Shown here piece by piece: positions 1 to 64,000 of a stretch of DNA of 64,000 bases; positions within the stretch are counted from its first letter, which is position 1, and the number at the start of each line of letters is the position of its first letter. Location: positions 1 to 64,000 of the forward strand of contig NZ_FOCX01000021.1 of assembly GCF_900110215.1 (NCBI RefSeq). The letters run 5' to 3'. Under the pieces are notes generated by a model that saw only the letters and a program-made list of their open reading frames with translations, did no database searches and was not told where the DNA came from. The stretch is from Halorientalis persicus. GTDB lineage: Archaea; Halobacteriota; Halobacteria; Halobacteriales; Haloarculaceae. The position numbers and the translations under genes are program-made.

Positions 1-131
1 ACACGGTACGTTTCCCCGTCCTGAAGGTCGCCAAGTTGAATCTCTTGCTCGGGGACTTCGACAACGAAGGAGCCGCCCCGCTCTTCGACAGTGGCAGAGA
101 ACAGACAACGAAGTTGGTCGGGAATTTCCAT
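1..131 (-). CDS. N-terminus of a small TRAM-type haloarchaeal protein (partial)
   Basis: A minus-strand reading frame starts with ATG at 131 and runs off the left edge with 43 codons visible. It begins MEIPDQLRCLFSATVEERGG and continues with a VVEVPEQEIQLGDL segment. This resembles the N-terminus of short haloarchaeal proteins that carry a C-terminal TRAM RNA-binding domain, but the TRAM part would lie outside the window. The assignment rests on remembered similarity only. Its divergent neighbour starts at 253. Confidence 0.55.
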   Translation of the reverse strand, partial: MEIPDQLRCLFSATVEERGGSFVVEVPEQEIQLGDLQDGETYR

Positions 132-252
132 CAGTAGTGTCTTGCACGGGATACACGAGGGAAAACACTTCACTCTGCTGTCCAGACAGGCCGTCAGACA
201 ATCTCAAGAAGATGGAAAAGCCCACATATCTGAAGACCTGTATCTGCCGGTG

Positions 253-414
253 ATGAACGACCGCCCTCCCCTCAAAGAACAGGCGGAAGACCATCTCAAG
301 GAAGCCCTTGAAGCGGATAGTCTCGAACAGAAGAACTTCCACATCCGGAGTGCGCTTCAGTTTGAAGAGTGCATAGAAGCCGCTGAACAGGTCGAACACG
401 CACAGACTGACTGA
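253..414 (+). CDS. Small helical protein, unknown function
   Basis: A 53-residue frame starts MNDRPPLKEQAEDHLKEALE and is rich in Glu, Ala, Lys and Gln, predicting one or two amphipathic helices (residues about 6-50). The longer frame from 91 overlaps the divergent gene that starts at 131, and its first part looks like antisense sequence, so the internal ATG is preferred. There is no recognisable family. It is probably a cargo gene of the integrated element. Confidence 0.45.
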   Translation: MNDRPPLKEQAEDHLKEALEADSLEQKNFHIRSALQFEECIEAAEQVEHAQTD

Positions 415-427
415 TACGTCGCCTACG

Positions 428-580
428 TCACTCCGGCGCGACTACCTCTTCGCATTCCGGACATTCGGCCCACACGCCCTCTGTGCCGTCGTCCTTCTGG
501 TATTCTACGAGAACCCACGGTTCGGATATAGACTCGCCACAGTCAGGACAGCGACCGAGAGACGATTCGTCCGTGTTCAT
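428..580 (-). CDS. Small two-CxxC zinc-ribbon protein
   Basis: This is a 50-residue protein. It has CPDCG near residues 11-15 and CPECE near residues 40-44, separated by an EPWVLVEYQKDDG strand region. The layout matches a conserved haloarchaeal putative zinc-binding family I know as DUF7837 (from memory). The two CxxC pairs would bind one zinc ion. Its target is unknown. It sits among other tiny genes of the integrated element and is transcribed leftward. Confidence 0.7.
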   Translation of the reverse strand: MNTDESSLGRCPDCGESISEPWVLVEYQKDDGTEGVWAECPECEEVVAPE

Positions 581-702
581 GCCAAGGGGATGGAAGGAGC
601 GTGTGACAGTGTTCCTTCCATTCGTTGGTTTGGCGTCCTTGAACGTAAGGTTTCGGCAGTACGCCGTTCCCTTTCCGCAAAAGATGGGGTGGCAGTATTA
701 GT

Positions 703-909
703 CTACAGCTTTTCTATATTGCCACAGTTTGGGCATTGAGTTTTCACACTCCCACTACTCAATAGCCCTCCACTCGTTTCTTCCCAATAACTGGTTCCTT
801 CCAAACATGGAATATGCGCCCAAAGTCCACATTTAGGGCAGTTAAGTCCATTTCCGCCTCTATCAGCATGAACAACTTCTCCTTGACAGAAGTAGCACTG
901 TCCTGCCAT
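703..909 (-). CDS. Small treble-clef / RING-like zinc protein
   Basis: This 68-residue protein has CYFC at residues 5-8, a CPKCGLWAHIPCL core around residues 24-36 and CPNCG near the C-terminus. The spacing of Cys and His residues could bind two zinc ions in a B-box, RING or FYVE-like fold. Proteins of this size in haloarchaeal elements are usually uncharacterised and may mediate protein or nucleic-acid contacts. A TATA-like AT-rich run lies upstream at about 930-945. The overlapping plus-strand frames look like its shadows. Confidence 0.7.
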   Translation of the reverse strand: MAGQCYFCQGEVVHADRGGNGLNCPKCGLWAHIPCLEGTSYWEETSGGLLSSGSVKTQCPNCGNIEKL

Positions 910-1067
910 GTGTCGATGGCTTTCCGGCTATTCAATAAGTGTTGCCAGCTGATTATTCCATCTGATAATCACTACCCGCTACTTCATAAGTTTCCTCGTA
1001 CACCGGATTTCCGGTGAATGACTTGTCCGCCACCGTTAACTCGCAGTCACCCGAAGCAAAGAGGACG

Positions 1068-1223
1068 ATGGGTGTCCGCACAGTCGTCACTCGGTTACTG
1101 CCCGGTGGTGGGTCCAAAGTAGTAGTCGAGTGTCGCAACTGTGGGACGAACGTGTCGCCGGGGACCGAGGAGTGTCCGGACTGTGGGGGAACCGAGTTCA
1201 GTCGATACGAGATTCCGGAATAG
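1068..1223 (+). CDS. Small zinc-ribbon protein
   Basis: This 51-residue protein starts MGVRTVVTRLLPGGG and carries CRNCG and CPDCG about 15 residues apart, a single rubredoxin-like zinc knuckle. The internal ATG at 1068 is preferred to the upstream frame start at 1014 because GAGG lies immediately before it and the extension looks non-coding. It resembles haloarchaeal small proteins in which the TRLLPGGG segment precedes the ribbon. It is the only plus-strand gene among minus-strand neighbours here. Confidence 0.65.
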   Translation: MGVRTVVTRLLPGGGSKVVVECRNCGTNVSPGTEECPDCGGTEFSRYEIPE

Positions 1224-1234
1224 GCCTATAACAG

Positions 1235-1381
1235 CTATTCGTCAGGTAAGTCTCCTATCAATTTTGCTTGCGCGACGGCCAGCGCCTTCTCTTCTTCCGT
1301 CTCCGCACCTGCGATTTCGGCAACTTCGTCTTCGTCCTCGGGCAGGTTGATTTCGGGGGACTTGTCCTGTTCGTTGCTCAT
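1235..1381 (-). CDS. Very small acidic protein
   Basis: This 48-codon frame starts MSNEQDKSPEINLPEDEDEV and ends in an Ala/Glu/Lys-rich helix (EEEKALAVAQAKLIGDL). Its acidic composition is typical of haloarchaeal coding sequence, which is the main reason to accept it. It lies between other minus-strand small genes, 47 bases downstream of the stop codon of the next gene upstream. The function is unknown. Confidence 0.45.
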   Translation of the reverse strand: MSNEQDKSPEINLPEDEDEVAEIAGAETEEEKALAVAQAKLIGDLPDE

Positions 1382-1428
1382 ACCCGGTACTATCAGCCGC
1401 AAGACGTGAACCTCTTTCGCTGGTTGGA

Positions 1429-1650
1429 CTATGGCGGTCGAAGGTCACGCCAGCGGAAGTCCACTACTTCACCGTCTTCGAGTTCCACACGAAAGAGAAG
1501 CGAATCCCGCTCGTCACCAGTAGCCCGACCAGCTTCGTCTTCGAGTACGGCAACGACCGTCCCGCGAACTCCGTGGTAGCGCTCGTGGTCGGGGTCAGTC
1601 TCGTCGGGTATGTCCACGCGAACGCGGTCGCCCTCGGAGAACCGTTGCAT
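1429..1650 (-). CDS. Small SH3/KOW-like barrel protein
   Basis: This 73-residue protein starts MQRFSEGDRVRVDIPDETDP. The pattern of short beta strands (GDRVRVDIP, GVRGTVVAVLED, LLFRVELEDGEVVDFRWRDL) is that of a small SH3-like or KOW-like barrel and matches a conserved haloarchaeal family of unknown function. It is likely cytosolic. It is transcribed in the same direction as the integrase, 25 bases from the stop of the small zinc-ribbon gene upstream, so the group may form one operon. Confidence 0.65.
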   Translation of the reverse strand: MQRFSEGDRVRVDIPDETDPDHERYHGVRGTVVAVLEDEAGRATGDERDSLLFRVELEDGEVVDFRWRDLRPP

Positions 1651-1675
1651 ACCGCGAAAGAGTGACGGGGGTGAG

Positions 1676-1828
1676 TTAGTCTTGTCTTCTCTCCGTCCAC
1701 TCGCACCCGCAGGACTCGCAGGTATAGTGTTCCTTTGTGATGGTCGGCTCTTCCTTCTTAAACATCCATACGTCGCTATCGTCGGCGCAGTCCGGGCAGG
1801 TCGCGTCTACGCGGTGGGCAATGGGCAT
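1676..1828 (-). CDS. Small zinc-ribbon protein next to integrase
   Basis: This 50-residue protein starts MPIAHRVDATCPDC. CPDC near residues 11-14 and CESCGCEW near residues 38-45 form a zinc-ribbon pair. Its ATG lies 5 bases from the stop of the integrase gene, so it is the next gene of the same minus-strand operon. Zinc ribbons of this kind are common accessory genes of haloarchaeal viruses and integrative elements. Its role is unknown. Confidence 0.65.
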   Translation of the reverse strand: MPIAHRVDATCPDCADDSDVWMFKKEEPTITKEHYTCESCGCEWTERRQD

Positions 1829-1833
1829 GGAGG

Positions 1834-2814
1834 TCACTGAAACTGCTTGTCCAGCATATCGAACACTTGGTCTTTGTTCATGTCTCCGTACCGGTCAGCG
1901 GTAATATCAACCGACGAGTGACCCATGTATTCGGAGAGGGCCTTCAGGCTCATTTCATCCTCGTCGAACATTTTCTGTCCGAAGTAGTGGCGAAGCTGGT
2001 GTGCCGTTACGGTCTTGCGCTCGTGTCCGTTGGCGTCTTGGTAGCTTTCTTGGATTCCTGCGTTTTCAGCGGCTTTTTTCACCACCTTGTTGATTCCTTC
2101 CCCGGAAAGCGATTCTGACCGTTCGGACAGGAAGAGTCGGTCGGATTGGGAGGCATACTGGTAGGCTTCTCGTTGACCACCATCCTTCCAGCGCCGCACG
2201 TCTTTTTTCATGCCTACAGGGAGAGGGATGTGGCGCTCCGAGGACTTCACGTCAGGGACATACAGCCGCCCTTTCCGTCCTTCGTCAAGCCGAACGGAGT
2301 CAACCTTGAGCTTCGATACCTCCGCACGTCGAAGGCCCATCTCTCCCAAGAATCGGATAATAAGTTTGTCTCGCTCCCTATGGCGACTGCCTACGTTGTC
2401 GAGCAGTTGCTGGTATTCCTCGTCCGAGATTCCTTTCTCGTATCCCTTCTTCTTCCGGAGCGTCTCGGTTGACCCGTAACTCGTTACTTCGAGGTGCCGA
2501 GCCGCCGGGTTGACCTTATCTCGTGCGTAGTCCTGCCCCAACCACTCGTAAAACCGCTTGAGTGCCTGTGCATGATTGGTCACGTCCGCCGAGCTACTCC
2601 CATTTTCTTCCAACCGATAGGTGAGATATGAGCCTATGTCTCTCGGCTTCACGTCGTACCAATCCTCGAAACCGTTCTCTTGTAGCCACTCGAAATAGGT
2701 TCGGACGTGTCTCTGGTAGAGTTGCCTGCTGTTTTCCGCCAGCCGTTCTCCTTTTCGTGGTCCCTTTTTGACACGCGCCTGCCGCACGAACTGGTCAATA
2801 TCTTGCTCTCGCAT
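1834..2814 (-). CDS. Tyrosine recombinase / integrase
   Basis: This 326-residue site-specific recombinase would integrate and excise the element. Residues about 1-110 form a SAM-like N-terminal core-binding domain. The catalytic domain follows: Arg in GEMGLRRAEV (about residue 162), the beta-hairpin Lys in VKSSERHIPL, HQLRH carrying the HxxR pair, GHSSVDIT with the second His, and the nucleophilic Tyr in DRYGDMN near residue 308. All canonical residues are present and the length is normal, so it looks active. Its ATG overlaps the stop of the upstream ribbon-helix-helix gene (TAATG), indicating translational coupling. Its codon and base use are lower in GC than the chromosome to the right. Confidence 0.93.
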   Translation of the reverse strand: MREQDIDQFVRQARVKKGPRKGERLAENSRQLYQRHVRTYFEWLQENGFEDWYDVKPRDIGSYLTYRLEENGSSSADVTNHAQALKRFYEWLGQDYARDKVNPAARHLEVTSYGSTETLRKKKGYEKGISDEEYQQLLDNVGSRHRERDKLIIRFLGEMGLRRAEVSKLKVDSVRLDEGRKGRLYVPDVKSSERHIPLPVGMKKDVRRWKDGGQREAYQYASQSDRLFLSERSESLSGEGINKVVKKAAENAGIQESYQDANGHERKTVTAHQLRHYFGQKMFDEDEMSLKALSEYMGHSSVDITADRYGDMNKDQVFDMLDKQFQ

Positions 2815-3344
2815 TATCGAGACTCCTTGTAGTACCGCGGTTCCTCGTCGTCCGGTACAACTTCGTGGACGCGTCGGTGGTCTGCCACCAGTTGGTCAGT
2901 GGCCTGTTCAACCATCTCTCCCGTCTCATTGAGTGTGTCTGCTATCCACTCGATGGTGCCGAGAAAAGCCACACTGCCGTCTGCTAATTCAGAGGGATTC
3001 CCGACGTTCCCTTTCCCCGGGAGAATCTCGAAGACCTCATTTGCCACTGCCCGGACCTCGCGGTTGGCGCTCATTTCCTCCTCGATACGCTCAAACCGCT
3101 GATTCATCACCTCTATCTGGTTGTGAAGGAGTTCTACGGTGTCTCCCGTTTCGTATATCTCTTCTTCCACCGACTCCGGTAGACCTGCGGTTTCTCCCCC
3201 TGAACTTTCTACTGTGGCCTTGTATTCGGCCATCGCCTTCCTGATAGTGTCTGACAGATTCCGATTTTCCTTCTCGGCTAACTCTTCCCATTCCTCTTTT
3301 CGCTCCGGTAGAACGTTGATTCGCACCGCCTTGCGGTCGGCCAT
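2814..3344 (-). CDS. Ribbon-helix-helix DNA-binding protein with coiled coil
   Basis: This 176-residue protein begins MADRKAVRINVLPERKEEW. The first 45 residues fit a ribbon-helix-helix fold: the AVRINVLPE strand, then two helices with LSDTIRKAMAEY. A long helical region follows (residues 60-110, NQIEVMNQRFERIEEEM), probably an oligomerising coiled coil, then an unassigned C-terminal helical part. It lies directly upstream of the integrase and is coupled to it by TAATG, so it probably regulates integrase expression or helps recombination. It could instead be a partition or copy-control protein. The start is the first gene start on the minus strand of the operon. Confidence 0.7.
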   Translation of the reverse strand: MADRKAVRINVLPERKEEWEELAEKENRNLSDTIRKAMAEYKATVESSGGETAGLPESVEEEIYETGDTVELLHNQIEVMNQRFERIEEEMSANREVRAVANEVFEILPGKGNVGNPSELADGSVAFLGTIEWIADTLNETGEMVEQATDQLVADHRRVHEVVPDDEEPRYYKESR

Positions 3345-3451
3345 CGTAGTTCAAACAAGGGGCTACAGACGGATAAATTCATGTGTAAAGATGCACAGGC
3401 TGTGTCGCTTAACAAGTTCATCAGCTGAATCGCGGCTCCGCCTGTTTCTCG
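3345..3451. other. Possible element/chromosome junction
   Basis: This 107-base gap lies between the ribbon-helix-helix gene start and the 3' end of a chromosomal lipoprotein gene. Base composition changes from AT-richer to GC-rich inside it. It is the natural place for the attachment site of the recombinase at 1834-2814, but no tRNA end and no repeat partner within the window can be shown. Confidence 0.3.
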
Positions 3452-4573
3452 CTACGACTGTCCGCTGAGCGCCGCGGTTTCCGTCCCGCTCGAACCGGTG
3501 GTCCGCGCGGTTCTCGACGCGGCCTCGCGGACGCTCTCAGGGATCGCCGTGTCGACCGGCGTGTCGAACTCGACGAATTCGGCGTGCATCGTGACGTTGC
3601 CACTCCCGGTCGAACTGCCGACTTCGAGGCCGTCGATCTGCACGTCCATCTCGACGTAGGAGATGGTCTCCGTCTCCCTGTCGACACCGACCTCGAAGCG
3701 CATCGAATCGATCTTGTCGAGGTCGTCCTCGGCAGGGCCACTACTGGAGTTGGCAAAGAGGCTGGCCAGTCCCAGCAGCGTATCGAGGTCCCCGCTGACG
3801 ATGACGGTGTCGTCGGTCACCGTCGCCCGCGACCGGTTCGTCAGTTCGACCGGGATGTCGATCGGCGGTGAGACGTCGTCGAACGTCGTCTCCTCGGTCT
3901 CGTACTCGTACTCGATCTCGTTCTCGTTTTTCGACCGTTCGTACTCGGTCCCGTTCGCGTACCACGTGTCGACCTGCTGGACGAAGCTGAATCCGCCGAA
4001 CTCGATGTCGTTCTCCATGGTGGTGTGGGACCGATTGTGAACCATATCGTACCGCCCGGTCCCCTCGCCGCGCATGGTCATCCGGCCGTTCTGCTGGCCC
4101 TGGAGCGTGAGATTCATCGACTGACGCTCTTCGGTCACGATGGTATCGACGCCCTGCATCCGCTCGCGGGCCGCCGGTACTGGGTTCTCGATGGCCGTCA
4201 CCGTCCTGGACTCGCCGGCGGCTTCGACCGTGTACTCGCCGGGCTCGGAGAACACGTGACGGAGGGTGACACTCCGCTCGGCGTTCGCTCCGACGCGAAC
4301 CGTCTCCGAGGCGACCTGCTCACCGTCGACGCTGAGACCGACCGTGTGGTTCTCGGCCGTGTCACCCTCGTTCACTGCGTCGACTGTGACGGCGTACCCG
4401 ATCTCGGCGACAGCCTCGTCGTCGAGCGTCGCCGACACGTCGACCGATGCCGCCGCACTGTCTGCTGTTCCATTCTCGCCCGTGGCCGTCGGCGTCTCGG
4501 AGCCAGTGAGCCCCGAACAGCCTGCCACCAACATCGCTCCGGCAACTACCAGTACCAACAGTGATCGCTTCAT
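3452..4573 (-). CDS. Haloarchaeal lipoprotein with CARDB-like and LolA-like parts
   Basis: This 373-residue exported protein starts MKRSLLVLVVAGAMLVAGCSG, with a clear lipobox (VAGC) for lipid attachment at Cys19. Residues about 45-130 look like a CARDB/Ig-like sandwich (GYAVTVDAVNEGDTAENHTV, YTVEAAGESRTV). Residues about 140-350 resemble the LolA/LppX-like domains of haloarchaeal lipoproteins, with a recurring WYANGTEYERS-type strand. It would be anchored to the outer face of the membrane, perhaps binding a lipid or hydrophobic ligand; that role is inference. The gene abuts the putative integration boundary, so its extreme C-terminus should be compared with orthologues for interruption. Confidence 0.8.
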   Translation of the reverse strand: MKRSLLVLVVAGAMLVAGCSGLTGSETPTATGENGTADSAAASVDVSATLDDEAVAEIGYAVTVDAVNEGDTAENHTVGLSVDGEQVASETVRVGANAERSVTLRHVFSEPGEYTVEAAGESRTVTAIENPVPAARERMQGVDTIVTEERQSMNLTLQGQQNGRMTMRGEGTGRYDMVHNRSHTTMENDIEFGGFSFVQQVDTWYANGTEYERSKNENEIEYEYETEETTFDDVSPPIDIPVELTNRSRATVTDDTVIVSGDLDTLLGLASLFANSSSGPAEDDLDKIDSMRFEVGVDRETETISYVEMDVQIDGLEVGSSTGSGNVTMHAEFVEFDTPVDTAIPESVREAASRTARTTGSSGTETAALSGQS

Positions 4574-4670
4574 ACGAACACGTCAGGAAACCATCGTAAA
4601 ATACCTGCTGTTCAATCGAACCGTGAGTGGGACTGTCGCTGTCCCTTCCACCGCGTCGTCCCGTGTGGCA

Positions 4671-4916
4671 TCAGCCCCGGTGACGGAAGGTGACGACGGT
4701 ACTCATTCCCTGCCCGTCGACTTGTTCGGTAGTCACGTTCATCGTGAGCACGTCGTCCTCGTCGACGACGCCGTACGTGATCGCTTCGAGGTCGCTCGCG
4801 CTCTCGCCTTCGGCCAGCAGGACGATCCGTACCTGATCGCGGTTGACCGTCACGTCGTCAACGTCGTACCCCTCGTCTTCGAACGCCGCTCGCAGGTCCG
4901 CTTGCAACTCGCTCAT
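4671..4916 (-). CDS. Small conserved haloarchaeal protein, unknown function
   Basis: This 81-residue cytosolic protein starts MSELQADLRAAFEDEGYDVD. It has an alpha-beta pattern (helix, strand VTVNRDQVRIVLLAEG, helix, strands VLTMNVTTEQV and MSTVVTFRHRG) consistent with one small globular domain. No catalytic motif is visible. It is monocistronic, and an AT-rich stretch at 4940-4955 (tttataatt) lies upstream of its start and may be its promoter. Confidence 0.7.
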   Translation of the reverse strand: MSELQADLRAAFEDEGYDVDDVTVNRDQVRIVLLAEGESASDLEAITYGVVDEDDVLTMNVTTEQVDGQGMSTVVTFRHRG

Positions 4917-5059
4917 GGCCTCGCCTACGGCGGCCCCCTTTATAATTCAGGGGCCCGCGACCACTCGCCGTCGCCCGACCGGGGGGATATGGTAGGCTAA
5001 CCCACACGAACGAAATCCCGAAAAACACTTACCGGGCAGTAATTATATCTCATTACACC

Positions 5060-6028
5060 ATGGCGGAATTCCCAGACTACCTGGACGTCGACTACACGGA
5101 CGGTGAAGGTGAAGACCCGTCGGACTACCCGACCATCGAGGACAAGATCGAGAAGGCCATCGAGGTCACTCGCGAGGGTCTCGAACAGTACGAGAATCCC
5201 GTCGTGATGTGGACCGGTGGGAAAGACTCGACGCTCACCCTCTATTTCATCAAGGAGGTCGCCGAGAAGTACGACCTCGAAGTCCCCCCGGCGGTCTTCA
5301 TCGACCACTACCAGCACTTCGACGAACTGTTCGACTTCGTCGAGAAGTGGGCCGACGAGTGGGGTCTGGAACTCATCTACGCCCGCAACGAGGACGTGGG
5401 CGAGTACGTCGACGAGAACGACCTGACCCCCGGCGACGACATCCCGGTCGACGAACTCAGCGAGCACAACCAACACCACATCCGGAACATCCTGGAGTAC
5501 GAGGAGGACACCTTCCCGTTCCTGCTGGACACCTACGTCGGCAACCACCTGCTCAAGACGGTGGCGCTCAACGACACCATCGAGGAGTACGACGTGGACG
5601 GCATCCTCTCCGGCGTCCGCTGGGACGAACAGGAGGCCCGCGCCGACGAGACGTTCTTCTCGGCCCGGCACGACCCCGACATCTACCCGCCCCACGACCG
5701 CATCCAGACGATCCTGCAGTTCGCCGAACCCGACGTGTGGAACGCCTACTGGCACTTCGTCGTCCCGGACACCGTCGACGAGTACCCCGACGACGGCCAC
5801 GTTCCCCAGGGCCAGGACGACATCCCCGGCGACCTCACGAAGGACGACCTTCCGGTCTCGCCCAAGTACTTCGCTGGCTTCCGATCGCTGGGTAGCGAAG
5901 TGAGCACCGACAAGTCCGCCGAGGAGCCCGCCTGGCTGCAGGACATGGAGAACACGACCGAGCGCGCCGGCCGCGCCCAGGACAAAGAGGACCTGATGGA
6001 GCGCCTGCGCGATCTCGGTTATATGTAG
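5060..6028 (+). CDS. PAPS-reductase / PP-loop family enzyme
   Basis: This 322-residue protein has an adenine-nucleotide alpha-hydrolase (PP-loop) fold. The loop is MWTGGKDSTLTLYFIKEV at about residues 53-70, with the SGGKDS-type signature as TGGKDS. Further on come VFIDHYQHFDEL, a GVRWDEQEARADE segment typical of phosphoadenosine-phosphosulfate reductase relatives, and a C-terminal domain ending in a helix. The family reduces PAPS or APS, or activates a substrate with ATP. No CCxxC reductase motif is obvious, so the substrate is uncertain. The start is the ATG after an AT-rich leader (5040-5059). The paralogue at 6597-7229 shares the N-terminal VDYTDG and DYPT segments. Confidence 0.85.
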   Translation: MAEFPDYLDVDYTDGEGEDPSDYPTIEDKIEKAIEVTREGLEQYENPVVMWTGGKDSTLTLYFIKEVAEKYDLEVPPAVFIDHYQHFDELFDFVEKWADEWGLELIYARNEDVGEYVDENDLTPGDDIPVDELSEHNQHHIRNILEYEEDTFPFLLDTYVGNHLLKTVALNDTIEEYDVDGILSGVRWDEQEARADETFFSARHDPDIYPPHDRIQTILQFAEPDVWNAYWHFVVPDTVDEYPDDGHVPQGQDDIPGDLTKDDLPVSPKYFAGFRSLGSEVSTDKSAEEPAWLQDMENTTERAGRAQDKEDLMERLRDLGYM

Positions 6029-6032
6029 GACC

Positions 6033-6089
6033 CTAAATTTTTACTTCGAGGGGATTCGCCTTCGGCGAACCCCTCTCGCAAAAATTTAG
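6033..6089. terminator. Bidirectional hairpin terminator between convergent genes
   Basis: An outer perfect inverted repeat, CTAAATTTTT (6033-6042) and AAAAATTTAG (6080-6089), encloses an inner stem, GAGGGGATTCGCC (6048-6060) with GGCGAACCCCTC (6064-6075), having one bulged A and a 3-base loop. Each strand ends its transcript in a T-run, as expected for termination of the plus gene ending at 6028 and the minus gene ending at 6240. More short stems follow at 6120-6200. The TTCGCC..GGCGAACC core recurs at 41670-41690. Confidence 0.6.
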
Positions 6090-6239
6090 TACAAAAACTC
6101 CCTCCGCGCTCCCTTCGCCGGCGCGTAGCGCCGGCTGCCAGCGGGACCTTCTGTCCCGCCCTGGTCGCGCGGAGTGAACCGGCGCGCCACAGACGCGCCG
6201 GATGCTGGACTCCACAGCCCCACCGACCACCCAACCACC

Positions 6240-6449
6240 CTACCGCCGCACTTTCGTGGGGTTCTCGGCCCGGATGAACGCCTCGCCAGTCTCGGGATCG
6301 GCGAAGACCAGTCGGCCCTCGGCGTCCCGGCCCTCGACCCACTCCGGAAGGTCGGGGATGCCGTAATCCGCGGGGTCGTAGAACTGTGCGGCGATGGTCC
6401 AGGCACGGGCGCGCATCCGCCCGCCGCTCGCGTGCGTATGCTGTTTCAT
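6240..6449 (-). CDS. Small conserved basic protein, unknown function
   Basis: This 69-residue protein starts MKQHTHASGGRMRARAWTIA and ends FIRAENPTKVRR. The upstream frame extension to 6566 reads like non-coding sequence, so the ATG at 6449 is chosen. The basic N-terminus and the PDLPEWVEG / GRLVFADPETGE segment suggest a small compact domain. No family is recognised. It is convergent with the PP-loop gene at 5060-6028 and divergent from the paralogue at 6597. Confidence 0.65.
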   Translation of the reverse strand: MKQHTHASGGRMRARAWTIAAQFYDPADYGIPDLPEWVEGRDAEGRLVFADPETGEAFIRAENPTKVRR

Positions 6450-6596
6450 ATCGAACGTTCCCGAGGCCACGCATAAGGGCACGCAAACGGCCGACAACGG
6501 CCACGGCGATGGCGTTTGCGAGGATTGACGGGGACGGCTCCCTGATCGTCCCTGCGTCCGGAACACCTACGGCGATCGCTCTCCCAGCCACCGGCA

Positions 6597-7229
6597 ATGA
6601 CCGACGGCGTTCCGGACCACTCCGGAGTCGACTACACGGACGGCGCGGGCGAGACCCCCGCGGACTACCCGACGCTGGCCGCGAAGTTCGAGCGCGCCAG
6701 TGACGTGGTGGGGAAGACGCTCGACGCGTACGACGCGCCGGCCGTGATCTGGACCGGTGATCGGGACTCGACGCTCGCGCTCTATCTGGTCCGGGCGGTG
6801 GCCGCCGACCGAGACCGTCCGCTCCCGCCGGTCGTTCTCGCTGACTCCGTCGCCCCCGACGCCTTCGTCGCCCGCTGGGTCGACCGCTGGGGGCTCGATC
6901 TGGTGATCGCTGGTGACGACCGACTGGCGACCGTGATCGACGACCACGGCTTCGACGCCGTGATCGCCCCGGACCGTGGCAACGACCCCGACACCGCGGC
7001 CGACGAGTCCTTCGTCGCGCCGACGCGGGACGGTGCCGTCACCTACGACCGGATTCGCCCCCTGCTCGTCTTCGACGCGGAAGCGGCCCGGAACGCGACG
7101 TGGGGCTTCGTCGTGCCCGATACCGTCGACGCGTTCCCGGCCGGCTATGTCCCGGAAGATGCCGACGGTCTGCCCGACGGGGTGGAACTGGCCGACGTGC
7201 CCGTCAGTCCGGGGACGCTCGAAGACTGA
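6597..7229 (+). CDS. Degenerate paralogue of the PP-loop/PAPS-reductase protein
   Basis: This 210-residue protein aligns with the N-terminal half of the 5060-6028 product: VDYTDGAGETPADYPTL against VDYTDGEGEDPSDYPTI, and VIWTGDRDSTLALYLVRAVA against VMWTGGKDSTLTLYFIKEVA. In the nucleotide-binding loop TGGKDS has become TGDRDS, losing the glycine and the lysine. The middle, including the HYQHFDE region, is shortened, but the C-terminal WGFVVPDTVDAFPAGYVP segment matches WHFVVPDTVDEYPDDGHVP. It is probably catalytically dead or altered, perhaps a regulatory partner of the intact enzyme. The reading frame is clean, so it is not an obvious pseudogene. Confidence 0.8.
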   Translation: MTDGVPDHSGVDYTDGAGETPADYPTLAAKFERASDVVGKTLDAYDAPAVIWTGDRDSTLALYLVRAVAADRDRPLPPVVLADSVAPDAFVARWVDRWGLDLVIAGDDRLATVIDDHGFDAVIAPDRGNDPDTAADESFVAPTRDGAVTYDRIRPLLVFDAEAARNATWGFVVPDTVDAFPAGYVPEDADGLPDGVELADVPVSPGTLED

Positions 7230-7253
7230 CCGGTGTGACGCCGTCTCGTTCCT

Positions 7254-7778
7254 TCAGTCGCAGGCGACCTCCTCCCATTGCGTCCTCGACATCACCGTCC
7301 CGTTCTCCCGGACCCGGATCGTCGTTCGCTGGTCGCTACAGCGGAAATCCGTGTGGGTCACGCGCAGCGTTTCCGTCTGTTCGCTGGACTCGGTACCGAC
7401 CGTCAGCGTATACCGGTCCGGGTGGAGAATCCGGACCAGATACGTCCCGTCGGGCGGGAGCGTGACCTGCCTGTCGACGAGCGTTTCGCCACTCTCCTGA
7501 TGCACGAGTCCCACCTGTAGTGTCCGCCTCGTCGTCCCGTCGTTCCAGAGGAGGATCGGCAGACCGCCTGCGCCGCCGCCGATTCGCACGCCGCTCTCCG
7601 GATCGGTTTTGGTCCCGCTGTAGAGACCACCGACTTCACCGTCTGGGTTCGGGTCCGTCACCGTCGACACGCTCGGTGGGCCACCGGATAGCGCGGGAAA
7701 CACGACGGCGGCGATCCCCCCACCGACGGCGACGATCCCCAAAACGACGAGGACCCCCACCACTGCGCGGCGCTGCAT
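7254..7778 (-). CDS. Membrane-anchored or secreted protein, unknown function
   Basis: This 174-residue protein starts MQRRAVVGVLVVLGIVAVGGG. One N-terminal hydrophobic segment (residues 5-28) acts as a signal anchor, and no lipobox is visible. The rest is predicted extracytoplasmic beta-rich sequence (TRRTLQVGLVHQ, LVDRQVTLPPDGTYLVRI, RYTLTVGTESSEQTETLRV), like the small Ig-like outer domains common in haloarchaeal surface proteins. Two Cys residues (FRCSD and the VACD terminus) could form a disulfide. Confidence 0.7.
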   Translation of the reverse strand: MQRRAVVGVLVVLGIVAVGGGIAAVVFPALSGGPPSVSTVTDPNPDGEVGGLYSGTKTDPESGVRIGGGAGGLPILLWNDGTTRRTLQVGLVHQESGETLVDRQVTLPPDGTYLVRILHPDRYTLTVGTESSEQTETLRVTHTDFRCSDQRTTIRVRENGTVMSRTQWEEVACD

Positions 7779-7847
7779 ACCGTCACCTCTCTCCCGGGGT
7801 GGTACGTGTTTTGTGGTCCGTTCGACCGAGTGATCGTTCGCCAGCGC

Positions 7848-8267
7848 CTACAGTTCCAGCACTTCCACCAGATGTCCGTCCGGATCGCGCAAAAAGCAGA
7901 TTCGCGTCCCGCTCTCGGTGGTCTGGGGTTCGCTGATCGTGGGCACGTCGTCGGGCAGGTCGGCGTAGAACCCGTCGAGGTCGTCGACTTCCAGCCCGAG
8001 GTGGGTCACGCCGGGCTTGTTCAGCCGGCCTTCCGGGTGCCTGTCGCTCGCCGACTCGTACTCGACGAGTTCGACGCGCGCGCCGTCGGCGTCGAGGTGG
8101 GCGAAGTTCGCGGACGCGCCCGCGATGCCGACGCCGGTGGCGAATTCTTCCCCGCCGACCGAGAACTCCGATAGTACGTCGAGCCCGAGCGTGTCCCGGT
8201 AGAACTCGACGGCCCGATCCAGATCCGACACCGTCAGGCCGACGTGGTGTGCCGTGAGGTCCTGCAT
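7848..8267 (-). CDS. VOC / glyoxalase-family metalloprotein
   Basis: This 139-residue protein has two beta-alpha-beta-beta-beta modules of the vicinal oxygen chelate superfamily. It opens with LTAHHVGLTVSDLDRAVEFY, and the second module begins THLGLEVDDLDGFYADL and ends FLRDPDGHLVEVLEL, whose final Glu is a typical metal ligand, as are the HHVGL and THLGL histidines. Members include lactoylglutathione lyase, dioxygenases and epimerases, and the substrate cannot be told from sequence. It is a single gene of normal length for the family. Confidence 0.88.
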   Translation of the reverse strand: MQDLTAHHVGLTVSDLDRAVEFYRDTLGLDVLSEFSVGGEEFATGVGIAGASANFAHLDADGARVELVEYESASDRHPEGRLNKPGVTHLGLEVDDLDGFYADLPDDVPTISEPQTTESGTRICFLRDPDGHLVEVLEL

Positions 8268-8303
8268 ACCGGTCCATCCGCCGAGCGCGACAAAACCGCT
8301 TCG

Positions 8304-9803
8304 CTACTTCTCTCTCACCGTGCCGCCACCCAGCCCCTCCCACTCCACCCGGTACCCGAGCCGCGAGAGGACCGCGCTGGCGTCATCGAGCCCGTACTCG
8401 TCGAGTACCGCCTCGGCCTCGGAGAGTGCCATCCCGGTCTCGATCTCGTCGGCCAGCACCTCCAGTACGGCGGGCCGGACGAGGGTTCGCCCGACCAGCT
8501 CGTGGGTGGGGAACGATTTGCCTTCGAGGGCAGATCCGCTGACACCGTGGCGGTCGGCCAGTTCGTCGAGGGTGATCGCGTCGTCGTCGGGAGTGAGTTC
8601 GTCGGGGAGGTCCGCAGCGGCGTCGGCGGCCAACTCGTCCTCGTAGCGCCGGAGCGCGTCCCTGACGTCCTTGAGCCGGACGGTCCCGGAGTAGGGGATC
8701 GCGCGGTGATCGCGGGCTTCGATCGCCTCGCCCACCCCGAGGCTCTCGTCGACGGCGACGAGCATCTCCACGTCCTCCAGCTCGGCCAGCCGGTCGAGTT
8801 TCTTCTCGACGTACTCGGGCGTCCAGAAGCCCATGATCTCGAAGAAGACTCGAAAGTCCGCGTGCCGGTAGTCGAAGGCGAAATCGGGGACGACGACGTG
8901 GGCTCCGGCCGCGAGCGGTTCGGGTTCCCGGCGCAGTTCCCAGTCCAGATCCAGCGACTGGAAGCGAGTGGCGAAGTCCGCTTCGACGCCGCTGTCGAAG
9001 GTCATCTCGGTCACGGGCTCTGTGTCGGGGACCGACACGTCCGCGTCGGTCAGGGTCATCTCGCGCTCGGTCCCGCGGTCGTCGACGGTCGCGGTGAGGG
9101 TCCACTCGGCGGTACCCGTGACCGTCCGGAGCAGGCGGGCGAAGCGGGTGCCGTAGCGGCGAGTCGCGCGAAAGAGGGCGTCCGGGCCCGTCACGACTAT
9201 CTCGCGGCCCCCGTCGGTCCGGCGAATCTCGTACATCAGGCGGAGGCGCTTGACCGCCGAGACGACGCTCTTAGGGTCCGAGGACCGCACCCGGACCTCG
9301 GTGGCGTCGAAGAGGGCGGTCTGGGCCAACGAGAGGTTGTACTGGGCCACGAGGTCGGCGGGCTCCCAGCGGACGTTCGGGTCGGCGAGTACCTGCTCGC
9401 ACTCGCGGTCGGCGTACAGGGCGCGGTCGACCGCGGCGGGATCGCAGTCCAGCCGGTCGGCCGCGGTCGCGAGTGCCTGCTCGCGTTCCTCGCTGGTGAC
9501 GACGCCGATCTCGGCAGCGGCCTCGAACGCGGCCTCGCGGGCGCGACGTGGTTCGACCGGTGCGCGGGTCTCGAAGACCGCCTCCCGTTCGAGGAGTTTG
9601 GCGAACCCCCGGACGAGTTTGAAGTCGTCGGCCTCGCGTTCGAGGTCGGTGAGCGCGTCCTGCAGGACCGTCCGGGACTGACCGACGTGGCCCTGGTAGA
9701 CGCCGATCACGCGGGCCGCCAGCGCCTCGTCGTCGGGGTCGGCGAAGCGGGGCTGGTAGCCGCCGCCGGCCCGGGACACGCGGAGCAGGTCCTTCGTCAG
9801 CAC
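8304..9803 (-). CDS. DUF790 / Bax1-like nuclease, partner of XPB
   Basis: This 499-residue protein has a GTG start at 9803 giving VLTKDLLRVSRAGGGYQPRF, the usual N-terminus of DUF790 proteins; the 29 upstream codons read as untranslated. It has an N-terminal helical region, a middle DUF790 core, and a C-terminal nuclease-like part with VVVPDFAFDYRHADFRVFFEIMGFWTPEYVEKKL, where PDF and E residues fit a PD-(D/E)xK-type site. Archaeal Bax1 binds the XPB helicase and cuts DNA bubble structures in repair. Here the XPB gene lies just upstream on the same strand, with a small antisense lipoprotein gene between them. Confidence 0.88.
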   Translation of the reverse strand: MLTKDLLRVSRAGGGYQPRFADPDDEALAARVIGVYQGHVGQSRTVLQDALTDLEREADDFKLVRGFAKLLEREAVFETRAPVEPRRAREAAFEAAAEIGVVTSEEREQALATAADRLDCDPAAVDRALYADRECEQVLADPNVRWEPADLVAQYNLSLAQTALFDATEVRVRSSDPKSVVSAVKRLRLMYEIRRTDGGREIVVTGPDALFRATRRYGTRFARLLRTVTGTAEWTLTATVDDRGTEREMTLTDADVSVPDTEPVTEMTFDSGVEADFATRFQSLDLDWELRREPEPLAAGAHVVVPDFAFDYRHADFRVFFEIMGFWTPEYVEKKLDRLAELEDVEMLVAVDESLGVGEAIEARDHRAIPYSGTVRLKDVRDALRRYEDELAADAAADLPDELTPDDDAITLDELADRHGVSGSALEGKSFPTHELVGRTLVRPAVLEVLADEIETGMALSEAEAVLDEYGLDDASAVLSRLGYRVEWEGLGGGTVREK

Positions 9804-9884
9804 GGTTCGGGAGTGGCGAGCGAGCGACAAAAAGCCCCACAGTGAGAGAGAAGATTCATGCCTCGTCACTGTCGACCGACCTGT

Positions 9885-10304
9885 ATGCATCGCCGACAGG
9901 TCCTGTGTGCGTTCGTGGTGGTCGTCGCCCTCACCGCGGGCTGTATGAACACGCCGCGGCCGACGCTCCAGCCCCCTTCCGGCGAGGTCGACACCGGCGA
10001 CGGCGACCAGTCGGTCCCGACGCCGGAGCCGAACCGCTTTGCCGTCCCCGACTGGGAGACCCGCGCCGGCGACAACACCACCGTCATCGACATGGAGGTC
10101 TGGAACAAAGCCGACCAGCGACGGGGTGTCCGGGTGTCCGTCTCCCGGCAGATCGGTAACCGGACGGTCGCAGGATCGACCGATCTCGTCCTCGGCGCGA
10201 ACGAGACCGCACCGACCGAGATCACCCTCGACGTGCCGTACGACGAGTTCTGGGAGGGATCGAATCTGGACTTCGATCTCGAAGAACGGTCGGTCGGTGC
10301 CTAA
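9885..10304 (+). CDS. Small lipoprotein, unknown function
   Basis: This 139-residue protein starts MHRRQVLCAFVVVVALTAGC; LTAGC is a lipobox, so the mature protein would be lipid-anchored outside the cell. After a Pro/Thr-rich linker there is an Ig-like segment (TTVIDMEVWNKADQRRGVRV, DLVLGANETAPTEITLDVP). The ATG at 9885 is chosen over 9858 because it gives a proper signal peptide. Its 3' end overlaps the 3' end of the convergent XPB gene by four bases. It sits antisense between the Bax1 and XPB genes. Confidence 0.75.
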   Translation: MHRRQVLCAFVVVVALTAGCMNTPRPTLQPPSGEVDTGDGDQSVPTPEPNRFAVPDWETRAGDNTTVIDMEVWNKADQRRGVRVSVSRQIGNRTVAGSTDLVLGANETAPTEITLDVPYDEFWEGSNLDFDLEERSVGA

Positions 10305-11713
10305 CGACGACGACGCGCAACCCGTTCCTCGGCCGTCTCCTCGCTGACGATCTCGTAGAGGAGCGCTCGGCCCGGACTCGCAGTTCCGTCCCCGTTGCTG
10401 TCCCCGTCGCCGTTGTCTCCGCCTTTCGGGCGGAGGATGCGCCCGAGTCGCTGGGTGAACTCCCGTTCGCTTCCGCTGCCCGAGAGGACGACCGCGACGT
10501 TGGCGTCGGGCACGTCGATGCCCTCGTTGAGGACGTTCGCCGTCACGATCGTCGAGTAGGTCCCCGCCCGGAACCGCGAGAGGATCTCGCGGCGCTCGTC
10601 GGCGCTCGTCTCGCCCGTGATCGCGGGCATCAGGAACCGCTCGGAGAGGCGATAGACGAGATCGGTGTGGGCGGTGAAGACGATCACGCGATCCTCGCGG
10701 TGCCGGTCGAGGATGCTCGCGAGTTCACCGACCTTCCGGTCGGCGTTCATCATGATCTCGCGGGCGCGCTGTTTGGCGAGCAAGGCCTCCCGCGCTCTGG
10801 GGTCGCTCCCGGAGCGCTTGACGAGTTCCTGGTAGTCGCTTCCGCTCCGGAGTTCGATGGTCGACTGGGCGAGGTAGTCGGTGAAGGTGCCCTGGTGGCG
10901 CTCGTACGCCTCGCGTTCCTCGGGAGTGAGCGCGACTTCGATCCGCTTCAGGTCGTACTCGGCGAGGTGGTCGCCCGCGAGGTCGTCGGCGTCGAGCCGA
11001 TAGACCACCGGGCCCACGAGGTCTTCGATCACCTCGTGTGCGCCGTCGGGGCGCTCGAAGGTGGCGGTCAACCCGAGGCGAGCGGGCGCGGCGAACAGCC
11101 GGCCGATGTCGCGGTACCCCTCGCCGCCGAGGTGGTGGACCTCGTCGCAGAGGAGCAGGCCGAACTGATCGCCCACGTCGTCGGCCCGGAGGTACGCAGA
11201 GTCGTAGGTCGAAACCGTGAGGGCCTCGGCGACCTGCTTCCCGCCACCGAACTGTCCGACCGGCACGTGGAACTCCCGCTGTAGTTCCTCGCGCCACTGT
11301 TCGAGCAAGTCGATGGTCGGCACCACCACGAGCGTCGGCACGCCGAGCCGCTCGATGGCTGCGATCCCGATGACCGTCTTCCCGCTCCCGGTGGGGAGTT
11401 CGAGGACGCCGCGGGGCGCAGGCTGGCTCTCTGCGGCGCTATTTCCAGTGTCGTCCGTGTCCAGCCAGGCGTCGAGCGCCGTCCGCTGGTACTCGCGGAG
11501 TTCGTAGGCGGACTGGAGATCGAGCGACTGGCGGTCGAGGACGCGATCCTCGACGGCGACACCACGCTCGTCGAGCGCGCGCCGGATCTCGTGGTACCGG
11601 ACGGCCGGGGCGCGCCCGGTCCGGGAACGGTGGTCGCGCTCGACGCCGGGCAATCCCGCCGGTACGTCGCCGGACAGCCGAATCGTCCCGTCCTCGAAAC
11701 GCAACGTCAGCAC
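10301..11713 (-). CDS. XPB-type DNA repair helicase (SF2)
   Basis: This 470-residue helicase has a GTG start at 11713 (VLTLRFEDGTIRLSG); the longer upstream frame runs through the divergent neighbour and is rejected. The N-terminal damage-recognition-like region covers residues 1-100. Walker A is ELPTGSGKTVIGI, the DEAH-box motif reads DEVHH (as in XPB), motif III LGLTATFERPDG follows, and the C-terminal RecA domain ends with FTQRLGRILRPKGG (motif VI). A Gly/Asp/Asn-rich insert (GGDNGDGDSNGDG) near the C-terminus is typical haloarchaeal padding. It pairs functionally with the Bax1-like nuclease at 8304-9803 in nucleotide excision-type repair. Confidence 0.92.
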   Translation of the reverse strand: MLTLRFEDGTIRLSGDVPAGLPGVERDHRSRTGRAPAVRYHEIRRALDERGVAVEDRVLDRQSLDLQSAYELREYQRTALDAWLDTDDTGNSAAESQPAPRGVLELPTGSGKTVIGIAAIERLGVPTLVVVPTIDLLEQWREELQREFHVPVGQFGGGKQVAEALTVSTYDSAYLRADDVGDQFGLLLCDEVHHLGGEGYRDIGRLFAAPARLGLTATFERPDGAHEVIEDLVGPVVYRLDADDLAGDHLAEYDLKRIEVALTPEEREAYERHQGTFTDYLAQSTIELRSGSDYQELVKRSGSDPRAREALLAKQRAREIMMNADRKVGELASILDRHREDRVIVFTAHTDLVYRLSERFLMPAITGETSADERREILSRFRAGTYSTIVTANVLNEGIDVPDANVAVVLSGSGSEREFTQRLGRILRPKGGDNGDGDSNGDGTASPGRALLYEIVSEETAEERVARRRR

Positions 11714-11824
11714 GGCCGTACCTACGCTGGGACCCGGAAAGAACCCACCGCCTGCCGTATCGAACTGCGGTGCCGACCGCCCCGCGCCGAAACCGACAAA
11801 TGTTGCCGACTCGTAGTCGGACGT

Positions 11825-12427
11825 ATGCCCTGGGTCGATCCGCACGAGACGGACTCCGAGCAGTGGGCCGGGGACGCGGCCACGGACCGGTCGTGTACGT
11901 CGGTCTACCAGCGGGCGCTGGAGACGGGGCGGCCGTTCGAGCGGACCGACAAACTCGTGTTGCAGGGGCCGTCGGTGGCCGAGGAGTTCCGAACGCGGGG
12001 GTACGAGCGGGCGCGGATCGACTACCACCTCGCCGTCGAGAGCGACGGGCGGGTGAAACTGCTCGCCAGGGGGCACCTCTGGGGCGGCGAGGAGCCACAC
12101 CAGCGCTTTCGCGCCCAGTATCGGCGGGAGGGTGAGCCGACCGAGACGGTGCCGTTCGACGAGTATCTTACGTGGACGCGCTACCAGTACGGAGCCATCG
12201 ACGTCGAGAGCGGCCGGCTCACGTTCGAAGCCGAGAGCGATCGCGAGGAGCGAATGCGCCGACTCGACTGGACGGATCTGTACGCGCCCGACCGCTTGCG
12301 ACTGGCCGAACTCGAACTGATCCGCAACCCCGCGCTGGCCCGGTACGCGCTCCGGGACCGCGGCGACTGGCGGGCCGTGGCGGACGCGTTGCGGTACAAT
12401 CCCGAGGCGTTCGCGGTTCGACCGTGA
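11825..12427 (+). CDS. Conserved haloarchaeal protein, unknown function
   Basis: This 200-residue soluble protein starts MPWVDPHETDSEQWAGD. It has an alpha/beta mix with a prominent HLAVESDGRVKLLARGHLWGG strand region (residues about 62-84) and a C-terminal helical part (DLYAPDRLRLAELELIRNP). No catalytic motif or membrane segment is seen. It is divergent from XPB across 111 bases that must hold both promoters, so it may be expressed with DNA-repair genes; that is inference from position only. The ATG at 11825 follows the probable promoter region. Confidence 0.7.
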   Translation: MPWVDPHETDSEQWAGDAATDRSCTSVYQRALETGRPFERTDKLVLQGPSVAEEFRTRGYERARIDYHLAVESDGRVKLLARGHLWGGEEPHQRFRAQYRREGEPTETVPFDEYLTWTRYQYGAIDVESGRLTFEAESDREERMRRLDWTDLYAPDRLRLAELELIRNPALARYALRDRGDWRAVADALRYNPEAFAVRP

Positions 12428-12465
12428 GACTGGACGTCCGGGTGCGGGCGACGGATTTCTGAACC

Positions 12466-12472
12466 CTTTTAC
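12466..12472 (+). promoter_or_regulatory. TATA-like box of grpE
   Basis: CTTTTAC is centred 27 bases before the grpE ATG at 12496, the distance expected for a leaderless haloarchaeal transcript. Confidence 0.5.
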
Positions 12473-12495
12473 CCATCGCGGGGCACTGTACGCAC

Positions 12496-13212
12496 ATGAG
12501 TGAGCAGGACGCCTCCGGAACGGACGACGCCGACGAGCCGGCAGCCGACGACGCGGCGGACCCATCCCCCGACGACGAGGCGTCCGCCGCCGACACGACG
12601 GCCGACGAGTGGGATTCGCTCGACGACGTGGCCGAGGACGGCGACGGCGAGAGCGGCGACGCCACCGAGTCGTTCGAGGCCGGCGAGGACCTGCTCGACC
12701 GCGTCGCGTCGACCGACGACGAACAGCTGGCAAACGAGATCGCCTCGCTCCGGATGCGCGTCGACTCCCTGGAGTCGGAACTGGAGACCCGCGAGGACGA
12801 GGCCGAAGAACTCGAATCCAAGCTCGCCCGGACGAAGGCCGACTTCCAGAACTACAAAAAGCGGATGAAAAAGCGCCGCGAGGAGGAGAAACAGCGGGCC
12901 ACTGAGGACCTGGTCGAGCGCCTGCTCGACGTACGGGACAACCTGAAACGCGCGCTCGAACAGGACGAGGACGCCGACATCCGCGACGGGATCCAGGCCA
13001 CGCTTCGCCAGTTCGACGAGGAACTGCAACAGGAGAACGTCGAGTCGATCGAACCTGAACCGGGGCAGGACGTGGACCCACAGCGCCACGAGGTCCTGCT
13101 CCGGGTCGAGTCCGACCAGCCCGAAGGCACCATCGCGGAGGTCCACCGCCCGGGCTACGAGATGGCCGAGAAGGTCATCCGGACGGCACAGGTCACCGTC
13201 AGCGAGGAGTGA
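12496..13212 (+). CDS. grpE: Nucleotide exchange factor GrpE
   Basis: This 238-residue cochaperone releases ADP from DnaK. Residues 1-75 are a low-complexity Asp/Glu/Ala region typical of haloarchaeal GrpE. The long dimerising coiled coil follows (about 80-130, RMRVDSLESELETREDEAEE and FQNYKKRMKKRREEEKQ). The C-terminal beta domain ends with HRPGYEMAEKVIRTAQVTVS, the GrpE signature (GY.....RPA.V.V). It opens the Hsp70 cluster: dnaK starts 174 bases downstream with its own promoter, and dnaJ comes after a small membrane-protein gene. Confidence 0.97.
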   Translation: MSEQDASGTDDADEPAADDAADPSPDDEASAADTTADEWDSLDDVAEDGDGESGDATESFEAGEDLLDRVASTDDEQLANEIASLRMRVDSLESELETREDEAEELESKLARTKADFQNYKKRMKKRREEEKQRATEDLVERLLDVRDNLKRALEQDEDADIRDGIQATLRQFDEELQQENVESIEPEPGQDVDPQRHEVLLRVESDQPEGTIAEVHRPGYEMAEKVIRTAQVTVSEE

Positions 13213-13350
13213 CGGCCCGAGGTCGGGTCGCTGGCCCGCTTCGCGCTGATTGCGGTACGTAATATATCTCCCGGTCAGTGCCCGTCGCCGCGGGCTAAAA
13301 CGCCGGAAGCAGTTGGGAGCGGTCGGGTTCGTTCCTCTCCAATCTAGCAA

Positions 13351-13360
13351 CTTTTAACCG
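13351..13360 (+). promoter_or_regulatory. TATA-like box of dnaK
   Basis: CTTTTAACCG lies about 30-36 bases before the ATG at 13387, and a GGTGGGG Shine-Dalgarno-like run sits 6 bases upstream of the start (13374-13380). The 13213-13350 gap holds no other gene. Confidence 0.5.
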
Positions 13361-13386
13361 ATTCAGACCGGTAGGTGGGGACAACA

Positions 13387-15318
13387 ATGGCGAGCAACAA
13401 GATTCTCGGTATCGACCTCGGTACCACCAACAGCGCCTTCGCGGTGATGGAGGGGGGCGACCCGGAGATCATCGTCAACAGCGAGGGTGACCGAACCACA
13501 CCCTCGATCGTCGCCTTCACCGAAGACGGCGAGCAACTCGTCGGGAAACCGGCCAAGAACCAGGCCGTCCAGAACCCCGACAACACGATCCAGTCCATCA
13601 AGCGCCACATGGGCGAGGACGGGTACACCGTCGAGATGGACGGCGAGGAGTACACCCCCGAACAGGTCTCGGCGATGACCCTCCAGAAGATCAAACGCGA
13701 CGCCGAGGAGTACCTCGGCGACGAGATCGAGAAGGCAGTCATCACGGTCCCCGCGTACTTCAGCGACCGCCAGCGCCAGGCCACCAAAGACGCCGGCGAG
13801 ATCGCCGGCTTCGAGGTCGAACGCATCATCAACGAGCCGACCGCGGCCTCGATGGCCTACGGGCTGGACGACGAATCCGACCAGACCGTGCTCGTCTACG
13901 ACCTCGGCGGCGGGACGTTCGACGTTTCTATTCTCGATCTCGGCGGCGGCGTCTACGAGGTCGTCGCAACCAACGGTGACAACGACCTCGGTGGCGACGA
14001 CTGGGACGAGGCCATCATCGACTATCTGGCCGACGAGTTCGAGGCCGAACACGGCATCGACCTCCGGGACGACCGGCAGGCCCTCCAGCGGCTGACCGAG
14101 GCCGCCGAGGAGGCCAAGATCGAACTCTCCAATCGAAAGGAGACGACGGTCAATCTGCCCTTCATCGCGGCCGACGACGACGGCCCGAAGGACCTCGAAC
14201 AGAAGATCACGCGCGCGAAGTTCGAGTCCCTGACCGAGGATCTGGTCGACCGGACGGTCGGCCCGACCGAGCAGGCACTGGCGGACGCCGGCTACTCCAA
14301 GGGCGACATCGACGAGGTCCTGCTCGTCGGTGGATCGACCCGGATGCCGATGATCCAGGACAAGGTCGAGGACCTGACCGGCCAGGAGCCAAAGAAGAAC
14401 GTCAACCCGGACGAGGCCGTCGCGCTGGGCGCGGCCATTCAGGGCGGCGTCCTCTCCGGTGACGTGGACGACATCGTCCTGCTGGACGTGACGCCCCTCT
14501 CGCTCGGGATCGAGGTCAAGGGTGGCCTGTTCGAGCGCCTGATCGAGAAGAACACCACCATCCCGACCGAGGAGTCGAAGATCTTCACGACAGCTGCGGA
14601 CAACCAGACCTCCGTGCAGGTCCGGGTGTTCCAGGGCGAACGCGAGATGGCCGAGGAGAACGAGCTGCTGGGTGAGTTCCAGCTGACGGGTATCCCGCCC
14701 GCACCCGCCGGAACGCCCCAGATCGAGGTCGGCTTCAACATCGACGAGAACGGGATCGTCAACGTCGAGGCCGAAGACAAGGGCTCGGGGAACGCCGAGT
14801 CGATCACCATCGAGGGTGGTGCCGGCCTCAGCGACGAGCAGATCGAGGAGATGCAGGAGGAAGCCGAGGAACACGCCGAGGAGGACCAGAAGCGCCGCGA
14901 CTTCGTGGAGGCGCGCAACGAGGCCGAGTCGGCGATCCAGCGCGCGGAGAAGCTCCTCGACGAGAACGAGGAGGAAATCGACGCCGACCTCGAGAGCGAC
15001 ATCGAGGCCGAGATCGACCGCGTTCAGGAGGCCCTCGAGGAGTACGAGAACGTCGACAGCGACGAACTCGAAACTGCGTCGGACGCTCTCGAATCGGCGA
15101 CTGAGAGCCTCTCGGAGGAACTCCAGGAGATCGGCAAGCAGATGTACCAGGAGCAGGCCCAGCAGGCTGCTGGCGGTGCGGGCCCCGGTGGTGCTGGCGC
15201 TGCGGGCGCAGGTCCCGGTGCGGGAGCCGGTCCAGGTCCGGGCGGTGCGGGTCCCGAGGGTGGCGACGAGGAGTACGTAGATGCGGACTTCGAGGATGTT
15301 GACGAGGACAAGGACTGA
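13387..15318 (+). CDS. dnaK: Molecular chaperone DnaK (Hsp70)
   Basis: This 643-residue ATP-dependent foldase starts [20 protein letters not shown]. The ATG at 13387 is preferred to an upstream in-frame start because GGTGGGG precedes it and family N-termini begin here. The nucleotide-binding domain has [22 protein letters not shown] and LVGGSTRMP. The substrate-binding domain starts near [13 protein letters not shown], then the helical lid, then a Gly/Ala/Pro-rich tail and the acidic end [14 protein letters not shown]. Archaeal dnaK genes are thought to derive from bacteria by transfer. The cluster grpE-dnaK-dnaJ supplies the full cycle. Confidence 0.98.
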
Positions 15319-15503
15319 AAGGACGAGTCTTCGTCAGCACGTCAGCGATTTGCGCTGACGGTGCCTCGAAAAGTGAACGGAGTGAACTTTTCGAGTTAGA
15401 CGAGGGCGACGACGAGTAACGCGAGGAGTCGTCCTCCTGAGCCCGCCAGACATCGGAGCTTTCTGAGCTTATGACGAGGGCTGAAAGGAGGTGTCTTCGT
15501 CGG
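15315..15503. repeat. Hairpins and imperfect direct repeat downstream of dnaK
   Basis: Two stems are visible: CGTCAGCG/CGCTGACG (15340-15347, 15353-15360) and the perfect 10-bp CTCGAAAAGT/ACTTTTCGAG (15365-15374, 15386-15395). A 24-base direct repeat occurs at 15315-15338, overlapping the dnaK stop, and again at 15481-15504 with 21 of 24 bases matching (core GTCTTCGTC). No gene is visible in 15319-15602. The stems may terminate or stabilise the dnaK transcript. Confidence 0.5.
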
Positions 15504-15602
15504 CTCGATAGACGAGCGTCAGGTTTCGCGCCTCGACTGATTATAAATACAGACATATACATAAGATAATACTTTTGCCTGTCAGAACCTGAACTCGAAC
15601 CG

Positions 15603-15845
15603 ATGGACGGACAGGGAGTGCTGGCACGGGTAGTAGCGACCGCGAAGTGGCTCGTCTACTGCGGGGCGGTCGCGATAGTCGGTGGGGGAATCGTCTTCGT
15701 GTTGGCCGCGGCGTGGCTCGGGATCCCGGTGAAGAAGGCGCTCCGTGAGACGCCGGTATCCGGTGCGGTCTCGCCGTCGATGGTGGCGGTCGGCGTGTTG
15801 CTGGCGGCGGTGGTGATCGTTCTCGACGCGGATATGCGGTCGTAG
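15603..15845 (+). CDS. Small two-TM membrane protein between dnaK and dnaJ
   Basis: This 80-residue protein starts MDGQGVLARVVATAKWLVYC. Transmembrane segments span about residues 17-40 (LVYCGAVAIVGGGIVFVLAA) and 57-75 (SMVAVGVLLAAVVIVLDA). A short polar loop (VKKALRETPVSG) joins them. The AT-rich region at 15540-15575 supplies a probable promoter. Its place inside the Hsp70 cluster is notable, but nothing in the sequence ties it to chaperone work. Confidence 0.65.
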   Translation: MDGQGVLARVVATAKWLVYCGAVAIVGGGIVFVLAAAWLGIPVKKALRETPVSGAVSPSMVAVGVLLAAVVIVLDADMRS

Positions 15846-15913
15846 ACTGGGCGGGACGGCGCTGGCCGACCCGTTCTTTTCAAGTACCTCAATCGAATAG
15901 GGTGGGACAACGA

Positions 15914-17068
15914 ATGAGCGAGGATTTCTACGACGTACTCGGCGTGTCACGGGATGCCACCGAGGACGAGATCAAGCAGGCCTATCGAGAGAAGGCTCGG
16001 GAGTACCATCCCGACGTGAGCGACGATCCCAACGCCGAAGAGAAGTTCAAGAAAGCCAAGACGGCGAAAGAGGTCCTCACCGACGAGGAGAAGCGCCAGG
16101 CGTACGACCGGCTGGGCCACGAGCGGTTCGAGCAGGCCCAGAAACAGGGCGGGTTCAGCGGCGGTGGCGGCGGGGCACGCGGGCAGCGCGGTGCCGGCGG
16201 TGATCCGTTCGGACAGGGCGGTCCCTTCGGCGATATGGGCGACATCTTCGAGCAGTTCTTCGGCGGTGGCGGCGGTCGCGGCGGTGCCCGCCAGGGGACC
16301 GATCTCCGAACGGAACTCTCTATCACCCTCGAAGAGGCAGCCAGTGGCGTCGAGAAGCAACTGGCGATCACCCGGCCCGAGAACTGCCCCGACTGTCACG
16401 GCGAGGGGCACCCGCCCGACAGCGACTCGCGGACCTGTCCGGAGTGTGAGGGTCGCGGACAGGTTACCCGTGTCCAGCAGACGCCGATGGGACGGGTCCA
16501 GCAGACGACGACCTGCCGGCGCTGTGAGGGTGAGGGCACGCTCTACAGTGAGACCTGCGACACCTGTCGCGGGAAAGGCCAGATCCGCAACGAAGTGACC
16601 CTGTCCGTGGAGGTCCCGGCTGGGATTCGGGACGGCCAGACCCTCCGGATGGAGGGCGAGGGGGCACCCGGCGAAGGCGGTGGGCCCAGCGGCGACCTGC
16701 TGATCGAGGTGTCGATCGAGGACCACCCCGAATTCGACCGGGAGGGCGAAGACCTCTATCACGAGTACGCCATCTCGTTCCCGCAGGCGGTCTTCGGGGA
16801 TACGGTCGAGGTCTCGACACTCGACGGGGCGGTCGAACTCGAAATCCCGAAACACACCCAGAGCGGTGAGGTGTTCAGGCTCGACGACAAGGGGATGCCG
16901 AAACTCCGTGGTCGCGGGAACGGCGACCTGTTCGTGCGGGTTCGGGTCGTCACGCCGGAGAGCCTGAACGACGAGCAACGCGAGGCCCTGGAGGCGTTCG
17001 CCGAAGCCGGCGGCGAGGAAGTCGACGTCGAGCAGGGCTTTTTCGAGCGGCTGAAAAACAGCTTCTGA
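15914..17068 (+). CDS. dnaJ: Chaperone DnaJ (Hsp40)
   Basis: This 384-residue type I J-protein stimulates DnaK ATPase and delivers clients. The J domain covers residues 1-70 and contains YHPDVSDD with the HPD triad. The Gly/Phe-rich linker is at about 78-130. Four zinc-binding repeats follow: CPDCHGEG, CPECEGRG, CRRCEGEG and CDTCRGKG. The C-terminal beta domains end in QGFFERLKNSF. The ATG at 15914 gives the family N-terminus MSEDFYDVLGVSRDA; the frame start at 15902 adds four unrelated residues. It is of normal length with all motifs intact. Confidence 0.98.
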   Translation: MSEDFYDVLGVSRDATEDEIKQAYREKAREYHPDVSDDPNAEEKFKKAKTAKEVLTDEEKRQAYDRLGHERFEQAQKQGGFSGGGGGARGQRGAGGDPFGQGGPFGDMGDIFEQFFGGGGGRGGARQGTDLRTELSITLEEAASGVEKQLAITRPENCPDCHGEGHPPDSDSRTCPECEGRGQVTRVQQTPMGRVQQTTTCRRCEGEGTLYSETCDTCRGKGQIRNEVTLSVEVPAGIRDGQTLRMEGEGAPGEGGGPSGDLLIEVSIEDHPEFDREGEDLYHEYAISFPQAVFGDTVEVSTLDGAVELEIPKHTQSGEVFRLDDKGMPKLRGRGNGDLFVRVRVVTPESLNDEQREALEAFAEAGGEEVDVEQGFFERLKNSF

Positions 17069-17277
17069 GCTTTCGGCTCCGGTCGCTTCTGTGAGTCCAA
17101 CTGTCTGATAGTTCCGCCACAATTAGACTTAATATTATGAACTATATACCTACAAGCGGCGCGGGGTCGGTATCGGTCACTCGACCGCTATTGGTAATCC
17201 CACCCCTTCCCCCCTTGGCGGCCTCGCGCCGTTTCTCCATTCGGGAGACCGAATGCGGCACGCGGCCGTGGCAGACG

Positions 17278-17285
17278 ACTTAAAC
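17278..17285 (+). promoter_or_regulatory. TATA-like box of truncated AMP-binding gene
   Basis: ACTTAAAC is centred 27 bases before the ATG at 17308, fitting a leaderless start. The rest of the 17069-17307 gap holds an AT-rich run at 17120-17150 that may terminate dnaJ, and no gene. Confidence 0.5.
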
Positions 17286-17307
17286 CGGCCCGGCAGTTAC
17301 GATCGGT

Positions 17308-18006
17308 ATGGACGTCATCGGCGATCTCGTCGCGCGCGAGCGTCGGGTGAAAGAACCGCTGGTGTACGGCGACGGGTCACAGCCCTACACCGCACACAAG
17401 TTCTGTACCGACGCCTGGAAGACTGCGAGCCTGTTCCGGTACCACGGCGTGGGTCCCGAGCGGGCCGTCGCCGTCGCGGTCGACCCGGCACCGCAATCGC
17501 TGCTTTCCGTGTTCGGCGCGGCGCTGCTGGGCGCGCCCGTGCGGTTCGGGCTCCCCCCCGAAGGAGACCCGCGGGTTGTCGTCGGTCCCGCCACGGAGAT
17601 CGAGGGGCTGAGCGTCGAACCCGGCACCAAACGCGTGATCTACGGCGACGAACCGTCGGAGCCCGACGTGATCCACTTCGAGCGGGATATCTGGAGCGAG
17701 AACCCCACGATGCCGCCGGACACGGTGGCGACGGACCAGTCCGCGCTGATCACGGCGAACCGGACCTACACGCACGAGGATCTGCTGACCGCCGCCGAGC
17801 GCGTCGTCGACCAGCGGGCCCTCACGGAGGACGACGCCGTCGCGGTTCGCGCGTCGCTCGCTCGGCCGGGGACGCTCGTCGCGGGCGTCTTCGCGCCCCT
17901 GCAGGTCGGTGCCTCGGTACTGCTGGCCGAGAACGGGCCGGAGCCCACGCTCGTCGTGGGCGGTGAGGGACCGTCGGGCCTCGATCCCGACGACGTACTG
18001 GACTGA
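17308..18006 (+). CDS. Truncated AMP-binding (acyl-CoA synthetase-like) protein
   Basis: This 232-residue protein starts MDVIGDLVARERRVKEPLVY. The YTAHKFCTDAWKTASLFRYHGV and AVAVDPAPQSLLSVFGAALLGAPVRF segments match the N-terminal subdomain of adenylate-forming enzymes, where the chain normally continues to about 550 residues. The P-loop-like SSGTTG motif, the TE motif and the C-terminal lysine domain are absent, and an ANRTYTHEDLLTAAERVVD segment echoes the same N-terminal fold. It is open from start to stop without a frameshift, so it may be a stable non-catalytic relative rather than decay. Confidence 0.7.
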   Translation: MDVIGDLVARERRVKEPLVYGDGSQPYTAHKFCTDAWKTASLFRYHGVGPERAVAVAVDPAPQSLLSVFGAALLGAPVRFGLPPEGDPRVVVGPATEIEGLSVEPGTKRVIYGDEPSEPDVIHFERDIWSENPTMPPDTVATDQSALITANRTYTHEDLLTAAERVVDQRALTEDDAVAVRASLARPGTLVAGVFAPLQVGASVLLAENGPEPTLVVGGEGPSGLDPDDVLD

Positions 18007-18012
18007 GCGGCG

Positions 18013-19908
18013 TCACTCCCTCGTCGCCGGTCGCACGGCTTCCGTGGGCCGTGCGCCGGTGACGAGTTCGATCCGGGTCCCGCCCGACTCCGAGTCGGCG
18101 ACGCGAACGTCCCAGCCGTGCCCGGCGGCGATGTCCGACACGATGGACAGTCCGAGGCCGGTCCCGTGTTCACTCGTGGAGAAGCCGTCTTCGAGGACGC
18201 GCTCGTGGTCGTCGGTCGGGATGCCGGTTCCATCGTCGGCAACGAAGATACCCGTGAGATCGCCGTCGGTGAACGATCCGACACGGACCCTCAGGTCCGC
18301 GTCGCTGGGTTTCACGGTGTCATCGGACGCAGTCCGATGGTCTGCCGAGGTTTCCTCGGCACCCTCACCAGAACGCGAAGCGTTCCGGGTGCCTGTCGAA
18401 CCGTGTTCCACGGCGTCCTGACGAGCCTGTGAGTCAGGGCTCGTGGAACCGTGTTCCACGGCGTCCTCCTGAGTGGGCGAAGGGGGGCTCGTGGAACCGT
18501 GTTCCACGGCGTTCCGAAAGAGGTTCTCGAAGGCCTGTGAGAGCTGGGATCGATTCGCCCGGATCGTCTCGTCGGTGAGAACGGCCAGGGTGGCTCCGCC
18601 GGAGTCGATGTGGTCCCAGGCTTCCCGTGCGAGGTCGTCGACGGCGACGGGTTCGCGGGTCAGCTCGTCGTCGCCGCGGGTCAGTGCGAGCACGTCGTCG
18701 ATGATCTCGCCCATCCGGTCGGCACTCTCGACGATGGAGTCGAGGTGGGGCTCCACGTCGTCGGCCTCGCGGGCGACCTCGGCGCGGCCGCTGATGACGC
18801 TGAGGGGGTTGCGGAGGTCGTGGGAGACGACGCTGGCGAACCGCTCGAGCCGCTCGTTCTGCCGTTCGAGTTCTTGTTCGCGTTCGGTCCGCTCGGTCAC
18901 GTCCCGGACGATGATCGTCTGGCCTACGTGGCGGTCGCGCGCATCGTGCAGCGGGAACGCCTCGATCTCGTAGTAGCGGCCGTCGAGCCCCGCCTCGAAC
19001 TGCACTTCTTCGCCGAGGTCGGCGACTGCCACGTAGTAGTTGCGAACCGTCGGGTAGTCGGCGAGGATGTCCTCGACGTGTTCCCCGACGACCCGCTGGT
19101 CGGGATCGACCCGGAAGAACCGCCGTCCCATGGGGTTGATGTCGACGAGTCGGCCCTGGCAGTCGACGGTGAACACGCCCGCGCTGAGGTCGTCGATGAC
19201 GCGGTGGCGACCGACTGGGACGAGGTCGAGCAACTGCGCCCGGAAGACCGCCCAGACCAGCGCACCACCGGTGACGGCGAACGCGATGGGTGTCACTCCG
19301 GCCGGGGCCAGCCCGGCAGTCCGGAGAGCGTGGCCGATCCAGGGAACGGCGACTGCGACCAGCATCGCCCCGGTCTGGTAGCGGTAGGTCGCGGCGGCAT
19401 CGACCGCGAAGCTCAGTAGCATGACGGTCGCGGCGGCGATCAGCGAGTAGGTGAAGACGGTGTTCAACAGGAATCCGAGACCGGGTTCGAGCAGGTACCC
19501 CGTCGGTCGCGTCGCGTCGAGGCCGCCGACCTCGAAGAAGAGCCCGTGGGTCGGGTTCGTGAACGCGACGACGGTCGCGACGATCGGCACGACCGAAAGG
19601 GCCAGCAGGTACCGCGGTCGCACCCACGCCTCGCGGTTGGTGTACTCCAGTACGAACACGAAGAAGCCCACGACCACCAGGTTCGAACCGGGCACGACGA
19701 ACCGGTTCGCCATCAGGGCTACCGGGGTGCCACGCGCCGCCGTCGCGACGAGCAGGGCCCCGATCCAGACGAGTTCGCCGACCATGGTGGCACACAGCGG
19801 TAGTGCGCCGATGCGCTCGCGGTTGTGCCAGGTGTAGTACGTGAGCAGGGCCGACAGTCCCCCGGCCAGTACCAGCGCCGCCTGGAACAGCCACAACCAG
19901 GGGGGCAT
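18013..19908 (-). CDS. 7TM-PAS sensor histidine kinase with repeat insertion in the N-box
   Basis: This 631-residue membrane kinase has seven hydrophobic segments (residues about 5-225, opening MPPWLWLFQAALVLAGG), a PAS domain (about 235-340, GRHRVIDDLSAGVFTVDCQG), the phospho-acceptor helix with SVVSHDLRNPL, and an ATPase domain with DDGTGIP and HGTGLGLSI. The N-box reads FENLFRNAVEHGSTS and is followed by two further in-frame copies of DAVEHGSTS plus a Ser/Thr/Glu-rich stretch, about 60 extra residues before the next strand (LRVRVGSF). Catalytic residues appear intact. No response regulator is adjacent. A TATA-like CACTTAGG lies about 28 bases upstream of the start. Confidence 0.92.
   Translation of the reverse strand: MPPWLWLFQAALVLAGGLSALLTYYTWHNRERIGALPLCATMVGELVWIGALLVATAARGTPVALMANRFVVPGSNLVVVGFFVFVLEYTNREAWVRPRYLLALSVVPIVATVVAFTNPTHGLFFEVGGLDATRPTGYLLEPGLGFLLNTVFTYSLIAAATVMLLSFAVDAAATYRYQTGAMLVAVAVPWIGHALRTAGLAPAGVTPIAFAVTGGALVWAVFRAQLLDLVPVGRHRVIDDLSAGVFTVDCQGRLVDINPMGRRFFRVDPDQRVVGEHVEDILADYPTVRNYYVAVADLGEEVQFEAGLDGRYYEIEAFPLHDARDRHVGQTIIVRDVTERTEREQELERQNERLERFASVVSHDLRNPLSVISGRAEVAREADDVEPHLDSIVESADRMGEIIDDVLALTRGDDELTREPVAVDDLAREAWDHIDSGGATLAVLTDETIRANRSQLSQAFENLFRNAVEHGSTSPPSPTQEDAVEHGSTSPDSQARQDAVEHGSTGTRNASRSGEGAEETSADHRTASDDTVKPSDADLRVRVGSFTDGDLTGIFVADDGTGIPTDDHERVLEDGFSTSEHGTGLGLSIVSDIAAGHGWDVRVADSESGGTRIELVTGARPTEAVRPATRE
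18395..18508. repeat. Triplicated palindromic repeat inside a histidine kinase gene
   Basis: A 19-base palindrome, CGTGGAAC-CGT-GTTCCACG, occurs at 18442-18460 and 18490-18508, with a diverged third copy at about 18395-18411 (GAACCGTGTTCCACG). Each copy encodes VEHGST on the minus strand, so the repeat duplicates the N-box codons in frame. Confidence 0.8.
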
Positions 19909-19967
19909 ATCGCATACGGACAGGTCGATCCGCCTAAGTGTTCGTCCGCGATTCTCAGATGTTGTAA

Positions 19968-21986
19968 CTACCGGGCGTCCTCGATGGCGTCCAGCGCGGC
20001 CGGGTTCTCGATACTACTCATGTCACCGAGGTCCTCGCCCTCGTAGGTTGCCTGGACGGCCCGGCGGATGATCTTGCCCGACTGGGTCTTGGGGAACGCC
20101 TCGACGAAGAGGACTTCTCGGGGCCGGAACGGCTTGCCGAGTTCCTCGCCGACCTGTTCGCGGATCTCCTCGCGGAGGTCGTCACTGGCCTCGAACTCGT
20201 CTTCGACGATCACGTAGAGGACGACGGCGGTGCCGGTGGTGTCGTCGTCGGCACCGATGGCGGCAGCCTGGTTGACGGCGGCGTGGTCCATCGCCGCGCC
20301 CTCGACCTCGGCGGGTCCGACTTTGCGGCCGGCCACGTTGAGGGCGTCGTCGGCCCGGCCGTGGAGGAACCAGAAGCCGTCCGCGTCCTTCTGGGCCCAG
20401 TCGCCGTGGTCCCACAGGTCGTCCCAGGTCGACCAGTACTCGTTGAGGTAGCGCTCGTCACCGCTCCAGAGGGATTTGGTCATCGAGGGACAGGAGTCAC
20501 GCGCGACCAGATAGCCCCGTTCGTGGGTGTCTTCGATCGAGGTCCCGTCCGAATCCACGATGTCGATGTCCATGCCGAGTCCGGGTCCACCGAGGGTGCA
20601 GGACTTGAGGTCGTTGATCGGCATGGGCATCAGGAAACAACCACAGATCTCGGTCCCGCCGGAGATGTTGATGATGGGCGTGTCGCCGCCGCCGACGGTC
20701 TCGTGGAACCACTGCCAGGACTCGGGGTCCCAGGGTTCGCCCGTCGAGCCCAGCAGGCGCAGACTGGAGAGGTCGTGGCCCTCGACCCACTCGTCGCCCT
20801 GCTTGCGGAGCGCGCGGATCGCGGTGGGTGAGATGCCGAACTGGGTGAGATCGTGGCGGTCGATCATCTCCCAGAACCGGTCGGGCTGGGGGTGGTCCGG
20901 TGCGCCCTCGTACATGAAGATGGTCCCGCCGAAGGTGTGGTTCCCGATCAGGGTCCAGGGCCCCATCATCCAGCCGATGTCGCTGACCCAGAAGAAGCGG
21001 TCTGCGGGCTTCAGGTCGAACCCGAAGTACAGTTCCTTGGCGGTCTGGGTCTGGACGCCGGCGTGGGTGTGGACGATCCCCTTCGGTTTGCCGGTGGTCC
21101 CCGACGAGTAGAGGAGCATCGACTCCTGATCGCTGGGGAGCGATTTGGTGTCGTAGTCGTCGGACTGGGTGGCGACGGCGTCGGCCCACCACTCGTCGCG
21201 GCCGTCGGTCATCGGGATCGAGAGATCCGTGTCCGGGTCGCTCGCGCCCAGTCGGTCGTAGACGATCACCGACTCCACGTCGGTGTCGGCCTGTGCGATG
21301 GCCTCGTCGGCGGTCTCTTTGAGCGTGACCGGATCGCCCCGCCGGAGGAACCCGTCGCCCGTGACGAGGACCGAACACTCGGGGTCCTCGATGCGCGTGG
21401 CGGTGGCGTCGACGCCGAAGCCCGAGAAGATGGGGACGGCGATAGCGCCGACCTTGAAACAGCCATAGAGGATCGAGACGACTTCGGGGACCATCGGCAT
21501 ATAGAGCCCGACGGTGTCGCCGGTCCCGATGCCCCGCTGTTCGAGCGCGTTAGCCACCTGGTTGGCCTGTCGCTGGAGTTCGTGGTAGGTAACCTCTCGA
21601 ATCTCGCCGTCTTCGCCCTCCCAGATGGTGGCAACCTTGTTCCGGCGCTCGTTGTCCGGGGCGGCGTGGCGGTCGACCACGTTGTGGGCGATGTTGAGCT
21701 CGCCGCCGGGGTACCAGTCGGTGAACTGCGGGCCGTCCGTGTCATCGCGGATCTGGTCGTACTCCTCGTAGAACTCGATCCCGAGGTAGTCGACGAGTTC
21801 GTCCCAGAACCAGTCGACGCCCGATTCGGGCACGCCGTCGATGTCGGTCGTGGTTCGCTCGATCAGTGCCTCGTAGTCGTCGATGTCGTAGGTCTGCATG
21901 AACTCCCAGACGTTGGTCGACTCGACGAACGCCCGGCTCGGCTCGTGGACGATCTCGTCGAGATCGGCGAGGGACTCGGATGCCAT
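19968..21986 (-). CDS. AMP-forming acyl-CoA synthetase (acetyl-CoA synthetase-like)
   Basis: This 672-residue enzyme joins a carboxylic acid to CoA through an acyl-adenylate. The start is the ATG at 21986 (MASESLADLDEIVHEPSRAF); the longer frame overlaps the neighbour. Motifs are the phosphate-binding LLYSSGTTGKPKGIVHTHAG, FFWVSDIGWMMGPWTLIGNH in the acid pocket, SGGTEICGC, and the C-terminal catalytic lysine in KTQSGKIIRR. Its length fits the acetyl-CoA synthetase group, but GWMMGPW differs from the usual acetyl-specific GW-TGHSY, so propionate or another short acid is possible. Nearby methylmalonyl-CoA mutase and epimerase genes would suit a propionyl-CoA product. Confidence 0.92.
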   Translation of the reverse strand: MASESLADLDEIVHEPSRAFVESTNVWEFMQTYDIDDYEALIERTTTDIDGVPESGVDWFWDELVDYLGIEFYEEYDQIRDDTDGPQFTDWYPGGELNIAHNVVDRHAAPDNERRNKVATIWEGEDGEIREVTYHELQRQANQVANALEQRGIGTGDTVGLYMPMVPEVVSILYGCFKVGAIAVPIFSGFGVDATATRIEDPECSVLVTGDGFLRRGDPVTLKETADEAIAQADTDVESVIVYDRLGASDPDTDLSIPMTDGRDEWWADAVATQSDDYDTKSLPSDQESMLLYSSGTTGKPKGIVHTHAGVQTQTAKELYFGFDLKPADRFFWVSDIGWMMGPWTLIGNHTFGGTIFMYEGAPDHPQPDRFWEMIDRHDLTQFGISPTAIRALRKQGDEWVEGHDLSSLRLLGSTGEPWDPESWQWFHETVGGGDTPIINISGGTEICGCFLMPMPINDLKSCTLGGPGLGMDIDIVDSDGTSIEDTHERGYLVARDSCPSMTKSLWSGDERYLNEYWSTWDDLWDHGDWAQKDADGFWFLHGRADDALNVAGRKVGPAEVEGAAMDHAAVNQAAAIGADDDTTGTAVVLYVIVEDEFEASDDLREEIREQVGEELGKPFRPREVLFVEAFPKTQSGKIIRRAVQATYEGEDLGDMSSIENPAALDAIEDAR

Positions 21987-22041
21987 GGTCCGGTATTCCG
22001 CCGACCCGCTAAAGTAGCTTCCCCCGCCGGAAGCCGACCTG

Positions 22042-22806
22042 TCAGTGGTACGGGGCGAGTCGGCGGTGGCTGGGGTCGGTCTGCATCTGGACGTGGCCGC
22101 AGTCGGTACACCGCCAGACGTACGAGCCGAGTCGTTTGTACCCGCGTGACGGGTCGTCACCTGGACCGACACCCCACTTCCGGCCGCAGTTGACGCACTT
22201 GTCCGGCGCGTACTTGCTCTGGTCGTCACTCGGCTCCTCTGGTTCACGTGACTCGCTGATCGAATCGAGGACAGCGCGGATATCGTCGGTGTCCATCCCC
22301 TGCTGGAGTCGCTTGAGTCGCCGTTTGAGCGCCTTGACCCGCCGTTCGAGGGCGACACGCTCCTCGTCGTCCCCGTCGCCAGCCTTCGAACCGACCTCCG
22401 CCGAGGCCAGCTGGGTCGTTCGTTTGTAGTACTCGATCACCGCCGCCCGGTACCGGGACCGGCGTGCGAGTCGGTCCACCAGCGACCGGAGTTCGTCCTC
22501 GAACACCGGTTTCGTGAGATGGTGGTCCACGTCGAGTTCCGGGAACACGCTGTTTCGGTCGGGCGTCGTCGTCACGATCTCGCAGTAGCCACCGTGCCCT
22601 CGGATCTTCTCCAGCACCGTCGGTGCCGCCCCGTCGCCGAACTCCTCGGCCAGCACGACCACGTCGACCGCCGCATCGAACTCCTCGACGACCTGCCGTT
22701 TCGTCAGCGCGATCCGAACCGTACACTCCTCCAGCCACAGTTCGTACAGCTCCGCCCGGGTCGCGTTGTTTTCGACGACGATAACGACCGGTTCTGTCTC
22801 TGTCAT
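22042..22806 (-). CDS. HalX-type regulator with a receiver lacking the phospho-acceptor
   Basis: This 254-residue protein has a receiver-like domain (1-115), a HalX helical domain (about 118-190, RSRYRAAVIEYYKRTTQ through VKALKRRLKRLQQG) and a C-terminal zinc ribbon (CVNCGRKWG ... WRCTDCGH). In related receivers the acceptor Asp lies in VVLLDRRMPG; here it is VVVLAEEFGDG, with Ala in its place. The N-terminal acidic pair DD is ENN. The signalling Lys (LTKP) is kept. It is therefore probably a phosphorylation-independent pseudo-receiver. The added zinc ribbon may bind DNA or protein. Confidence 0.85.
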   Translation of the reverse strand: MTETEPVVIVVENNATRAELYELWLEECTVRIALTKRQVVEEFDAAVDVVVLAEEFGDGAAPTVLEKIRGHGGYCEIVTTTPDRNSVFPELDVDHHLTKPVFEDELRSLVDRLARRSRYRAAVIEYYKRTTQLASAEVGSKAGDGDDEERVALERRVKALKRRLKRLQQGMDTDDIRAVLDSISESREPEEPSDDQSKYAPDKCVNCGRKWGVGPGDDPSRGYKRLGSYVWRCTDCGHVQMQTDPSHRRLAPYH

Positions 22807-22878
22807 GGCCCCGTCTCGCGGTTAAACCGATTGCAACTTGCTGTTAGTTGTGTCGATACTAATACGTTCGCTCGATGC

Positions 22879-22892
22879 TATCACGGGTGATA
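22879..22892. promoter_or_regulatory. Inverted repeat upstream of the HalX gene
   Basis: TATCAC-GG-GTGATA is a perfect 6-bp-arm palindrome 73 bases upstream of the HalX-gene start (22806). A TATA-like GTATTAGTATC lies between them at about 22855-22866. It may be a regulator site. Confidence 0.35.
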
Positions 22893-22919
22893 ATATCGGC
22901 CGAGTAATGGGTCTGCCCG

Positions 22920-25076
22920 TCACTCGCTCCCGCTCGAACCGCGCCGGGCGGCCTCGGAGATGTCGCGGGATTTGACCGAGAACGAGTGGACCGTCGTCAG
23001 GTCGTCGAGGAGTTTCTCGGCGCGGTCGAGCCAGTCCGCGGCGGCGTCCAGCGCCTGCTCGTCGTCGGCGTTCCGGGCCGCCGAGAGTTGCCTCTGTGCT
23101 TCCTGTAAGGGCTCTCGGAGGTCCTCGGCGAGGACCTCGCTGAACTCGTCGAAGCGGCGTTCGATCCACTGTTCGTACTCTTTGGGTTCGGTGATGTCCT
23201 GCTGGAACGCGACCGTGTGTGTCACGTCGCCGTCCTCGTTTCTGACCGGCGCGACGCTGACCCGGCCCCAGAACGGCGTGCCGTCCTGCCGGGCGAGCAT
23301 GAGCTCGACCGTCGCGGGTTCGTCACCGTCGACGGCCGCGTCCAGTTCTGCCTGTTTCTCCGCGTCGGTCTCCGCATCGGTGAGATGGGTCAGGGGCCGT
23401 CCGTCGATCTCCGTCACGTCGTAGCCGGTGAGTTGCTCGAACCCGCCGTTCGCGTACACGATTGGCGTGTCCGGCCGCGTCCGGTCGGCGATAGTGATGC
23501 CGATGGGTGCCTCTGCGATGGCCCGGTTGCGAAGCTTCAGTTCCTGTTCGCGCTCTTTGCGCTCGGTGATGTCCCGGGTCGCGACGACCAGTTGCGCCAC
23601 CTCGCCGTCGACGACGACCGGTGCGATCCGCGTGTGCCAGTGGGTCGGAATCCCGGGGATGTCGAAGGTTTCGTCGTAGGACAGCGTCGTCTTCTGTTCG
23701 ACACATTCCTCGAACCGGGCTTCGATCCGGTCGCCGATCTCGCCGTCGAGTATCTCCCGGGGTGTTCGGCCGATCATCTCGGACTCCGACAGGCCCGACA
23801 TCGACTCGTAGGCCGGGTTGACCCGTCGTATCTCGAATCGGTCGTCGTCCGTGACGTCCACGAGGACGATCCCGTCCTGTGCGTTCTGGAATGTCGTCTC
23901 GGCTTTCCGGAGTTCCCGTTCGCGTTCCTTGCGCTCGGCGATGTCCCGGAGGACGCCGACGGTCCCCCGGACGGATCCGTCGCTCGACGGCATGATGGCG
24001 ATGTGGTTCTCGAAGGGGATCCGCTCGCCGGATTTCGTCACGAGATCCATCTCGACGGACCCGCGCCGTGAGTCGTCGTCTTCGATCAGGTCCCGGATCA
24101 GCGATTCCGCGCGCTCGATGTCGGCATCCTCCATCACGGTCGAGACGTGCTGGCCGACGAGTTCCTCGGGTTCGTACCCGGCGACCGACTGGTCACGCCC
24201 CGTCGGTGGCTCGACGGACGTGAGAACTCCCTCGGTATCGAGCGTGTACACCTCGTCCGGGATCGCCTCGACGACGGTCTCGTAGCGTTCCAGTTCCCGC
24301 TCGCGTTCCCGTCGATCGGTGATGTCGCGGGAGTTGAAAACGTAGCCGCTGACGGTCGTGTCCTTCCGGTTGCTCCCGACGGCTTCGAGCCAGGCCCACG
24401 ATCCGTCGGCCCGCTTGTGCCGGAACCGCACGTCTTCGATGACGGTCCCTTCCTGATCGACGAGGTCGATGAACTGCTGTCGCATCTCCTCGCGGTCGTC
24501 GGGGTGAATGTAGTTGAACGCGTACTCACCGACCATCTCCTCGGGGTCCCAGCCAAGCACGCGCTCGACGGACGGGCTCTGGTACTCGATGGTCCCGTCG
24601 GGTGCGATGACCGTCACGATGTCTTCGGCGTGTTCGATGAGCGTCTGGTACTGTCGACCCGTCGCCGCCGTCGCCTCGGGGGCTTCGTCACGGGCCAGCG
24701 CGCTCTCGATGCGTCCGGCCAGTAACTCCTCGCTGGCCGTCGCCGTCGCGGTCGTGAGCGCGTCGGTCGCACCCGCTTCGATGCACGCCGCCACTTCGTT
24801 CGCGTCATCGGCCAGCACGAGGACCGGGAGTGTCGGGTAGTCCTCGCGGAGACGTGCGACGAGATCCGTCGCGGTCCCGTCGGTCAGATCGAATTCGCTG
24901 ACGACACAGTCGGTGCCCGCTTTTTCGACGACTGCGAGAGCGCCCGCCATCTCCGACACGGTCCTGACCGTCACCTCCTCGTCGGTTCCGCCGAGGTCCG
25001 GAAGCGCCCGCTCGACGACGCTTCCGTCGTCACCCACGTAGAGGACGGTCGTCGATGCCGACCCGAAGGCAGCCAT
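22920..25076 (-). CDS. Receiver-like plus four-PAS sensor lacking a kinase core
   Basis: This protein has 718 residues from the ATG at 25076, chosen because AGTGTTTATC (25101-25110) lies 28 bases before it. An N-terminal receiver-like domain (1-110) has VVSEFDL where the acceptor Asp is expected in SDY-type sequences, so Asp is Glu. Four PAS domains follow, beginning near QYQTLIEHAEDIV, YETVVEAIPDEVY, AETTFQNAQDGIV and LRNRAIAEAPIGI. The C-terminus is a dimerisation helix pair, VLAEDLREPLQEAQRQL, matching VVSHDLRNPL but with His replaced by Glu, and no ATPase domain follows. It probably senses and relays by protein contact rather than phosphotransfer. It neighbours the HalX pseudo-receiver. 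Confidence 0.85.
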   Translation of the reverse strand: MAAFGSASTTVLYVGDDGSVVERALPDLGGTDEEVTVRTVSEMAGALAVVEKAGTDCVVSEFDLTDGTATDLVARLREDYPTLPVLVLADDANEVAACIEAGATDALTTATATASEELLAGRIESALARDEAPEATAATGRQYQTLIEHAEDIVTVIAPDGTIEYQSPSVERVLGWDPEEMVGEYAFNYIHPDDREEMRQQFIDLVDQEGTVIEDVRFRHKRADGSWAWLEAVGSNRKDTTVSGYVFNSRDITDRRERERELERYETVVEAIPDEVYTLDTEGVLTSVEPPTGRDQSVAGYEPEELVGQHVSTVMEDADIERAESLIRDLIEDDDSRRGSVEMDLVTKSGERIPFENHIAIMPSSDGSVRGTVGVLRDIAERKERERELRKAETTFQNAQDGIVLVDVTDDDRFEIRRVNPAYESMSGLSESEMIGRTPREILDGEIGDRIEARFEECVEQKTTLSYDETFDIPGIPTHWHTRIAPVVVDGEVAQLVVATRDITERKEREQELKLRNRAIAEAPIGITIADRTRPDTPIVYANGGFEQLTGYDVTEIDGRPLTHLTDAETDAEKQAELDAAVDGDEPATVELMLARQDGTPFWGRVSVAPVRNEDGDVTHTVAFQQDITEPKEYEQWIERRFDEFSEVLAEDLREPLQEAQRQLSAARNADDEQALDAAADWLDRAEKLLDDLTTVHSFSVKSRDISEAARRGSSGSE

Positions 25077-25100
25077 GGCTGGCGATAAGCTAAGATAGTT

Positions 25101-25110
25101 GATAAACACT
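25101..25110 (-). promoter_or_regulatory. TATA-like box of the four-PAS gene
   Basis: On the minus strand it reads AGTGTTTATC, centred 28 bases upstream of the ATG at 25076. It supports that start over the in-frame ATG at 25109, which would precede the promoter. Confidence 0.5.
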
Positions 25111-25177
25111 TGGGCCGCATTATCACCGAACGAATTGGCGGCCGGGGCGACGTACCGAGGTCCCGAACCGACGTGCG

Positions 25178-26035
25178 TCAGGACGCGCCAGTGGCGCTGA
25201 CCCGAACCAGTCCGCCGGAATCCCCGTCATCGGTCACCGTGAGGTCGAACCGCCACCGGCCGTCGTCGAGGCGACGCGGATCGGACAGCGTCAGCGCCGG
25301 GCCCGGGAGCCGTCCGAGCAGGTCGATCGCGATGGGCAAGGTCGGTAACGACGCCGACCGCGAGGTGAGCGCGTAGTCGGTGATCGTCACCGTCCAGGCG
25401 CTCCCGTCCGCGGGGTCGGCGTGTGCGTCGACGGCGTACTCGTCCAGGATGTCGAGTCGCTGTAACCGCCGGAGAGTGGCGTCCAGCGGCCGGTCGCTGT
25501 CCGCAGGCTCGGCGAGCTCCGTCGCCGCCGCCCGGAGGATGGCCGTCTGTTCGGCCTCGGTGAGTCTGGCTCCTAACTCGAACGAGAGGGTCCGAAGGAG
25601 GTGTAGACAGAGGTCGTCGGGGTCGTCGATAGCGTCGGCGGTCTCGCAGTACACGTCCATGATCGACGACTCCAGGTCGGCGTACCCCTCGGCCGACAGT
25701 GTCTCGAACACGGCCGCGGCCACGTCGTGACAGAACCCCGTTAGCGACGCCGTCTCGCCGGTCGTCGGGGGTGTCACCGTCCGGGTCGCCCGGCTCGGTT
25801 CCTCGCAGGCGATGAAGTCGTAGCAGGGCGCTTGCGGGTCCCACCGGCGCAACACGGCCCGGTAAGCGGCCGCCGCCTCCGCCGCCTTCTCGGCAGTCTC
25901 CCGGTCCTGGAACCGCGCGCCGGCGACCGGGACCGGACAGACACCGGTCCGCCCGCAGACGACCCGGTACTCCCCGCCGTCGACCGCCAGATCCTCGATC
26001 CGCGCCCTGATCTTCGAGAGCGTCTCACCGACCAT
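25178..26035 (-). CDS. Conserved haloarchaeal protein (DUF7551-like)
   Basis: This 285-residue protein starts MVGETLSKIRARIEDLAVDG. The N-terminal YRVVCGRTGVCPVPVAGARF, CYDFIACEEPSRATR and the later helical GFCHDVAAAVFETLSAEGY are characteristic of a haloarchaeal family I know as DUF7551 (from memory). Function is unknown. The C-terminal part (about 180-285) is beta-rich. An inverted repeat, TTTAGG-CCTA-CCTAAA, lies immediately before its start, between a TATTTTC TATA-like box (about 26064-26070) and the ATG, so the gene is likely repressed from that site. Confidence 0.75.
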   Translation of the reverse strand: MVGETLSKIRARIEDLAVDGGEYRVVCGRTGVCPVPVAGARFQDRETAEKAAEAAAAYRAVLRRWDPQAPCYDFIACEEPSRATRTVTPPTTGETASLTGFCHDVAAAVFETLSAEGYADLESSIMDVYCETADAIDDPDDLCLHLLRTLSFELGARLTEAEQTAILRAAATELAEPADSDRPLDATLRRLQRLDILDEYAVDAHADPADGSAWTVTITDYALTSRSASLPTLPIAIDLLGRLPGPALTLSDPRRLDDGRWRFDLTVTDDGDSGGLVRVSATGAS

Positions 26036-26051
26036 TTTAGGCCTACCTAAA
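26036..26051. promoter_or_regulatory. Operator-like inverted repeat, resembles DtxR-family boxes
   Basis: TTTAGG-CCTA-CCTAAA is a perfect palindrome with 6-base arms, one base upstream of the ATG at 26035. The half-site TTAGG..CCTAA recalls the boxes of DtxR/SirR-type metal-dependent repressors. The resemblance is by eye only. Confidence 0.45.
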
Positions 26052-26186
26052 GCAACGGAGTGAAAATAGGTTACGGTCGGGGGCGGCGCGGTCGCGGCGA
26101 GTGTCCGAGACCGCGAGCCGCGGGGCGTTCCGTGCGGTGTCTGACGCCTGCCAACGTTTTTAGCCGGGCGTGGCCAAGGGTCGGGT

Positions 26187-26768
26187 ATGTACGTCCGGGA
26201 CGCGAAAAACCGCGAGGAGGTCTGGCTTCTGGATCACATCGAGGACATGGGCCTGGACGAGACGGCGTTTCGCTCGCGCGATTACGTCATCGCCATCGAC
26301 GAGGAGACCAACGAGAAGGCGGGCTTCGGGCGGATCCGCGTCCACAAGGCCGACGACGAGGCGGTCTGTGAACTCACCTCGATCGGCGTCCTCGATGACT
26401 GGCGCGGGCAGGGGATCGGGGCACACGTCGTCGAACGGCTCATCCAGAAGGCCGGCGACGAGGGGTTCGAGACCGTCTACTCGCTGACCGACGCACCCGA
26501 CTACCTCCGGCAGTTCGAGTTCGAGCCCATCGACGCCGGCTCGCTCCCGGAGAAACTGCAGGACCGACTGGACGAGAAGCGCGAGGCGACCGCGCCCGAC
26601 GCCGTCCCGATGGCCCTGTCGGTCGCGGAGTTCCGGATGCCCCGGCGGTTCCGGGAGGCGTTCAAACGCGCCGCCGCCGACGAGGGCGAGAGCGAACCCG
26701 AGGAGGGCCCCGAAGACTTCGGGATCGATCCCGACGAAGCGACCTACAAGTACGACACCGGGCGCTGA
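26187..26768 (+). CDS. GNAT-family N-acetyltransferase
   Basis: This 193-residue protein starts MYVRDAKNREEVWLLDHIED. The acetyl-CoA binding region is VCELTSIGVLDDWRGQGIGAHVVERLIQKA (residues about 63-92), with the R-G-Q-G-I-G loop of GNAT motif A, followed by TVYSLTDAPDYLRQFEF. The C-terminal 60 residues are a charged extension (ESEPEEGPEDFGIDPDEATY). It resembles ArgA-type acetyltransferases, but the substrate is unknown. A TATA-like GTTTTTAGCC lies about 30 bases upstream. Confidence 0.85.
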   Translation: MYVRDAKNREEVWLLDHIEDMGLDETAFRSRDYVIAIDEETNEKAGFGRIRVHKADDEAVCELTSIGVLDDWRGQGIGAHVVERLIQKAGDEGFETVYSLTDAPDYLRQFEFEPIDAGSLPEKLQDRLDEKREATAPDAVPMALSVAEFRMPRRFREAFKRAAADEGESEPEEGPEDFGIDPDEATYKYDTGR

Positions 26769-26788
26769 CTCACGGGAGCCACGACGGC

Positions 26789-28495
26789 CTACCCCGACAG
26801 ATCGGTCGGCGGTGACTGGGTAACGCCGTCCTCTCGGCCGGTCGGCGGCGTGATGCCCCTCACGTCGAAGCGCGCGCCACCGTCCTCGCTGTCACGCACC
26901 GTAATCTCCCAGCCGTGGGCCTCGACGATGCTCTGGACGATGGCGAGCCCGAACCCGGTCCCGTCATCGTTGGTGGTGTAGCCGTCCTCGAACACCTCGT
27001 CCTGGTGGTCCGTGGCGATGCCCTGTCCGTCGTCAGCCACGTAGAATCCCGCCTGGGTGGAGCCGACGGTGACGGTGGCGTCCTCCCGGCCGTGTTCGAG
27101 AGCGTTGCGGAACAGGTTCTCGAGTGCCCGGACGAGACGCTGCTCGTCGGCCTCGATCTCGCGGTCGTCCGCGACCACGAGTTCGGCGGCTGGTGTTTCG
27201 ACGTGTCGCCAGGCGCGCTCGGCCAGCGACCGGAGAGACTCCCGCGAGCGGGCTTCGACCTGTTACCCCTCTCTGGCGAGGGTCAACACGTCGTCGATGA
27301 TGCGGTCCATCCGCTGGTGGGCCTGCTCGACCCGGCGAAGGTGCTCCTCGTCGCCGGTCTCGATCCCGAGTTCCAGTCTGCTCGACGCGACGTTGAGCGG
27401 ATTCCGGAGGTCGTGGGAGACGACGTTCGCGAACTGTTCGAGCTGTTCGTTCTGGCGCTGTAACTCCCGCTGGCGACGCTTTCGCTCCGAGATGTCCTCG
27501 ACGACGAGCAGGTTGCCGATCCGCTCGTCCCGTCGGTTGTACAGTGGCGAGACTTCGATCCGGAAGTCACGCCCCTCGACGGCGACCTCCGTCTCGTCGC
27601 TGTCCTCGTGGCTGGTTAGCGTCGCGTACGCGTCGTGGATCGCCGTGTGGGACGCGAGTGCGTCCGCGACGGGGCGACCGATCGCCGCGTCGTCGAGGTC
27701 GAGTAGCTCGCGCCCGCGGGGGTTGATGTCGACGACCCGGTCGTTGCGGTCGAGGACGACGACGCCGGCGTTGAGGTTGTCGACGATCGTCCCCCGGGCG
27801 ACCGGGACGACCTCGAGGAAGTCCTGGTAGAAGATGGCCCACCATAGCGCCAGCCCGGTGATCGCGAAAGTCAGCGACGTGATGTCGACGCTGATCGGGC
27901 CGAGCAGATAGATCGCGTTCCCGAACCAGGGCGCGAGCAGGCCGACGATCAACGCCACAGTCTGGCGCTGGTAGATGTCGTCCGAGCGGACGGCGAAGCT
28001 GACGTACATCACCGCGGCCGCGACCAGGAGGATGTACGAGTACAGTGTGTGGACGAGAAACAGGCCGCCGAACTCGTAGGCGTAGCCGTAGAACGTCCCG
28101 GGGTCGGCCGCGCCGAAGGTGAGGAAGTGCTCCCGGAACGGCGGGATCCACACCGCCACGTTCGTCAGGAGCGGGTGGATCGCGAGGAGCGCGACCGTCG
28201 ATCGGGTGACGTACTTCTCGCGGCCGGTGTACTGGAGCGCGAGCAGGACGACGAACATCGTGGACAGCGTGACGCCGACGTACTGTGCCCGGGCGACGGC
28301 GCGACCGAGCGGCGTGCCGGCGAAGACGAGCACCAGCGAAGTCGTTACGATCCAGTAGACGACGGCGACGAACAGGCCGACGAGCAGCTTCGCGCCGCTA
28401 CGCTCGCGGCGTCGCCAGGCGTAAGAGGCGACACCCACACACAGCAACCCGCCCACCGCCAGGAGCGCGTGATAGACGACCTCGTGGGTGCTCAT
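26789..28495 (-). pseudogene. 7TM-PAS histidine kinase interrupted by an in-frame stop
   Basis: One continuous reading frame encodes a full kinase: seven membrane segments from [18 protein letters not shown] (start 28495), a PAS domain (NLNAGVVVLDRNDRVVDINP), NVVSHDLRNPLNVASSRLEL and the start of the linker LTLAREG. A TAA codon at 27263-27265 then interrupts it, and translation would continue in the same frame as QVEARSRESLRSLAERAWRH to the ATPase domain (LFRNALEHG, DDGQGIA, GTGFGLAIV) ending at 26789. No bases are lost. It may be a recent nonsense mutation, a readthrough site, or two polypeptides, the second starting at the GTG at 27178. An AGTGTATATG box is 29 bases upstream. Confidence 0.8.
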
Positions 28496-28587
28496 GGACC
28501 CGTCGTATTTACCCTCGGCCCATATACACTCGGACTGCTTCGGCGAGTGAGCCGCCCGCCGCGTCGTCGCCGTCCGGTCAGACAACG

Positions 28588-28595
28588 CTTATACA
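28588..28595 (+). promoter_or_regulatory. TATA-like box of methylmalonyl-CoA mutase
   Basis: CTTATACA is centred 27 bases before the ATG at 28618. This fixes the start at 28618 and rejects the in-frame upstream extension. Confidence 0.55.
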
Positions 28596-28617
28596 CGGCC
28601 ACACCGTTCACCCAGCC

Positions 28618-30297
28618 ATGTTCGACGAGGAGGACCTCCGGGAAATCCGCTCGGCGAAGGCCGACTGGGACGAGGAGTCGGTCCAGCCGACCGTCGAGCG
28701 GTTCGGTGAGCGCAAGGAGACGTTCACTACCGACACGGAGGGACAGACTGTAGACCGCCTGTATACGCCCGCGGACGTGGACGATATCGACTACGACGAG
28801 GACCTGGGTTTTCCCGGTGAAGAACCCTATACGCGGGGCGTCTACCCGACGATGTACCGCGGCCGGCTCTGGACCATGCGCCAGTACGCCGGCATGGGGA
28901 CGGCACGCGAGACCAACGAGCGGTTCAACTACCTGCTCGACGAGGGTCAGACCGGCCTCTCGATGGCCTTTGACCTCCCCACACAGATGGGGTACGATTC
29001 GGACAACGCCATGGCCGCTGGCGAGGTCGGCAAGACCGGCGTCGCCATCGACTCCCTCTCGGATATGGAGACCGTGTTCGAGGGCATCCCGCTGGACGAA
29101 GTCTCCACGTCGATGACCATCAACGCCCCTGCGTCGGTCCTGTTGGCCATGTACATCGCCGTCGGCGACCAGCAGGGCGTCGATCGCGAGGAGTTGCGGG
29201 GTACTATCCAGAACGACGTGCTGAAGGAGTACATCGCACGCAACACCTACATCTACCCGCCCGAGCAGTCGATGCGGATCATCACGGACATCTTCGAGTT
29301 CTGTGCCGAGGAAGTCCCCAACTTCAACACCATCTCGATCTCGGGGTATCACATCCGGGAGGCCGGATCGACCGCCGCCCAGGAGATCGCCTTTACCCTC
29401 GGCAACGGCATCGAGTACGTCGAGGCCGCCATCGAGGCCGGCCTGGACGTCGACGACTTTGCCCCGCAGCTATCCTTCTTCTTTGCCTCCTACAACAACA
29501 TCCTCGAGGAAGTCGCGAAGTTCCGCGCGGCCCGACGGATGTGGTACCAGATCATGGAGGAGCGCTTCGACGCGGAAAATCCCAAGTCCAAGCAACTCAA
29601 ATTCCACACGCAGACCGCCGGCTCCACCCTGACGGCCCAGCAGGTCGAGAACAACGTCGTCCGTGTGGCCTACCAGGCGCTCGCCGCCGTCCTCGGGGGA
29701 ACCCAGAGTCTCCACACCAACGGGAAAGACGAGGCCGTCGGGCTCCCGACCGAGGAGAGCGTCCGAACCGCGCTGCGGACCCAGCAGATCCTCGCCCACG
29801 AGTCGGGTGCGGCCGACACCATCGACCCGCTGGGCGGCAGTTACTACGTCGAGAGCCTGACCGACGACCTCGAAGCAGAGGCCTTCGAGATTCTCGACCG
29901 GATCGACGGCAAAGGCGGGATGCTCCCGGCTATCGAGGACCAGTGGGTCCAGCGGGAGATCCAGGACGTGGCCTTCGAGCGCCAGCGCGAACAGGAGGAA
30001 GGCGAGCGGGTCATCGTCGGCGTCAACGAGTACCAGGTCGAGGAAGAAGAAGACGTGGATATCGAGGAAGTCGACGAGTCGCTCGAAGCCCAGCAACAGG
30101 AGACGCTCGCGGCGGTCCGCGACGATCGCGACGACGAGGCAGTCGAGGCGAAACTCGACGCGGTCCGGGAGGCCGCCCGCGGAGACGAGAATCTCATGCC
30201 GTACCTGATCGACGCCGTCAAGGTCTACGCCACGACCGGCGAGATCTGTGACGCCATGCGGGACGTGTTCGGCGAGTACCAGGGCGGCGGTATCTGA
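28618..30297 (+). CDS. mcmA: Methylmalonyl-CoA mutase, large subunit catalytic chain
   Basis: This 559-residue chain starts [20 protein letters not shown]. The TIM-barrel substrate domain is recognisable from [73 protein letters not shown] and [15 protein letters not shown]. The C-terminal cobalamin-binding domain (DxHxxG) is absent, as usual in archaea where it is a separate small subunit; that gene is not in this window. It isomerises (R)-methylmalonyl-CoA to succinyl-CoA. The epimerase at 31883-32269 and the acyl-CoA synthetase at 19968-21986 support a propionyl-CoA route. Confidence 0.95.
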
Positions 30298-30352
30298 CGG
30301 GAGAATCCCTCTCGATCTGGTTTTCGACAGTCATCCGATCAGCGACAGAACT

Positions 30353-30412
30353 AAGTATACGTGTAAAGTCTCCTTTACTGTAAAGCGACCTTTACGGAAA
30401 CGTCGCTTTACA
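30353..30412. promoter_or_regulatory. Promoter with tandem GTAAAG-N4-CTTTAC operators
   Basis: A TATA-like AAGTATAC (30353-30360) is followed by two perfect 16-base palindromes, GTAAAG-TCTC-CTTTAC (30363-30378) and GTAAAG-CGAC-CTTTAC (30380-30395). The second also pairs with a downstream half as TGTAAAGCGAC (30379-30389) / GTCGCTTTACA (30402-30412). The sites cover the expected transcription start of the membrane-protein/XRE pair, so the XRE protein at 30843 probably represses its own operon here. Confidence 0.65.
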
Positions 30413-30426
30413 CCGCCCTGAAAACC

Positions 30427-30846
30427 ATGTCGACGACACAGGACCATCCAGCACGGAGAGGACAGCGCTACAATCGGATCATCATGGCCGTCTTCGCGGT
30501 CGGGATCGTGAGTTTCTTCGCCGGAATGTTGCTCGATCAGACCTTCGTCGGGCTGGTCGTGTACGCGGTCGCCTGTCTCGGCGGCATCACGGCCCTGCTG
30601 TACCTGCAGTTCGCGAGTTCCGTCCAGCTGAGCGACGAGCGCGAACAGCGACTCCACGAGCGGGCGAGCGGCGCGCTCATCATGATCGCCGCCTACGTCG
30701 GGCTTCCCGTCGTGATCGGCCTCTACCTGCTGGACAATCTCGGCTACTACACGATCCCCCCGGTCGTCTGGGGCGGCATCTACGCCTACTCCGCCCTCTT
30801 CTTGCTCTGGGGGGTCGTCTACACCGTCGTCCGCTACAACGCATGA
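30427..30846 (+). CDS. DUF2178-type four-TM membrane protein
   Basis: This 139-residue protein starts MSTTQDHPARRGQRYNRIIM. Four hydrophobic segments lie at about residues 19-37, 40-60, 78-98 and 110-133. The loop after the second, VQLSDEREQRLHERASGALI, matches the DERE(Q)..I..KA pattern of DUF2178 proteins, which commonly pair with small XRE regulators in archaea and bacteria. Here the regulator gene overlaps its stop (ATGA at 30843-30846), giving a toxin-like or sensor-regulator pair architecture of unknown physiological role. Confidence 0.85.
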   Translation: MSTTQDHPARRGQRYNRIIMAVFAVGIVSFFAGMLLDQTFVGLVVYAVACLGGITALLYLQFASSVQLSDEREQRLHERASGALIMIAAYVGLPVVIGLYLLDNLGYYTIPPVVWGGIYAYSALFLLWGVVYTVVRYNA

Positions 30847-31034
30847 AAAACGACCTCCGCGACCGACGCGAGCGACACGATCTGAGCCAGGCCGATCTGG
30901 CCGCAGAGGTGGACGTGACCCGGCAGACGATCAACTCCATCGAGCGCGGCCGGTACGACCCATCGCTCGAACTGGCCTTCGAGCTCGCCACCTACTTCGA
31001 CTGCCGGATCGAGGACATCTTCGACCCCGAGTAG
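30843..31034 (+). CDS. Small XRE-family transcriptional regulator
   Basis: This 63-residue helix-turn-helix protein starts MKNDLRDRRERHDLSQADLA. LSQADLAAEVDVTRQTINSIERGRYDP is the complete XRE DNA-binding core, and the tail YFDCRIEDIFDPE is typical of the short regulators paired with DUF2178 membrane proteins. It is translationally coupled to the membrane protein by ATGA. It likely binds the tandem palindromes at 30363-30395. Confidence 0.92.
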   Translation: MKNDLRDRRERHDLSQADLAAEVDVTRQTINSIERGRYDPSLELAFELATYFDCRIEDIFDPE

Positions 31035-31047
31035 GTCCCCGCTGGCG

Positions 31048-31776
31048 CTACAGCGTGACCGCCATCATCACCTCGTCGACGGCCTCGCCGTCGATCCGGT
31101 AGTGATCCTCGCGGACGGCTTCGACCGCCCCGCCGTGGGCCTCGAAGAACTCGATCGCGCCCTCGTTGGTCGCCGGGAAACTGTTGTACACCTTCGCCAG
31201 TCCCATCTCCTCGGCCCAGTCGAGCCCGTGATCCAGCAGGCGGGTCCCGATGCCGTGCCCCCTGTGGGCCTCGACCAGTCCGATGGTCAACTCCGCGGTG
31301 TGGTGGAGCTTGTCGAGTTCGGGGATCTCCAGGTGGACCCAGCCGACGACGTCCTCGCCCACGGTGGCGACGAAAAAGACGCGGGACTCGAACTCGTTGT
31401 GCCGGAGCAAGGAGTCCTCGTAGTCGAGTTGCTGGGCGACGCTTTCCGCCTCGATGTAGCTCCCATCGGCCGCGACCTGCCGGAGTGTGCCCACGATACC
31501 CGCGATGTCGTCCTGCCGGGCCGGTCGGATCGTCACTGCGAGCCCGTCGGTCTCGTACTGCTCGGCCGTGCCGGGATCCATCGCGATCTCCAGTCGTCCG
31601 TCGCGCTCGGTGAGGTAGCCGTCGCGCTTGAGCATCGAGAGATGGTGGCCGAAGCGGCGGTGTTCGAACCCTAGCGCCGCCCGCGCTCGCTCGGGTTCGA
31701 CCCGCCCCTCCCGCTCGACGTACTCGTAGATCCGTCGCCTGTCGTCGTCAAGTCGGCCCGGTTTCGGTGCCTCCAT
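31048..31776 (-). CDS. Winged-helix plus GNAT acetyltransferase fusion
   Basis: This 242-residue protein has residues 1-65 (RRRIYEYVEREGRVEPERAR through HHLSMLKRDGYLTERDGRLEI) fitting a winged helix-turn-helix. Residues about 78-242 form a GNAT domain (VTIRPARQDDIAGIVGTLRQ, ELTIGLVEAHRGHGIGTRLL with the acetyl-CoA loop, AKVYNSFPATNEGAIEFFEA). Such fusions occur in haloarchaea; the enzyme could acetylate a protein or small molecule under control of its own DNA-binding part. It is convergent with the XRE gene, with 13 bases between stops. Confidence 0.85.
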   Translation of the reverse strand: MEAPKPGRLDDDRRRIYEYVEREGRVEPERARAALGFEHRRFGHHLSMLKRDGYLTERDGRLEIAMDPGTAEQYETDGLAVTIRPARQDDIAGIVGTLRQVAADGSYIEAESVAQQLDYEDSLLRHNEFESRVFFVATVGEDVVGWVHLEIPELDKLHHTAELTIGLVEAHRGHGIGTRLLDHGLDWAEEMGLAKVYNSFPATNEGAIEFFEAHGGAVEAVREDHYRIDGEAVDEVMMAVTL

Positions 31777-31882
31777 ACCTCACGGTCACGGCGAACCGTC
31801 TTAGTTATTGATGACAGTTACCACGCCACACATACCCGCGACTGTCGCAGGGCTGATTGTCCCGCCGCTCCCAGCAGGGGGT

Positions 31883-32269
31883 ATGCAGTTCGATCACGCG
31901 GGTATCGCGACCGCCGACGCCGATGCGCTCGCCGAACAGTACGCGACGCTGTTCGACGCCACGGTCGCTCACGAGGAACAGTTCGACGGGATGGCGGTGG
32001 TCTTTCTCGACCTCGGCAACGGCTTCTTCGAGGTGCTGGAACCGCTCGACGACGAGGGAGCCATCGCCAGCTATCTCGACCGGGACGGCCCGGGCATTCA
32101 CCACCTCGCGGTGGCGACCGACGACATCGAGGCGGCCCTGGACCGTGCTCGTGAGGCCGGCGTCGAGTTGATCGACGAGGAACCGCGGGGTGGGGCCTGG
32201 GGACACGACGTGGCCTTTCTCCATCCCAAATCGACCGGCGGCGTCCTGCTCGAAGTCGTCGAGCACTGA
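31883..32269 (+). CDS. mce: Methylmalonyl-CoA epimerase
   Basis: This 128-residue VOC-fold enzyme interconverts (S)- and (R)-methylmalonyl-CoA to supply the mutase. The start at 31883 gives MQFDHAGIATADADALAEQY; the upstream frame is untranslated. The metal ligands are visible as FDHAG, FEVLEPL, HHLAVAT and LLEVVEH. The NGFFEVLEPL and GIHHLAVATDDIEAAL strings and GGAWGHDVAFLHPKSTGGV are typical of this subfamily rather than glyoxalase. The mutase gene lies 1.6 kb upstream on the same strand. Confidence 0.9.
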   Translation: MQFDHAGIATADADALAEQYATLFDATVAHEEQFDGMAVVFLDLGNGFFEVLEPLDDEGAIASYLDRDGPGIHHLAVATDDIEAALDRAREAGVELIDEEPRGGAWGHDVAFLHPKSTGGVLLEVVEH

Positions 32270-32275
32270 CCGGCG

Positions 32276-34117
32276 TCAGGCCGTCGCCGCTCCGACCTCG
32301 ACGGGCTCGCGGAAACACTCGATCTCGAAGCGCGCGCCGCCCTCCGGACTCTCGGTGATGGACAGTTCCCAGCCGTGGGCCCCGACGATGTCCCGGACGA
32401 TGGCGAGCCCGAGGCCGGTCCCCTCCTCGTGGGTCGTGTAGCCCTGTTCGAGCACTGCCTCGCGCTCGTCTTCGGGGATGCCCGTGCCGGTGTCCTCGAC
32501 GTAGAACCCGGTGTCGTTGGCGAGGGTGCCGACCCGGATCCTGAGGTCGCCGTCGTTGTGATCCAGCGCGTTCCGATAGAGGTTCTCGAAGACGTTGAGC
32601 AGGCGGTCACGGTCGCTCTCCAGCCGGAGATCGAGGTCGTGATCGAGCCTCGCCCGGTCGGTGTCGACGTTCTCCCAGGCCTCGGTCGCGACCGATCCCA
32701 CGTCCACGTCCTCCGTCTCGGTGATGGCCTTCCCCGAGCGGGCCAGCGTGAGTGCGTCGTCGATGATGTCTCCCATGCGTTCGTGGGCCATCTCCAGTTC
32801 CGCGACGTCCTCCCGATGTTCGCCGTCGAGTTTGGCGCCCAGCAGTTCGACGCGGCCGCTGGCGACGTTCAGCGGGTTGCGCAGGTCGTGGGAGACGATG
32901 CTGGCGAACCGATCCAGGCGCTCGTTCTGGTGTTCGAGTTGCTCGGCCTGCTGTTCGAGGTCCTGTTTCTGCTGGCGGAGTTCCTCCTCGCGCTGGCGGA
33001 GCTGTTCTTCGCGCTCTTTCTGCTCGGTCACGTCGTACAGCAGGACGCTCTGCCCGGCGAAGTTCCCGGAACGATCCTCGATGTCCGAGATGTTCACGTC
33101 GTAGCAACGTTCCTCGTCGTCCGACACCGGAACCCAGATCTGCTTTCGGCGCTCGCTCAGGAGTTCTCCCTCCTCGTAGTCGTCCCAGTACTTGCCGAGG
33201 TCGATCACGCCGAAGACGGGCTTGCCGACGACCCGGTCCTCGACGCCGAGCATCTTCCTGGCCGTCGAGTTGATGTCGACGATCCGTCCGTCGGCGTCCA
33301 AGATCATGACGCCGCTGTCGATCTCCTCGATGACGAAGTCCCGGGCCAGCGGCAACACGTCGTCGAACCGCGAACTGAACCGGGCGAGGACGGCGTTGAT
33401 CGGGAGCAACTGGACGAACCGGATACTCGTAAAGAGCACGAGGGCAACAGCTCCCCAGAACAGGAAGGAGAGCGGGACGATCATCATGTGTGGGAACGGG
33501 CTGAAGCCGGCGACGGTGATCACGTTACCCAGCCACATCGACAGCCCGCCGAACGCGAGGACAAGGCTCAATTTCCGGTAGACGTTCCGAGAGTGGATCG
33601 CCTTCCGGAACAGGATCGCGGTCGCGCTCAACAGCAAGACGTAGGTCAGCCCGATGAACGCCCAGGGGACCAGTCCCCAGTCGTACGCCAGTAGCACCGT
33701 CTCCCCCTCACGAACCAGGTGGGCGTCCGCGAGTACTAACCCGTGTGTCTGATTGGTCAGGGTCAACGGGACGTACAACAGCGGTACGAGGAGGAGGGCG
33801 TGGGGCAGGTACCGCGGCAACCTGTCGTAGTGGCCGGTGTAGGCGATGGCGAAGAGGAACCAACAGCTACAGAGCATGACCGTCGAGACGAGAAACCCCG
33901 AAAAAAAGACCAGTTTCAGCTGGTAGCTCGTGCTGGCCACGGCCAGGGCCAGAAACAGCGACCACGACGCGATGGCGACCATGGCCCTGGCGTACCAGAT
34001 AGTCCCGCGCCGGTCGCGCTTTGCGTACCCCAAGTACGCGGCCACCGACGAGATGATCGCGACGAGCAACAATACGGGTACGTAGATACTGTACTGGAAC
34101 ATTGGCGTGGTCGGCAT
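32276..34117 (-). CDS. 7TM-PAS sensor histidine kinase
   Basis: This 613-residue membrane kinase has hydrophobic segments at about residues 10-30, 40-60, 68-90, 100-118, 145-168, 180-200 and 208-230. A PAS domain runs from about 255 to 360 (FVIEEIDSGVMILDADGRIV). A coiled linker with repeated REEQLRQREEELRQQKQD leads to SIVSHDLRNPLNVASGRVEL. The ATPase domain has FENLYRNALDHNDG, VEDTGTGIPEDE and EEGTGLGLAIV. All catalytic motifs are intact. The architecture matches the kinases at 18013-19908 and 26789-28495. A second possible start is the ATG at 34102. The 3' end is convergent with the epimerase gene. Confidence 0.92.
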   Translation of the reverse strand: MPTTPMFQYSIYVPVLLLVAIISSVAAYLGYAKRDRRGTIWYARAMVAIASWSLFLALAVASTSYQLKLVFFSGFLVSTVMLCSCWFLFAIAYTGHYDRLPRYLPHALLLVPLLYVPLTLTNQTHGLVLADAHLVREGETVLLAYDWGLVPWAFIGLTYVLLLSATAILFRKAIHSRNVYRKLSLVLAFGGLSMWLGNVITVAGFSPFPHMMIVPLSFLFWGAVALVLFTSIRFVQLLPINAVLARFSSRFDDVLPLARDFVIEEIDSGVMILDADGRIVDINSTARKMLGVEDRVVGKPVFGVIDLGKYWDDYEEGELLSERRKQIWVPVSDDEERCYDVNISDIEDRSGNFAGQSVLLYDVTEQKEREEQLRQREEELRQQKQDLEQQAEQLEHQNERLDRFASIVSHDLRNPLNVASGRVELLGAKLDGEHREDVAELEMAHERMGDIIDDALTLARSGKAITETEDVDVGSVATEAWENVDTDRARLDHDLDLRLESDRDRLLNVFENLYRNALDHNDGDLRIRVGTLANDTGFYVEDTGTGIPEDEREAVLEQGYTTHEEGTGLGLAIVRDIVGAHGWELSITESPEGGARFEIECFREPVEVGAATA

Positions 34118-34205
34118 ACCGTCCCCTCGGCGACAGTGTGTCTTGGTTGTGCATACCTCCCAATACAGTAAAAGGTGTCTCCTGTATTATCGGCCGTGAT
34201 AACGA

Positions 34206-34784
34206 TCACTCCCAGTCTGCGGCCCGGAACTCGCCTTCCGGGTGCATCCGCGCGGGCGGCTGGGCGAACCAGGCTGCACCGTTGAGTTCGCCGGGTTGGA
34301 TGGCGAGGTGGCCGCCCTCGTAGCGGCCGTCGAAGAAGACCCACAGCGTGTGGAGTCGTTCGTCGTGATCACCTTTCGAAACGCTGACCCGGCGGCGGAG
34401 CAGGAACGGTTCGACGATCCGACAGTCGATCCCGGTCTCCTCCCGCACCTCGCGGACCGCGGCCTCCTCGTAGGACTCGCCACACTCCCGGCCGCCGCCG
34501 GGCAGGCCCCACCGGGTCGAGCCCCGCGAGAGGATCATCAGGACCCGCCGATCCTCCTCGATGTCGGCCGGGAGCGACTCCGAGAGCGGCGCGGTCTCGG
34601 GCGGTTCGCGAATCACCCAGACGTAGCCGCCGCCGGTGTACCCCTCCGTGGCCAGGTCACGCAACTCCGGGAACACGTCGGCGGGCACCTCTTCGTGTTC
34701 CTCACGGACGGGCACGTCGCCGTACTCCGACAGCAACCGGTCCTGCCGGCGGTCGACCGCCGTCCGGTTCACGTCGCGGACCAT
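34206..34784 (-). CDS. NUDIX hydrolase
   Basis: This 192-residue protein has the Nudix box GGGRECGESYEEAAVREVREETGI in full, with all the REUXEEXGU residues. A haloarchaeal N-terminal extension (MVRDVNRTAVDRRQDRLLSE through EVPADVFPEL) precedes it. It hydrolyses a nucleoside diphosphate linked to some moiety; the specificity is unknown. The start is the ATG at 34784 rather than the GTG two codons upstream. Confidence 0.92.
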   Translation of the reverse strand: MVRDVNRTAVDRRQDRLLSEYGDVPVREEHEEVPADVFPELRDLATEGYTGGGYVWVIREPPETAPLSESLPADIEEDRRVLMILSRGSTRWGLPGGGRECGESYEEAAVREVREETGIDCRIVEPFLLRRRVSVSKGDHDERLHTLWVFFDGRYEGGHLAIQPGELNGAAWFAQPPARMHPEGEFRAADWE

Positions 34785-34839
34785 TCTCACCCCATCCTTT
34801 TCGTTCGCACTGAAATGTCCTCCGACCCGGCAGCACGAC

Positions 34840-35793
34840 TCAGGTCGAGAGCGTCTCGAACACCTCGCGCTCGGTCTCCGCGACCGTCGAGAGGTGTCCC
34901 AGGTCGGGGTAGAAATGCGATTCCGCGGTCGGAATGGCGTCCGCGAGATAGTACCCCATCGCCGGCGGGACGACAGTATCGGCCTTCCCGTACCACAGCC
35001 ACGTCGGCACCGAGATGGCTCCGAGATCGAAGCCCCACGACTGGCCGAAGAGTGCGGTCTCGGTCACCAGCGGATCGAGGCCGTGGTGGCGGCGCGACTC
35101 GACCATGCTCGCGTGGACGACCGTCCCGAGTTCGCCCGTCCAGACCGGCCCGTCCGCCGGCGCGGCGTTCTCGGCCATGGATTCGAGGAAGGCGTCCCGG
35201 TCGTTCAGCGCCTGCCGCCCGGCGAGCCACAGCCCGAGTTTCGCCGCCGGCGGCAGGACGCGGGCGCTGTAGTACCAGAGTCGATCCCGGAGGCCGACCG
35301 CCGCCATCGGCCCGAGCCCGCAGACGATCCCCGCTCGCTCGACCCGCTGATCGAGGAGCGCGGCCGTCGCCGCGGCGTAGGGCCCGCCGGCCGAGATTCC
35401 GAGGACGGGAAACCCGTCGAGATCGAGCGCGTCGGCCAGATCGGCCACGTCGGCCGGCCAGTCGGTCAACGTCCGGTCGGGATCCGGATCCGAGACGCCG
35501 ACACCCGGACGCTCGGGGGCGATCACGCGGACGCCCTGCTCGCGAGCCACCTCGTCGAACGCCGCCGCGAACACCCGCGAGTTGGGGAAGCCGTGGAACA
35601 ACAGCAGGGGCTCGCCGTCGGGGTCGCCAACGGCTGCGTAGCCCAGTTCCCGGCCGTCCCGCAACTCGATCGTCCGGGGGTTCTCGGCGATCTCACGGGC
35701 CAGTGCCAGCGCATCGGACCCGTCATCGGCCGGTATTCTCACCCGTTCGTCGTCGCTTCCGAGCCACTCGCCGAGTGCGTCTCGCAGTCCCAT
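34840..35793 (-). CDS. Alpha/beta hydrolase
   Basis: This 317-residue protein has the oxyanion-loop segment LLLFHGFPNSRVF, the nucleophile elbow VLGISAGGPYA (GxSxG, Ser near residue 134), a late Asp in WYGKADTVVPP, and the catalytic His in PDLGHLSTVAE. The N-terminal 45 residues (MGLRDALGEWLGSDDERVRI) are a haloarchaeal extension. It is a soluble esterase or C-C hydrolase-like enzyme with unknown substrate, of full length with an intact triad. Confidence 0.9.
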   Translation of the reverse strand: MGLRDALGEWLGSDDERVRIPADDGSDALALAREIAENPRTIELRDGRELGYAAVGDPDGEPLLLFHGFPNSRVFAAAFDEVAREQGVRVIAPERPGVGVSDPDPDRTLTDWPADVADLADALDLDGFPVLGISAGGPYAAATAALLDQRVERAGIVCGLGPMAAVGLRDRLWYYSARVLPPAAKLGLWLAGRQALNDRDAFLESMAENAAPADGPVWTGELGTVVHASMVESRRHHGLDPLVTETALFGQSWGFDLGAISVPTWLWYGKADTVVPPAMGYYLADAIPTAESHFYPDLGHLSTVAETEREVFETLST

Positions 35794-35852
35794 GCGCGAA
35801 CGGTCCGTCGCCCCCCGAATAACGGTTCGGGACGGCGAAGACGAGGGCGACG

Positions 35853-37457
35853 CTATCGGAACGCCGCCTTCCCCACGTCGAGCAACACGTCGGGTTCGTA
35901 CTCGTGATCGCTCACCGGCGGGATCTCCCCGTCGATGTCGAGCAGCTCGTAGGTGGCCATCATGGCCGACCGGACGGAGTACTCGACGGTGAACACCACG
36001 TCCCGTGGTACCTCGGCGAACTGGCCGAGGAACGCGAGGTTGTTCGACCCGTCCGGGACCACGTCCGGTCGATCACCGGGGGTCCGGGGCATGAACTGGC
36101 CCGTGATGAACGGCATCATGCAGGGGATGCAGTTTGCGTCGTCGACGAACTCCTCGAAGCGGTCGAGACAGCCCAGGTGGTAACAGAGCTCTTCGAGGAT
36201 CTCCTCGCCGGTACAGTCTTCCATCTTCTTCTCGACGTGGTTGCCCTCTGCCTCCGGGAACAGCCCGTAGCCCCAGAACACCTTCACGTCGTCGGGCTGG
36301 TTCGCGAAGTGGGGCTGTGCGGCGACGACGGTGGACAGCAGCCAGTTCGACTCCGTGTACGTCACCAGCCCGTTCCCGGGTTCTTCCTGCGTGACCTCGA
36401 CGATGTGTTCGAGCAGATCCGGCTCGTCGAGGGTGACGGTGAACGACTCCCACTTGGTCTCCTCGACGTGATCGGCGAACACCGACGGATCGCCGAACTC
36501 CGGGTGTTCCTCGGTGATCGACTTCCACAGCTGGAACGAGGCCCCGGTCGTGTTCAGGTCGGGGGCCGCCGTCATCGACCCGAGACTCGACCCGTCGGTC
36601 ATCGAGCCGTTCGTGACGAACACCAGATCCTCGGGCTCGACCGCGATGGTCTCGGACCCACCGTCGGTGTCGCAGTGGATCGCCTCGACGGTCTTGCCCT
36701 CCCGACGTGGGACGATGTCGAGATCGGTCACCTCGACGCCGCCCTCGAACTGGACGCCCCGCGCTTCGAGCCACCGGCGGAGCGGACGGACCATCGAGTC
36801 GTACTGGTTGTACTTGGTCCGGTCGACGCCCTCGAGCGTGTGCAGGCGCGGGAACTCGTGCATGAACCGGTGGAGATACCGGCGCAGCTCCGCGGCGCTG
36901 TGCCACGGCTGGAACGCGAACGTCGTCGCCCACAGATACCAGAAGGTCGTGTCGAAAAACGACTCCGAGAACCACTCCTCGATCCGCGTGTCCCCGAGTT
37001 TCTCCTCGGGCGTGAGGACGAGCTGTAACAGCGAGAGGCGATGTTCCATCTCGAAGCCGTAGGAAGACACGTCGAGAATCTCCTGGTCGCTGTTCATCAG
37101 CCGCGCTTCCGCGTAGGTCTCGTGTTCGGCGTTGAACTCGTCCATCACCGCCTTGATCGACCTGTCCTCGTCCTCCAGCGCGGGAATCGAGTCCAGCAGG
37201 TCCCAGGTACACTCGTAGGTGGGGAAGTTGAGCATCCGCCCGCCGCGGATGACGTATCCCTCCTCGGGCGAGCCCGCTCCGTCGAGCGCCCCGCCCATCA
37301 CGTCGAGTTTTTCGAGGACGTGAACGTTCTCGCCCGGCATACCGCCGTCCCGTACGAGGAACGCCGCGCCCGCCAGCGACGCGATCCCGCCGCCTACGAA
37401 GTACGCTTCTCGGTCAGTCACGTCCGGTTCCGTGCGTCCGTCGTCGATGTGGCTCAT
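35853..37457 (-). CDS. Oleate hydratase-like FAD protein (MCRA family)
   Basis: This 534-residue enzyme adds water to the double bond of unsaturated fatty acids. The start at 37457 (MSHIDDGRTEPDVTDREAYF) is preceded at good spacing by GGGAGGTG, a Shine-Dalgarno site. The dinucleotide fold is AYFVGGGIASLAGAAFLVRDG, then VLEKLDVMGGALDGAGSPEEGY and GGRMLNFPTYECTWDLL. Further family strings are NQYDSMVRPLRRWLEARGV and IPCMMPFITGQFMPR. Haloarchaeal membranes are isoprenoid, so the substrate is probably exogenous fatty acid or another unsaturated lipid. The promoter region lies at 37632-37660, giving a long leader. Confidence 0.93.
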   Translation of the reverse strand: MSHIDDGRTEPDVTDREAYFVGGGIASLAGAAFLVRDGGMPGENVHVLEKLDVMGGALDGAGSPEEGYVIRGGRMLNFPTYECTWDLLDSIPALEDEDRSIKAVMDEFNAEHETYAEARLMNSDQEILDVSSYGFEMEHRLSLLQLVLTPEEKLGDTRIEEWFSESFFDTTFWYLWATTFAFQPWHSAAELRRYLHRFMHEFPRLHTLEGVDRTKYNQYDSMVRPLRRWLEARGVQFEGGVEVTDLDIVPRREGKTVEAIHCDTDGGSETIAVEPEDLVFVTNGSMTDGSSLGSMTAAPDLNTTGASFQLWKSITEEHPEFGDPSVFADHVEETKWESFTVTLDEPDLLEHIVEVTQEEPGNGLVTYTESNWLLSTVVAAQPHFANQPDDVKVFWGYGLFPEAEGNHVEKKMEDCTGEEILEELCYHLGCLDRFEEFVDDANCIPCMMPFITGQFMPRTPGDRPDVVPDGSNNLAFLGQFAEVPRDVVFTVEYSVRSAMMATYELLDIDGEIPPVSDHEYEPDVLLDVGKAAFR

Positions 37458-37631
37458 GCTTGGACACCTCCCGTATGGCTCTGGTTCCGTGTGATCGCCG
37501 CAGTTCGCGACCACGGCCAGCGTGTGTCGGTTGCTGTACCACCCGCGTCGCGATCCGATAGTGGTCCCATCTCCACCTGAACGTTCGATGCCACTGAAAA
37601 AGGACTCGGCGACAATTATCAACTGGTGGTG

Positions 37632-37660
37632 TGTTGCAACAGGTATAAATTATATATTTG
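37632..37660. promoter_or_regulatory. Promoter region of oleate hydratase with palindrome
   Basis: An AT-rich core at 37644-37660 (TATAAATTATATATTTG) adjoins the perfect palindrome TGTTGCAACA (37632-37641), which sits downstream of the TATA element on the minus strand, near the expected start of transcription. The leader to 37457 would be about 165 bases. The rest of 37458-37747 holds no gene I can support. Confidence 0.45.
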
Positions 37661-37747
37661 TAACACTTCACACTGGCGGCGGTATATGAGGCGCGGACCG
37701 ATACGTCGGGCGGGGTCACCGGCAGTTGCGCCGGGTCGCCAGTTCGG

Positions 37748-38131
37748 CTACTCGTAGTACTCCAGATACAGTGCGATGGCCTTCAGGCCGAGGTAGAGCC
37801 CCAGTGGAATCCCGACCAGCGCGTGGCCGATGGGGCTGTCAAGGAACCCGGCGATGGCACCCACGAGGCCGCCGAGGGCACCGACCAGGCCACCGAGAAG
37901 GCCGAGAACGGTCCCGACGATTCCACTGCCGCCGTCTGCCCCCTCGCTATCGGCGGTCTGCAACTGGGAGCCGTTGCCGGTCGTGTTCGCGGTCGTCCCG
38001 TTGGTGCCCTCCTGAGCCTGGACTGTCACCAGGCCGAGAAATCCCGGATTCGCCAGTACCGTCACCGCGCTCACGACCAGCAGGAGTACACCGGCCCGGG
38101 CGGCCGGGCGTGACGGCCGACACACACTCAT
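37748..38131 (-). CDS. Small secreted/membrane protein with hydrophobic C-terminus
   Basis: This 127-residue protein starts MSVCRPSRPAARAGVLLLVV. The N-terminal segment (12-40) is a signal peptide, probably cleaved near VQAQEG. An Asn/Thr/Gly-rich spacer with NGT and NTT sequons follows. The C-terminal half alternates Gly/Leu/Ile (GIVGTVLGLLGGLVGALGGL) and ends in a likely membrane helix (GHALVGIPLGLYLGLKAIAL). The function is unknown. The ATG at 38131 is used because earlier in-frame codons do not resemble a signal peptide. Confidence 0.65.
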   Translation of the reverse strand: MSVCRPSRPAARAGVLLLVVSAVTVLANPGFLGLVTVQAQEGTNGTTANTTGNGSQLQTADSEGADGGSGIVGTVLGLLGGLVGALGGLVGAIAGFLDSPIGHALVGIPLGLYLGLKAIALYLEYYE

Positions 38132-38177
38132 CACCCGGAGTACCGACCCGTGGGGGTTAAATCCCACCCGCGTTCTC

Positions 38178-38819
38178 TCAGCCGAAGTTCTCGACCTTTG
38201 CGGCGTCGGGGTCGCCACCGGCTGCGTCGATGGCGGCCGTCGCGGCGTCCAGGAAGTCCGCGAAGCCGTAGACGAACACCTGTTCGCCCGCCTCGCCAGT
38301 CACCACGTCCGTCGTGGTCGCGACCATGTCGTCGCCGGCGTCGATGACGTGGACCGTCGCGCCCTCGGCTTCGAGATCGGCCAGTGCGTCCTCGTGGATG
38401 GGGTCGTCGTCGCGGTAGACGATGGCGGCCTCGTTACCGTCCGCGAGCGCGCGGCGAGCGATACCGACCGCGGGACCGACACCGGGACCGCCAGCGAGGA
38501 CGACCACGCGCGGCTCGTCCTCGTAGTAGGCGTTGCCGTAGGGGCCCGAGACGACGAGTTCGTCGCCGGCCTCGAGATCGGCGAGGATCGGCCCGAACGC
38601 TCCGTCGGGGTCGATCTCGACGGTGACCTCGAAGGTGTCCTCGACGTCGGACGAGGAGATCGTGTAGAAGCGGCTCTCACGCTCGCCGTCCACGTCGGCC
38701 ACGAGCTTGACGAACTGGCCCGGGCGGGCGGCAAAGTCCGCGGGTGACTCGAACGCGATGGCGATGGCGTCCTGACCGACCGACTCGACGGTGGCGACGG
38801 AGAGGGGTTCGTCTTCCAT
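38178..38819 (-). CDS. Ferredoxin-NAD(P) reductase-like flavoprotein
   Basis: This 213-residue protein has the FAD-binding domain (residues 1-95) with ARPGQFVKLVADV and ESRFYTISSSDVEDTF (the RxYS-type flavin contact). The NAD(P)-binding domain has VVVLAGGPGVGPAVGIARRA and the C-terminal VFVYGFADFLDAAT. No iron-sulfur domain is attached, so an external ferredoxin is the likely partner. The adjacent divergent korAB genes produce reduced ferredoxin, a plausible link by inference. Confidence 0.85.
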   Translation of the reverse strand: MEDEPLSVATVESVGQDAIAIAFESPADFAARPGQFVKLVADVDGERESRFYTISSSDVEDTFEVTVEIDPDGAFGPILADLEAGDELVVSGPYGNAYYEDEPRVVVLAGGPGVGPAVGIARRALADGNEAAIVYRDDDPIHEDALADLEAEGATVHVIDAGDDMVATTTDVVTGEAGEQVFVYGFADFLDAATAAIDAAGGDPDAAKVENFG

Positions 38820-38961
38820 ATTTCCCCTCTGGGTGCCCTTGCCGAAAGGTGCTTTCGATCCGAAGAGAACTGGACGGACAGTCAGTTAACTGACCGATTT
38901 GCGGGGTTGAACACCTATTGCAGAAGGCTTTTGCGTCGTGGCTGGGTAGCCCCTCGCTAGT

Positions 38962-40728
38962 ATGCCCGCGGACCTCAACTGGGCCATCGGCGGTGAAGCT
39001 GGCGACGGGATCGACTCGACGGGCAAGATTTTCGCGCAGGCTCTGTCCCGTGCCGGTCGCCACGTCTTCACCTCCAAGGACTTCGCGTCGCGTATCCGTG
39101 GTGGGTACACGGCGTACAAGATCCGTACCTCGGTCGACCAGGTAGAGAGTGTCGTCGACAGGCTCGACATTCTCATCGCGTTGACCGAGCGAACCATCGA
39201 CGAGAACATGAACGAACTCCACGAGGGGAGCGTCATCATCTACGACGGTGAACGCACCACGATGCAGGACGTCGAGATCCCCGACGAGATGATCGGGCTC
39301 GACGTGCCCCTCAAATCGCTGGCCGAGGACGCCGGCGGCGCGATCATGCGTAATATCGTCGCGCTCGGGGCCGCCTGTGAGGTGACGAACTTCCCCATCG
39401 AGAACCTCGACGAGTCCCTCGAGAAGCGGTTCAAAGACAAGGGACAGGCCATCGTCGAGAACAACAAGAAGGCCGCCCGACTCGGTCAGGAGTACGTCGC
39501 CGAGGAGTGCGACGCCGACACCGACTACGACATGGAGACGACCGACAACGACTACGTTCTCCTGAACGGCAACGAGGCCCTCGGGATGGGAGCTATCGCC
39601 GCCGGCTGTCGGTTCTACTCCGGGTACCCGATCACGCCCGCGACGAGCATCATGGAGTACCTGACTGGCCGTCTCGACTCCTACGGCGGGAAGGTCGTGC
39701 AGGCCGAGGACGAACTCGCGGCCATCAACATGGCACTGGGCGCGGCGCGGGCCGGTGCACGCGCGATGACCGCCACCTCCGGTGCCGGGATCGACCTGAT
39801 GACCGAGACGTTCGGTCTCGTCGCCACCAGTGAGACGCCGCTGGTCATCACCGACGTGCAGCGCTCGGGTCCCTCGACCGGGATGCCGACGAAACAGGAA
39901 CAGGGCGACCTCAACATGGCCCTGTACGGCGGCCACGGCGAGGTGCCCCGCTTCGTCGTCGCGCCGACGAACATCTCGGAGTGTTTCTGGAAGACGATCG
40001 AGGCGTTCAACCTCGCCGAGAAGTACCAGACGCCGGTCTTCCTGGTCTCGGACCTAGCCATGTCGGTGTCCGAGCAGACGTTCCCACCGGAGACCTTCGA
40101 CATGGACGAGGTCGAGATCGACCGCGGGAAGGTCGTCGACGAGGACTCGATCTCCGACTGGCAGAACGAACAGGGGCAGTTCCAGCCCCACTTCCCGAAC
40201 GCCGACGGCGTCAGCCCGCGGGCTTTCCCCGGGACCGAGGGCGGCGCACACATGACGACCGGGCTCGAACACGACGAACTCGGTCGCCGGACCGAAGACA
40301 CGGACATCCGCATCGAGCAGGTCGACAAGCGCCAGCAGAAAGTCGACACCGCCCGCGAGGAGGAAGAATGGGACTACCGCGAGTACGGTGAGCCCGACGC
40401 GGACACCCTCGTCATCTCGTGGGGGTCCAACGAGGGCGCGATGCGTGAGGCCCTGGGCTTCCTCGAGGAGGAGGGCACCGACGTGCGGTTCATCTCGGTG
40501 CCGTACATCCACCCCCGTCCGGACCTGTCCGATGAGATCGACGCCGCCGACGAGGTCATCGTCGTCGAGTGTAACTCGACGGGCCAGTTCGCGGACCTTC
40601 TCGAACACGACACACTCACACGAGTCAAGCGCGTCAACAAGTACAACGGCGTGCGATTCAAGGCCGACGAACTCGCAGAAGAAATCGAAGCGAAACTCGG
40701 CGAACCCACCGAGGTGGAGGCAGAATAA
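38962..40728 (+). CDS. korA: 2-oxoacid:ferredoxin oxidoreductase, alpha subunit (with gamma domain)
   Basis: This 588-residue chain forms with KorB a CoA-dependent 2-oxoacid oxidase using thiamine diphosphate and ferredoxin. The N-terminal gamma domain (1-185) opens LNWAIGGEAGDGIDSTGKIF. The alpha part has GCRFYSGYPITPATSIMEYL (YPITP), ATSGAGIDLMTETFGL and RSGPSTGMPTKQEQGDL. In haloarchaea this gene pair oxidises 2-oxoglutarate or pyruvate, and the exact substrate is not decided by motif. The stop overlaps the korB ATG (TAATG), so the two are translated together. Confidence 0.95.
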   Translation: MPADLNWAIGGEAGDGIDSTGKIFAQALSRAGRHVFTSKDFASRIRGGYTAYKIRTSVDQVESVVDRLDILIALTERTIDENMNELHEGSVIIYDGERTTMQDVEIPDEMIGLDVPLKSLAEDAGGAIMRNIVALGAACEVTNFPIENLDESLEKRFKDKGQAIVENNKKAARLGQEYVAEECDADTDYDMETTDNDYVLLNGNEALGMGAIAAGCRFYSGYPITPATSIMEYLTGRLDSYGGKVVQAEDELAAINMALGAARAGARAMTATSGAGIDLMTETFGLVATSETPLVITDVQRSGPSTGMPTKQEQGDLNMALYGGHGEVPRFVVAPTNISECFWKTIEAFNLAEKYQTPVFLVSDLAMSVSEQTFPPETFDMDEVEIDRGKVVDEDSISDWQNEQGQFQPHFPNADGVSPRAFPGTEGGAHMTTGLEHDELGRRTEDTDIRIEQVDKRQQKVDTAREEEEWDYREYGEPDADTLVISWGSNEGAMREALGFLEEEGTDVRFISVPYIHPRPDLSDEIDAADEVIVVECNSTGQFADLLEHDTLTRVKRVNKYNGVRFKADELAEEIEAKLGEPTEVEAE

Positions 40729-41591
40729 TGAGCTCCGAGATCAGATTCACGGACTTCAAATCCGACAAGCAGCCCACGTGGTGTCCCGGCTGCGGCGACT
40801 TCGGGACGATGAACGGCATGATGAAAGCGTTGGCGAACACCGGCAACGACCCGGACAACACGTTCGTGGTCGCCGGCATCGGGTGTTCCGGGAAGATCGG
40901 CACCTATATGCACAGCTACGCGCTCCACGGCGTCCACGGCCGCGCACTGCCCGTGGGCATCGGGACGAAGCTGTCCAACCCCGAACTCGAAGTGATGGTC
41001 GCCGGCGGGGACGGCGACGGCTACTCCATCGGCGCGGGCCACTTCATCCACGCCGTCCGCCGCAACGTCGACATGACCTACGTCGTCATGGACAACCGCA
41101 TCTACGGTCTCACCAAGGGCCAGGCCTCGCCGACCAGCCGAGAGGACTTCGAGACCTCGACCTCACCCGACGGGCCCAAACAGCCCCCGGTCAACCCCCT
41201 CGCACTCGCGCTGGCCGCGGGCGGCACCTTCATCGCCCAGTCGTTTAGCTCGGACTCCCAGCGCCACACCGAGATCGTCAAGAAAGCCATCGAACACGAC
41301 GGCTTCGGCTTCGTCAACGTCTACAGCCCCTGCGTCACCTTCAACGACGTCGACACCTACGACTACTTCCGGGACACCATCGTCGACCTCAGCGAGACCG
41401 ACCACGATCCCACCGACTACGACGACGCCAAGTCGGCCATCCTCGACGCCGACAAGGAGTACCAGGGCGTCATCTACCAGGACGAAGGGTCAGTTCCCTT
41501 CGACGAGCGTGAAGGCCTGAGCGAGCCCATGCACGACATCCCCGACGGCGCGCCCGACGACGCGATGGACCTGGTCCGGGAGTTCTACTAG
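40728..41591 (+). CDS. korB: 2-oxoacid:ferredoxin oxidoreductase, beta subunit
   Basis: This 287-residue chain carries thiamine diphosphate and a [4Fe-4S] cluster. Visible ligands are PTWCPGCGDFG, GIGCSGKIGTY and the later YSPCVTFND. The ThDP motif is GGDGDGYSIGAGHFIHAVRR followed by MDNRIYGLTKGQ. The enzyme passes electrons from the 2-oxoacid to ferredoxin in the cytosol. It is of normal length and complete, and is the terminal gene of the pair, followed by a T-run and hairpins at 41597-41747. Confidence 0.95.
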   Translation: MSSEIRFTDFKSDKQPTWCPGCGDFGTMNGMMKALANTGNDPDNTFVVAGIGCSGKIGTYMHSYALHGVHGRALPVGIGTKLSNPELEVMVAGGDGDGYSIGAGHFIHAVRRNVDMTYVVMDNRIYGLTKGQASPTSREDFETSTSPDGPKQPPVNPLALALAAGGTFIAQSFSSDSQRHTEIVKKAIEHDGFGFVNVYSPCVTFNDVDTYDYFRDTIVDLSETDHDPTDYDDAKSAILDADKEYQGVIYQDEGSVPFDEREGLSEPMHDIPDGAPDDAMDLVREFY

Positions 41592-41596
41592 ACGAC

Positions 41597-41747
41597 CTTT
41601 TTTCCGTCGTTCGAGAGAGCTTCGCTCTCTCGTGATGACGAAAGGCGCCTCGCGCCTTTCGAACCACTCGGGTTCGCCTACGGCGAACCGCTCGCGCAAA
41701 AAAGCTCGACCAAAAAAGGCGGAGTTCGCGCCCCCGGCGCGAACTCC
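41597..41747. terminator. Hairpin-array terminator between convergent genes
   Basis: After korB, CCTTTTTT (41597-41604) is followed by four perfect stems with 3-base loops: CGAGAGAGC/GCTCTCTCG (41612-41632), CGAAAGGCGC/GCGCCTTTCG (41639-41661), GGTTCGCC/GGCGAACC (41671-41689) and GGAGTTCGCGCC/GGCGCGAACTCC (41721-41747). AAAAAAGG at 41712-41719 gives the minus strand its own T-run. The third stem and the CGCAAAAA after it match the structure at 6033-6089. The gene at 41816-42880 ends against it from the other side. Confidence 0.6.
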
Positions 41748-41815
41748 GTACGACTTCCTTGCTCCGCACCGCGACCGCACAGCCACTGCACCGCGACCGC
41801 CCCGCCACCCCCGAC

Positions 41816-42880
41816 TCAGGCACTCGCGAGGACCAGCTGGATCGCCTTCGGGATCGCGATGCTGAGGAGTAACTGCGACCAGATGCTGAACGTCGCCGGA
41901 TACTCGCTGGTCGCGCTGACCTGCTGGATCCGCTCGCGGAGGTCTTCGACTTCTTCGCGGTCTTCGTCCGGAATCTCGTAGTTTTTCACGTCCCACGGGT
42001 TCTCGATGCGCTCGCGGATCTCCCGTTCCAGGCGCTGGATCTCTGAGCGTTTCTCGTGGTGCATGAACCGGTGGAGCGTGAACACCGCGAACGCGACGGT
42101 GGCGACGGTGCCGACCCAGACCGCGGTGAAGATCGCACCAGCGGCCGCCGACACACGCCACGACGTGTCGACGAAGGGTGCGTAGGTGATGAGTGCGTAC
42201 CCGACAAGCCCGACGACGACGTAGTAGTAAGCCTTCTTGATCAACTCACCGAGCGGTCGGAGCCCGCCGACACCCTCCGGATCGAGGAAGTGAATCCCGA
42301 CCGTCGACTTCGAGAGCTGCCACGGCGCGAGAAACTCGATCGAGACGTAGACCGTGAAAAACTGCACGACGATGGGGAGGAAGACGAACGGGAACAGGAC
42401 GAAGTTGGCGAAGATATCCGTCACGCCCCATCCGCCCATGTCGAGGACCGCCCGGGTGAGCTGGAGTGCCGCGCCGACGCCGAACAGCACCCACGGGAGC
42501 CACGACGGGACTGGATCGAGCAACGACCCGGGGTCGTCGGCCCGTTCGGCGATCGCCATCTCCGCCATCACTCTGTCGTACTCCGCCTGGAGGGTCCGCG
42601 CACCGTAGACCGCGGCGAACAACACGAACGGCTGGAGGACGAAGTACGGGTTCGTCCGGTAGATCAACGGGACGCCGTTGGCCAGGTTGTACGTGATCGT
42701 CAGGACGTTGGAGCCGACGACCGTGACCACTGCGTACAGGTACGACGGCGGCAGATCAGCGGGTAACCGCTCCGCCAGCCACCCGAACCCGAACAGACTC
42801 GCGAACCCGTCGAGCCAGAGATCCCGGTCTTCCTCGTATGACGATATGCCGAGGTCCGTCGAACCGTCCTTCGAATCCAT
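41816..42880 (-). CDS. Multipass membrane protein with cytosolic coiled region
   Basis: This 354-residue protein starts MDSKDGSTDLGISSYEEDRD (ATG 42880). Hydrophobic segments lie at about 50-70, 85-105, 135-155, 165-195 and 220-275 (VGLVGYALITYAP, VWVGTVATVAFAVFTLH). After them comes a charged helix, MHHEKRSEIQRLEREIRERI, and a final hydrophobic helix (LLLSIAIPKAIQLV). No transporter motif is recognised. It is a haloarchaeal conserved membrane protein of unknown role, convergent with korB. Confidence 0.75.
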   Translation of the reverse strand: MDSKDGSTDLGISSYEEDRDLWLDGFASLFGFGWLAERLPADLPPSYLYAVVTVVGSNVLTITYNLANGVPLIYRTNPYFVLQPFVLFAAVYGARTLQAEYDRVMAEMAIAERADDPGSLLDPVPSWLPWVLFGVGAALQLTRAVLDMGGWGVTDIFANFVLFPFVFLPIVVQFFTVYVSIEFLAPWQLSKSTVGIHFLDPEGVGGLRPLGELIKKAYYYVVVGLVGYALITYAPFVDTSWRVSAAAGAIFTAVWVGTVATVAFAVFTLHRFMHHEKRSEIQRLEREIRERIENPWDVKNYEIPDEDREEVEDLRERIQQVSATSEYPATFSIWSQLLLSIAIPKAIQLVLASA

Positions 42881-42974
42881 GCGCGGTGTTCGGCGACGGG
42901 GTATGAAAAAACCGAGATCGTTTCGCGGCCTCACACGGTCGCGATCACCGTCGACGGCTGGACGCCCGACCTAT

Positions 42975-42985
42975 TGTGAATCACA
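42975..42985. promoter_or_regulatory. Palindrome in a divergent promoter region
   Basis: TGTGA-A-TCACA is a perfect 5-base-arm palindrome between the divergent membrane-protein gene (start 42880) and the FilR1-type regulator (start 43125). A TATA-like AATACTTTAC lies at about 43090-43099. Nothing else is seen in the 42881-43124 gap. Confidence 0.3.
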
Positions 42986-43124
42986 TACGACGTGATCGAC
43001 GCGGTACAGGTGCTCGCTTGATGCCACGACCGACACCGCAAACCGGCCTATCAACAGCGCTACCGGGGGCTTGTTAGCGAAACGACCGGAATACTTTACT
43101 CGGTGAGGGCGGAGTTGTGGGGTG

Positions 43125-43892
43125 ATGAGCGAAGATTCCGTCGCCGGGATTCTTCACCTCTTTTATAAGCGCCACGACGTGTTCAGGTGTCTGTGTGACG
43201 ACGTGTTCGACAAGCAGGCCGTCCAGGAGCGAACGGGGGCTTCGCGTCCGACGGTCGACCGGGCGTTCCGCGAACTCGAAGACGCGGGCATCCTCACCTC
43301 CGAGGGGACCGTCTACGAACTGACCAACTTCGGAGACCTCTGCTGTGTGGAGTTCGAGCGTGTCGCCGGGACGCTGGAGACGCTCACCGAGGTCGAGGGA
43401 CTGTTCTCACATCTCCCCCGTGACGCTGGATTCGATATGCGACTCCTCGACGGAGCCGAGGTCCACCGCGCCGAAGATCACGCGCCACACGAACCGCTGA
43501 CGGAGATGGTCGACCTCGCCAGATCCGCCGGCGAGTTCTACGGCTACTCCAACCGGATCATCCCCTACATCGTCGAGGGGTTCCACCGACTGACTGTCGA
43601 AGAGGCGGTGCCCGCCCGCCTCGTTCTCTCCGAGGAGGTCGTCGAGACCGGACTGGCCAACTACCCCGAGAAGTTCGGCGCAATCGTCGAGGCCGACACC
43701 ACGACGGTGTACGCGACCGAACACGCCTACAACTACGGCGCGGCGGTCGGTGGCGGCCGCGTCGCCGTCTCCGTCTCCAACGATATGGATCGCCTGCTGG
43801 CGGTCGTCACCAACGACACCGACGCCGCCGTCGAGTGGGTCGAGGAGTTCCTCGACGAGATCGTCGCGTCAGACCGGACCCGGGAACTGTGA
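43125..43892 (+). CDS. FilR1-type winged-helix transcriptional regulator
   Basis: This 255-residue protein starts MSEDSVAGILHLFYKRHDVF (ATG 43125, next codon after a GTG). The winged helix is at about residues 25-75 (VQERTGASRPTVDRAFRELE, GTVYELTNFG). The remaining 180 residues form the conserved C-terminal domain of archaeal FilR1-like regulators (YGYSNRIIPYIVEGFHRLTV, LSEEVVETGLANYPEKFGAI), thought to sense a signal or mediate oligomerisation. The regulated genes are unknown. Confidence 0.88.
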   Translation: MSEDSVAGILHLFYKRHDVFRCLCDDVFDKQAVQERTGASRPTVDRAFRELEDAGILTSEGTVYELTNFGDLCCVEFERVAGTLETLTEVEGLFSHLPRDAGFDMRLLDGAEVHRAEDHAPHEPLTEMVDLARSAGEFYGYSNRIIPYIVEGFHRLTVEEAVPARLVLSEEVVETGLANYPEKFGAIVEADTTTVYATEHAYNYGAAVGGGRVAVSVSNDMDRLLAVVTNDTDAAVEWVEEFLDEIVASDRTREL

Positions 43893-43977
43893 ACTGGATC
43901 ACTTCCTGATTCTCGATCACTCTCTGATCGAAAGTCGCTCAGTAACACTTTCGCAGTGTAGTCCAAAGGCCGAACCG

Positions 43978-44319
43978 ATGGACCAGCAGTCCGCTCGTGG
44001 GCTCTCGGAGTTCGGGAAGGTTCCGGTCGCGGACGCGCTCGAGGCGCTCGCCGGCGAGCGTCGGCGGGCGGTCATCCGGATACTCCATGGGACCGAGGGG
44101 ACCGTCCCGGTGCAGGAACTGGCGACCGAGGTCTGTCTGCGCCCCGACGGTGCGCAGGACCGCGACCGCGTCGTCGTCGACCTGCACCACCGGACGCTCC
44201 CGAAACTGGATGCGCTCGGGCTCGTCGACTACGACCCCGAGGCGACGGTCGTCGAACCGTGCTCGGCTCTGGACGACCTGGTCGCACTCGCCGAACACGT
44301 CGAGGTCACGAACTGCTAA
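43978..44319 (+). CDS. Small winged-helix regulator (DUF7344-like)
   Basis: This 113-residue protein starts MDQQSARGLSEFGKVPVADA. The pattern VADALEALAGERRRAVIRIL, VPVQELATEVCLRP, VVVDLHHRTLPKLDALGLVD, YDPEATVVEP matches the compact winged-helix domain common in haloarchaea (DUF7344, from memory). It is likely a DNA-binding regulator. It follows the FilR1 gene by 85 bases, and an AACACTTTCG box upstream may be its promoter. Its stop overlaps the convergent GNAT gene by four bases. Confidence 0.8.
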   Translation: MDQQSARGLSEFGKVPVADALEALAGERRRAVIRILHGTEGTVPVQELATEVCLRPDGAQDRDRVVVDLHHRTLPKLDALGLVDYDPEATVVEPCSALDDLVALAEHVEVTNC

Positions 44320-44768
44320 ATCTCGCCGCCTCGGTCCAGCGCACGGACCATCTCGACGTGGGGGATACCTGCCTCCTCGAACTCGTCGCTCACCGTGCGG
44401 TAGCCGAGTCGCCGGTAGAACCCCTCGACGGCGACCTGTGCGTGCAAGACGAGTCGAGGTAGGTCGCGTTCGCGAGCCGCGGTGTGGACGGTCGCCATCA
44501 CGCGCCGGCCCCACCCCTCGCCGCGTCGGTTCTCGCGGACGGCGACGCGTTCGACTTTGCCCGTTCCGGGCTCGGGTTCGCGGAGCCGGGCGGCCCCGAT
44601 TGCATCCCCGTCGTCGTAGGCGACCACGTGAGTCGCCTGGCCGTCCAGCCCGTCGCGTTCGCGGTCCTCGTCGATACCCTGGCCCTCGACGAAGACGGCG
44701 TGGCGGACGGCGAGGGCGTCGGCCCGCTTGCCTTCGGTGTCGGCGACGACGACCCCGGACTCGACCAT
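44316..44768 (-). CDS. GNAT-family N-acetyltransferase (ElaA-like)
   Basis: This 150-residue protein starts MVESGVVVADTEGKRADALA. Motifs are AVRHAVFVEGQGIDEDRERD, AIGAARLREPEPGTGKVERV and AVRENRRGEGWGRRVMATV (acetyl-CoA loop with RGEGWG), then VLHAQVAVEGFYRRLGYRTV. The layout fits the ElaA/YjcF group of GNAT enzymes of unknown substrate. It is of full length. Confidence 0.88.
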   Translation of the reverse strand: MVESGVVVADTEGKRADALAVRHAVFVEGQGIDEDRERDGLDGQATHVVAYDDGDAIGAARLREPEPGTGKVERVAVRENRRGEGWGRRVMATVHTAARERDLPRLVLHAQVAVEGFYRRLGYRTVSDEFEEAGIPHVEMVRALDRGGEI

Positions 44769-44807
44769 AGCGGCAGATAGTGAGCCACCGGCAAAAACGC
44801 CCCGCTG

Positions 44808-45767
44808 TCAGGCTTTACGGATCTGTTCGGCGACTTCCTCGACGCCCTCGTAGGTGTGGTCGACGATACCTTCCATGTTGAGGAAACCGTGGATCATCGA
44901 CTCGTGGTTGCTGTACTCCACGTCGACGCCGGCCTCGGCGAGTTCCTGGGCGTAGGCGTGGCCCTCGTCCCGGAGCGGGTCGTACCCGCAGGTCAGAACG
45001 TAGGCGGGCGGTGTCTCGGCGAGCTCGTCCCGGCGTGCGTTCAGCGGGAACGCCCACGGGTGGTGGGCGTCGATCTCGTCGTCGATGTAGTGTTTGACGA
45101 ACCAGAGCATATCCTGGGCGGTCAGGAAGTAGCCGTCGCCGTTCTGTGCCCGGGACGGCATCGGATCCATGTAGGTGGTCGCGGGATAGAGCAGGAGTTG
45201 TCGGTCGATGTCCGGCATCCCGCGTTCGGCGGCCATCAGCGAGACGACGGCGCTGAGGTTCCCGCCGGCGCTGTCGCCCGCGACGACGTGGGTGCCCGTG
45301 TCGGCCCCGTGCTCGTCGGCGTTGCGGGCGGTCCACTGCGCGCCGGCGTAGGCGTCCTTGATCGGCTCCGGCCACGCCGCTTCGGGTGCCTTGCGGTACT
45401 CGACGGAGACGATCACCGCCTCCGCGCGGTTAGCTAGCATCCGGCAGAGTTCGTCGTGGGTGTCGATGTCACCCGCGACGAAGCCGCCGCCGTGGTAGTA
45501 GGTCACCGTCGGATGGCCGTCGCCGGCCGGCGCGTAGACCCGGGCCGGGATGGGCTCCTCGCCGTCCCCGGCCGGCGGGATCTCCACGTCCTCGACGGTG
45601 TCGACCTCCTCGGGCTCGCCCGTCGAGAGGTCCGTCATGACCGTCAGCTGGTGGCGTGCGTCCTCCGGTGTCCCCTTCGAGAGTGTGATGTCGTAATCGT
45701 TGAGCAAGTCGAGCATATTCTCGACGTGCTCGTCGAGGTCCCCTCGTACCGGCTGGTCGTCGAACAT
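44808..45767 (-). CDS. Alpha/beta hydrolase of the HSL (hormone-sensitive lipase) family
   Basis: This 319-residue enzyme starts at the ATG at 45767 (MFDDQPVRGDLDEHVENMLD), preceded by GAAAGG; a GTG five codons upstream is the alternative. The HSL signature YYHGGGFVAGDIDTHD (oxyanion hole) is followed by VVAGDSAGGNLSA (nucleophile Ser), the Asp in LTCGYDPLRDEG, and the His in ESMIHGFLNM. It is a complete carboxylesterase-type enzyme, probably cytosolic, for short acyl esters. Confidence 0.92.
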   Translation of the reverse strand: MFDDQPVRGDLDEHVENMLDLLNDYDITLSKGTPEDARHQLTVMTDLSTGEPEEVDTVEDVEIPPAGDGEEPIPARVYAPAGDGHPTVTYYHGGGFVAGDIDTHDELCRMLANRAEAVIVSVEYRKAPEAAWPEPIKDAYAGAQWTARNADEHGADTGTHVVAGDSAGGNLSAVVSLMAAERGMPDIDRQLLLYPATTYMDPMPSRAQNGDGYFLTAQDMLWFVKHYIDDEIDAHHPWAFPLNARRDELAETPPAYVLTCGYDPLRDEGHAYAQELAEAGVDVEYSNHESMIHGFLNMEGIVDHTYEGVEEVAEQIRKA

Positions 45768-45883
45768 ATGCCTTTCTTTCACACTCGCCCCCTGATGAAC
45801 GTTTTACCTCTCAATTACGGCCTCTTTTAACCGGCCCACCCCGTCGCCGCGAGAGCCGGCTGTTTTCGCCGCGGAGAGGGTCC

Positions 45884-45891
45884 TTTTTTAC
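45884..45891 (+). promoter_or_regulatory. TATA-like box before the small Cys ORF
   Basis: TTTTTTAC is centred 28 bases before the ATG at 45916, so the leaderless transcript would begin with the small ORF, not with the reductase that follows it. Confidence 0.45.
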
Positions 45892-45915
45892 GAGATGAGG
45901 CGATAATGGTGAACA

Positions 45916-46071
45916 ATGAGTGCGCAGTCCGAAAACATCGCGGGGGATGACGCGGTGGGGGCCGCCGTCACGGAGTCGGGGTGTCGGTACTGCGCACGGC
46001 GAGACGGTTCGGTATCCGGTGGGGAACAGCGCCACGAGAACGGATCTGCAGTACACAACACGACGCTATGA
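45916..46071 (+). CDS. Small Cys-containing leader ORF
   Basis: This 51-residue frame starts MSAQSENIAGDDAVGAAVTE and contains CRYCARRDG (CxxC) with a later His-rich bit (RHENGSAVH). Its stop overlaps the ATG of the next gene (ATGA at 46068-46071), and a TATA-like box sits 28 bases before its start. It may be a zinc- or redox-responsive small protein, or a regulatory leader peptide coupled to the flavoprotein. Composition is acidic at first and otherwise ordinary. Confidence 0.5.
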   Translation: MSAQSENIAGDDAVGAAVTESGCRYCARRDGSVSGGEQRHENGSAVHNTTL

Positions 46072-47354
46072 CTGATCACTACGACGTAGTCGTCGCCGGT
46101 GCAGGACCGGCTGGAGCACAGTGCGCCCGCGACCTGGCGGCACGGGGCTACGAGGTCCTCGTGCTCGAAACCGAGGCCGAAGACGAGTTCCCGCGCCAGA
46201 GCAACAAGTCGACCGCCGGCACGTTCCCGTCGATGATGGCCTCGTTCAACGTGCCAAGCGACGTGGTGATGAACTACACCGACAACGTCGTTCTGGAGTC
46301 GCCCAACGACCACTACGTGCAGGACCAACCGGGCGCGGTACTCGAGTTCGCCGACTTCAAGCAGTGGCTCGTCGAGAGAGGCCGCGAGAACGGGGCCGAG
46401 TACTGGTTCGACGCCCGCGTCGCCAACCCGATCATGGACGGCGGCGAGATCGTCGGCGTCGAGTACAACGGTGACGAGGAGGTGTACGCCGACATCGTCG
46501 TCGACGCCACGGGGCCGTCCGCACCGCTTGCCCGTGCGCTGGGTGTGAGCGATCTGGAACGACGGAACCAGGCCATCGGCATCGAGTACGAGTTCGAGGG
46601 TCTCGAGGTGGACCACGACCGGTACGCCGACTTGACCGACGCGATGATGCTTCGCCTCGATCACGACCTCGCGCCGGGCGGCTACTCATGGATCTTCCAC
46701 ACCGGCGAGGACACCGCCAAGGTCGGACTCTGTTACATCCAGAACGACCGGTACCAGTCCCGAGGTCACGAGGGGATGACCATCGACGACCACCTCGAGT
46801 ACTGGCTCGACACCGACCCCCGCTTCCAGAACGCGACGAAACTCGAAGGCAAGATGCACCGGGGTTCGGCCCACATCCAGATGCCCGGTGAGATGAGTAC
46901 GGACAACTTCATGGCTATCGGCGACACCGTCCCGACCCTCGATCCGCTGTGGGGCGAGGGCATCCACAAGTGCATGGAGTCCGGTCGCGTCGCGGCCGCA
47001 ACTGCCGACAGGTGCCTCACCCCGGCCGAACCCGACACGTCCGCGGCGAACATGGAAATATACGAGGACCTCTGGCACCAGCGAGTCGCCCCCAAGATGC
47101 GCAACCGCCTGCTGATGACCAGGCTTCTCTATCTCGCCCCCAACGAGCGGTACGACCAGCTCATGGCGGACCTTCGGGCGACGCCGGACGAGACACTGGC
47201 CAAGGCCAACAAGGGGAGCCCGATCGCCATCGGGAAGCTCATCCACACCGGCGATTTCCCGATCCTGGTCGACTACGCAAAAGAGCGGTTCGACACCACC
47301 GGATCGAACCCTGCGAGTCCCGTCGAGGCGATCGCGAAGTTCTTCGAGCGCTGA
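46068..47354 (+). CDS. Geranylgeranyl-reductase-family FAD oxidoreductase
   Basis: This 428-residue protein starts MTDHYDVVVAGAGPAGAQCA with a GxGxxG FAD fold at residues 6-30, then YEVLVLETEAEDEFPRQSNK. The middle has ADIVVDATGPSAPLARALG and the flavin-contacting FMAIGDTVPTLDPLWGEGI, typical of digeranylgeranylglycerophospholipid reductase and related halogenase-like flavoproteins. The group saturates isoprenoid chains of archaeal lipids, but paralogues act elsewhere, so the substrate is uncertain. It is translationally coupled to the small Cys ORF by ATGA. Confidence 0.88.
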   Translation: MTDHYDVVVAGAGPAGAQCARDLAARGYEVLVLETEAEDEFPRQSNKSTAGTFPSMMASFNVPSDVVMNYTDNVVLESPNDHYVQDQPGAVLEFADFKQWLVERGRENGAEYWFDARVANPIMDGGEIVGVEYNGDEEVYADIVVDATGPSAPLARALGVSDLERRNQAIGIEYEFEGLEVDHDRYADLTDAMMLRLDHDLAPGGYSWIFHTGEDTAKVGLCYIQNDRYQSRGHEGMTIDDHLEYWLDTDPRFQNATKLEGKMHRGSAHIQMPGEMSTDNFMAIGDTVPTLDPLWGEGIHKCMESGRVAAATADRCLTPAEPDTSAANMEIYEDLWHQRVAPKMRNRLLMTRLLYLAPNERYDQLMADLRATPDETLAKANKGSPIAIGKLIHTGDFPILVDYAKERFDTTGSNPASPVEAIAKFFER

Positions 47355-47410
47355 CGCCGCTCGCCGGTTTCACAACGGTTTTGCACGCGGCACCCATTCC
47401 TCCAGTGACT

Positions 47411-48244
47411 ATGACCCCCCAACTCGACTCCGAAAGTGTCCCGCGAGCCAGCGGGATGCCGATGCTCGGTCTCGGAACCTGGCAGAACGACGACGAAGAC
47501 CAGTGTGCCGAGAGCGTCCGGACCGCACTGGAGACGGGCTATCGCCACATCGACACCGCACAGGCCTACGGCAACGAGGACGCCGTCGGCCGCGGCATCG
47601 CCGAGGCCGACGTGGACCGCGAGGACGTGTTCCTCGCGACCAAGGTGTGGATCTCGGAACTGTCCCACGACGACGTGATCGAGAGCACCGAGGCGAGTCT
47701 CGACAAACTCGGCGTCGACTACGTCGACCTGCTGTATATCCACTGGCCGGCCCGCGAGTACGACCCCGAGGGGACCATCTCGGCGTTCAACCAACTGTAC
47801 GACGAGGGCAAGATCGAACGCTTCGGCGTCTCGAACTTCGAGCCCGACCACGTCAAACAGGCCCGCGAACACGCCGAGATGCCCGTGTTCGCCAACCAGG
47901 TGGAGATGCACCCCCTCCTGCCCCAGGAAGACCTCCGCGAGTTCGCCGCCGACACCGACCTCGAACTGGTCGCCTACTCGCCGCTGGCTCGCGGACAGGT
48001 GTTCGAGAACGACACGATCGTCGACATCGCGGAGGCTCACGACGCCAGCCCCGCGCAGGTCAGTCTGGCGTGGCTCCGCGAGAAGGGCGTCACCGCCATC
48101 CCGAAGGCCACGAGCGAGGCCCACATCCAGGACAACTGGGAGAGCGTCGGACTCGAACTCGATGCCGAGGAGATCGACCGGATCGACGCCATCGAGGCGC
48201 GGGATCGGCGGGTCCACCCCGACTTCGCGCCCGACGCCTGGTGA
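47411..48244 (+). CDS. Aldo/keto reductase
   Basis: This 277-residue NAD(P)H-dependent reductase starts MTPQLDSESVPRASGMPMLG. The catalytic tetrad is visible: Asp in GYRHIDTAQAYGNE with the acid Tyr, Lys in FLATKVW, and His in LLYIHWPAREY. The GVSNFEPDHV strand and the cofactor phosphate region VTAIPKATSEAHIQDNWE follow. It resembles 2,5-diketogluconate reductase-type enzymes of haloarchaea. Full length. Confidence 0.93.
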   Translation: MTPQLDSESVPRASGMPMLGLGTWQNDDEDQCAESVRTALETGYRHIDTAQAYGNEDAVGRGIAEADVDREDVFLATKVWISELSHDDVIESTEASLDKLGVDYVDLLYIHWPAREYDPEGTISAFNQLYDEGKIERFGVSNFEPDHVKQAREHAEMPVFANQVEMHPLLPQEDLREFAADTDLELVAYSPLARGQVFENDTIVDIAEAHDASPAQVSLAWLREKGVTAIPKATSEAHIQDNWESVGLELDAEEIDRIDAIEARDRRVHPDFAPDAW

Positions 48245-48314
48245 GCGGTCGGTCGCGGTGATCGTCAGCCGGGAATGCAGTCCTGCTGACACCCGTCTGA
48301 CGAGGCCAGAATGA

Positions 48315-48320
48315 TTATAC
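48315..48320 (+). promoter_or_regulatory. TATA-like box of a multipass membrane gene
   Basis: TTATAC is centred 28 bases before the ATG at 48345, supporting that start. Confidence 0.5.
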
Positions 48321-48344
48321 ACCCCGCGTCGTTACCCGGCGCAC

Positions 48345-49118
48345 ATGGCAGCGGGACGCGCGTCGGGCGGCGGTGTCGTCGACGATATCCGCTTCGATCT
48401 CCGGCGGATGCACGAGACCTGGATGGAGCTGTTCTTTCCGCGTCAGCGCAACGCTTCGAGTTCCGTCCTCGGGAAGTGGGAACCGAAGACGGCCCGGGAG
48501 AAACTGACCTACAACACCTGGTACTACCTCGGGATTCCGATCATCGGACTCGTCTACCCACTCGTCTTGTTCGGGGTGATCCTGCGCTTCCAGAGCCGGC
48601 GGCTCGACAGCGCGGCGCTCCGGCTCGGTACCGTGGGCGTCGTCGCCCTCTTTCTCGTCCTCTGGGGTGGGCTGACAGCGGCGTCGTACGTCCGGTTCGA
48701 CGGGCTCACGGAGGGCTTCTTCGCGGTCGCGGCGGCCTCCGGCGTCGCCGTGATCGCCGCCGCGCTGGCGGTCGGCTTCCGGGTGATCGGCGGGCGGGTG
48801 ACGACGGTCGTGTTCGCCTGGCCGTTCGCGATGACGGCGATCTTCCTCCCGCCGATCGTCGCGGCGCTGTACTCGCCGACGGTCGCGGAGGTCGTCCTCC
48901 CGCGGAGCGAGAGCCTCGCAATCTGGCTCCTGGAGAACCCCCTCGACTTCGCCGACGTGAACGCGTACCTCCGGACCCGGTACGACCTCGAAGGGATCGC
49001 CTTCGCCGGGATGTGGTTCGGCATCTCCGTCCCCGTCGGATGGGTCCTGGGCATCCTGGTGACGCTTGCCGACCTCGTCCGGCCCAAAGCCGACAGCGGC
49101 GACGACGGCGACGACTGA
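48345..49118 (+). CDS. Multipass membrane protein, unknown function
   Basis: This 257-residue protein starts MAAGRASGGGVVDDIRFDLR. An amphipathic cytosolic N-terminus (about 60 residues) precedes hydrophobic segments near 60-80, 95-115, 122-145, 155-175 and 215-240 (WFGISVPVGWVLGILVTLAD), ending in a charged tail DSGDDGDD. The N-terminal RRMHETWMELFFPRQR string is a conserved haloarchaeal pattern I recognise without a function. No transporter or enzyme motif is seen. Confidence 0.75.
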   Translation: MAAGRASGGGVVDDIRFDLRRMHETWMELFFPRQRNASSSVLGKWEPKTAREKLTYNTWYYLGIPIIGLVYPLVLFGVILRFQSRRLDSAALRLGTVGVVALFLVLWGGLTAASYVRFDGLTEGFFAVAAASGVAVIAAALAVGFRVIGGRVTTVVFAWPFAMTAIFLPPIVAALYSPTVAEVVLPRSESLAIWLLENPLDFADVNAYLRTRYDLEGIAFAGMWFGISVPVGWVLGILVTLADLVRPKADSGDDGDD

Positions 49119-49197
49119 CCGCCGAGGTGGTCCTTGGCCTGCGGACCGACCCGCCGGAAGCACAATCCTGATTTCCGTCGCTTCCTATCGGTCACGT

Positions 49198-49389
49198 ATG
49201 GAGTTCGACCTCGCGAAGACGCTGGCACTGTTCGCGGCGTTGATCGTCGTCGGCGTGGGCGCATTGCTCGTCGCGCCGATGATGGGTACCCGGACCGTTC
49301 TGATGATGGTTCTCCCATCGATGGCCGTCTTCGGCGGGATCTGTCTGTTCCTCGGCGTCAAACACGGTGAGTATCGCGCCGGGTACTGA
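49198..49389 (+). CDS. Small two-TM protein (DUF7333-like)
   Basis: This 63-residue protein starts MEFDLAKTLALFAALIVVGV. Two hydrophobic helices (7-25 and 33-52) with the conserved PMMGTRTVLMMVLPSM loop and a KHGEYRAGY end match a small haloarchaeal family known from memory as DUF7333. The function is unknown; it lies in the cytoplasmic membrane. Confidence 0.78.
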   Translation: MEFDLAKTLALFAALIVVGVGALLVAPMMGTRTVLMMVLPSMAVFGGICLFLGVKHGEYRAGY

Positions 49390-49406
49390 TCCGAACCCGC
49401 CCGGTC

Positions 49407-49919
49407 TCAGAGGTCTCGCCGCCGCCCCTTCGGGATCTGTGAGCGCAGTTCGCCGTGCAGATAGAGCCCGACACCGAGCGGTTCGGTCTCCCCGGCGATG
49501 TCGTGGGTGGCGATCAGGTACCCCCAGTCGCCGTCCCACGGGACCTCCTGATCCTCGCCCGCGACGAACGCTTCCGCCTGCTCGCGAGTGAGATCGATCA
49601 CGTTCCGCTCGGCCCGGTGACCGAACCGCTGGACCGCGTTGGTCGTCGGTTTCCAGTGGTCGCCACGGGTCCGCAGGACGCTCATGCCGAGCCCCTCGAC
49701 CCGAACCGGCGACTCGGTGTCGGCGTGGAAGGCCCACACCTTCCCGCGCCCTTTCTCCCAGAAGGTGTAGTCGGCCAGGTAGTCCCGGCCGATTCCGAAC
49801 CGTTCGTCCCACCAGTCCAGTACCTCATCGCGAGTGGGCTGGTCCTCGTGGATCCGGTCGTCGGGATCGGTCGGCAGGCGGACGAACGTCTGGCCGTCGT
49901 GTTCGCGATCGTCGCTCAT
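49407..49919 (-). CDS. PUA-like partner of the RNA methyltransferase (DUF7122-like)
   Basis: This 170-residue protein starts MSDDREHDGQTFVRLPTDPD. The sequence DEVLDWWDERFGIGRDYLAD, YTFWEKGRGKVWAF and the C-terminal LGVGLYLHGELRSQIPKGRR fit a PUA-like RNA-binding domain of the type fused to, or encoded beside, RsmB-family methyltransferases. Its ATG overlaps the stop of the methyltransferase gene (ATGA), so it probably acts as its RNA-recognition partner. The family number is from memory. Confidence 0.8.
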   Translation of the reverse strand: MSDDREHDGQTFVRLPTDPDDRIHEDQPTRDEVLDWWDERFGIGRDYLADYTFWEKGRGKVWAFHADTESPVRVEGLGMSVLRTRGDHWKPTTNAVQRFGHRAERNVIDLTREQAEAFVAGEDQEVPWDGDWGYLIATHDIAGETEPLGVGLYLHGELRSQIPKGRRRDL

Positions 49920-50821
49920 CCGGTCACCTCCAGTTTCGCACAGAAGAACCCACCCGTGTCGTTGTGGTGGGGGTAGATGCGTTTGGCCTTCCGGACCGAT
50001 TCGTCGAAGGTCTCGCCCTCGAACGCGGTGACTCCGGGCACGTGGTCGAGGGGGAGGTCGAACTCGACCAGCCGGCAGTCCTCCGCGCCGAGGACGTGAT
50101 CGAGGACGGCCTCGTTCTCCTCGGGGGCGAACGTGCAGGTCGAGTAGACGACGTGGCCCCCCTCCCGGACGGTCTGGACCGCGCGGCGGAGGATGCCCTT
50201 CTGCGTGCCGGCGATGCCCTCGACGTGTTCGAGCGTCCACTCGTCCAGCGTGTCGGGGTTCTTCCGGATGGTGCCTTCACAGGAACAGGGCACGTCGACC
50301 AGCGCGGCGTCGTACGCCTTCGCCTCCCAGGGTTTCAGCGAGTGGTTGCGCGCGTCCTCGCGGGTGACGGCGACGTTGGTGACGCCGAGCCGTTCGGCGT
50401 TGCTCCGGAGTGCGGAGATCCGCCCGAGGTTGTTGTCGGTGGCCACCAGCAGGCCGCGGTCGTCCATCAGCGCCGAGAGCTGGGTGGTCTTGCTCCCCGG
50501 GGCAGCACAGGCGTCCCACACGCGGTCGCCAGGGTCGGGATCGAGAACGGTCGCCGGGACGACCGAGACCTCCTCCTGCCCGTGGAGCCAGCCGTGGTAG
50601 TACGGCCAGTTCGCCCCTGGCTGGGTGTCCAGTCTGAACAGCCCGGCGTGCCACCCACAGGGTTCGACGCCGATCCCCTCGGCTTCCAGGGCCGCCCGCG
50701 CGGTCTCGGGCTCGGTCTTGATCGTGTTGACGCGAACCACCGACGGCAGCGGGCGCTCACAGGCCGCACGGAACGCCTCGAAGTCGTCGATCAGCGGTTC
50801 GTAGCGGTCCAGTACCTCCAT
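49916..50821 (-). CDS. RsmB/NOP2-family RNA m5C methyltransferase
   Basis: This 301-residue SAM-dependent enzyme starts MEVLDRYEPLIDDFEAFRAA. The SAM-binding site is VWDACAAPGSKTTQLSALMD; motif IV is ALVDVPCSCEGTIRKNP (Pro-Cys plus the Cys nucleophile region); motif VI is HVVYSTCTFAPEENEAVLDH, with the second catalytic Cys. The rRNA or tRNA target is unknown. The PUA-like gene is fused translationally downstream, suggesting the pair is one enzyme split in two. Confidence 0.93.
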   Translation of the reverse strand: MEVLDRYEPLIDDFEAFRAACERPLPSVVRVNTIKTEPETARAALEAEGIGVEPCGWHAGLFRLDTQPGANWPYYHGWLHGQEEVSVVPATVLDPDPGDRVWDACAAPGSKTTQLSALMDDRGLLVATDNNLGRISALRSNAERLGVTNVAVTREDARNHSLKPWEAKAYDAALVDVPCSCEGTIRKNPDTLDEWTLEHVEGIAGTQKGILRRAVQTVREGGHVVYSTCTFAPEENEAVLDHVLGAEDCRLVEFDLPLDHVPGVTAFEGETFDESVRKAKRIYPHHNDTGGFFCAKLEVTG

Positions 50822-50983
50822 TGGCCGCCCGTTCGCTCCCGGCAGTAAAAACGTCGGTCATCCCGACTCGGGAGACTCGACCAGCGGGAGAGTCTCCGAA
50901 CGAGCGAGCGGGGAGTGTGCGGTCTTCGACCGCGACTCGAACGGGCCAAGCCCGTGAGAGCCAGCGACTCGACCAGCGGGCGG

Positions 50984-51268
50984 TCAGTACGCTTCGCTCT
51001 CGATGTCTTCGAGGTGGGCCTGCAGGTCGGGGAACTGCTCGACGTCGGCGAAGCCGTACTCGGCTCCACCGTAGAACGACTCGGGGATCTCGGTCTCGAC
51101 GAGGACGCTCTCGGCGTCACCGTCGACGTGGTTGACTTTGTCGAGTGGCACCAGCCGGACCGAATCCTCGTCCGCTCGCACACAGACGACCAGTTGGTCC
51201 CGGAACAGGACGGCGTCGAACGCCTGCGGTTCGTACTCCGACGTGGTGAAGAGGGTGATCGAGCCCAT
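50984..51268 (-). CDS. Small conserved protein, unknown function
   Basis: This 94-residue protein starts MGSITLFTTSEYEPQAFDAV. Beta-rich first half (QLVVCVRADEDSVRLVPLDK) and an acidic C-terminus (QFPDLQAHLEDIESEAY). The ATG at 51268 is used because the upstream in-frame codons read as non-coding. No family function is known. The reading frame has ordinary haloarchaeal composition. Confidence 0.65.
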   Translation of the reverse strand: MGSITLFTTSEYEPQAFDAVLFRDQLVVCVRADEDSVRLVPLDKVNHVDGDAESVLVETEIPESFYGGAEYGFADVEQFPDLQAHLEDIESEAY

Positions 51269-51333
51269 ACGGGACGGACGAGTCCGAGACACAAAACCCT
51301 CTCGCGGGCCGAGACACGTCCCGGTCGGCCCGG

Positions 51334-51663
51334 TCACCCGGCCGACGGCTGCCAGGCGACACAGAGGCTCCCGCCGACGACGCCGAGCAGGAGGCCGACG
51401 AGGAGGCCCCCGAGTGCGCCGAACACGGACAAAAGGGAGAGGACGATGGCGACGACGCCGAGTTCTGTCGTGAACGAGGGCAGGAGAGACGCGGCCACGC
51501 CGACGACGACGAGTGCCCCGCCGATCCCGAGACCGACCGTCGGGGCACCGTCGGCCCCGAAGATGGCGAGGACGTCACCGAGCAGGAGCGGCACCGCGCC
51601 GATCACGACCCCGGCGAGGACGACCACGAACGGCCCGGCGACGGGGCCACGGCTCGTACCCAT
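51334..51663 (-). CDS. Small hydrophobic membrane protein (DUF6114-like)
   Basis: This 109-residue protein starts MGTSRGPVAGPFVVVLAGVV. It is almost wholly hydrophobic with four helices rich in Gly, Val and Leu (VVLAGVVIGAVPLLLGDV, GLGIGGALVVVGVAASLL, LGVVAIVLSLLSVFGALG, LLVGLLLGVVGGSLCVAW). The pattern fits the small DUF6114 membrane proteins (from memory). Unknown function. Its start is the ATG at 51663. Confidence 0.65.
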   Translation of the reverse strand: MGTSRGPVAGPFVVVLAGVVIGAVPLLLGDVLAIFGADGAPTVGLGIGGALVVVGVAASLLPSFTTELGVVAIVLSLLSVFGALGGLLVGLLLGVVGGSLCVAWQPSAG

Positions 51664-51695
51664 ACCGACACGTCCACGTTCGCACGGAAAACCTT

Positions 51696-52613
51696 TCAGG
51701 CGCACTCGGCGAGCGGTTCGTCGATGCCCAGCAGGTCCGCACTGCGCTTCCAGAGGTCGCGCTGGGCGGTTTCGTCGCGGGCGTCGGGTGCGGGGCGGCG
51801 CTCGCGACAGCGCGCGTAGTACTTGCCGGTGGTCCCCTCGACGTCCTCGGACGCGGCGAGGTAAGTCATGGTCGCGGCCCCGTCCTCGGGCGAGTCGGTC
51901 AGGGGCACCTCGTCGAGCAGGTCGCCGAACTGCTGGATCGGTCCCGGAAGCGTCCGCGAGAACTCGCTGCCCGGAATGATGCCGGGGTGGAACGAGTTCG
52001 AGGTCACGTCGCTCCCGGCGATGTCCAGTCGCCGCGCGAGTTCGTTCGCGAAGTGGATGTTCGCGAGCTTCGACCGGCAGTAGGCCGCCCACTCCGAGAA
52101 CGGACTCGGTTCGATCAGGGCGTCGAGGTTCAACGAGGAGACGCGGTGGCCGATGGAGGCGGTCGTGACGACGCGGGCGTCCGGGGCGAGCGTGTCGAGC
52201 AGTTCCGTCGTCAGCAGGAACGGCGAGAGGTGGTTGATGTGGAAGTTCCGATCCACGCCGAGTTCGGTCGTCTCGCCGTCCTCGAACAGCCCGCCGGCGT
52301 TGTTACAGAGCACGTCGATCTCGTCGACCGACGCTTCGACCTCGGCGGCCATCTCCCGTACCGCCTCCAGGTCGGTGTAGTCGGCCGAGACGAACTGGGC
52401 GTCCGACCCGAGATCGGTTAGTTCCCGGACGGCGCTCTCGCCGGCCGCCCGGTCGCGCCCGTGGACGATCACGTCGGCACCGAGTCGCCCCATCGCCGTG
52501 GCGGCCTGCCGGCCGACGCCGCTGGTCGACCCGGTCACAAGCACTGTCTGTCCGGACAGATCCACGTCCTGTACCCCCGCCTTCACTTCCGGATCCCGTT
52601 CCCCGAGTATCAT
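51696..52613 (-). CDS. Short-chain dehydrogenase/reductase (SDR)
   Basis: This 305-residue NAD(P)-dependent oxidoreductase starts MILGERDPEVKAGVQDVDLS. Cofactor motif VLVTGSTSGVGRQAATAM (TGxxxGxG), DVLCNNAGGLFEDG, catalytic Ser in VVTTASIGHRV, and the Tyr/Lys pair in AAYCRSKLANIHF. The Y-x-x-x-K spacing and the retinol-dehydrogenase-like length place it in the extended SDR group without fixing the substrate. Complete. Confidence 0.92.
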   Translation of the reverse strand: MILGERDPEVKAGVQDVDLSGQTVLVTGSTSGVGRQAATAMGRLGADVIVHGRDRAAGESAVRELTDLGSDAQFVSADYTDLEAVREMAAEVEASVDEIDVLCNNAGGLFEDGETTELGVDRNFHINHLSPFLLTTELLDTLAPDARVVTTASIGHRVSSLNLDALIEPSPFSEWAAYCRSKLANIHFANELARRLDIAGSDVTSNSFHPGIIPGSEFSRTLPGPIQQFGDLLDEVPLTDSPEDGAATMTYLAASEDVEGTTGKYYARCRERRPAPDARDETAQRDLWKRSADLLGIDEPLAECA

Positions 52614-52742
52614 CACCCGTCACTACCACACAAATGCACATAATATTCGTGGAATTCCTCGCGGAGAGAACTCCTGTCCATCCCTCGGGGACCTCTGGAT
52701 GTCGATCCGGCACTCGACCGCAAGACGGCGACCCCCAGGAAC

Positions 52743-52750
52743 TTTTATTC
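52743..52750 (+). promoter_or_regulatory. TATA-like box of the PAC2 gene
   Basis: TTTTATTC is centred 26 bases before the ATG at 52772, so the PAC2 transcript is probably leaderless and the upstream in-frame codons are not translated. Confidence 0.5.
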
Positions 52751-52771
52751 GCTCCCGTCCCATGCTCCGCT

Positions 52772-53503
52772 ATGGCACACGTCGAAGTCCACGGCGACCG
52801 CTCGCTGGAATCCCCGGTCCTGATCGAGGGGCTCCCGGGCGTCGGACTCGTCGGGAAAATCGCGACCGACCACCTCGTAGACACGTTCGACATGAGTTAC
52901 TACGCGTCCTGTCGGTGTGAGGGACTGCCCGACGTGGCCGTCTACCACGAGGGCGACCCCGCCGTCGAGCCGCCGGTCCGGATCTACGCCGATCACGAGC
53001 GGGACCTGCTCGCCCTCCAGAGCGACGTGCCCGTCTCCCCCAGCGACGCGACGGAGTTCGCGGCCTGTCTCTCGGGCTGGATCGACGAGCAGGACGCCCT
53101 GCCGCTGTATCTCAGCGGGCTCCCGGCAGAGAAGGACGGGCCGCCGAAACTCCACGGCATCGCGACCGGCGACGCCGGCGACCTGCTCGCCGAGTACGAC
53201 ATCCCCGCCCCGCCACAGAGCGGGCTCATCAGCGGCCCGACCGGGAACCTCCTCTCGCGGGCCGAACAGGACGACGTCGACGGCCTCGGGTTCGTCGTCC
53301 AGTCCAACGCCCAGTTCCCCGATCCCGAGGCGGCGCGCACCCTCTTGCTCGACGCCATCGCTCCCGTCGCGGGGATCGACGTCGACACGCAGAAACTCGT
53401 CGACCAGGCCGAAGAGATCGCCCAGGCCCGCCAGCAACTCGCCCAGCAGATGGGCCAGGCCGGCGACGAGAGCTCTCAGGCCCAGCCCATCGGCTTCCAG
53501 TGA
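52772..53503 (+). CDS. PAC2-family proteasome assembly chaperone homologue
   Basis: This 243-residue protein starts MAHVEVHGDRSLESPVLIEG. The PAC2 fold is recognised by LIEGLPGVGLVGKIATDHLV and YLSGLPAEKDGPPKLHGIAT and by SGLISGPTGNLLSRAEQDDV. The C-terminal helix (KLVDQAEEIAQARQQLAQQM) is a common extension that may oligomerise. Archaeal PAC2 proteins are proposed to help 20S proteasome assembly; PAN is 9 kb away at 61964. The role is by family. Confidence 0.9.
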   Translation: MAHVEVHGDRSLESPVLIEGLPGVGLVGKIATDHLVDTFDMSYYASCRCEGLPDVAVYHEGDPAVEPPVRIYADHERDLLALQSDVPVSPSDATEFAACLSGWIDEQDALPLYLSGLPAEKDGPPKLHGIATGDAGDLLAEYDIPAPPQSGLISGPTGNLLSRAEQDDVDGLGFVVQSNAQFPDPEAARTLLLDAIAPVAGIDVDTQKLVDQAEEIAQARQQLAQQMGQAGDESSQAQPIGFQ

Positions 53504-53605
53504 CCGGAACGCGACGGCTGGTGCCGTAGCCGCCCGCGTGGCCGGTCTTTGCAGACTCAGCAAATCGCCGGACGGTCTATGTGAGCCCCGCCACGACAAC
53601 GACGT

Positions 53606-54370
53606 ATGGCAGGTCCGGATTCATCGACGACACGCCGCGCCATGCTCGCTGGCATGGGGACGGTCGTCGCCGGCGGGGGGATCGTCTACGGCGCGTCACG
53701 TCTCGAGGGCGACAGCGCCGACGGATCGGCGTCGAACGAATCGAACGAATCGAACGGCGCGCAGTTACACAGCAGTACCGCGACGACCGGCTTCGGGATC
53801 GACCTCGGGGGGCACCCGATCCTGGGCGCGATGGACGCGCCGGTCGACGTGTACTACTGGAGCGACTACCAGTGCCCGTTCTGTCGCCGGTTCGAGCAGA
53901 ACACCTTCCCGCAACTCGTCGAGAACCACGTTCGTCCGGGGACCGTCCGCTACGTGTTCATCCAGTACCCCTATCTCTCCGAGTCGTCGACGACCGCTGC
54001 GATCATGGACCGGTGTGTCTGGCGACAGGTCCGTGACGCCGACCCCGGCCGCTACCTGGACTGGCACTCGGCGATCTTCGACGCACAGGGAACGAAAGGC
54101 TCGGGCTGGGCGTCCAGAGAGAACCTGCTGGAGATTACGGCCGGCGTCGAGGGTGTCGACGCGGACGCGGTCGGGACGTGCATGGACGAGCACGGCACGG
54201 AGATCGAGGCGGAGATCGACGCGGACGTCCAGCAGGCCAGACAGTTCGGGATCCGGGGCTCGCCGGCGTTCGTCCTCTACAATCGCGAGGCCGACAGGGC
54301 GGGGAAACTCGTCGGCGCACAGCCGTACGACCGGTTCGATTCGGCGATCGACAGGGTGAAAGACGCGTGA
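53606..54370 (+). CDS. DsbA-like exported thiol oxidoreductase (CPFC)
   Basis: This 254-residue protein has a Tat-type leader with TTRRAMLAGMGTVVAGGG (twin Arg, residues 9-10) and a Ser/Asn/Gly spacer, so it should be exported folded. The thioredoxin-like domain follows with the active site DYQCPFCRRFEQ (CPFC near residues 92-95), a helical insert with TAAIMDRCVWRQ, and the cis-Pro region GIRGSPAFVLYN. It would oxidise or reduce cell-surface thiols. The next gene begins inside its stop codon (GTGA), which ties it to a membrane protein with its own Cys motif. Confidence 0.92.
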   Translation: MAGPDSSTTRRAMLAGMGTVVAGGGIVYGASRLEGDSADGSASNESNESNGAQLHSSTATTGFGIDLGGHPILGAMDAPVDVYYWSDYQCPFCRRFEQNTFPQLVENHVRPGTVRYVFIQYPYLSESSTTAAIMDRCVWRQVRDADPGRYLDWHSAIFDAQGTKGSGWASRENLLEITAGVEGVDADAVGTCMDEHGTEIEAEIDADVQQARQFGIRGSPAFVLYNREADRAGKLVGAQPYDRFDSAIDRVKDA

Positions 54371-54912
54371 ACGAGACCGTCGCGGCACACGCCACGCGGT
54401 TCGTCGAGGCCGTCGGCTACCCGTTCACCTCGGCCGGGCGCACGCTCGCCACGGTCGGGTTCGCAGCCGTGACCTACGCCCTGTTGATCCTGTCTTCGTT
54501 CCCGACCTACTCGATGCAGATGCTCGCCGCGGGCCCGGGCTACCTCGACGACGCGGTCGTCGCACTCACCGCGAACACGTACGCCTCGGTCGGCACGCTC
54601 GCGCTCGCACTCACCGTCGTTTACGCCGTCGTGACCGGCATTGCCATCACGACGGCGATCGGCCGCATTCGCCACGCCGGCGAGGTGAGCGCTCGCGGCC
54701 TGTCCAGCGTCCTCCCCGGTCTCCTGGCCTCCGGCTGTGCGAGCTGTGGGGCCGGCCTCCTCGGCACCCTCGGATTCGTCGGTGCGCTCTCGACGCTCCC
54801 CTTCGACGGGAACCTCCTCCGGCTGGCCGGACTCCTTCTCCTCGTGGCCTATCTCTCCCGGCTCGGCGATCCGCGCTACTGTGCGATGCCGTCCGCGACC
54901 GGCGGCGAGTAG
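54367..54912 (+). CDS. Multipass membrane protein with GCASCG motif
   Basis: This 181-residue protein has a GTG start overlapping the DsbA-like stop. Hydrophobic segments lie at about 20-45, 65-95, 115-140 and 145-165. The third begins LPGLLASGCASCGAGLLGTL, putting a CxxC pair inside or at the edge of the membrane, and a third Cys occurs near the end (DPRYCAMPS). Translational coupling makes it the likely redox partner of the DsbA-like protein, in the way DsbB, VKOR or CcdA serve their partners, but it belongs to none of these by sequence that I recognise. Confidence 0.8.
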   Translation: MNETVAAHATRFVEAVGYPFTSAGRTLATVGFAAVTYALLILSSFPTYSMQMLAAGPGYLDDAVVALTANTYASVGTLALALTVVYAVVTGIAITTAIGRIRHAGEVSARGLSSVLPGLLASGCASCGAGLLGTLGFVGALSTLPFDGNLLRLAGLLLLVAYLSRLGDPRYCAMPSATGGE

Positions 54913-54942
54913 TCGGGCACGGAACCGACCGGACCGACCACC

Positions 54943-55197
54943 TCACTGCTCACAGCAGGTCGCGTCGGTGCGGTGTCGCCACACGACGGCGACGAGCCCG
55001 ACCGTCAGCGCCGAAACGGCGACGCGAACGACGCCGCCGCCCAGCGCCGCGGCCGCACCGCCAGCGACTGCACCGCCCGCGGCTCCGGTCGCCGCCGGCG
55101 CGGCGAACAGACAGCAGAGACTCACTGCGCCACCGACCGCCACGAGCGGCCACCGTGCGTCCGACTCGTCGTCGCCCTCCGCAGCCGCGTCCGACAT
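54943..55197 (-). CDS. Small membrane protein with CC motif
   Basis: This 84-residue protein starts MSDAAAEGDDESDARWPLVA. Hydrophobic segments at about 17-45 (VAVGGAVSLCCLFAAPAA) and 53-73, ending WRHRTDATCCEQ. The Cys-Cys pair in the first helix and another at the tail recall metal-passing membrane proteins such as MerT/MerC, although no such family is clearly matched. It follows the neighbouring minus-strand gene by 5 bases and is convergent with the GCASCG gene. Confidence 0.7.
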   Translation of the reverse strand: MSDAAAEGDDESDARWPLVAVGGAVSLCCLFAAPAATGAAGGAVAGGAAAALGGGVVRVAVSALTVGLVAVVWRHRTDATCCEQ

Positions 55198-55202
55198 CGG
55201 TC

Positions 55203-55643
55203 TCAGTCGGCCCCCGAACCCGTCGACGGCTGGGTGGCACAGTCCGCACAGGACCGCCGGGACCGAACGTAGAGCAGGCCAGCGAAGACGACGACGCTCA
55301 CCGCGCCGATCACGGGGCGAAGCGGGTCGAGATAGGTCATCAGGGCGGAACTACTGAACAGCGCCAGCAGGATGGCGTTACAGATCGGACAGCCGAACGC
55401 GAGAAAGCCCAGCGCTGTCCCGGCGGCCGCGGCCCCGTCGTCACCGCCGTCGGGCGTCCGCTGGTACGTGTAGAGCGCGAGCGCGCCCGCAGTCAGCGTC
55501 AGGAACAGGTAGTCCAGTCCCGTCCGCGGGACCATGCGGACGTAGAGAGGATTCGGAATCAATCCGGTGACGACCTCGAAGAGGACGAACGTGCCGGCCC
55601 CCACCGTCAGCGCTTTCAGGACGCGCATACGAGAACGGTTCAT
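55203..55643 (-). CDS. Multipass membrane protein with GCPIC motif
   Basis: This 146-residue protein starts MNRSRMRVLKALTVGAGTFV (ATG 55643). Four hydrophobic segments (about 10-32, 45-62, 78-100, 105-125). The third reads LGFLAFGCPICNAILLALFS, a CxxC in the membrane, and the soluble tail has SCADCATQPS, a second CxxC. It forms an operon with the CC protein (5 bases apart) and is divergent from the regulator at 55771. Function unknown; the paired membrane and tail CxxC suggest thiol exchange or metal binding. Confidence 0.78.
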   Translation of the reverse strand: MNRSRMRVLKALTVGAGTFVLFEVVTGLIPNPLYVRMVPRTGLDYLFLTLTAGALALYTYQRTPDGGDDGAAAAGTALGFLAFGCPICNAILLALFSSSALMTYLDPLRPVIGAVSVVVFAGLLYVRSRRSCADCATQPSTGSGAD

Positions 55644-55770
55644 ACCCCTCGTTCGTCGGTAGCCGACTAAAGCGGACTGGCTCTTTGCAGTCTTGTTCGG
55701 AATGTGCATTTCTGTTGTCGGTGATCGACGAACCACCGACGCTTTGGTTCTGGGTGGTCTCCATCGGGAC

Positions 55771-56130
55771 ATGGACGGTGGCGAGAACGCGTCGATCCCC
55801 GAGGTACTTCAGATCCTCGCGGACGACTACTCGCGGCGCATTCTGCTGGCGGCCGACGAGGAGCCACGGACGGCCAAGGACCTCAGCGACATCTGTGACG
55901 CCTCCCTCGCGACGATCTACCGTCGTGTCTCGACGCTACAGGACTACGAACTCGTCGACGAGCGATCGACCGTCGACGACGACGGTGCCCACCGCCGGAA
56001 GTACGAGACGACCCTCGAAGCGCTTCACGTCGAGATGGACGACGGCGAACTCGACGGGGCGGTCAGGACCCGTGACGAACTCGCGGACAACTTCACAGAC
56101 CTCTGGTCGAACCTCCGGGATCGCACATGA
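55771..56130 (+). CDS. Winged-helix transcriptional regulator
   Basis: This 119-residue protein starts MDGGENASIPEVLQILADDY. The helix-turn-helix is ILADDYSRRILLAADEEPRT, AKDLSDICDASLATIYRRVS, TLQDYELVDERSTVDDDG, in the ArsR/PadR-like style of small haloarchaeal regulators. The start at 55771 replaces a longer frame that runs back over the divergent promoter. It is divergent from the GCPIC operon across 127 bases and coupled to the membrane gene at 56127 by ATGA, so it may control the thiol genes. Confidence 0.85.
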   Translation: MDGGENASIPEVLQILADDYSRRILLAADEEPRTAKDLSDICDASLATIYRRVSTLQDYELVDERSTVDDDGAHRRKYETTLEALHVEMDDGELDGAVRTRDELADNFTDLWSNLRDRT

Positions 56131-56402
56131 TCGACGCCCCCGTCCTCCTCGTGAAACTCGTCACGCTCGTGCTGGCGCTCGTGGTCGCGTCGCTGGCCTA
56201 CCACGGCTACCGGCGCAGCGGGAACGAGCCGATGCGCTTCGTCGCCGTCGGGTTCGTGTTCATCGGCGTCGGCGCGATCTGTGAGGGGTTGATCTACCGA
56301 CTCTTCGGCACGTCGCTGCTGTCGGCGGCGCTCGTCCAGGCCGTCGTCGTCTCCAGCGGGATGGTGTTGATTCTGGCGTCGCTGACGCTGGGCGAGGAGT
56401 GA
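56127..56402 (+). CDS. Small three-TM protein (DUF7521-like)
   Basis: This 91-residue protein starts MIDAPVLLVKLVTLVLALVV. Three hydrophobic segments (6-25, 38-57, 66-86) and the motif YHGYRRSGNEPMRFVAVGF fit a haloarchaeal membrane family known from memory as DUF7521, often encoded after an ArsR-like regulator as here. ATGA overlap with the regulator gene means the two are made together. A sensory role for the membrane protein is possible but unproven. Confidence 0.8.
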   Translation: MIDAPVLLVKLVTLVLALVVASLAYHGYRRSGNEPMRFVAVGFVFIGVGAICEGLIYRLFGTSLLSAALVQAVVVSSGMVLILASLTLGEE

Positions 56403-56451
56403 TCGCCGCCGCTTCGCAACCTTCACCCGGCTCCCGGGTGGACGATATTCC

Positions 56452-56598
56452 ATGACCGACACTGACGACGCCGTAGATCGGTTCCTGGCCGAAGCGGAGA
56501 CCGTCTTCGAGGAGTACGATCAGGGCTACATGAACCCGGACGTGGCGCTGGAGCGTTTGCGGGGGCACATCGAGGATCTCGACGAGGCGACCGACTGA
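56452..56598 (+). CDS. Small acidic protein, unknown function
   Basis: This 48-residue protein starts MTDTDDAVDRFLAEAETVFE and continues EYDQGYMNPDVALERLRGHI. The helix-rich acidic sequence has a coding-like composition and a regular ATG start. It follows the thiol set and precedes the ferritin-like gene. No family is recognised. Confidence 0.55.
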   Translation: MTDTDDAVDRFLAEAETVFEEYDQGYMNPDVALERLRGHIEDLDEATD

Positions 56599-56658
56599 GA
56601 GCCAGCCCTTCTGTCCGCTTGGTTCGTGTCTAAGTACCTGGCGACCCAAGAGGGAACC

Positions 56659-57114
56659 ATGACGAACGACGAGGTAATCGACCTCCTTCAGAAAGCGTAC
56701 AGCGACGAGATCGAGACCGTCATGAACTACATGACGAACTCCATCGTGCTCGACGGTGTGAGTGCCGAGGAAGTCAAAACGAGCCTGCAGACGGACATCC
56801 AAGAGGAGCTGAACCACGCGGAGATGCTCGGCCAGCGGCTGAAACAGCTGGACTCGCGCCCGCCGGGCTCGGCGGAGTTCGAGGCGCGCCAGCACTCGTT
56901 GCAACCCCCCGAGGATTCGACCGACGTACTCAGCGTGATCGAGGGCGTCCTCGACGCGGAGAACGACGCCATCGAGACCTACCGCAAACTGATCGACGCC
57001 GCCGAGGACGCGAACGACCCGGTGACCGAAGACATCGCGGTGACGGTCCTCGCCGACGAGGAAGCCCACCGCACGGAGTTCCGCGGATTCCGCAAGGAGT
57101 ACCGGCAGGACTGA
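56659..57114 (+). CDS. Ferritin-like diiron-domain protein
   Basis: This 151-residue protein starts MTNDEVIDLLQKAYSDEIET. Four helices carry the ferritin-type ligands: Glu in DEIETVMNYM, ExxH in EELNHAEMLGQRL, Glu in DAENDAIETYRKL and ExxH in ADEEAHRTEF. This is the arrangement of bacterioferritin or rubrerythrin-like diiron proteins without a rubredoxin domain. It would store iron or detoxify peroxide in the cytosol. The start is the ATG at 56659. Confidence 0.88.
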   Translation: MTNDEVIDLLQKAYSDEIETVMNYMTNSIVLDGVSAEEVKTSLQTDIQEELNHAEMLGQRLKQLDSRPPGSAEFEARQHSLQPPEDSTDVLSVIEGVLDAENDAIETYRKLIDAAEDANDPVTEDIAVTVLADEEAHRTEFRGFRKEYRQD

Positions 57115-57183
57115 CGGTCCGGCACTCCTGCCACGGCCCCCGAATCCGCTACCATTATCGGGATCGGCCTCCGGGAGTAGGGT

Positions 57184-58305
57184 ATGACGGAGTTTTCCGA
57201 CCGGATCGAGCAGGTGTCGATCTCGGGCATCCGCGAGGTGTTCGAGGCCGCCGGCGAGGACGCGATCAACCTCGGCCTGGGCCAGCCGGACTTCCCCACG
57301 CCCGACCACGTCCGGCAGGCCGCCGTCGACGCCATCGAGGCAGGTGAGGCCGACTCCTACACCTCCAACAAGGGGACACGGGAACTCAGAGACGCCATCT
57401 CGGCGAAGTACGACCGTGACTACGACCTTCAGGTCGACCCCGAGAACGTCATCGCCACCGCAGGCGGGAGCGAAGCCCTCCACGTCGCGCTGGAGGCCCA
57501 CGTCGACCCGGGCGACGAAGTGATCTATCCGGATCCCGGCTTCGTCTCCTACGAGGCCCTGACCCACATCGCGGGCGGTGAGCCGAAACCGATCCCCCTG
57601 CGTGAGGACCTGACGATGGACCCCGCCACCGTCGAGGAGGCGATCACCGACGACACCGCCGTCTTCGTCGTCAACTCCCCGGCGAATCCGACTGGGGCGG
57701 TGCAGTCGCCCGACGATATGCGGGAGTTCGCTCGCATCGCCGACGAACACGACGTGCTCTGTCTCTCCGACGAGGTGTACGAACACATCGTCTTCGAGGG
57801 AGAACACCGCTCTCCCCTCGAATTCGCCGAGACGGACAACGTCGCCGTCGTCGGTGCGTGCTCGAAGACCTACTCGATGACGGGCTGGCGGCTCGGCTGG
57901 ATCACGTCCAGCGAGCGCCGGGTCGAGCGGATGCTCCGGGCCCACCAGTACGGGCAGGCCTGTGCGACCGCCGCCTCCCAGCACGCCGCCGAGGCCGCAC
58001 TGTCGGGGCCTCAGGACCCCGTCGACGAGATGGTCGCGGCCTTCGAGGAACGGCGCGACGTGTTGCTGGACGGGCTGGCCGATATCGGTCTCGACTGTCC
58101 CACCCCGGAAGGCGCGTTCTACGCGATGCCGACGGTGCCGGACGGGTTCGTCGACGAGGTGATCGACCGCGGCGTCGTGGTCGTCCCCGGCGACGCCTTC
58201 GGCGAACACGGCGCGGGGTACGCGCGCATCTCCTACGCGGTGGACGTGGAGACGTTGAAAGACGCACTGGAGATCATGGACGACGCGGCCACGGCAGTTC
58301 GGTAA
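57184..58305 (+). CDS. Class I/II PLP-dependent aminotransferase
   Basis: This 373-residue enzyme starts MTEFSDRIEQVSISGIREVF. Fold-type I motifs: GLGQPDFPTPDHVRQAAVDA, YTSNKGTRELRDAIS, VVNSPANPTGAVQSPDDM, CLSDEVYEHIVFEG with the Asp that holds the PLP nitrogen, the Schiff-base lysine in VGACSKTYSMTGWRLGW, and the C-terminal Arg in AGYARISYAV. It resembles aspartate- or alanine-type transaminases; the amino donor is not decided. Complete. Confidence 0.94.
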   Translation: MTEFSDRIEQVSISGIREVFEAAGEDAINLGLGQPDFPTPDHVRQAAVDAIEAGEADSYTSNKGTRELRDAISAKYDRDYDLQVDPENVIATAGGSEALHVALEAHVDPGDEVIYPDPGFVSYEALTHIAGGEPKPIPLREDLTMDPATVEEAITDDTAVFVVNSPANPTGAVQSPDDMREFARIADEHDVLCLSDEVYEHIVFEGEHRSPLEFAETDNVAVVGACSKTYSMTGWRLGWITSSERRVERMLRAHQYGQACATAASQHAAEAALSGPQDPVDEMVAAFEERRDVLLDGLADIGLDCPTPEGAFYAMPTVPDGFVDEVIDRGVVVVPGDAFGEHGAGYARISYAVDVETLKDALEIMDDAATAVR

Positions 58306-58445
58306 TCTCGGCCGCCCGCACCCGCCGAAATTGCTTTCTGACCCCTCCAGTCGGTAATAATCAACTTTCTTAAAAATAAGGGGGCATAGCCGGCATCACC
58401 CCTACCGGGGAGCAGGTCTTCTCGTGTCATACGGGAAGGGGTCAC

Positions 58446-58832
58446 ATGCCGACGTTTCAAAAAGCAATCTCCAGAGCACTGGACGTTACCGAGGCGGAAC
58501 TCGAATCGCTGGTCGTCGCCGACGACGCGATGTCGCTGGGCTATCGTGTCACGGACACCGACGACCCAGACGCCGTGACCGAGCGGGTCGCGGCCGTCGC
58601 GAGCGCGTATCTGCTGGCGGTCCGCGACGGCGCGGGCCGACCGCAACTGACGGTCCACATCTACGCCGGTGAGGCCGCCGTGCCCACGGCGTCGTATGTG
58701 ATCGACGCCGACTGGGCGCGGGCAGCCATTCTCGGCGACGTGAGCCACAGGGAGTACCTCCAGCGCGTGCTGGACACGCTTGCCTCTCGCCAGCAGCGAG
58801 CGGCCGGGAAAATCGAGATCGCCGAAGCCTGA
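58446..58832 (+). CDS. Conserved haloarchaeal protein, unknown function
   Basis: This 128-residue protein starts MPTFQKAISRALDVTEAELE. Two helices flank beta strands (SLVVADDAMSLGYRVTDTDD, GRPQLTVHIYAGEAAVPTAS), ending with a helix RVLDTLASRQQRAAGKIEIA. No motif is recognised. A TATA-like run at 58369-58380 gives a leader of about 40 bases, in which CACCCCTA (58399-58406) could pair with AAGGGGTC just before the start, next to a Shine-Dalgarno-like GGGAAGGGG. The convergent YchF gene begins to its right. Confidence 0.7.
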   Translation: MPTFQKAISRALDVTEAELESLVVADDAMSLGYRVTDTDDPDAVTERVAAVASAYLLAVRDGAGRPQLTVHIYAGEAAVPTASYVIDADWARAAILGDVSHREYLQRVLDTLASRQQRAAGKIEIAEA

Positions 58833-60014
58833 TTACTTCGCGGAGCTGACAATCTTGATGACGTCGCCCTCTTCGAGTTCGTGGTCATCACCGATCTTGC
58901 GGCCGTCCTTTGCGTCGACCGCGTGGAGGTACCCGTCGCCGATGTCGGAGTGGACGGCGTAGGCGAGATCCGTCGGCGTCGAACCTTCCGGGAGCAGGAA
59001 CGCGTCGGGCAGGACGTTCCCGGTGCCGTCGGTCCACTTGCTCTCGTTTTGAACCGGATAGGCCGTCAGGTGATCGAGCAGGTCGTACACCGCGGTGTTC
59101 AGCGACTGCTGGACCCCGGTGCCGCCCCACTCCTGCATGACCTCGCGGATCCGTTCGAGCCCTTCGGCCTGCTCGTCGCTCACGTCGCCGACGATCTCGA
59201 AGTCCGGGTCGCCGGGGTCGTAGTCGACGATACCCGCCTCGGCCCCGTTGCGAAGCGCCAGCTCACCGTCGGCGGTCGCGGGCACGACGTACTCGGCGGC
59301 CTCCCGGAGGCGCTCGACGTTGCCCTCCGGCGCGATGTCGGCCTTGTTCGCGACGACGACGATGGGCTTGGTGCGCTGGCGGATCTCACTCGCCAGCGCC
59401 TCGCGGTGCTCGTCGGTCCACTGGATCGGGTCCTCGGGATAGTCGAGCTCCCGGAGGGTCCGGGCCACGTCGAGTTCCGTCGCGCCGACGCCCGTGAGCA
59501 TCTCCGCCAGCGCCTCGTCGATCTTGAAGTCCGGCGAGCGAGACTGCCGTTCGACCGACTCCCAGTTGCGGTCGACGATGCTCGCCAGCCAGAGGTCCAT
59601 CTCCTCCTCCACGAAGTCCACGTCCTCGACGGGATCGTGTTCGCCCACCTCGACGGGTTCGCCCTCCTCGTTGGTGCCGCCGGAGGCGTCCACGACGTTG
59701 AGGATGGCGTCGGCGTTCGAGAGTTCGTCGAGAAACTGGTTGCCCAGTCCTCTGCCCTCGTGGGCACCGGGGACGAGGCCGGCCACGTCGAGCAGTTCGA
59801 CGGGGACGTAGCGTTTGCCCGCCCGGCAGTGTTCGTCGCCACAGCGCTCGTCGCGGGTCAGGCAGGGACAGTCCGTCCGCACGTAGCTGACGCCGCGGTT
59901 GGCGTCGATCGTCGTGAAGGGGTAGTTGCCGACGTCGACGTCGGCCCTGGTCGCGGCCGTGTAGAACGTCGACTTGCCGGCGTTTGGTTTGCCGGCGAGA
60001 GCGACCGAAAGCAT
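58833..60014 (-). CDS. ychF: YchF/OBG-type GTPase with TGS domain and Cys cluster
   Basis: This 393-residue P-loop GTPase/ATPase starts MLSVALAGKPNAGKSTFYTA (G1). G3 is DVAGLVPGAHEGRGLGNQFL and G4 is VVVANKADIAPEG. A C-terminal TGS domain (DAFLLPEGSTPTDLAYAVHS to EEGDVIKIVSSAK) follows. Near residues 48-65 the loop TDCPCLTRDERCGDEHCRAG carries four Cys and a His, a possible zinc site. The family is linked to ribosome function and stress. Full length and intact. Confidence 0.93.
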   Translation of the reverse strand: MLSVALAGKPNAGKSTFYTAATRADVDVGNYPFTTIDANRGVSYVRTDCPCLTRDERCGDEHCRAGKRYVPVELLDVAGLVPGAHEGRGLGNQFLDELSNADAILNVVDASGGTNEEGEPVEVGEHDPVEDVDFVEEEMDLWLASIVDRNWESVERQSRSPDFKIDEALAEMLTGVGATELDVARTLRELDYPEDPIQWTDEHREALASEIRQRTKPIVVVANKADIAPEGNVERLREAAEYVVPATADGELALRNGAEAGIVDYDPGDPDFEIVGDVSDEQAEGLERIREVMQEWGGTGVQQSLNTAVYDLLDHLTAYPVQNESKWTDGTGNVLPDAFLLPEGSTPTDLAYAVHSDIGDGYLHAVDAKDGRKIGDDHELEEGDVIKIVSSAK

Positions 60015-60110
60015 ACCCCGAGATACCCGGGATGGGTGGAAGGGGCTTTCGGTTCCGGGGGTTGTGGCGGCGCTCGTTGGCTGTCACTGACTCGCCGCAA
60101 AAGGGTCGAC

Positions 60111-61232
60111 TTATTCCGCGAGGCCGGCCTCGTGGCCGTTCTCGCGGTAGTCGTCGTCGGAGTCGACGGAGTCGGACCCGTCTTCGGGTGCAGTCACACG
60201 CTCTCCCTCCGAGTCCTCCGCAGTCACACGCTCTGTCTCCGCGTCGTCGTCCTCCTCGGGCACAGTCACACGCTCGTCGTCGGCCCCGTCGGCCGACTCT
60301 TCGTCCGCGTCGCCCGTTTTTTCGGCGTCGTCGTCCGCGGCCTCCTCGGCCGGGCCGTCGGTCGCCGATTCGTCCTCCGGCGCTCCAGTTCCGGAGTCCG
60401 ACTGCAACATGGTCATCTCTCCGCGCGCACGGATAGATCCCTCGACGGTCGCGTCCTCGTGCAGTTGTACGTCGGTCGCGGAGATGTCGCCCCAGACGGT
60501 CACGTCCGGGCCGACGCTGACGGTGCCGTCCCGGGTCGTCACGTCGCCTTTGATCTCCGTGCCAGCGCCGACGTGCACGTCGGATTTGGCGCGGAGACTC
60601 CCGAAGACGACGGTGTCCTCGCCGACGGCCAGCCGCTCGGCGCGGATGTTGCCGTGCAGTCGGCAGTCGTCGCCGACGGTGGCCGGCGTCGAGACGCGCC
60701 AGGCGTCGTCGCTGACGCTTCCGTTCCGGGGGATCAGGACCGGGTCGCCCTCGACCCCGTCCTCGCTCAGCACTTCGGAGACGACCTCGTCGGCGGCCTC
60801 CTCCTCGCCGAGCCGGAGGAGATGCGAGAGGTACACGAAAAGGAAGACGATGGTCGGCATCGGATTGCGGATGACGATCCAGCCGTTGGCCTCGAAGCCC
60901 TCCTCGATGTCGACGTCGTCGCCGATGTCGAGGTCGCCCGAGACCATCAGTTGGCCGCCGACGTGGACGCGCTCGCCGATGTACGCGTTCTCGCCGACGA
61001 GGACGTTACCGGCCACGTCGCTCCACATATCGAGCCGACAGTCGCCTTCGGCCTCGATGTCGCCGCCAAAGTGGACGCGCTCGCCCGCGATGACGTTGTG
61101 CCCGCGGACGCCGAACTCGACGGTACTCTGGCCGCCGACGATCACGTCCCCGCCGGTGACGAGGTCGTGTTCCTCGACGGTGGTCCCGTCCGGGATCTGC
61201 AGTTCGTCCAGGAGATCCGAGCGCAGCGGCAC
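60111..61232 (-). CDS. Bactofilin-like polymer-forming protein
   Basis: This 373-residue protein starts at the GTG at 61232 (VPLRSDLLDELQIPDGTTVE), supported by GTTTAATATC centred about 26 bases upstream. A long parallel beta-helix of repeated short strands (GGDVIVGGQSTVEFGVRG, VHFGGDIEAEGDC, VLVGENAYIGERVHVGG) is typical of bactofilins and of the left-handed hexapeptide-like scaffold. A hydrophobic segment, WIVIRNPMPTIVFLFVYLSH, splits it near residue 125. The C-terminus is an acidic Asp/Glu/Ser/Thr tail with three ERVT repeats. It may form filaments at the membrane. Confidence 0.85.
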   Translation of the reverse strand: MPLRSDLLDELQIPDGTTVEEHDLVTGGDVIVGGQSTVEFGVRGHNVIAGERVHFGGDIEAEGDCRLDMWSDVAGNVLVGENAYIGERVHVGGQLMVSGDLDIGDDVDIEEGFEANGWIVIRNPMPTIVFLFVYLSHLLRLGEEEAADEVVSEVLSEDGVEGDPVLIPRNGSVSDDAWRVSTPATVGDDCRLHGNIRAERLAVGEDTVVFGSLRAKSDVHVGAGTEIKGDVTTRDGTVSVGPDVTVWGDISATDVQLHEDATVEGSIRARGEMTMLQSDSGTGAPEDESATDGPAEEAADDDAEKTGDADEESADGADDERVTVPEEDDDAETERVTAEDSEGERVTAPEDGSDSVDSDDDYRENGHEAGLAE

Positions 61233-61378
61233 ACCCGCACAACTGTCGGGACCGATATTAAACTCGGGGGCAACGTCTGACGAACGTCTGACGCTGGGCG
61301 GATCGCCGTGCCGGGTGGCCCGATCCGTCGGTTGTGACACCGCGCAGTTTTTTACCGGCGACGGCGTACCGCCGCGGC

Positions 61379-61576
61379 ATGACGGCGCTTTCCTTCGACG
61401 AACAGGGTGTCGACGTGGTGTACCAGGGCACCGAGTTCCGCCTGGAGAAGTCCCTCATCGAGAACGCCATCGGCAAGTCCTATCCCGACGTGACCGACCA
61501 CGAGGTTCTGAAGATCGTCGCCGAGGACCCGGCGCTGTCGGGCGAGCCGCGCCGCATCGCCGAGATCCTGGCCTGA
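61379..61576 (+). CDS. Small conserved protein (DUF5800-like)
   Basis: This 65-residue protein starts MTALSFDEQGVDVVYQGTEF. The whole chain resembles a conserved short haloarchaeal family (DUF5800, from memory), with strand-helix elements RLEKSLIENAIGKSYPDVTD and HEVLKIVAEDPALSG. A TTTTTTACC TATA-like box at 61348-61355 is 28 bases before the ATG. Function unknown, and probably cytosolic. Confidence 0.78.
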   Translation: MTALSFDEQGVDVVYQGTEFRLEKSLIENAIGKSYPDVTDHEVLKIVAEDPALSGEPRRIAEILA

Positions 61577-61620
61577 ATCGAGTCGGTACAACTAAATTCC
61601 GCGCCCCGAATGTCTCCACC

Positions 61621-61758
61621 ATGACCGACCTCGTCGAGAAGTTCGATCATCCGTCGTGGTTCACTATCGGTGGGACAGTCGCTGGCTACGCGCTCATCCT
61701 CGTGGCGATGTTCGTGGTGCTGTTCGTGGTGCCGTTCCTCATCTTCTCGGTACTGTAA
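61621..61758 (+). CDS. Very small single-TM protein
   Basis: This 45-residue protein starts MTDLVEKFDHPSWFTIGGTV. One membrane helix (about 20-43, AGYALILVAMFVVLFVVPFL) follows a short polar head. Composition and a clean ATG support translation. It follows the DUF5800-like gene by 44 bases. No family function. Confidence 0.55.
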   Translation: MTDLVEKFDHPSWFTIGGTVAGYALILVAMFVVLFVVPFLIFSVL

Positions 61759-61784
61759 CGGCCGCGCCGCGCTGATTCGCCTTT

Positions 61785-61896
61785 TGATCACCTGCCAGTG
61801 GGCTCCCGATTTCGCTACTGGTTGCATCTCGATCGAGAGGATGCAATCATGGATCGTGACTCGTCAGGTGCCAGTCGACGGCCAGCCGTGTGATCA
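61785..61896. ncRNA. Candidate structured RNA between convergent genes
   Basis: An outer stem, TGATCAC (61785-61791) with GTGATCA (61890-61896), closes three internal stems: CCAGT/ACTGG (61795-61799, 61817-61821), TTGCATC/GATGCAA (61822-61828, 61840-61846) and GACT/AGTC (61858-61861, 61873-61876). The region lies in a 205-base gap between a plus-strand gene and the minus-strand PAN gene, with no ORF I can support. The four stems fit a compact multi-branched RNA, but short stems can arise by chance. Confidence 0.4.
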
Positions 61897-61963
61897 GTAG
61901 CCTCGAAAACCAGGGCGTCCTCGAAGGGTCGACTGGGAACAGTCGAAACAAGGAGTACCGGTC

Positions 61964-63178
61964 CTATGCGAACGTCTTCGAGACGTCCTCGGTCTCGTCG
62001 CTCTCCTTCTGGATCTTCTCCCAGGCTTCCTCGAAGTCCGTCATGCGGACCTCGGTGCGGTCGTCGCGGATGGCGAACATCCCGGCTTCGGTACAGATGG
62101 CTTTCACGTCCGCGCCGGAGGCCTCGCTGGCCATCTCGGCGAGTGCCGTCCAGTCCACGTCCTCGGAGACGTTCATGTCGCGGGTGTGGATCTGGAAGAT
62201 CTGTTCGCGACCCTCGGCGTCGGGCTTGGGGACCTCGATGAGCCGGTCGAACCGGCCGGGGCGGAGGATGGCGCGGTCGAGCATATCGAAGCGGTTGGTG
62301 GCGGCGATGATCCGGATCTCACCACGGTCCTCGAAGCCGTCCATCTCCGAGAGCAGTTGCATCATCGTCCGCTGGACCTCGGCGTCGCCGGAGGTCTTGG
62401 AATCGGTCCGCTTGGCGGCGATGGCGTCGATCTCGTCGATGAAGACGACGGCAGGCTCCTCCTGACGGGCCAGCTCGAACAGGTCCCGGACGAGTTTCGC
62501 GCCCTCGCCGATGAACTTGTGGACGAGTTCGGAGCCGGCCATCTTGATGAATGTGGCGTCGGTCTGGTTGGCGACAGCCTTGGCCAGCATCGTCTTCCCC
62601 GTGCCCGGCGGGCCGTGGAGGAGGACACCACTCGGCGGGTCGATGCCCACGTCCTCGAACATTCCGGGGTTCTTCAGGGGCATCTCGACAGTCTCGCGGA
62701 CTTCCTCCATCTGTTCTTCGATGCCGCCGATGTCCTGGTAGGTCACGTCGGGGCTCTTGTCGACCTGCATGACGCGGGCGCGAACGTCCGTCTCGTCGTC
62801 CAGGGACTTGACGATGGAGAGGGAGTTGTTGACCGCGACCCGGCTGTCGGGTTCGAGGTCCTCGCGCATCTCGTCGGTGACCTCGGTCAGGGCCTCCTGG
62901 TTGTTGCCGTGCTGTTTGATGATGACGCCCTCGTCGGTGAGTTCCTGCACCGTCGCGACGAACAGCGGGGACTGCTTGAGCTTCTTGTTCTCGTGGGTGA
63001 GCCGCTCGAGTTTCTGCTGGTACTTGTTGTTCTCGGCGTTGGCGTCCAGCAACTTGTCCCGCATCTCCTCGTTCTGGGACTCGAGGACTTCGAGCCGCTC
63101 CTGGAGGGCGTTGATCTTCTCCTGCTGAGAAGCGTCCTCGTCGTAGGGCAACTCGACGTCGTCCACGGTGTCAGTCAT
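61964..63178 (-). CDS. pan: Proteasome-activating nucleotidase (PAN)
   Basis: This 404-residue AAA ATPase starts at the ATG at 63178 (MTDTVDDVELPYDEDASQQE). A coiled coil (18-75), then the OB domain (SPLFVATVQELTDEGVIIKQ), then the AAA core: Walker A GPPGTGKTMLAKAV, pore loop KMAGSELVHKFIGEG, Walker B VVFIDEIDAIA, and ATNRFDMLDRAILRPGRFDR with the arginine finger. The very end reads EDVSKTFA, so the gate-opening HbYX position carries Phe rather than Tyr. TCTTATTAC (about 63200-63208 on the minus strand) lies 26 bases upstream. Confidence 0.96.
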   Translation of the reverse strand: MTDTVDDVELPYDEDASQQEKINALQERLEVLESQNEEMRDKLLDANAENNKYQQKLERLTHENKKLKQSPLFVATVQELTDEGVIIKQHGNNQEALTEVTDEMREDLEPDSRVAVNNSLSIVKSLDDETDVRARVMQVDKSPDVTYQDIGGIEEQMEEVRETVEMPLKNPGMFEDVGIDPPSGVLLHGPPGTGKTMLAKAVANQTDATFIKMAGSELVHKFIGEGAKLVRDLFELARQEEPAVVFIDEIDAIAAKRTDSKTSGDAEVQRTMMQLLSEMDGFEDRGEIRIIAATNRFDMLDRAILRPGRFDRLIEVPKPDAEGREQIFQIHTRDMNVSEDVDWTALAEMASEASGADVKAICTEAGMFAIRDDRTEVRMTDFEEAWEKIQKESDETEDVSKTFA

Positions 63179-63334
63179 TGACACCGATTAGGGGATGTAG
63201 TAATAAGAGACTTCGGGTAGACACAAGCACCGAAGCAAGCCCGAAGCCCGGCGATTCCGGCCACGGGTGATTACTGATGAGAATAATTTAGAACAGGAAA
63301 TATTATTAGCCTGTATGTGCAACTGACGGGTAAC

Positions 63335-63607
63335 ATGAGTGCCTCAGAGTCCGCGGGAACGGATGCCGACGCCGGGGGCTGGGACGCAGTGCGAGAGCTC
63401 CCGCCCAGTGCCAAACTGGTCGCGAAGACCCTGGAGTATAACGATACGTTGACCCAGAGTCAACTGGCCGAGGAGACGCTGTTGCCGCCCCGGACCGTTC
63501 GCTACGGGTTGAATCGACTCGAGGAGGTCGACGTCGTCGAGTCGCGGTTTTCCTTCTCGGACGCGCGCAAGCGTATCTACACGCTGACCATCGACGAGTC
63601 CCGCTAG
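63335..63607 (+). CDS. MarR/TrmB-like winged-helix protein
   Basis: This 90-residue protein starts MSASESAGTDADAGGWDAVR. After an acidic head, PPSAKLVAKTLEYNDTLTQS, QLAEETLLPPRTVRYGLNRL, EEVDVVESRFSFSDARKRIY is a complete winged helix. It is a common haloarchaeal single-domain regulator. An AT-rich AATATTATT element at 63298-63306 is about 33 bases before the ATG. It is divergent from the PAN gene. Confidence 0.88.
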   Translation: MSASESAGTDADAGGWDAVRELPPSAKLVAKTLEYNDTLTQSQLAEETLLPPRTVRYGLNRLEEVDVVESRFSFSDARKRIYTLTIDESR

Positions 63608-63692
63608 TCGGACCGCGCGTCGAGCGCCACGGGCGTCCGTAACCGGGCGGTCGTCCGAACGTTCAAGTACCGGCACACGACCACTCCGTCGC

Positions 63693-64000
63693 GTGCCCGA
63701 TACAGCCACCGTCAAGCGCGCCCTCTCGCGTCTCGCAGCGCAGTCAGCCGAGCCGCCGACCGATGGTGGGTGGTTCGGCGGCGACGACTACCGGACCGTC
63801 GTGACGGCCGCCGAGGACGCCGTCGAATCCGTCGCGACCGCCGTCGACTTCCTCGACGCCGACGGGCTCGACCGTCTCGACGACGCCATCGAGACGGCCG
63901 AGGAGGCAGGTGACCACGCGGCCGTCCGTCGTGGTCGGCGGGCCCGGAACGTCCTGACCGACTTCCGGCGGGCGGTTCGGTCCGACCAGTTTCACTCCGG
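63693..64000 (+). CDS. N-terminal part of a conserved haloarchaeal protein (partial)
   Basis: A GTG start at 63693 opens a frame, VPDTATVKRALSRLAAQSAE, which runs to the right edge without a stop (102 codons). The sequence is Ala/Asp/Arg-rich and helical (YRTVVTAAEDAVESVATAVD, RRARNVLTDFRRAVRSDQFH). A GTTCAAGTACC element about 30 bases upstream may be the promoter. The product cannot be named; the remainder lies outside the window. Confidence 0.55.
   Translation, partial: MPDTATVKRALSRLAAQSAEPPTDGGWFGGDDYRTVVTAAEDAVESVATAVDFLDADGLDRLDDAIETAEEAGDHAAVRRGRRARNVLTDFRRAVRSDQFHS

Follow-up and report, generated by a model that had tools for sequence, protein, structure and literature searches.

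DsbA-like proteins are more numerous than the membrane partners known for them. DsbB and VKOR, four-TM partners of DsbA, carry two cysteine pairs. The CcdA/DsbD/ScsB relays with ScsC likewise combine a DsbA-like protein with a membrane protein that has an in-membrane cysteine pair, and Cu(I) binding has been reported for DsbA-like ScsC proteins (PMC8900818). In MerT the mechanism involves an in-membrane cysteine pair and then a cytosolic pair (PMC5715351), and an in-membrane pair followed by cytosolic cysteines is also the layout of the other Mer transporters (MerE, MerF, MerC). YeeE/TsuA, acting with YeeD, may pass sulfur species via cysteines to a cytosolic TusA-like protein; an in-membrane cysteine relay was proposed for thiosulfate in YeeE-YeeD, a system with no DsbA-like component (PMC11073785). 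Our literature searches for DsbA together with haloarchaea, or with YeeE or persulfide, found no paper. To our knowledge, the transmembrane movement of thiols, sulfane sulfur and soft metals in archaea is poorly understood.

Gene content of the locus

The gene set analysed here lies in a 64-kb window (the whole stretch of DNA under analysis, 64,000 nucleotides) of Halorientalis persicus. Its features are:

53548..53564, no strand: predicted palindromic operator, TTTGCAGACTCAGCAAA, lying 58 bp before the start codon (ATG) of dsbA
53606-54370, + strand: P1, predicted Tat-exported DsbA-like thioredoxin-fold protein (Pfam Thioredoxin_4) with a Tat-type RR leader
53873-53884: CPFC motif of P1, which has a second conserved Cys pair, C137/C192
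54367-54912, + strand: P2, four-TM protein with a GTG start, overlapping P1 by 4 nt (GTGA)
54733-54750: GCASCG in TM3 of P2; 54880-54882: C172 in its predicted cytosolic tail
54943-55197, - strand: P3, small two-TM protein
55111-55116: CC in TM1 of P3; 54952-54957: its C-terminal CC (CCEQ end)
55203-55643, - strand: P4, four-TM protein, 5 bp upstream of P3
55380-55394: GCPIC, from GCPICN in TM3 of P4; 55239-55250: CADC in its predicted cytosolic tail
55684..55700, no strand: degenerate operator copy, TTTGCAGTCTTGTTCGG, between the divergent P4 and P5
55771-56130, + strand: P5, winged-helix regulator (HTH_20), candidate ligand of the palindrome
56127-56402, + strand: P6, DUF7521 membrane protein, overlapping P5 by 4 nt (ATGA)

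A preliminary description of this DNA had reported a Tat-leader CPFC oxidoreductase overlapping a GCASCG protein, a pair of genes for CC and GCPIC/CADC proteins, and a winged-helix regulator running into a further membrane gene. The frames, motifs and overlaps of all three, including the same-strand P3 and P4 frames, were found at these coordinates. P5 matches HTH_20 with an E-value of 2.6e-7 and P6 matches Pfam DUF7521 with 8.6e-19. The gene-set observation stands well above chance, and locus comparison found the set in many haloarchaeal genera.

A DsbA-like protein apart from the classical pair

By profile, CxxC motif and conserved proline, P1 is classified in the DsbA/BdbD family. It matches Pfam Thioredoxin_4 (E 1.1e-19) and DSBA (3.7e-9), both above cut-off, and its closest solved relative in a PDB profile search is BdbD (7.9e-33). 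The CPFC motif is kept in 23/23 aligned sequences and P220 is also invariant. However, P1 is paired here with P2 and not with DsbB/BdbC or VKOR. In a phylogenetic tree, the DsbAs adjoining P2 group together as one clade (99/95), and four paralogues encoded in the same genome fall outside it. A classical DsbA adjoins DsbB (C50:289316-289675) on another contig of this genome, and the P1 clade is distinct from it. The P1-P2 module is a second, dedicated one beside this classical pair.

The preliminary description had proposed that the GCASCG and GCPIC proteins could be unrecognised membrane partners that re-oxidise or reduce the DsbA-like protein. The classical DsbA beside DsbB in this genome weakens the premise of a general partner, and the missing component is therefore not a general oxidase partner. 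It is accordingly very improbable that P2 is an oxidising partner which stands in for DsbB or VKOR and makes de novo disulfides in the DsbA-like protein. The strict DsbA-P2 pairing and the absence of VKOR from this genome would suit that role, but DsbB is present with its own DsbA, P2 has three conserved cysteines as opposed to the two pairs of DsbB/VKOR, it occurs across genomes irrespective of VKOR, and its neighbour genes suggest reduction. The idea of a general DsbB substitute was rejected on account of the DsbA-DsbB pair together with the P2-VKOR independence.

Two related membrane proteins without a named family

In profile searches, P2, P3 and P4 matched no Pfam or NCBIfam family above cut-off, so the GCASCG and GCPIC proteins do lie outside known families. 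Against PDB profiles, P2 and P4 gave chance-level matches alone. AlphaFold2 models were fair for P2 (pLDDT 81) and weak for P4 (pLDDT 63), and Foldseek searches of these against the PDB returned a best E-value of 2 and no redox-enzyme neighbour. Neither protein matched Pfam DsbB or VKOR; with these they would share only the role of four-TM membrane partner of DsbA, and the cysteine layout of P2 is unlike theirs. Profile-profile comparisons (hhalign) gave 0.3-0.4% against bacterial CcdA, at most 0.5% against haloarchaeal CcdA-like sets, and 0.1-0.6% against Sulf_transp (YeeE/TsuA) proteins. P2 and P4 show no evident site for quinone or heme. The two are, however, remote relatives of each other (profile-profile 91%, E 1e-6). 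P3 has no relation detectable by hhalign to P2, P4 or MerT.

The cysteines of these proteins are essentially invariant, as the preliminary description would require of orthologues. P2 cysteines 124/127 are kept in 44/44 aligned rows and 172 in 43/43. Among haloarchaeal rows, 28/28 keep P4 cysteines 85/88/132/135; where the rows also cover bacteria, 85/88 are kept in 23/23, with CPxCN invariant in haloarchaea and bacteria. The CC of P3 is kept in 13/13 aligned rows. Charge bias suggests an N-in, C-in topology for P2 and, more weakly, for P4. In many P4 matches an in-frame TGA was considered as selenocysteine and rejected: it is simply the ordinary stop codon behind the CxxC of the tail, which the search reads through.

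The main alternative of the preliminary description was a MerT-like metal transport role, and P4 may indeed be remotely related to MerT (hhalign 84%, E 7.6e-6, in a single pairwise test with a shallow four-sequence MerT alignment). Some 20 hhalign controls for this comparison gave at most 8%, except TlpA at 24%. The cysteine layout of P4 matches that of MerT, with an in-membrane pair and then a cytosolic pair. P4 nevertheless differs in that it has four helices, its cysteine pair sits in TM3, the motif is CPxCN in place of CC, and there is no MerA or MerP; it scores 15 bits against a curated MerT cut-off of 150, and PF02411 is hit in 3/23 P4 members at a best E-value of 0.0079. Since P2 and P4 are related and P4 seems to resemble MerT, the transport and redox readings are probably not separate by fold or ancestry.

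As a transport model, a MerT-kind thiol-metal transporter would most likely carry Cu(I). Metal bound outside by the DsbA-like protein, or by P3, would move through the cysteine pair that P2/P4 have in the membrane and on to the pair in their cytosolic tail. The known Cu(I) binding of ScsC proteins (PMC8900818) agrees with this, and copper P-type ATPases, CsoR-type regulators, DUF305, SCO1 and multicopper oxidases lie close by in several loci. We consider the model unlikely, however, as the core set has no HMA or MerP metal-binding partner, P2 has no MerT similarity (0.2%), and copper P-type ATPases near P2 (6/62 against 1/40 control regions) are not significantly enriched. Mercury is disfavoured as the cargo because no MerA over cut-off was found in this genome and P4 does not co-occur with MerA, which is present in 2/64 haloarchaeal genomes with P4 versus 24/170 without.

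Distribution and genomic neighbourhood

P2 is present in 64/242 sampled haloarchaeal genomes (about a quarter). DsbA lies close to it in 61/62 haloarchaeal loci and in 0/40 control regions, most often directly adjacent. P3 occurs in 27/62 P2 loci (controls: 0/40) and P6 in 41/62 (controls: 1/40). Divergent P2 relatives (GCAACG, ~33% identity) have an adjoining DsbA in 4/5 loci with unrelated surroundings. A plasmid tblastn search (two seeds) and a GTDB pattern scan uncovered no P2 relatives outside Halobacteria. P4 relatives, on the other hand, were found in Actinobacteria, Alphaproteobacteria and Thermomicrobia. The neighbourhood is thus conserved beyond this genome, across Halobacteria and partly in bacteria.

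Genes for Trx, TrxB, TlpA, SCO1 and CcdA-like proteins are enriched close to P2. Haloarchaeal CcdA-like genes miss Pfam DsbD_TM and are so named because of hhalign matches (small type against bacterial CcdA 87%, large against small type 98%). In Actinobacteria and Alphaproteobacteria, P4 genes are found inside overlapping operons, either DsbA-CcdA-P4, with overlaps of 1-4 nt, or DsbD-DsbA-P4, as in Azospirillum; in Rhodococcus DsbA-CcdA is divergent from P4. These neighbours and operons strengthen the thiol link of the preliminary description. CcdA is without sequence similarity to P2/P4 and occurs alongside as a separate gene. Only bacterial loci with P4, that of Azospirillum for example, have the Scs combination of an ScsC-like DsbA with an ScsB/DsbD-type reductase; the window set has no CcdA/DsbD.

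In many haloarchaea, DsbA-P2-P4 lie in islands with TusA, DsrE2, YeeE/YedE, rhodanese-MBL, TauE, SQR-like, CoADR-like and DUF302 genes, and a sulfur-gene context also appears in Azospirillum and Arthrobacter/Rhodococcus. Sulfane sulfur might accordingly be taken up outside as persulfide by the DsbA-like protein and handed to the in-membrane CxxC of P2/P4, the cytosolic tail, and then TusA, DsrE, a rhodanese-MBL dioxygenase or a CoA-disulfide-reductase-like enzyme. Enrichment at P2 loci over control regions is consistent with such a relay for RhodMBL (21/62 vs 1/40), CoADR (24/62 vs 3/40) and DUF302 (18/62 vs 1/40), and the cysteine relay proposed for YeeE-YeeD (PMC11073785) is a precedent. We regard this relay as unlikely, given that no sulfur genes lie beside the set in this window or in genus mates and that P2-DsbA pairs also occur in plain chromosomal settings. 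TusA and DsrE2 enrichment near P2 is weak (p 0.03), and DsrE2, present in 205/234 haloarchaeal genomes, is therefore not specific.

A palindrome that tracks the regulator

A 17-bp palindrome, TTTGCTGR-S-YCAGCAAA, is found upstream of DsbA, P2, P4 or P5. Its consensus derives from P2 loci, where 59 sites have perfect arms. In the window, TTTGCAGACTCAGCAAA is the sole match with ≤3 mismatches, and a pattern search of the 4.87-Mb genome found it to be the sole site whose spacer fits too. The TTTGCA half-site, which occurs 3 times in the window including the 55684 copy and the 53548 site, is kept in 7/7 loci with the divergent P4/P5 arrangement. In one locus (L144) a perfect palindrome occupies the P4/P5 intergenic place. 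With ≤1 mismatch allowed, the palindrome is present in 32/41 loci with P5/P6 versus 2/25 without. This tracking supports the earlier inclusion of the regulator in the set. P5 presumably binds the palindrome and would control the set through it, with P6 likely co-transcribed.

Proposed function

The set may well be an extracytoplasmic thiol-redox module, dedicated and under joint regulation, a reading we put close to evens. In such a module the exported P1 would, outside the membrane, swap disulfides through its CPFC motif with a four-TM partner that offers its in-membrane CxxC. This partner would be P2, of which P4 would be a paralogue-like relative. C172 of P2 and the CADC of P4 could link the partner to cytosolic thiols such as thioredoxin, and P3 would be an accessory two-TM dithiol protein. 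As the genome has a separate classical DsbA-DsbB pair, the relay would probably be reductive: cytosolic electrons would maintain the DsbA-like protein, along with its clients, in the reduced state or permit isomerase action.

The DsbA-P2 linkage (seen in divergent P2 relatives too), the single clade of P2-adjoining DsbAs, the invariant membrane and tail cysteines, the thiol-gene neighbours, the bacterial DsbA-CcdA-P4 operons, the classical DsbA-DsbB pair elsewhere and the shared palindrome argue for the thiol-redox module. Against it are the lack of detectable P2/P4 similarity to DsbB, VKOR or CcdA, the lack of an evident quinone or heme site, fold searches that gave no redox-enzyme neighbour, the occurrence of P4 without DsbA in some loci (L249-L252), the remote MerT likeness of P4, and the frequent copper-gene neighbours in bacteria. 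In three loci CcdA follows P2 (L102-L104), and there CcdA alone could supply reduction.

More broadly, P2 and P4 are quite possibly branches of a single membrane superfamily that has not been described, distant kin of MerT and distinct from DsbB, VKOR, CcdA and YeeE. Its members would serve generally as dithiol relays through the membrane, working with a DsbA-like protein on the outer side and with thioredoxin or sulfur-transfer proteins on the inner side, and would move reducing equivalents or persulfide sulfur in archaea and bacteria. Thiol chemistry is probably what the set conveys from one side of the membrane to the other. With an operator predicted, the regulon is directly testable. If P2 is a partner of DsbA, it represents a partner type without a named family, and the link between MerT-like and redox proteins, if true, would unite the fields of mercury transport and disulfide chemistry.

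Gene set and neighbourhood in haloarchaea

All six genes of the preliminary description, and the overlaps it gave between them, were confirmed in the window:

53606-54370 (+): P1, DsbA-like protein with a Tat leader and CPFC
54367-54912 (+): P2, four-TM protein with GCASCG
54943-55197 (-): P3, small two-TM protein with CC
55203-55643 (-): P4, four-TM protein with GCPIC and a CADC tail
55771-56130 (+): P5, winged-helix regulator
56127-56402 (+): P6, membrane protein

P1 and P2 lie on one strand with a GTGA overlap, P4 followed by P3 is convergent to them, and P5 followed by P6 (ATGA overlap) is divergent from P4. Profiles assign P1 to the DsbA family, P5 to winged-helix proteins and P6 to DUF7521; P2, P3 and P4 reached no curated family at its cut-off. 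Past P6, a 48-aa open frame (56452-56598) and a ferritin/Dps-like gene (56659-57114) are kept in the genus and absent from the wider module.

Among 242 haloarchaeal genomes P2 is present in 64, P4 in 67 and P3 in 57, with strong co-occurrence. DsbA adjoins P2 in most of 69 P2 loci from named species, every one Halobacteria. In six-frame searches a P1-type DsbA was found in 61 of 62 full-length P2 loci vs 0 of 40 control regions, hand-picked at arbitrary coordinates in the same group of genomes; because of this choice and the common descent of the loci, enrichment p-values are indicative only. Also enriched near P2 are P4, P3, P5, P6, Trx, rhodanese-MBL, CoADR-like, DUF302, SCO1, TlpA, TauE and CcdA-like genes. 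Two island types recur: a sulfur type (TusA, DsrE, YeeE, rhodanese-MBL, SQR-like) and a copper/cytochrome-oxidase assembly type (SCO1-TlpA-CcdA-like). Distant P2 relatives with GCAACG (L240-L244) occupy an ordinary chromosomal setting, carry their tail cysteine within ...INGCPVD and adjoin DsbA in 4/5 cases (once with a 4-nt overlap).

A shared palindrome

A 17-bp palindrome common to the module genes is a new finding. TTTGCA occurs in three copies in the 64-kb window, two of them at the module:

53548-53564: candidate operator upstream of P1-P2, perfect-arm palindrome
55684-55700: candidate operator copy between P4 and P5, TTTGCA match

The consensus TTTGCTGR-S-YCAGCAAA was derived from 59 perfect-arm sites (P2 loci, L139-L207); in many loci it lies near -60 relative to P2 and near -55 relative to P5. 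TTTGC-N7-GCAAA has just three sites genome-wide, and the window site alone fits the inner consensus. With at most one mismatch, 86 sites were found in 1.10 Mb of P2 loci vs one in 0.66 Mb of control regions. A site precedes DsbA, P2, P4 or P5 in 32/41 loci with P5/P6 vs 2/25 without (Fisher 2e-8, the loci not being independent). Halorussus, Halogranum and relatives have the variant TTTTC-N7-GAAAA, changed in both arms alike. We infer that P5 binds the palindrome. In several Natrialbales it also precedes a carbamoyltransferase gene (L174:12154, L184:15879, L185:12122, L199:15972), a possible extra regulon member.

Cysteine conservation and bacterial relatives

The cysteines are almost fully conserved in the alignments: 44/44 rows keep C124/C127 of P2 and 43/43 keep its C172, while C85/C88/C132/C135 of P4 occur in 28/28 haloarchaeal rows, CC of P3 in 13/13 and CPFC of P1 in 23/23. 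In P4, CPxCN, R36, P39 and P107 are invariant over 23 rows that include bacterial relatives; most haloarchaea retain the tail CxxC, and many bacterial members have a single tail cysteine. One P2 copy (L124:5631-6029) is decaying, with the motif now GRASRG, beside an intact P4. A short remnant matching both P2 and P4 (L247:6661-6840), inside a TusA-DsrE-YeeE island, probably represents what a deletion left of the two genes.

Stepwise tblastn found P4 relatives, labeled "hypothetical protein" in public records, in Actinobacteria, Alphaproteobacteria and Thermomicrobia. Two Arthrobacter strains and Pseudonocardia have the order DsbA, CcdA, P4 with 1-4 nt overlaps, and in Rhodococcus erythropolis P4 is divergent from DsbA-CcdA. 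In Azospirillum a DsbD-type protein is encoded with DsbA and P4 (4-nt overlap), and DUF2892, sulfurtransferase, MBL, TauE and YeeE genes follow. Copper P-type ATPases lie close to other bacterial P4 genes. The P4 relatives in L249, L251 and L252 have ACPHCN, no tail CxxC and no DsbA; in the last two a Dps-like ferritin gene (judged by eye) adjoins. A further P4 relative (L239:6357-6764, genome G424) comes from a genome that shares the phylum of the host, though not its class, and has a heavy-metal P-type ATPase ~2 kb away.

Remote relationships, topology and role

With hhalign, P4 matched P2 (91%, E 1e-6) and MerT (84%, E 7.6e-6), its CPxC region aligning with the cysteine region of either; P2 and MerT compared directly gave only 0.2%. 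In some 20 control comparisons, with reversed profiles and other membrane families among them, the value stayed at or below 8%, save for TlpA (24%, a 17-residue match). Charge bias suggests an N-in/C-in topology for P2, which would place CxxC in TM3 and C172 in the cytosol; P4 appears compatible with this, less clearly. The AF2 models of both are consistent with four TM helices, and no solved folds similar to these models were found.

The predicted succession of cysteines, from an outer CxxC through a CxxC within the membrane to an inner CxxC or C, resembles MerP-MerT-MerA, the accepted path of the Mer system (PMC5715351), and the YeeE-YeeD cysteine relay (PMC11073785). Transport of sulfur or Cu(I) may, by this analogy, be the function, and is a real rival to thiol redox. 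Mercury as cargo is disfavoured, P4 having no association with MerA. The interpretation in the preliminary description is supported in part: the partnership it proposed of the DsbA-like protein with P2 and P4 has become much likelier, and thiol redox, metal and sulfur are each a candidate function.

For thiol redox, the neighbours Trx, TrxB, TlpA and CcdA favour the reductive direction. The host genome has a classical DsbB directly beside a separate DsbA (G000:C50:289316-290228), no VKOR, and one CcdA-like gene, adjoining a TlpA-like gene; the DsbAs adjoining P2 form a clade of their own. The module is therefore best read as a second, dedicated thiol system and not the general disulfide-forming one.
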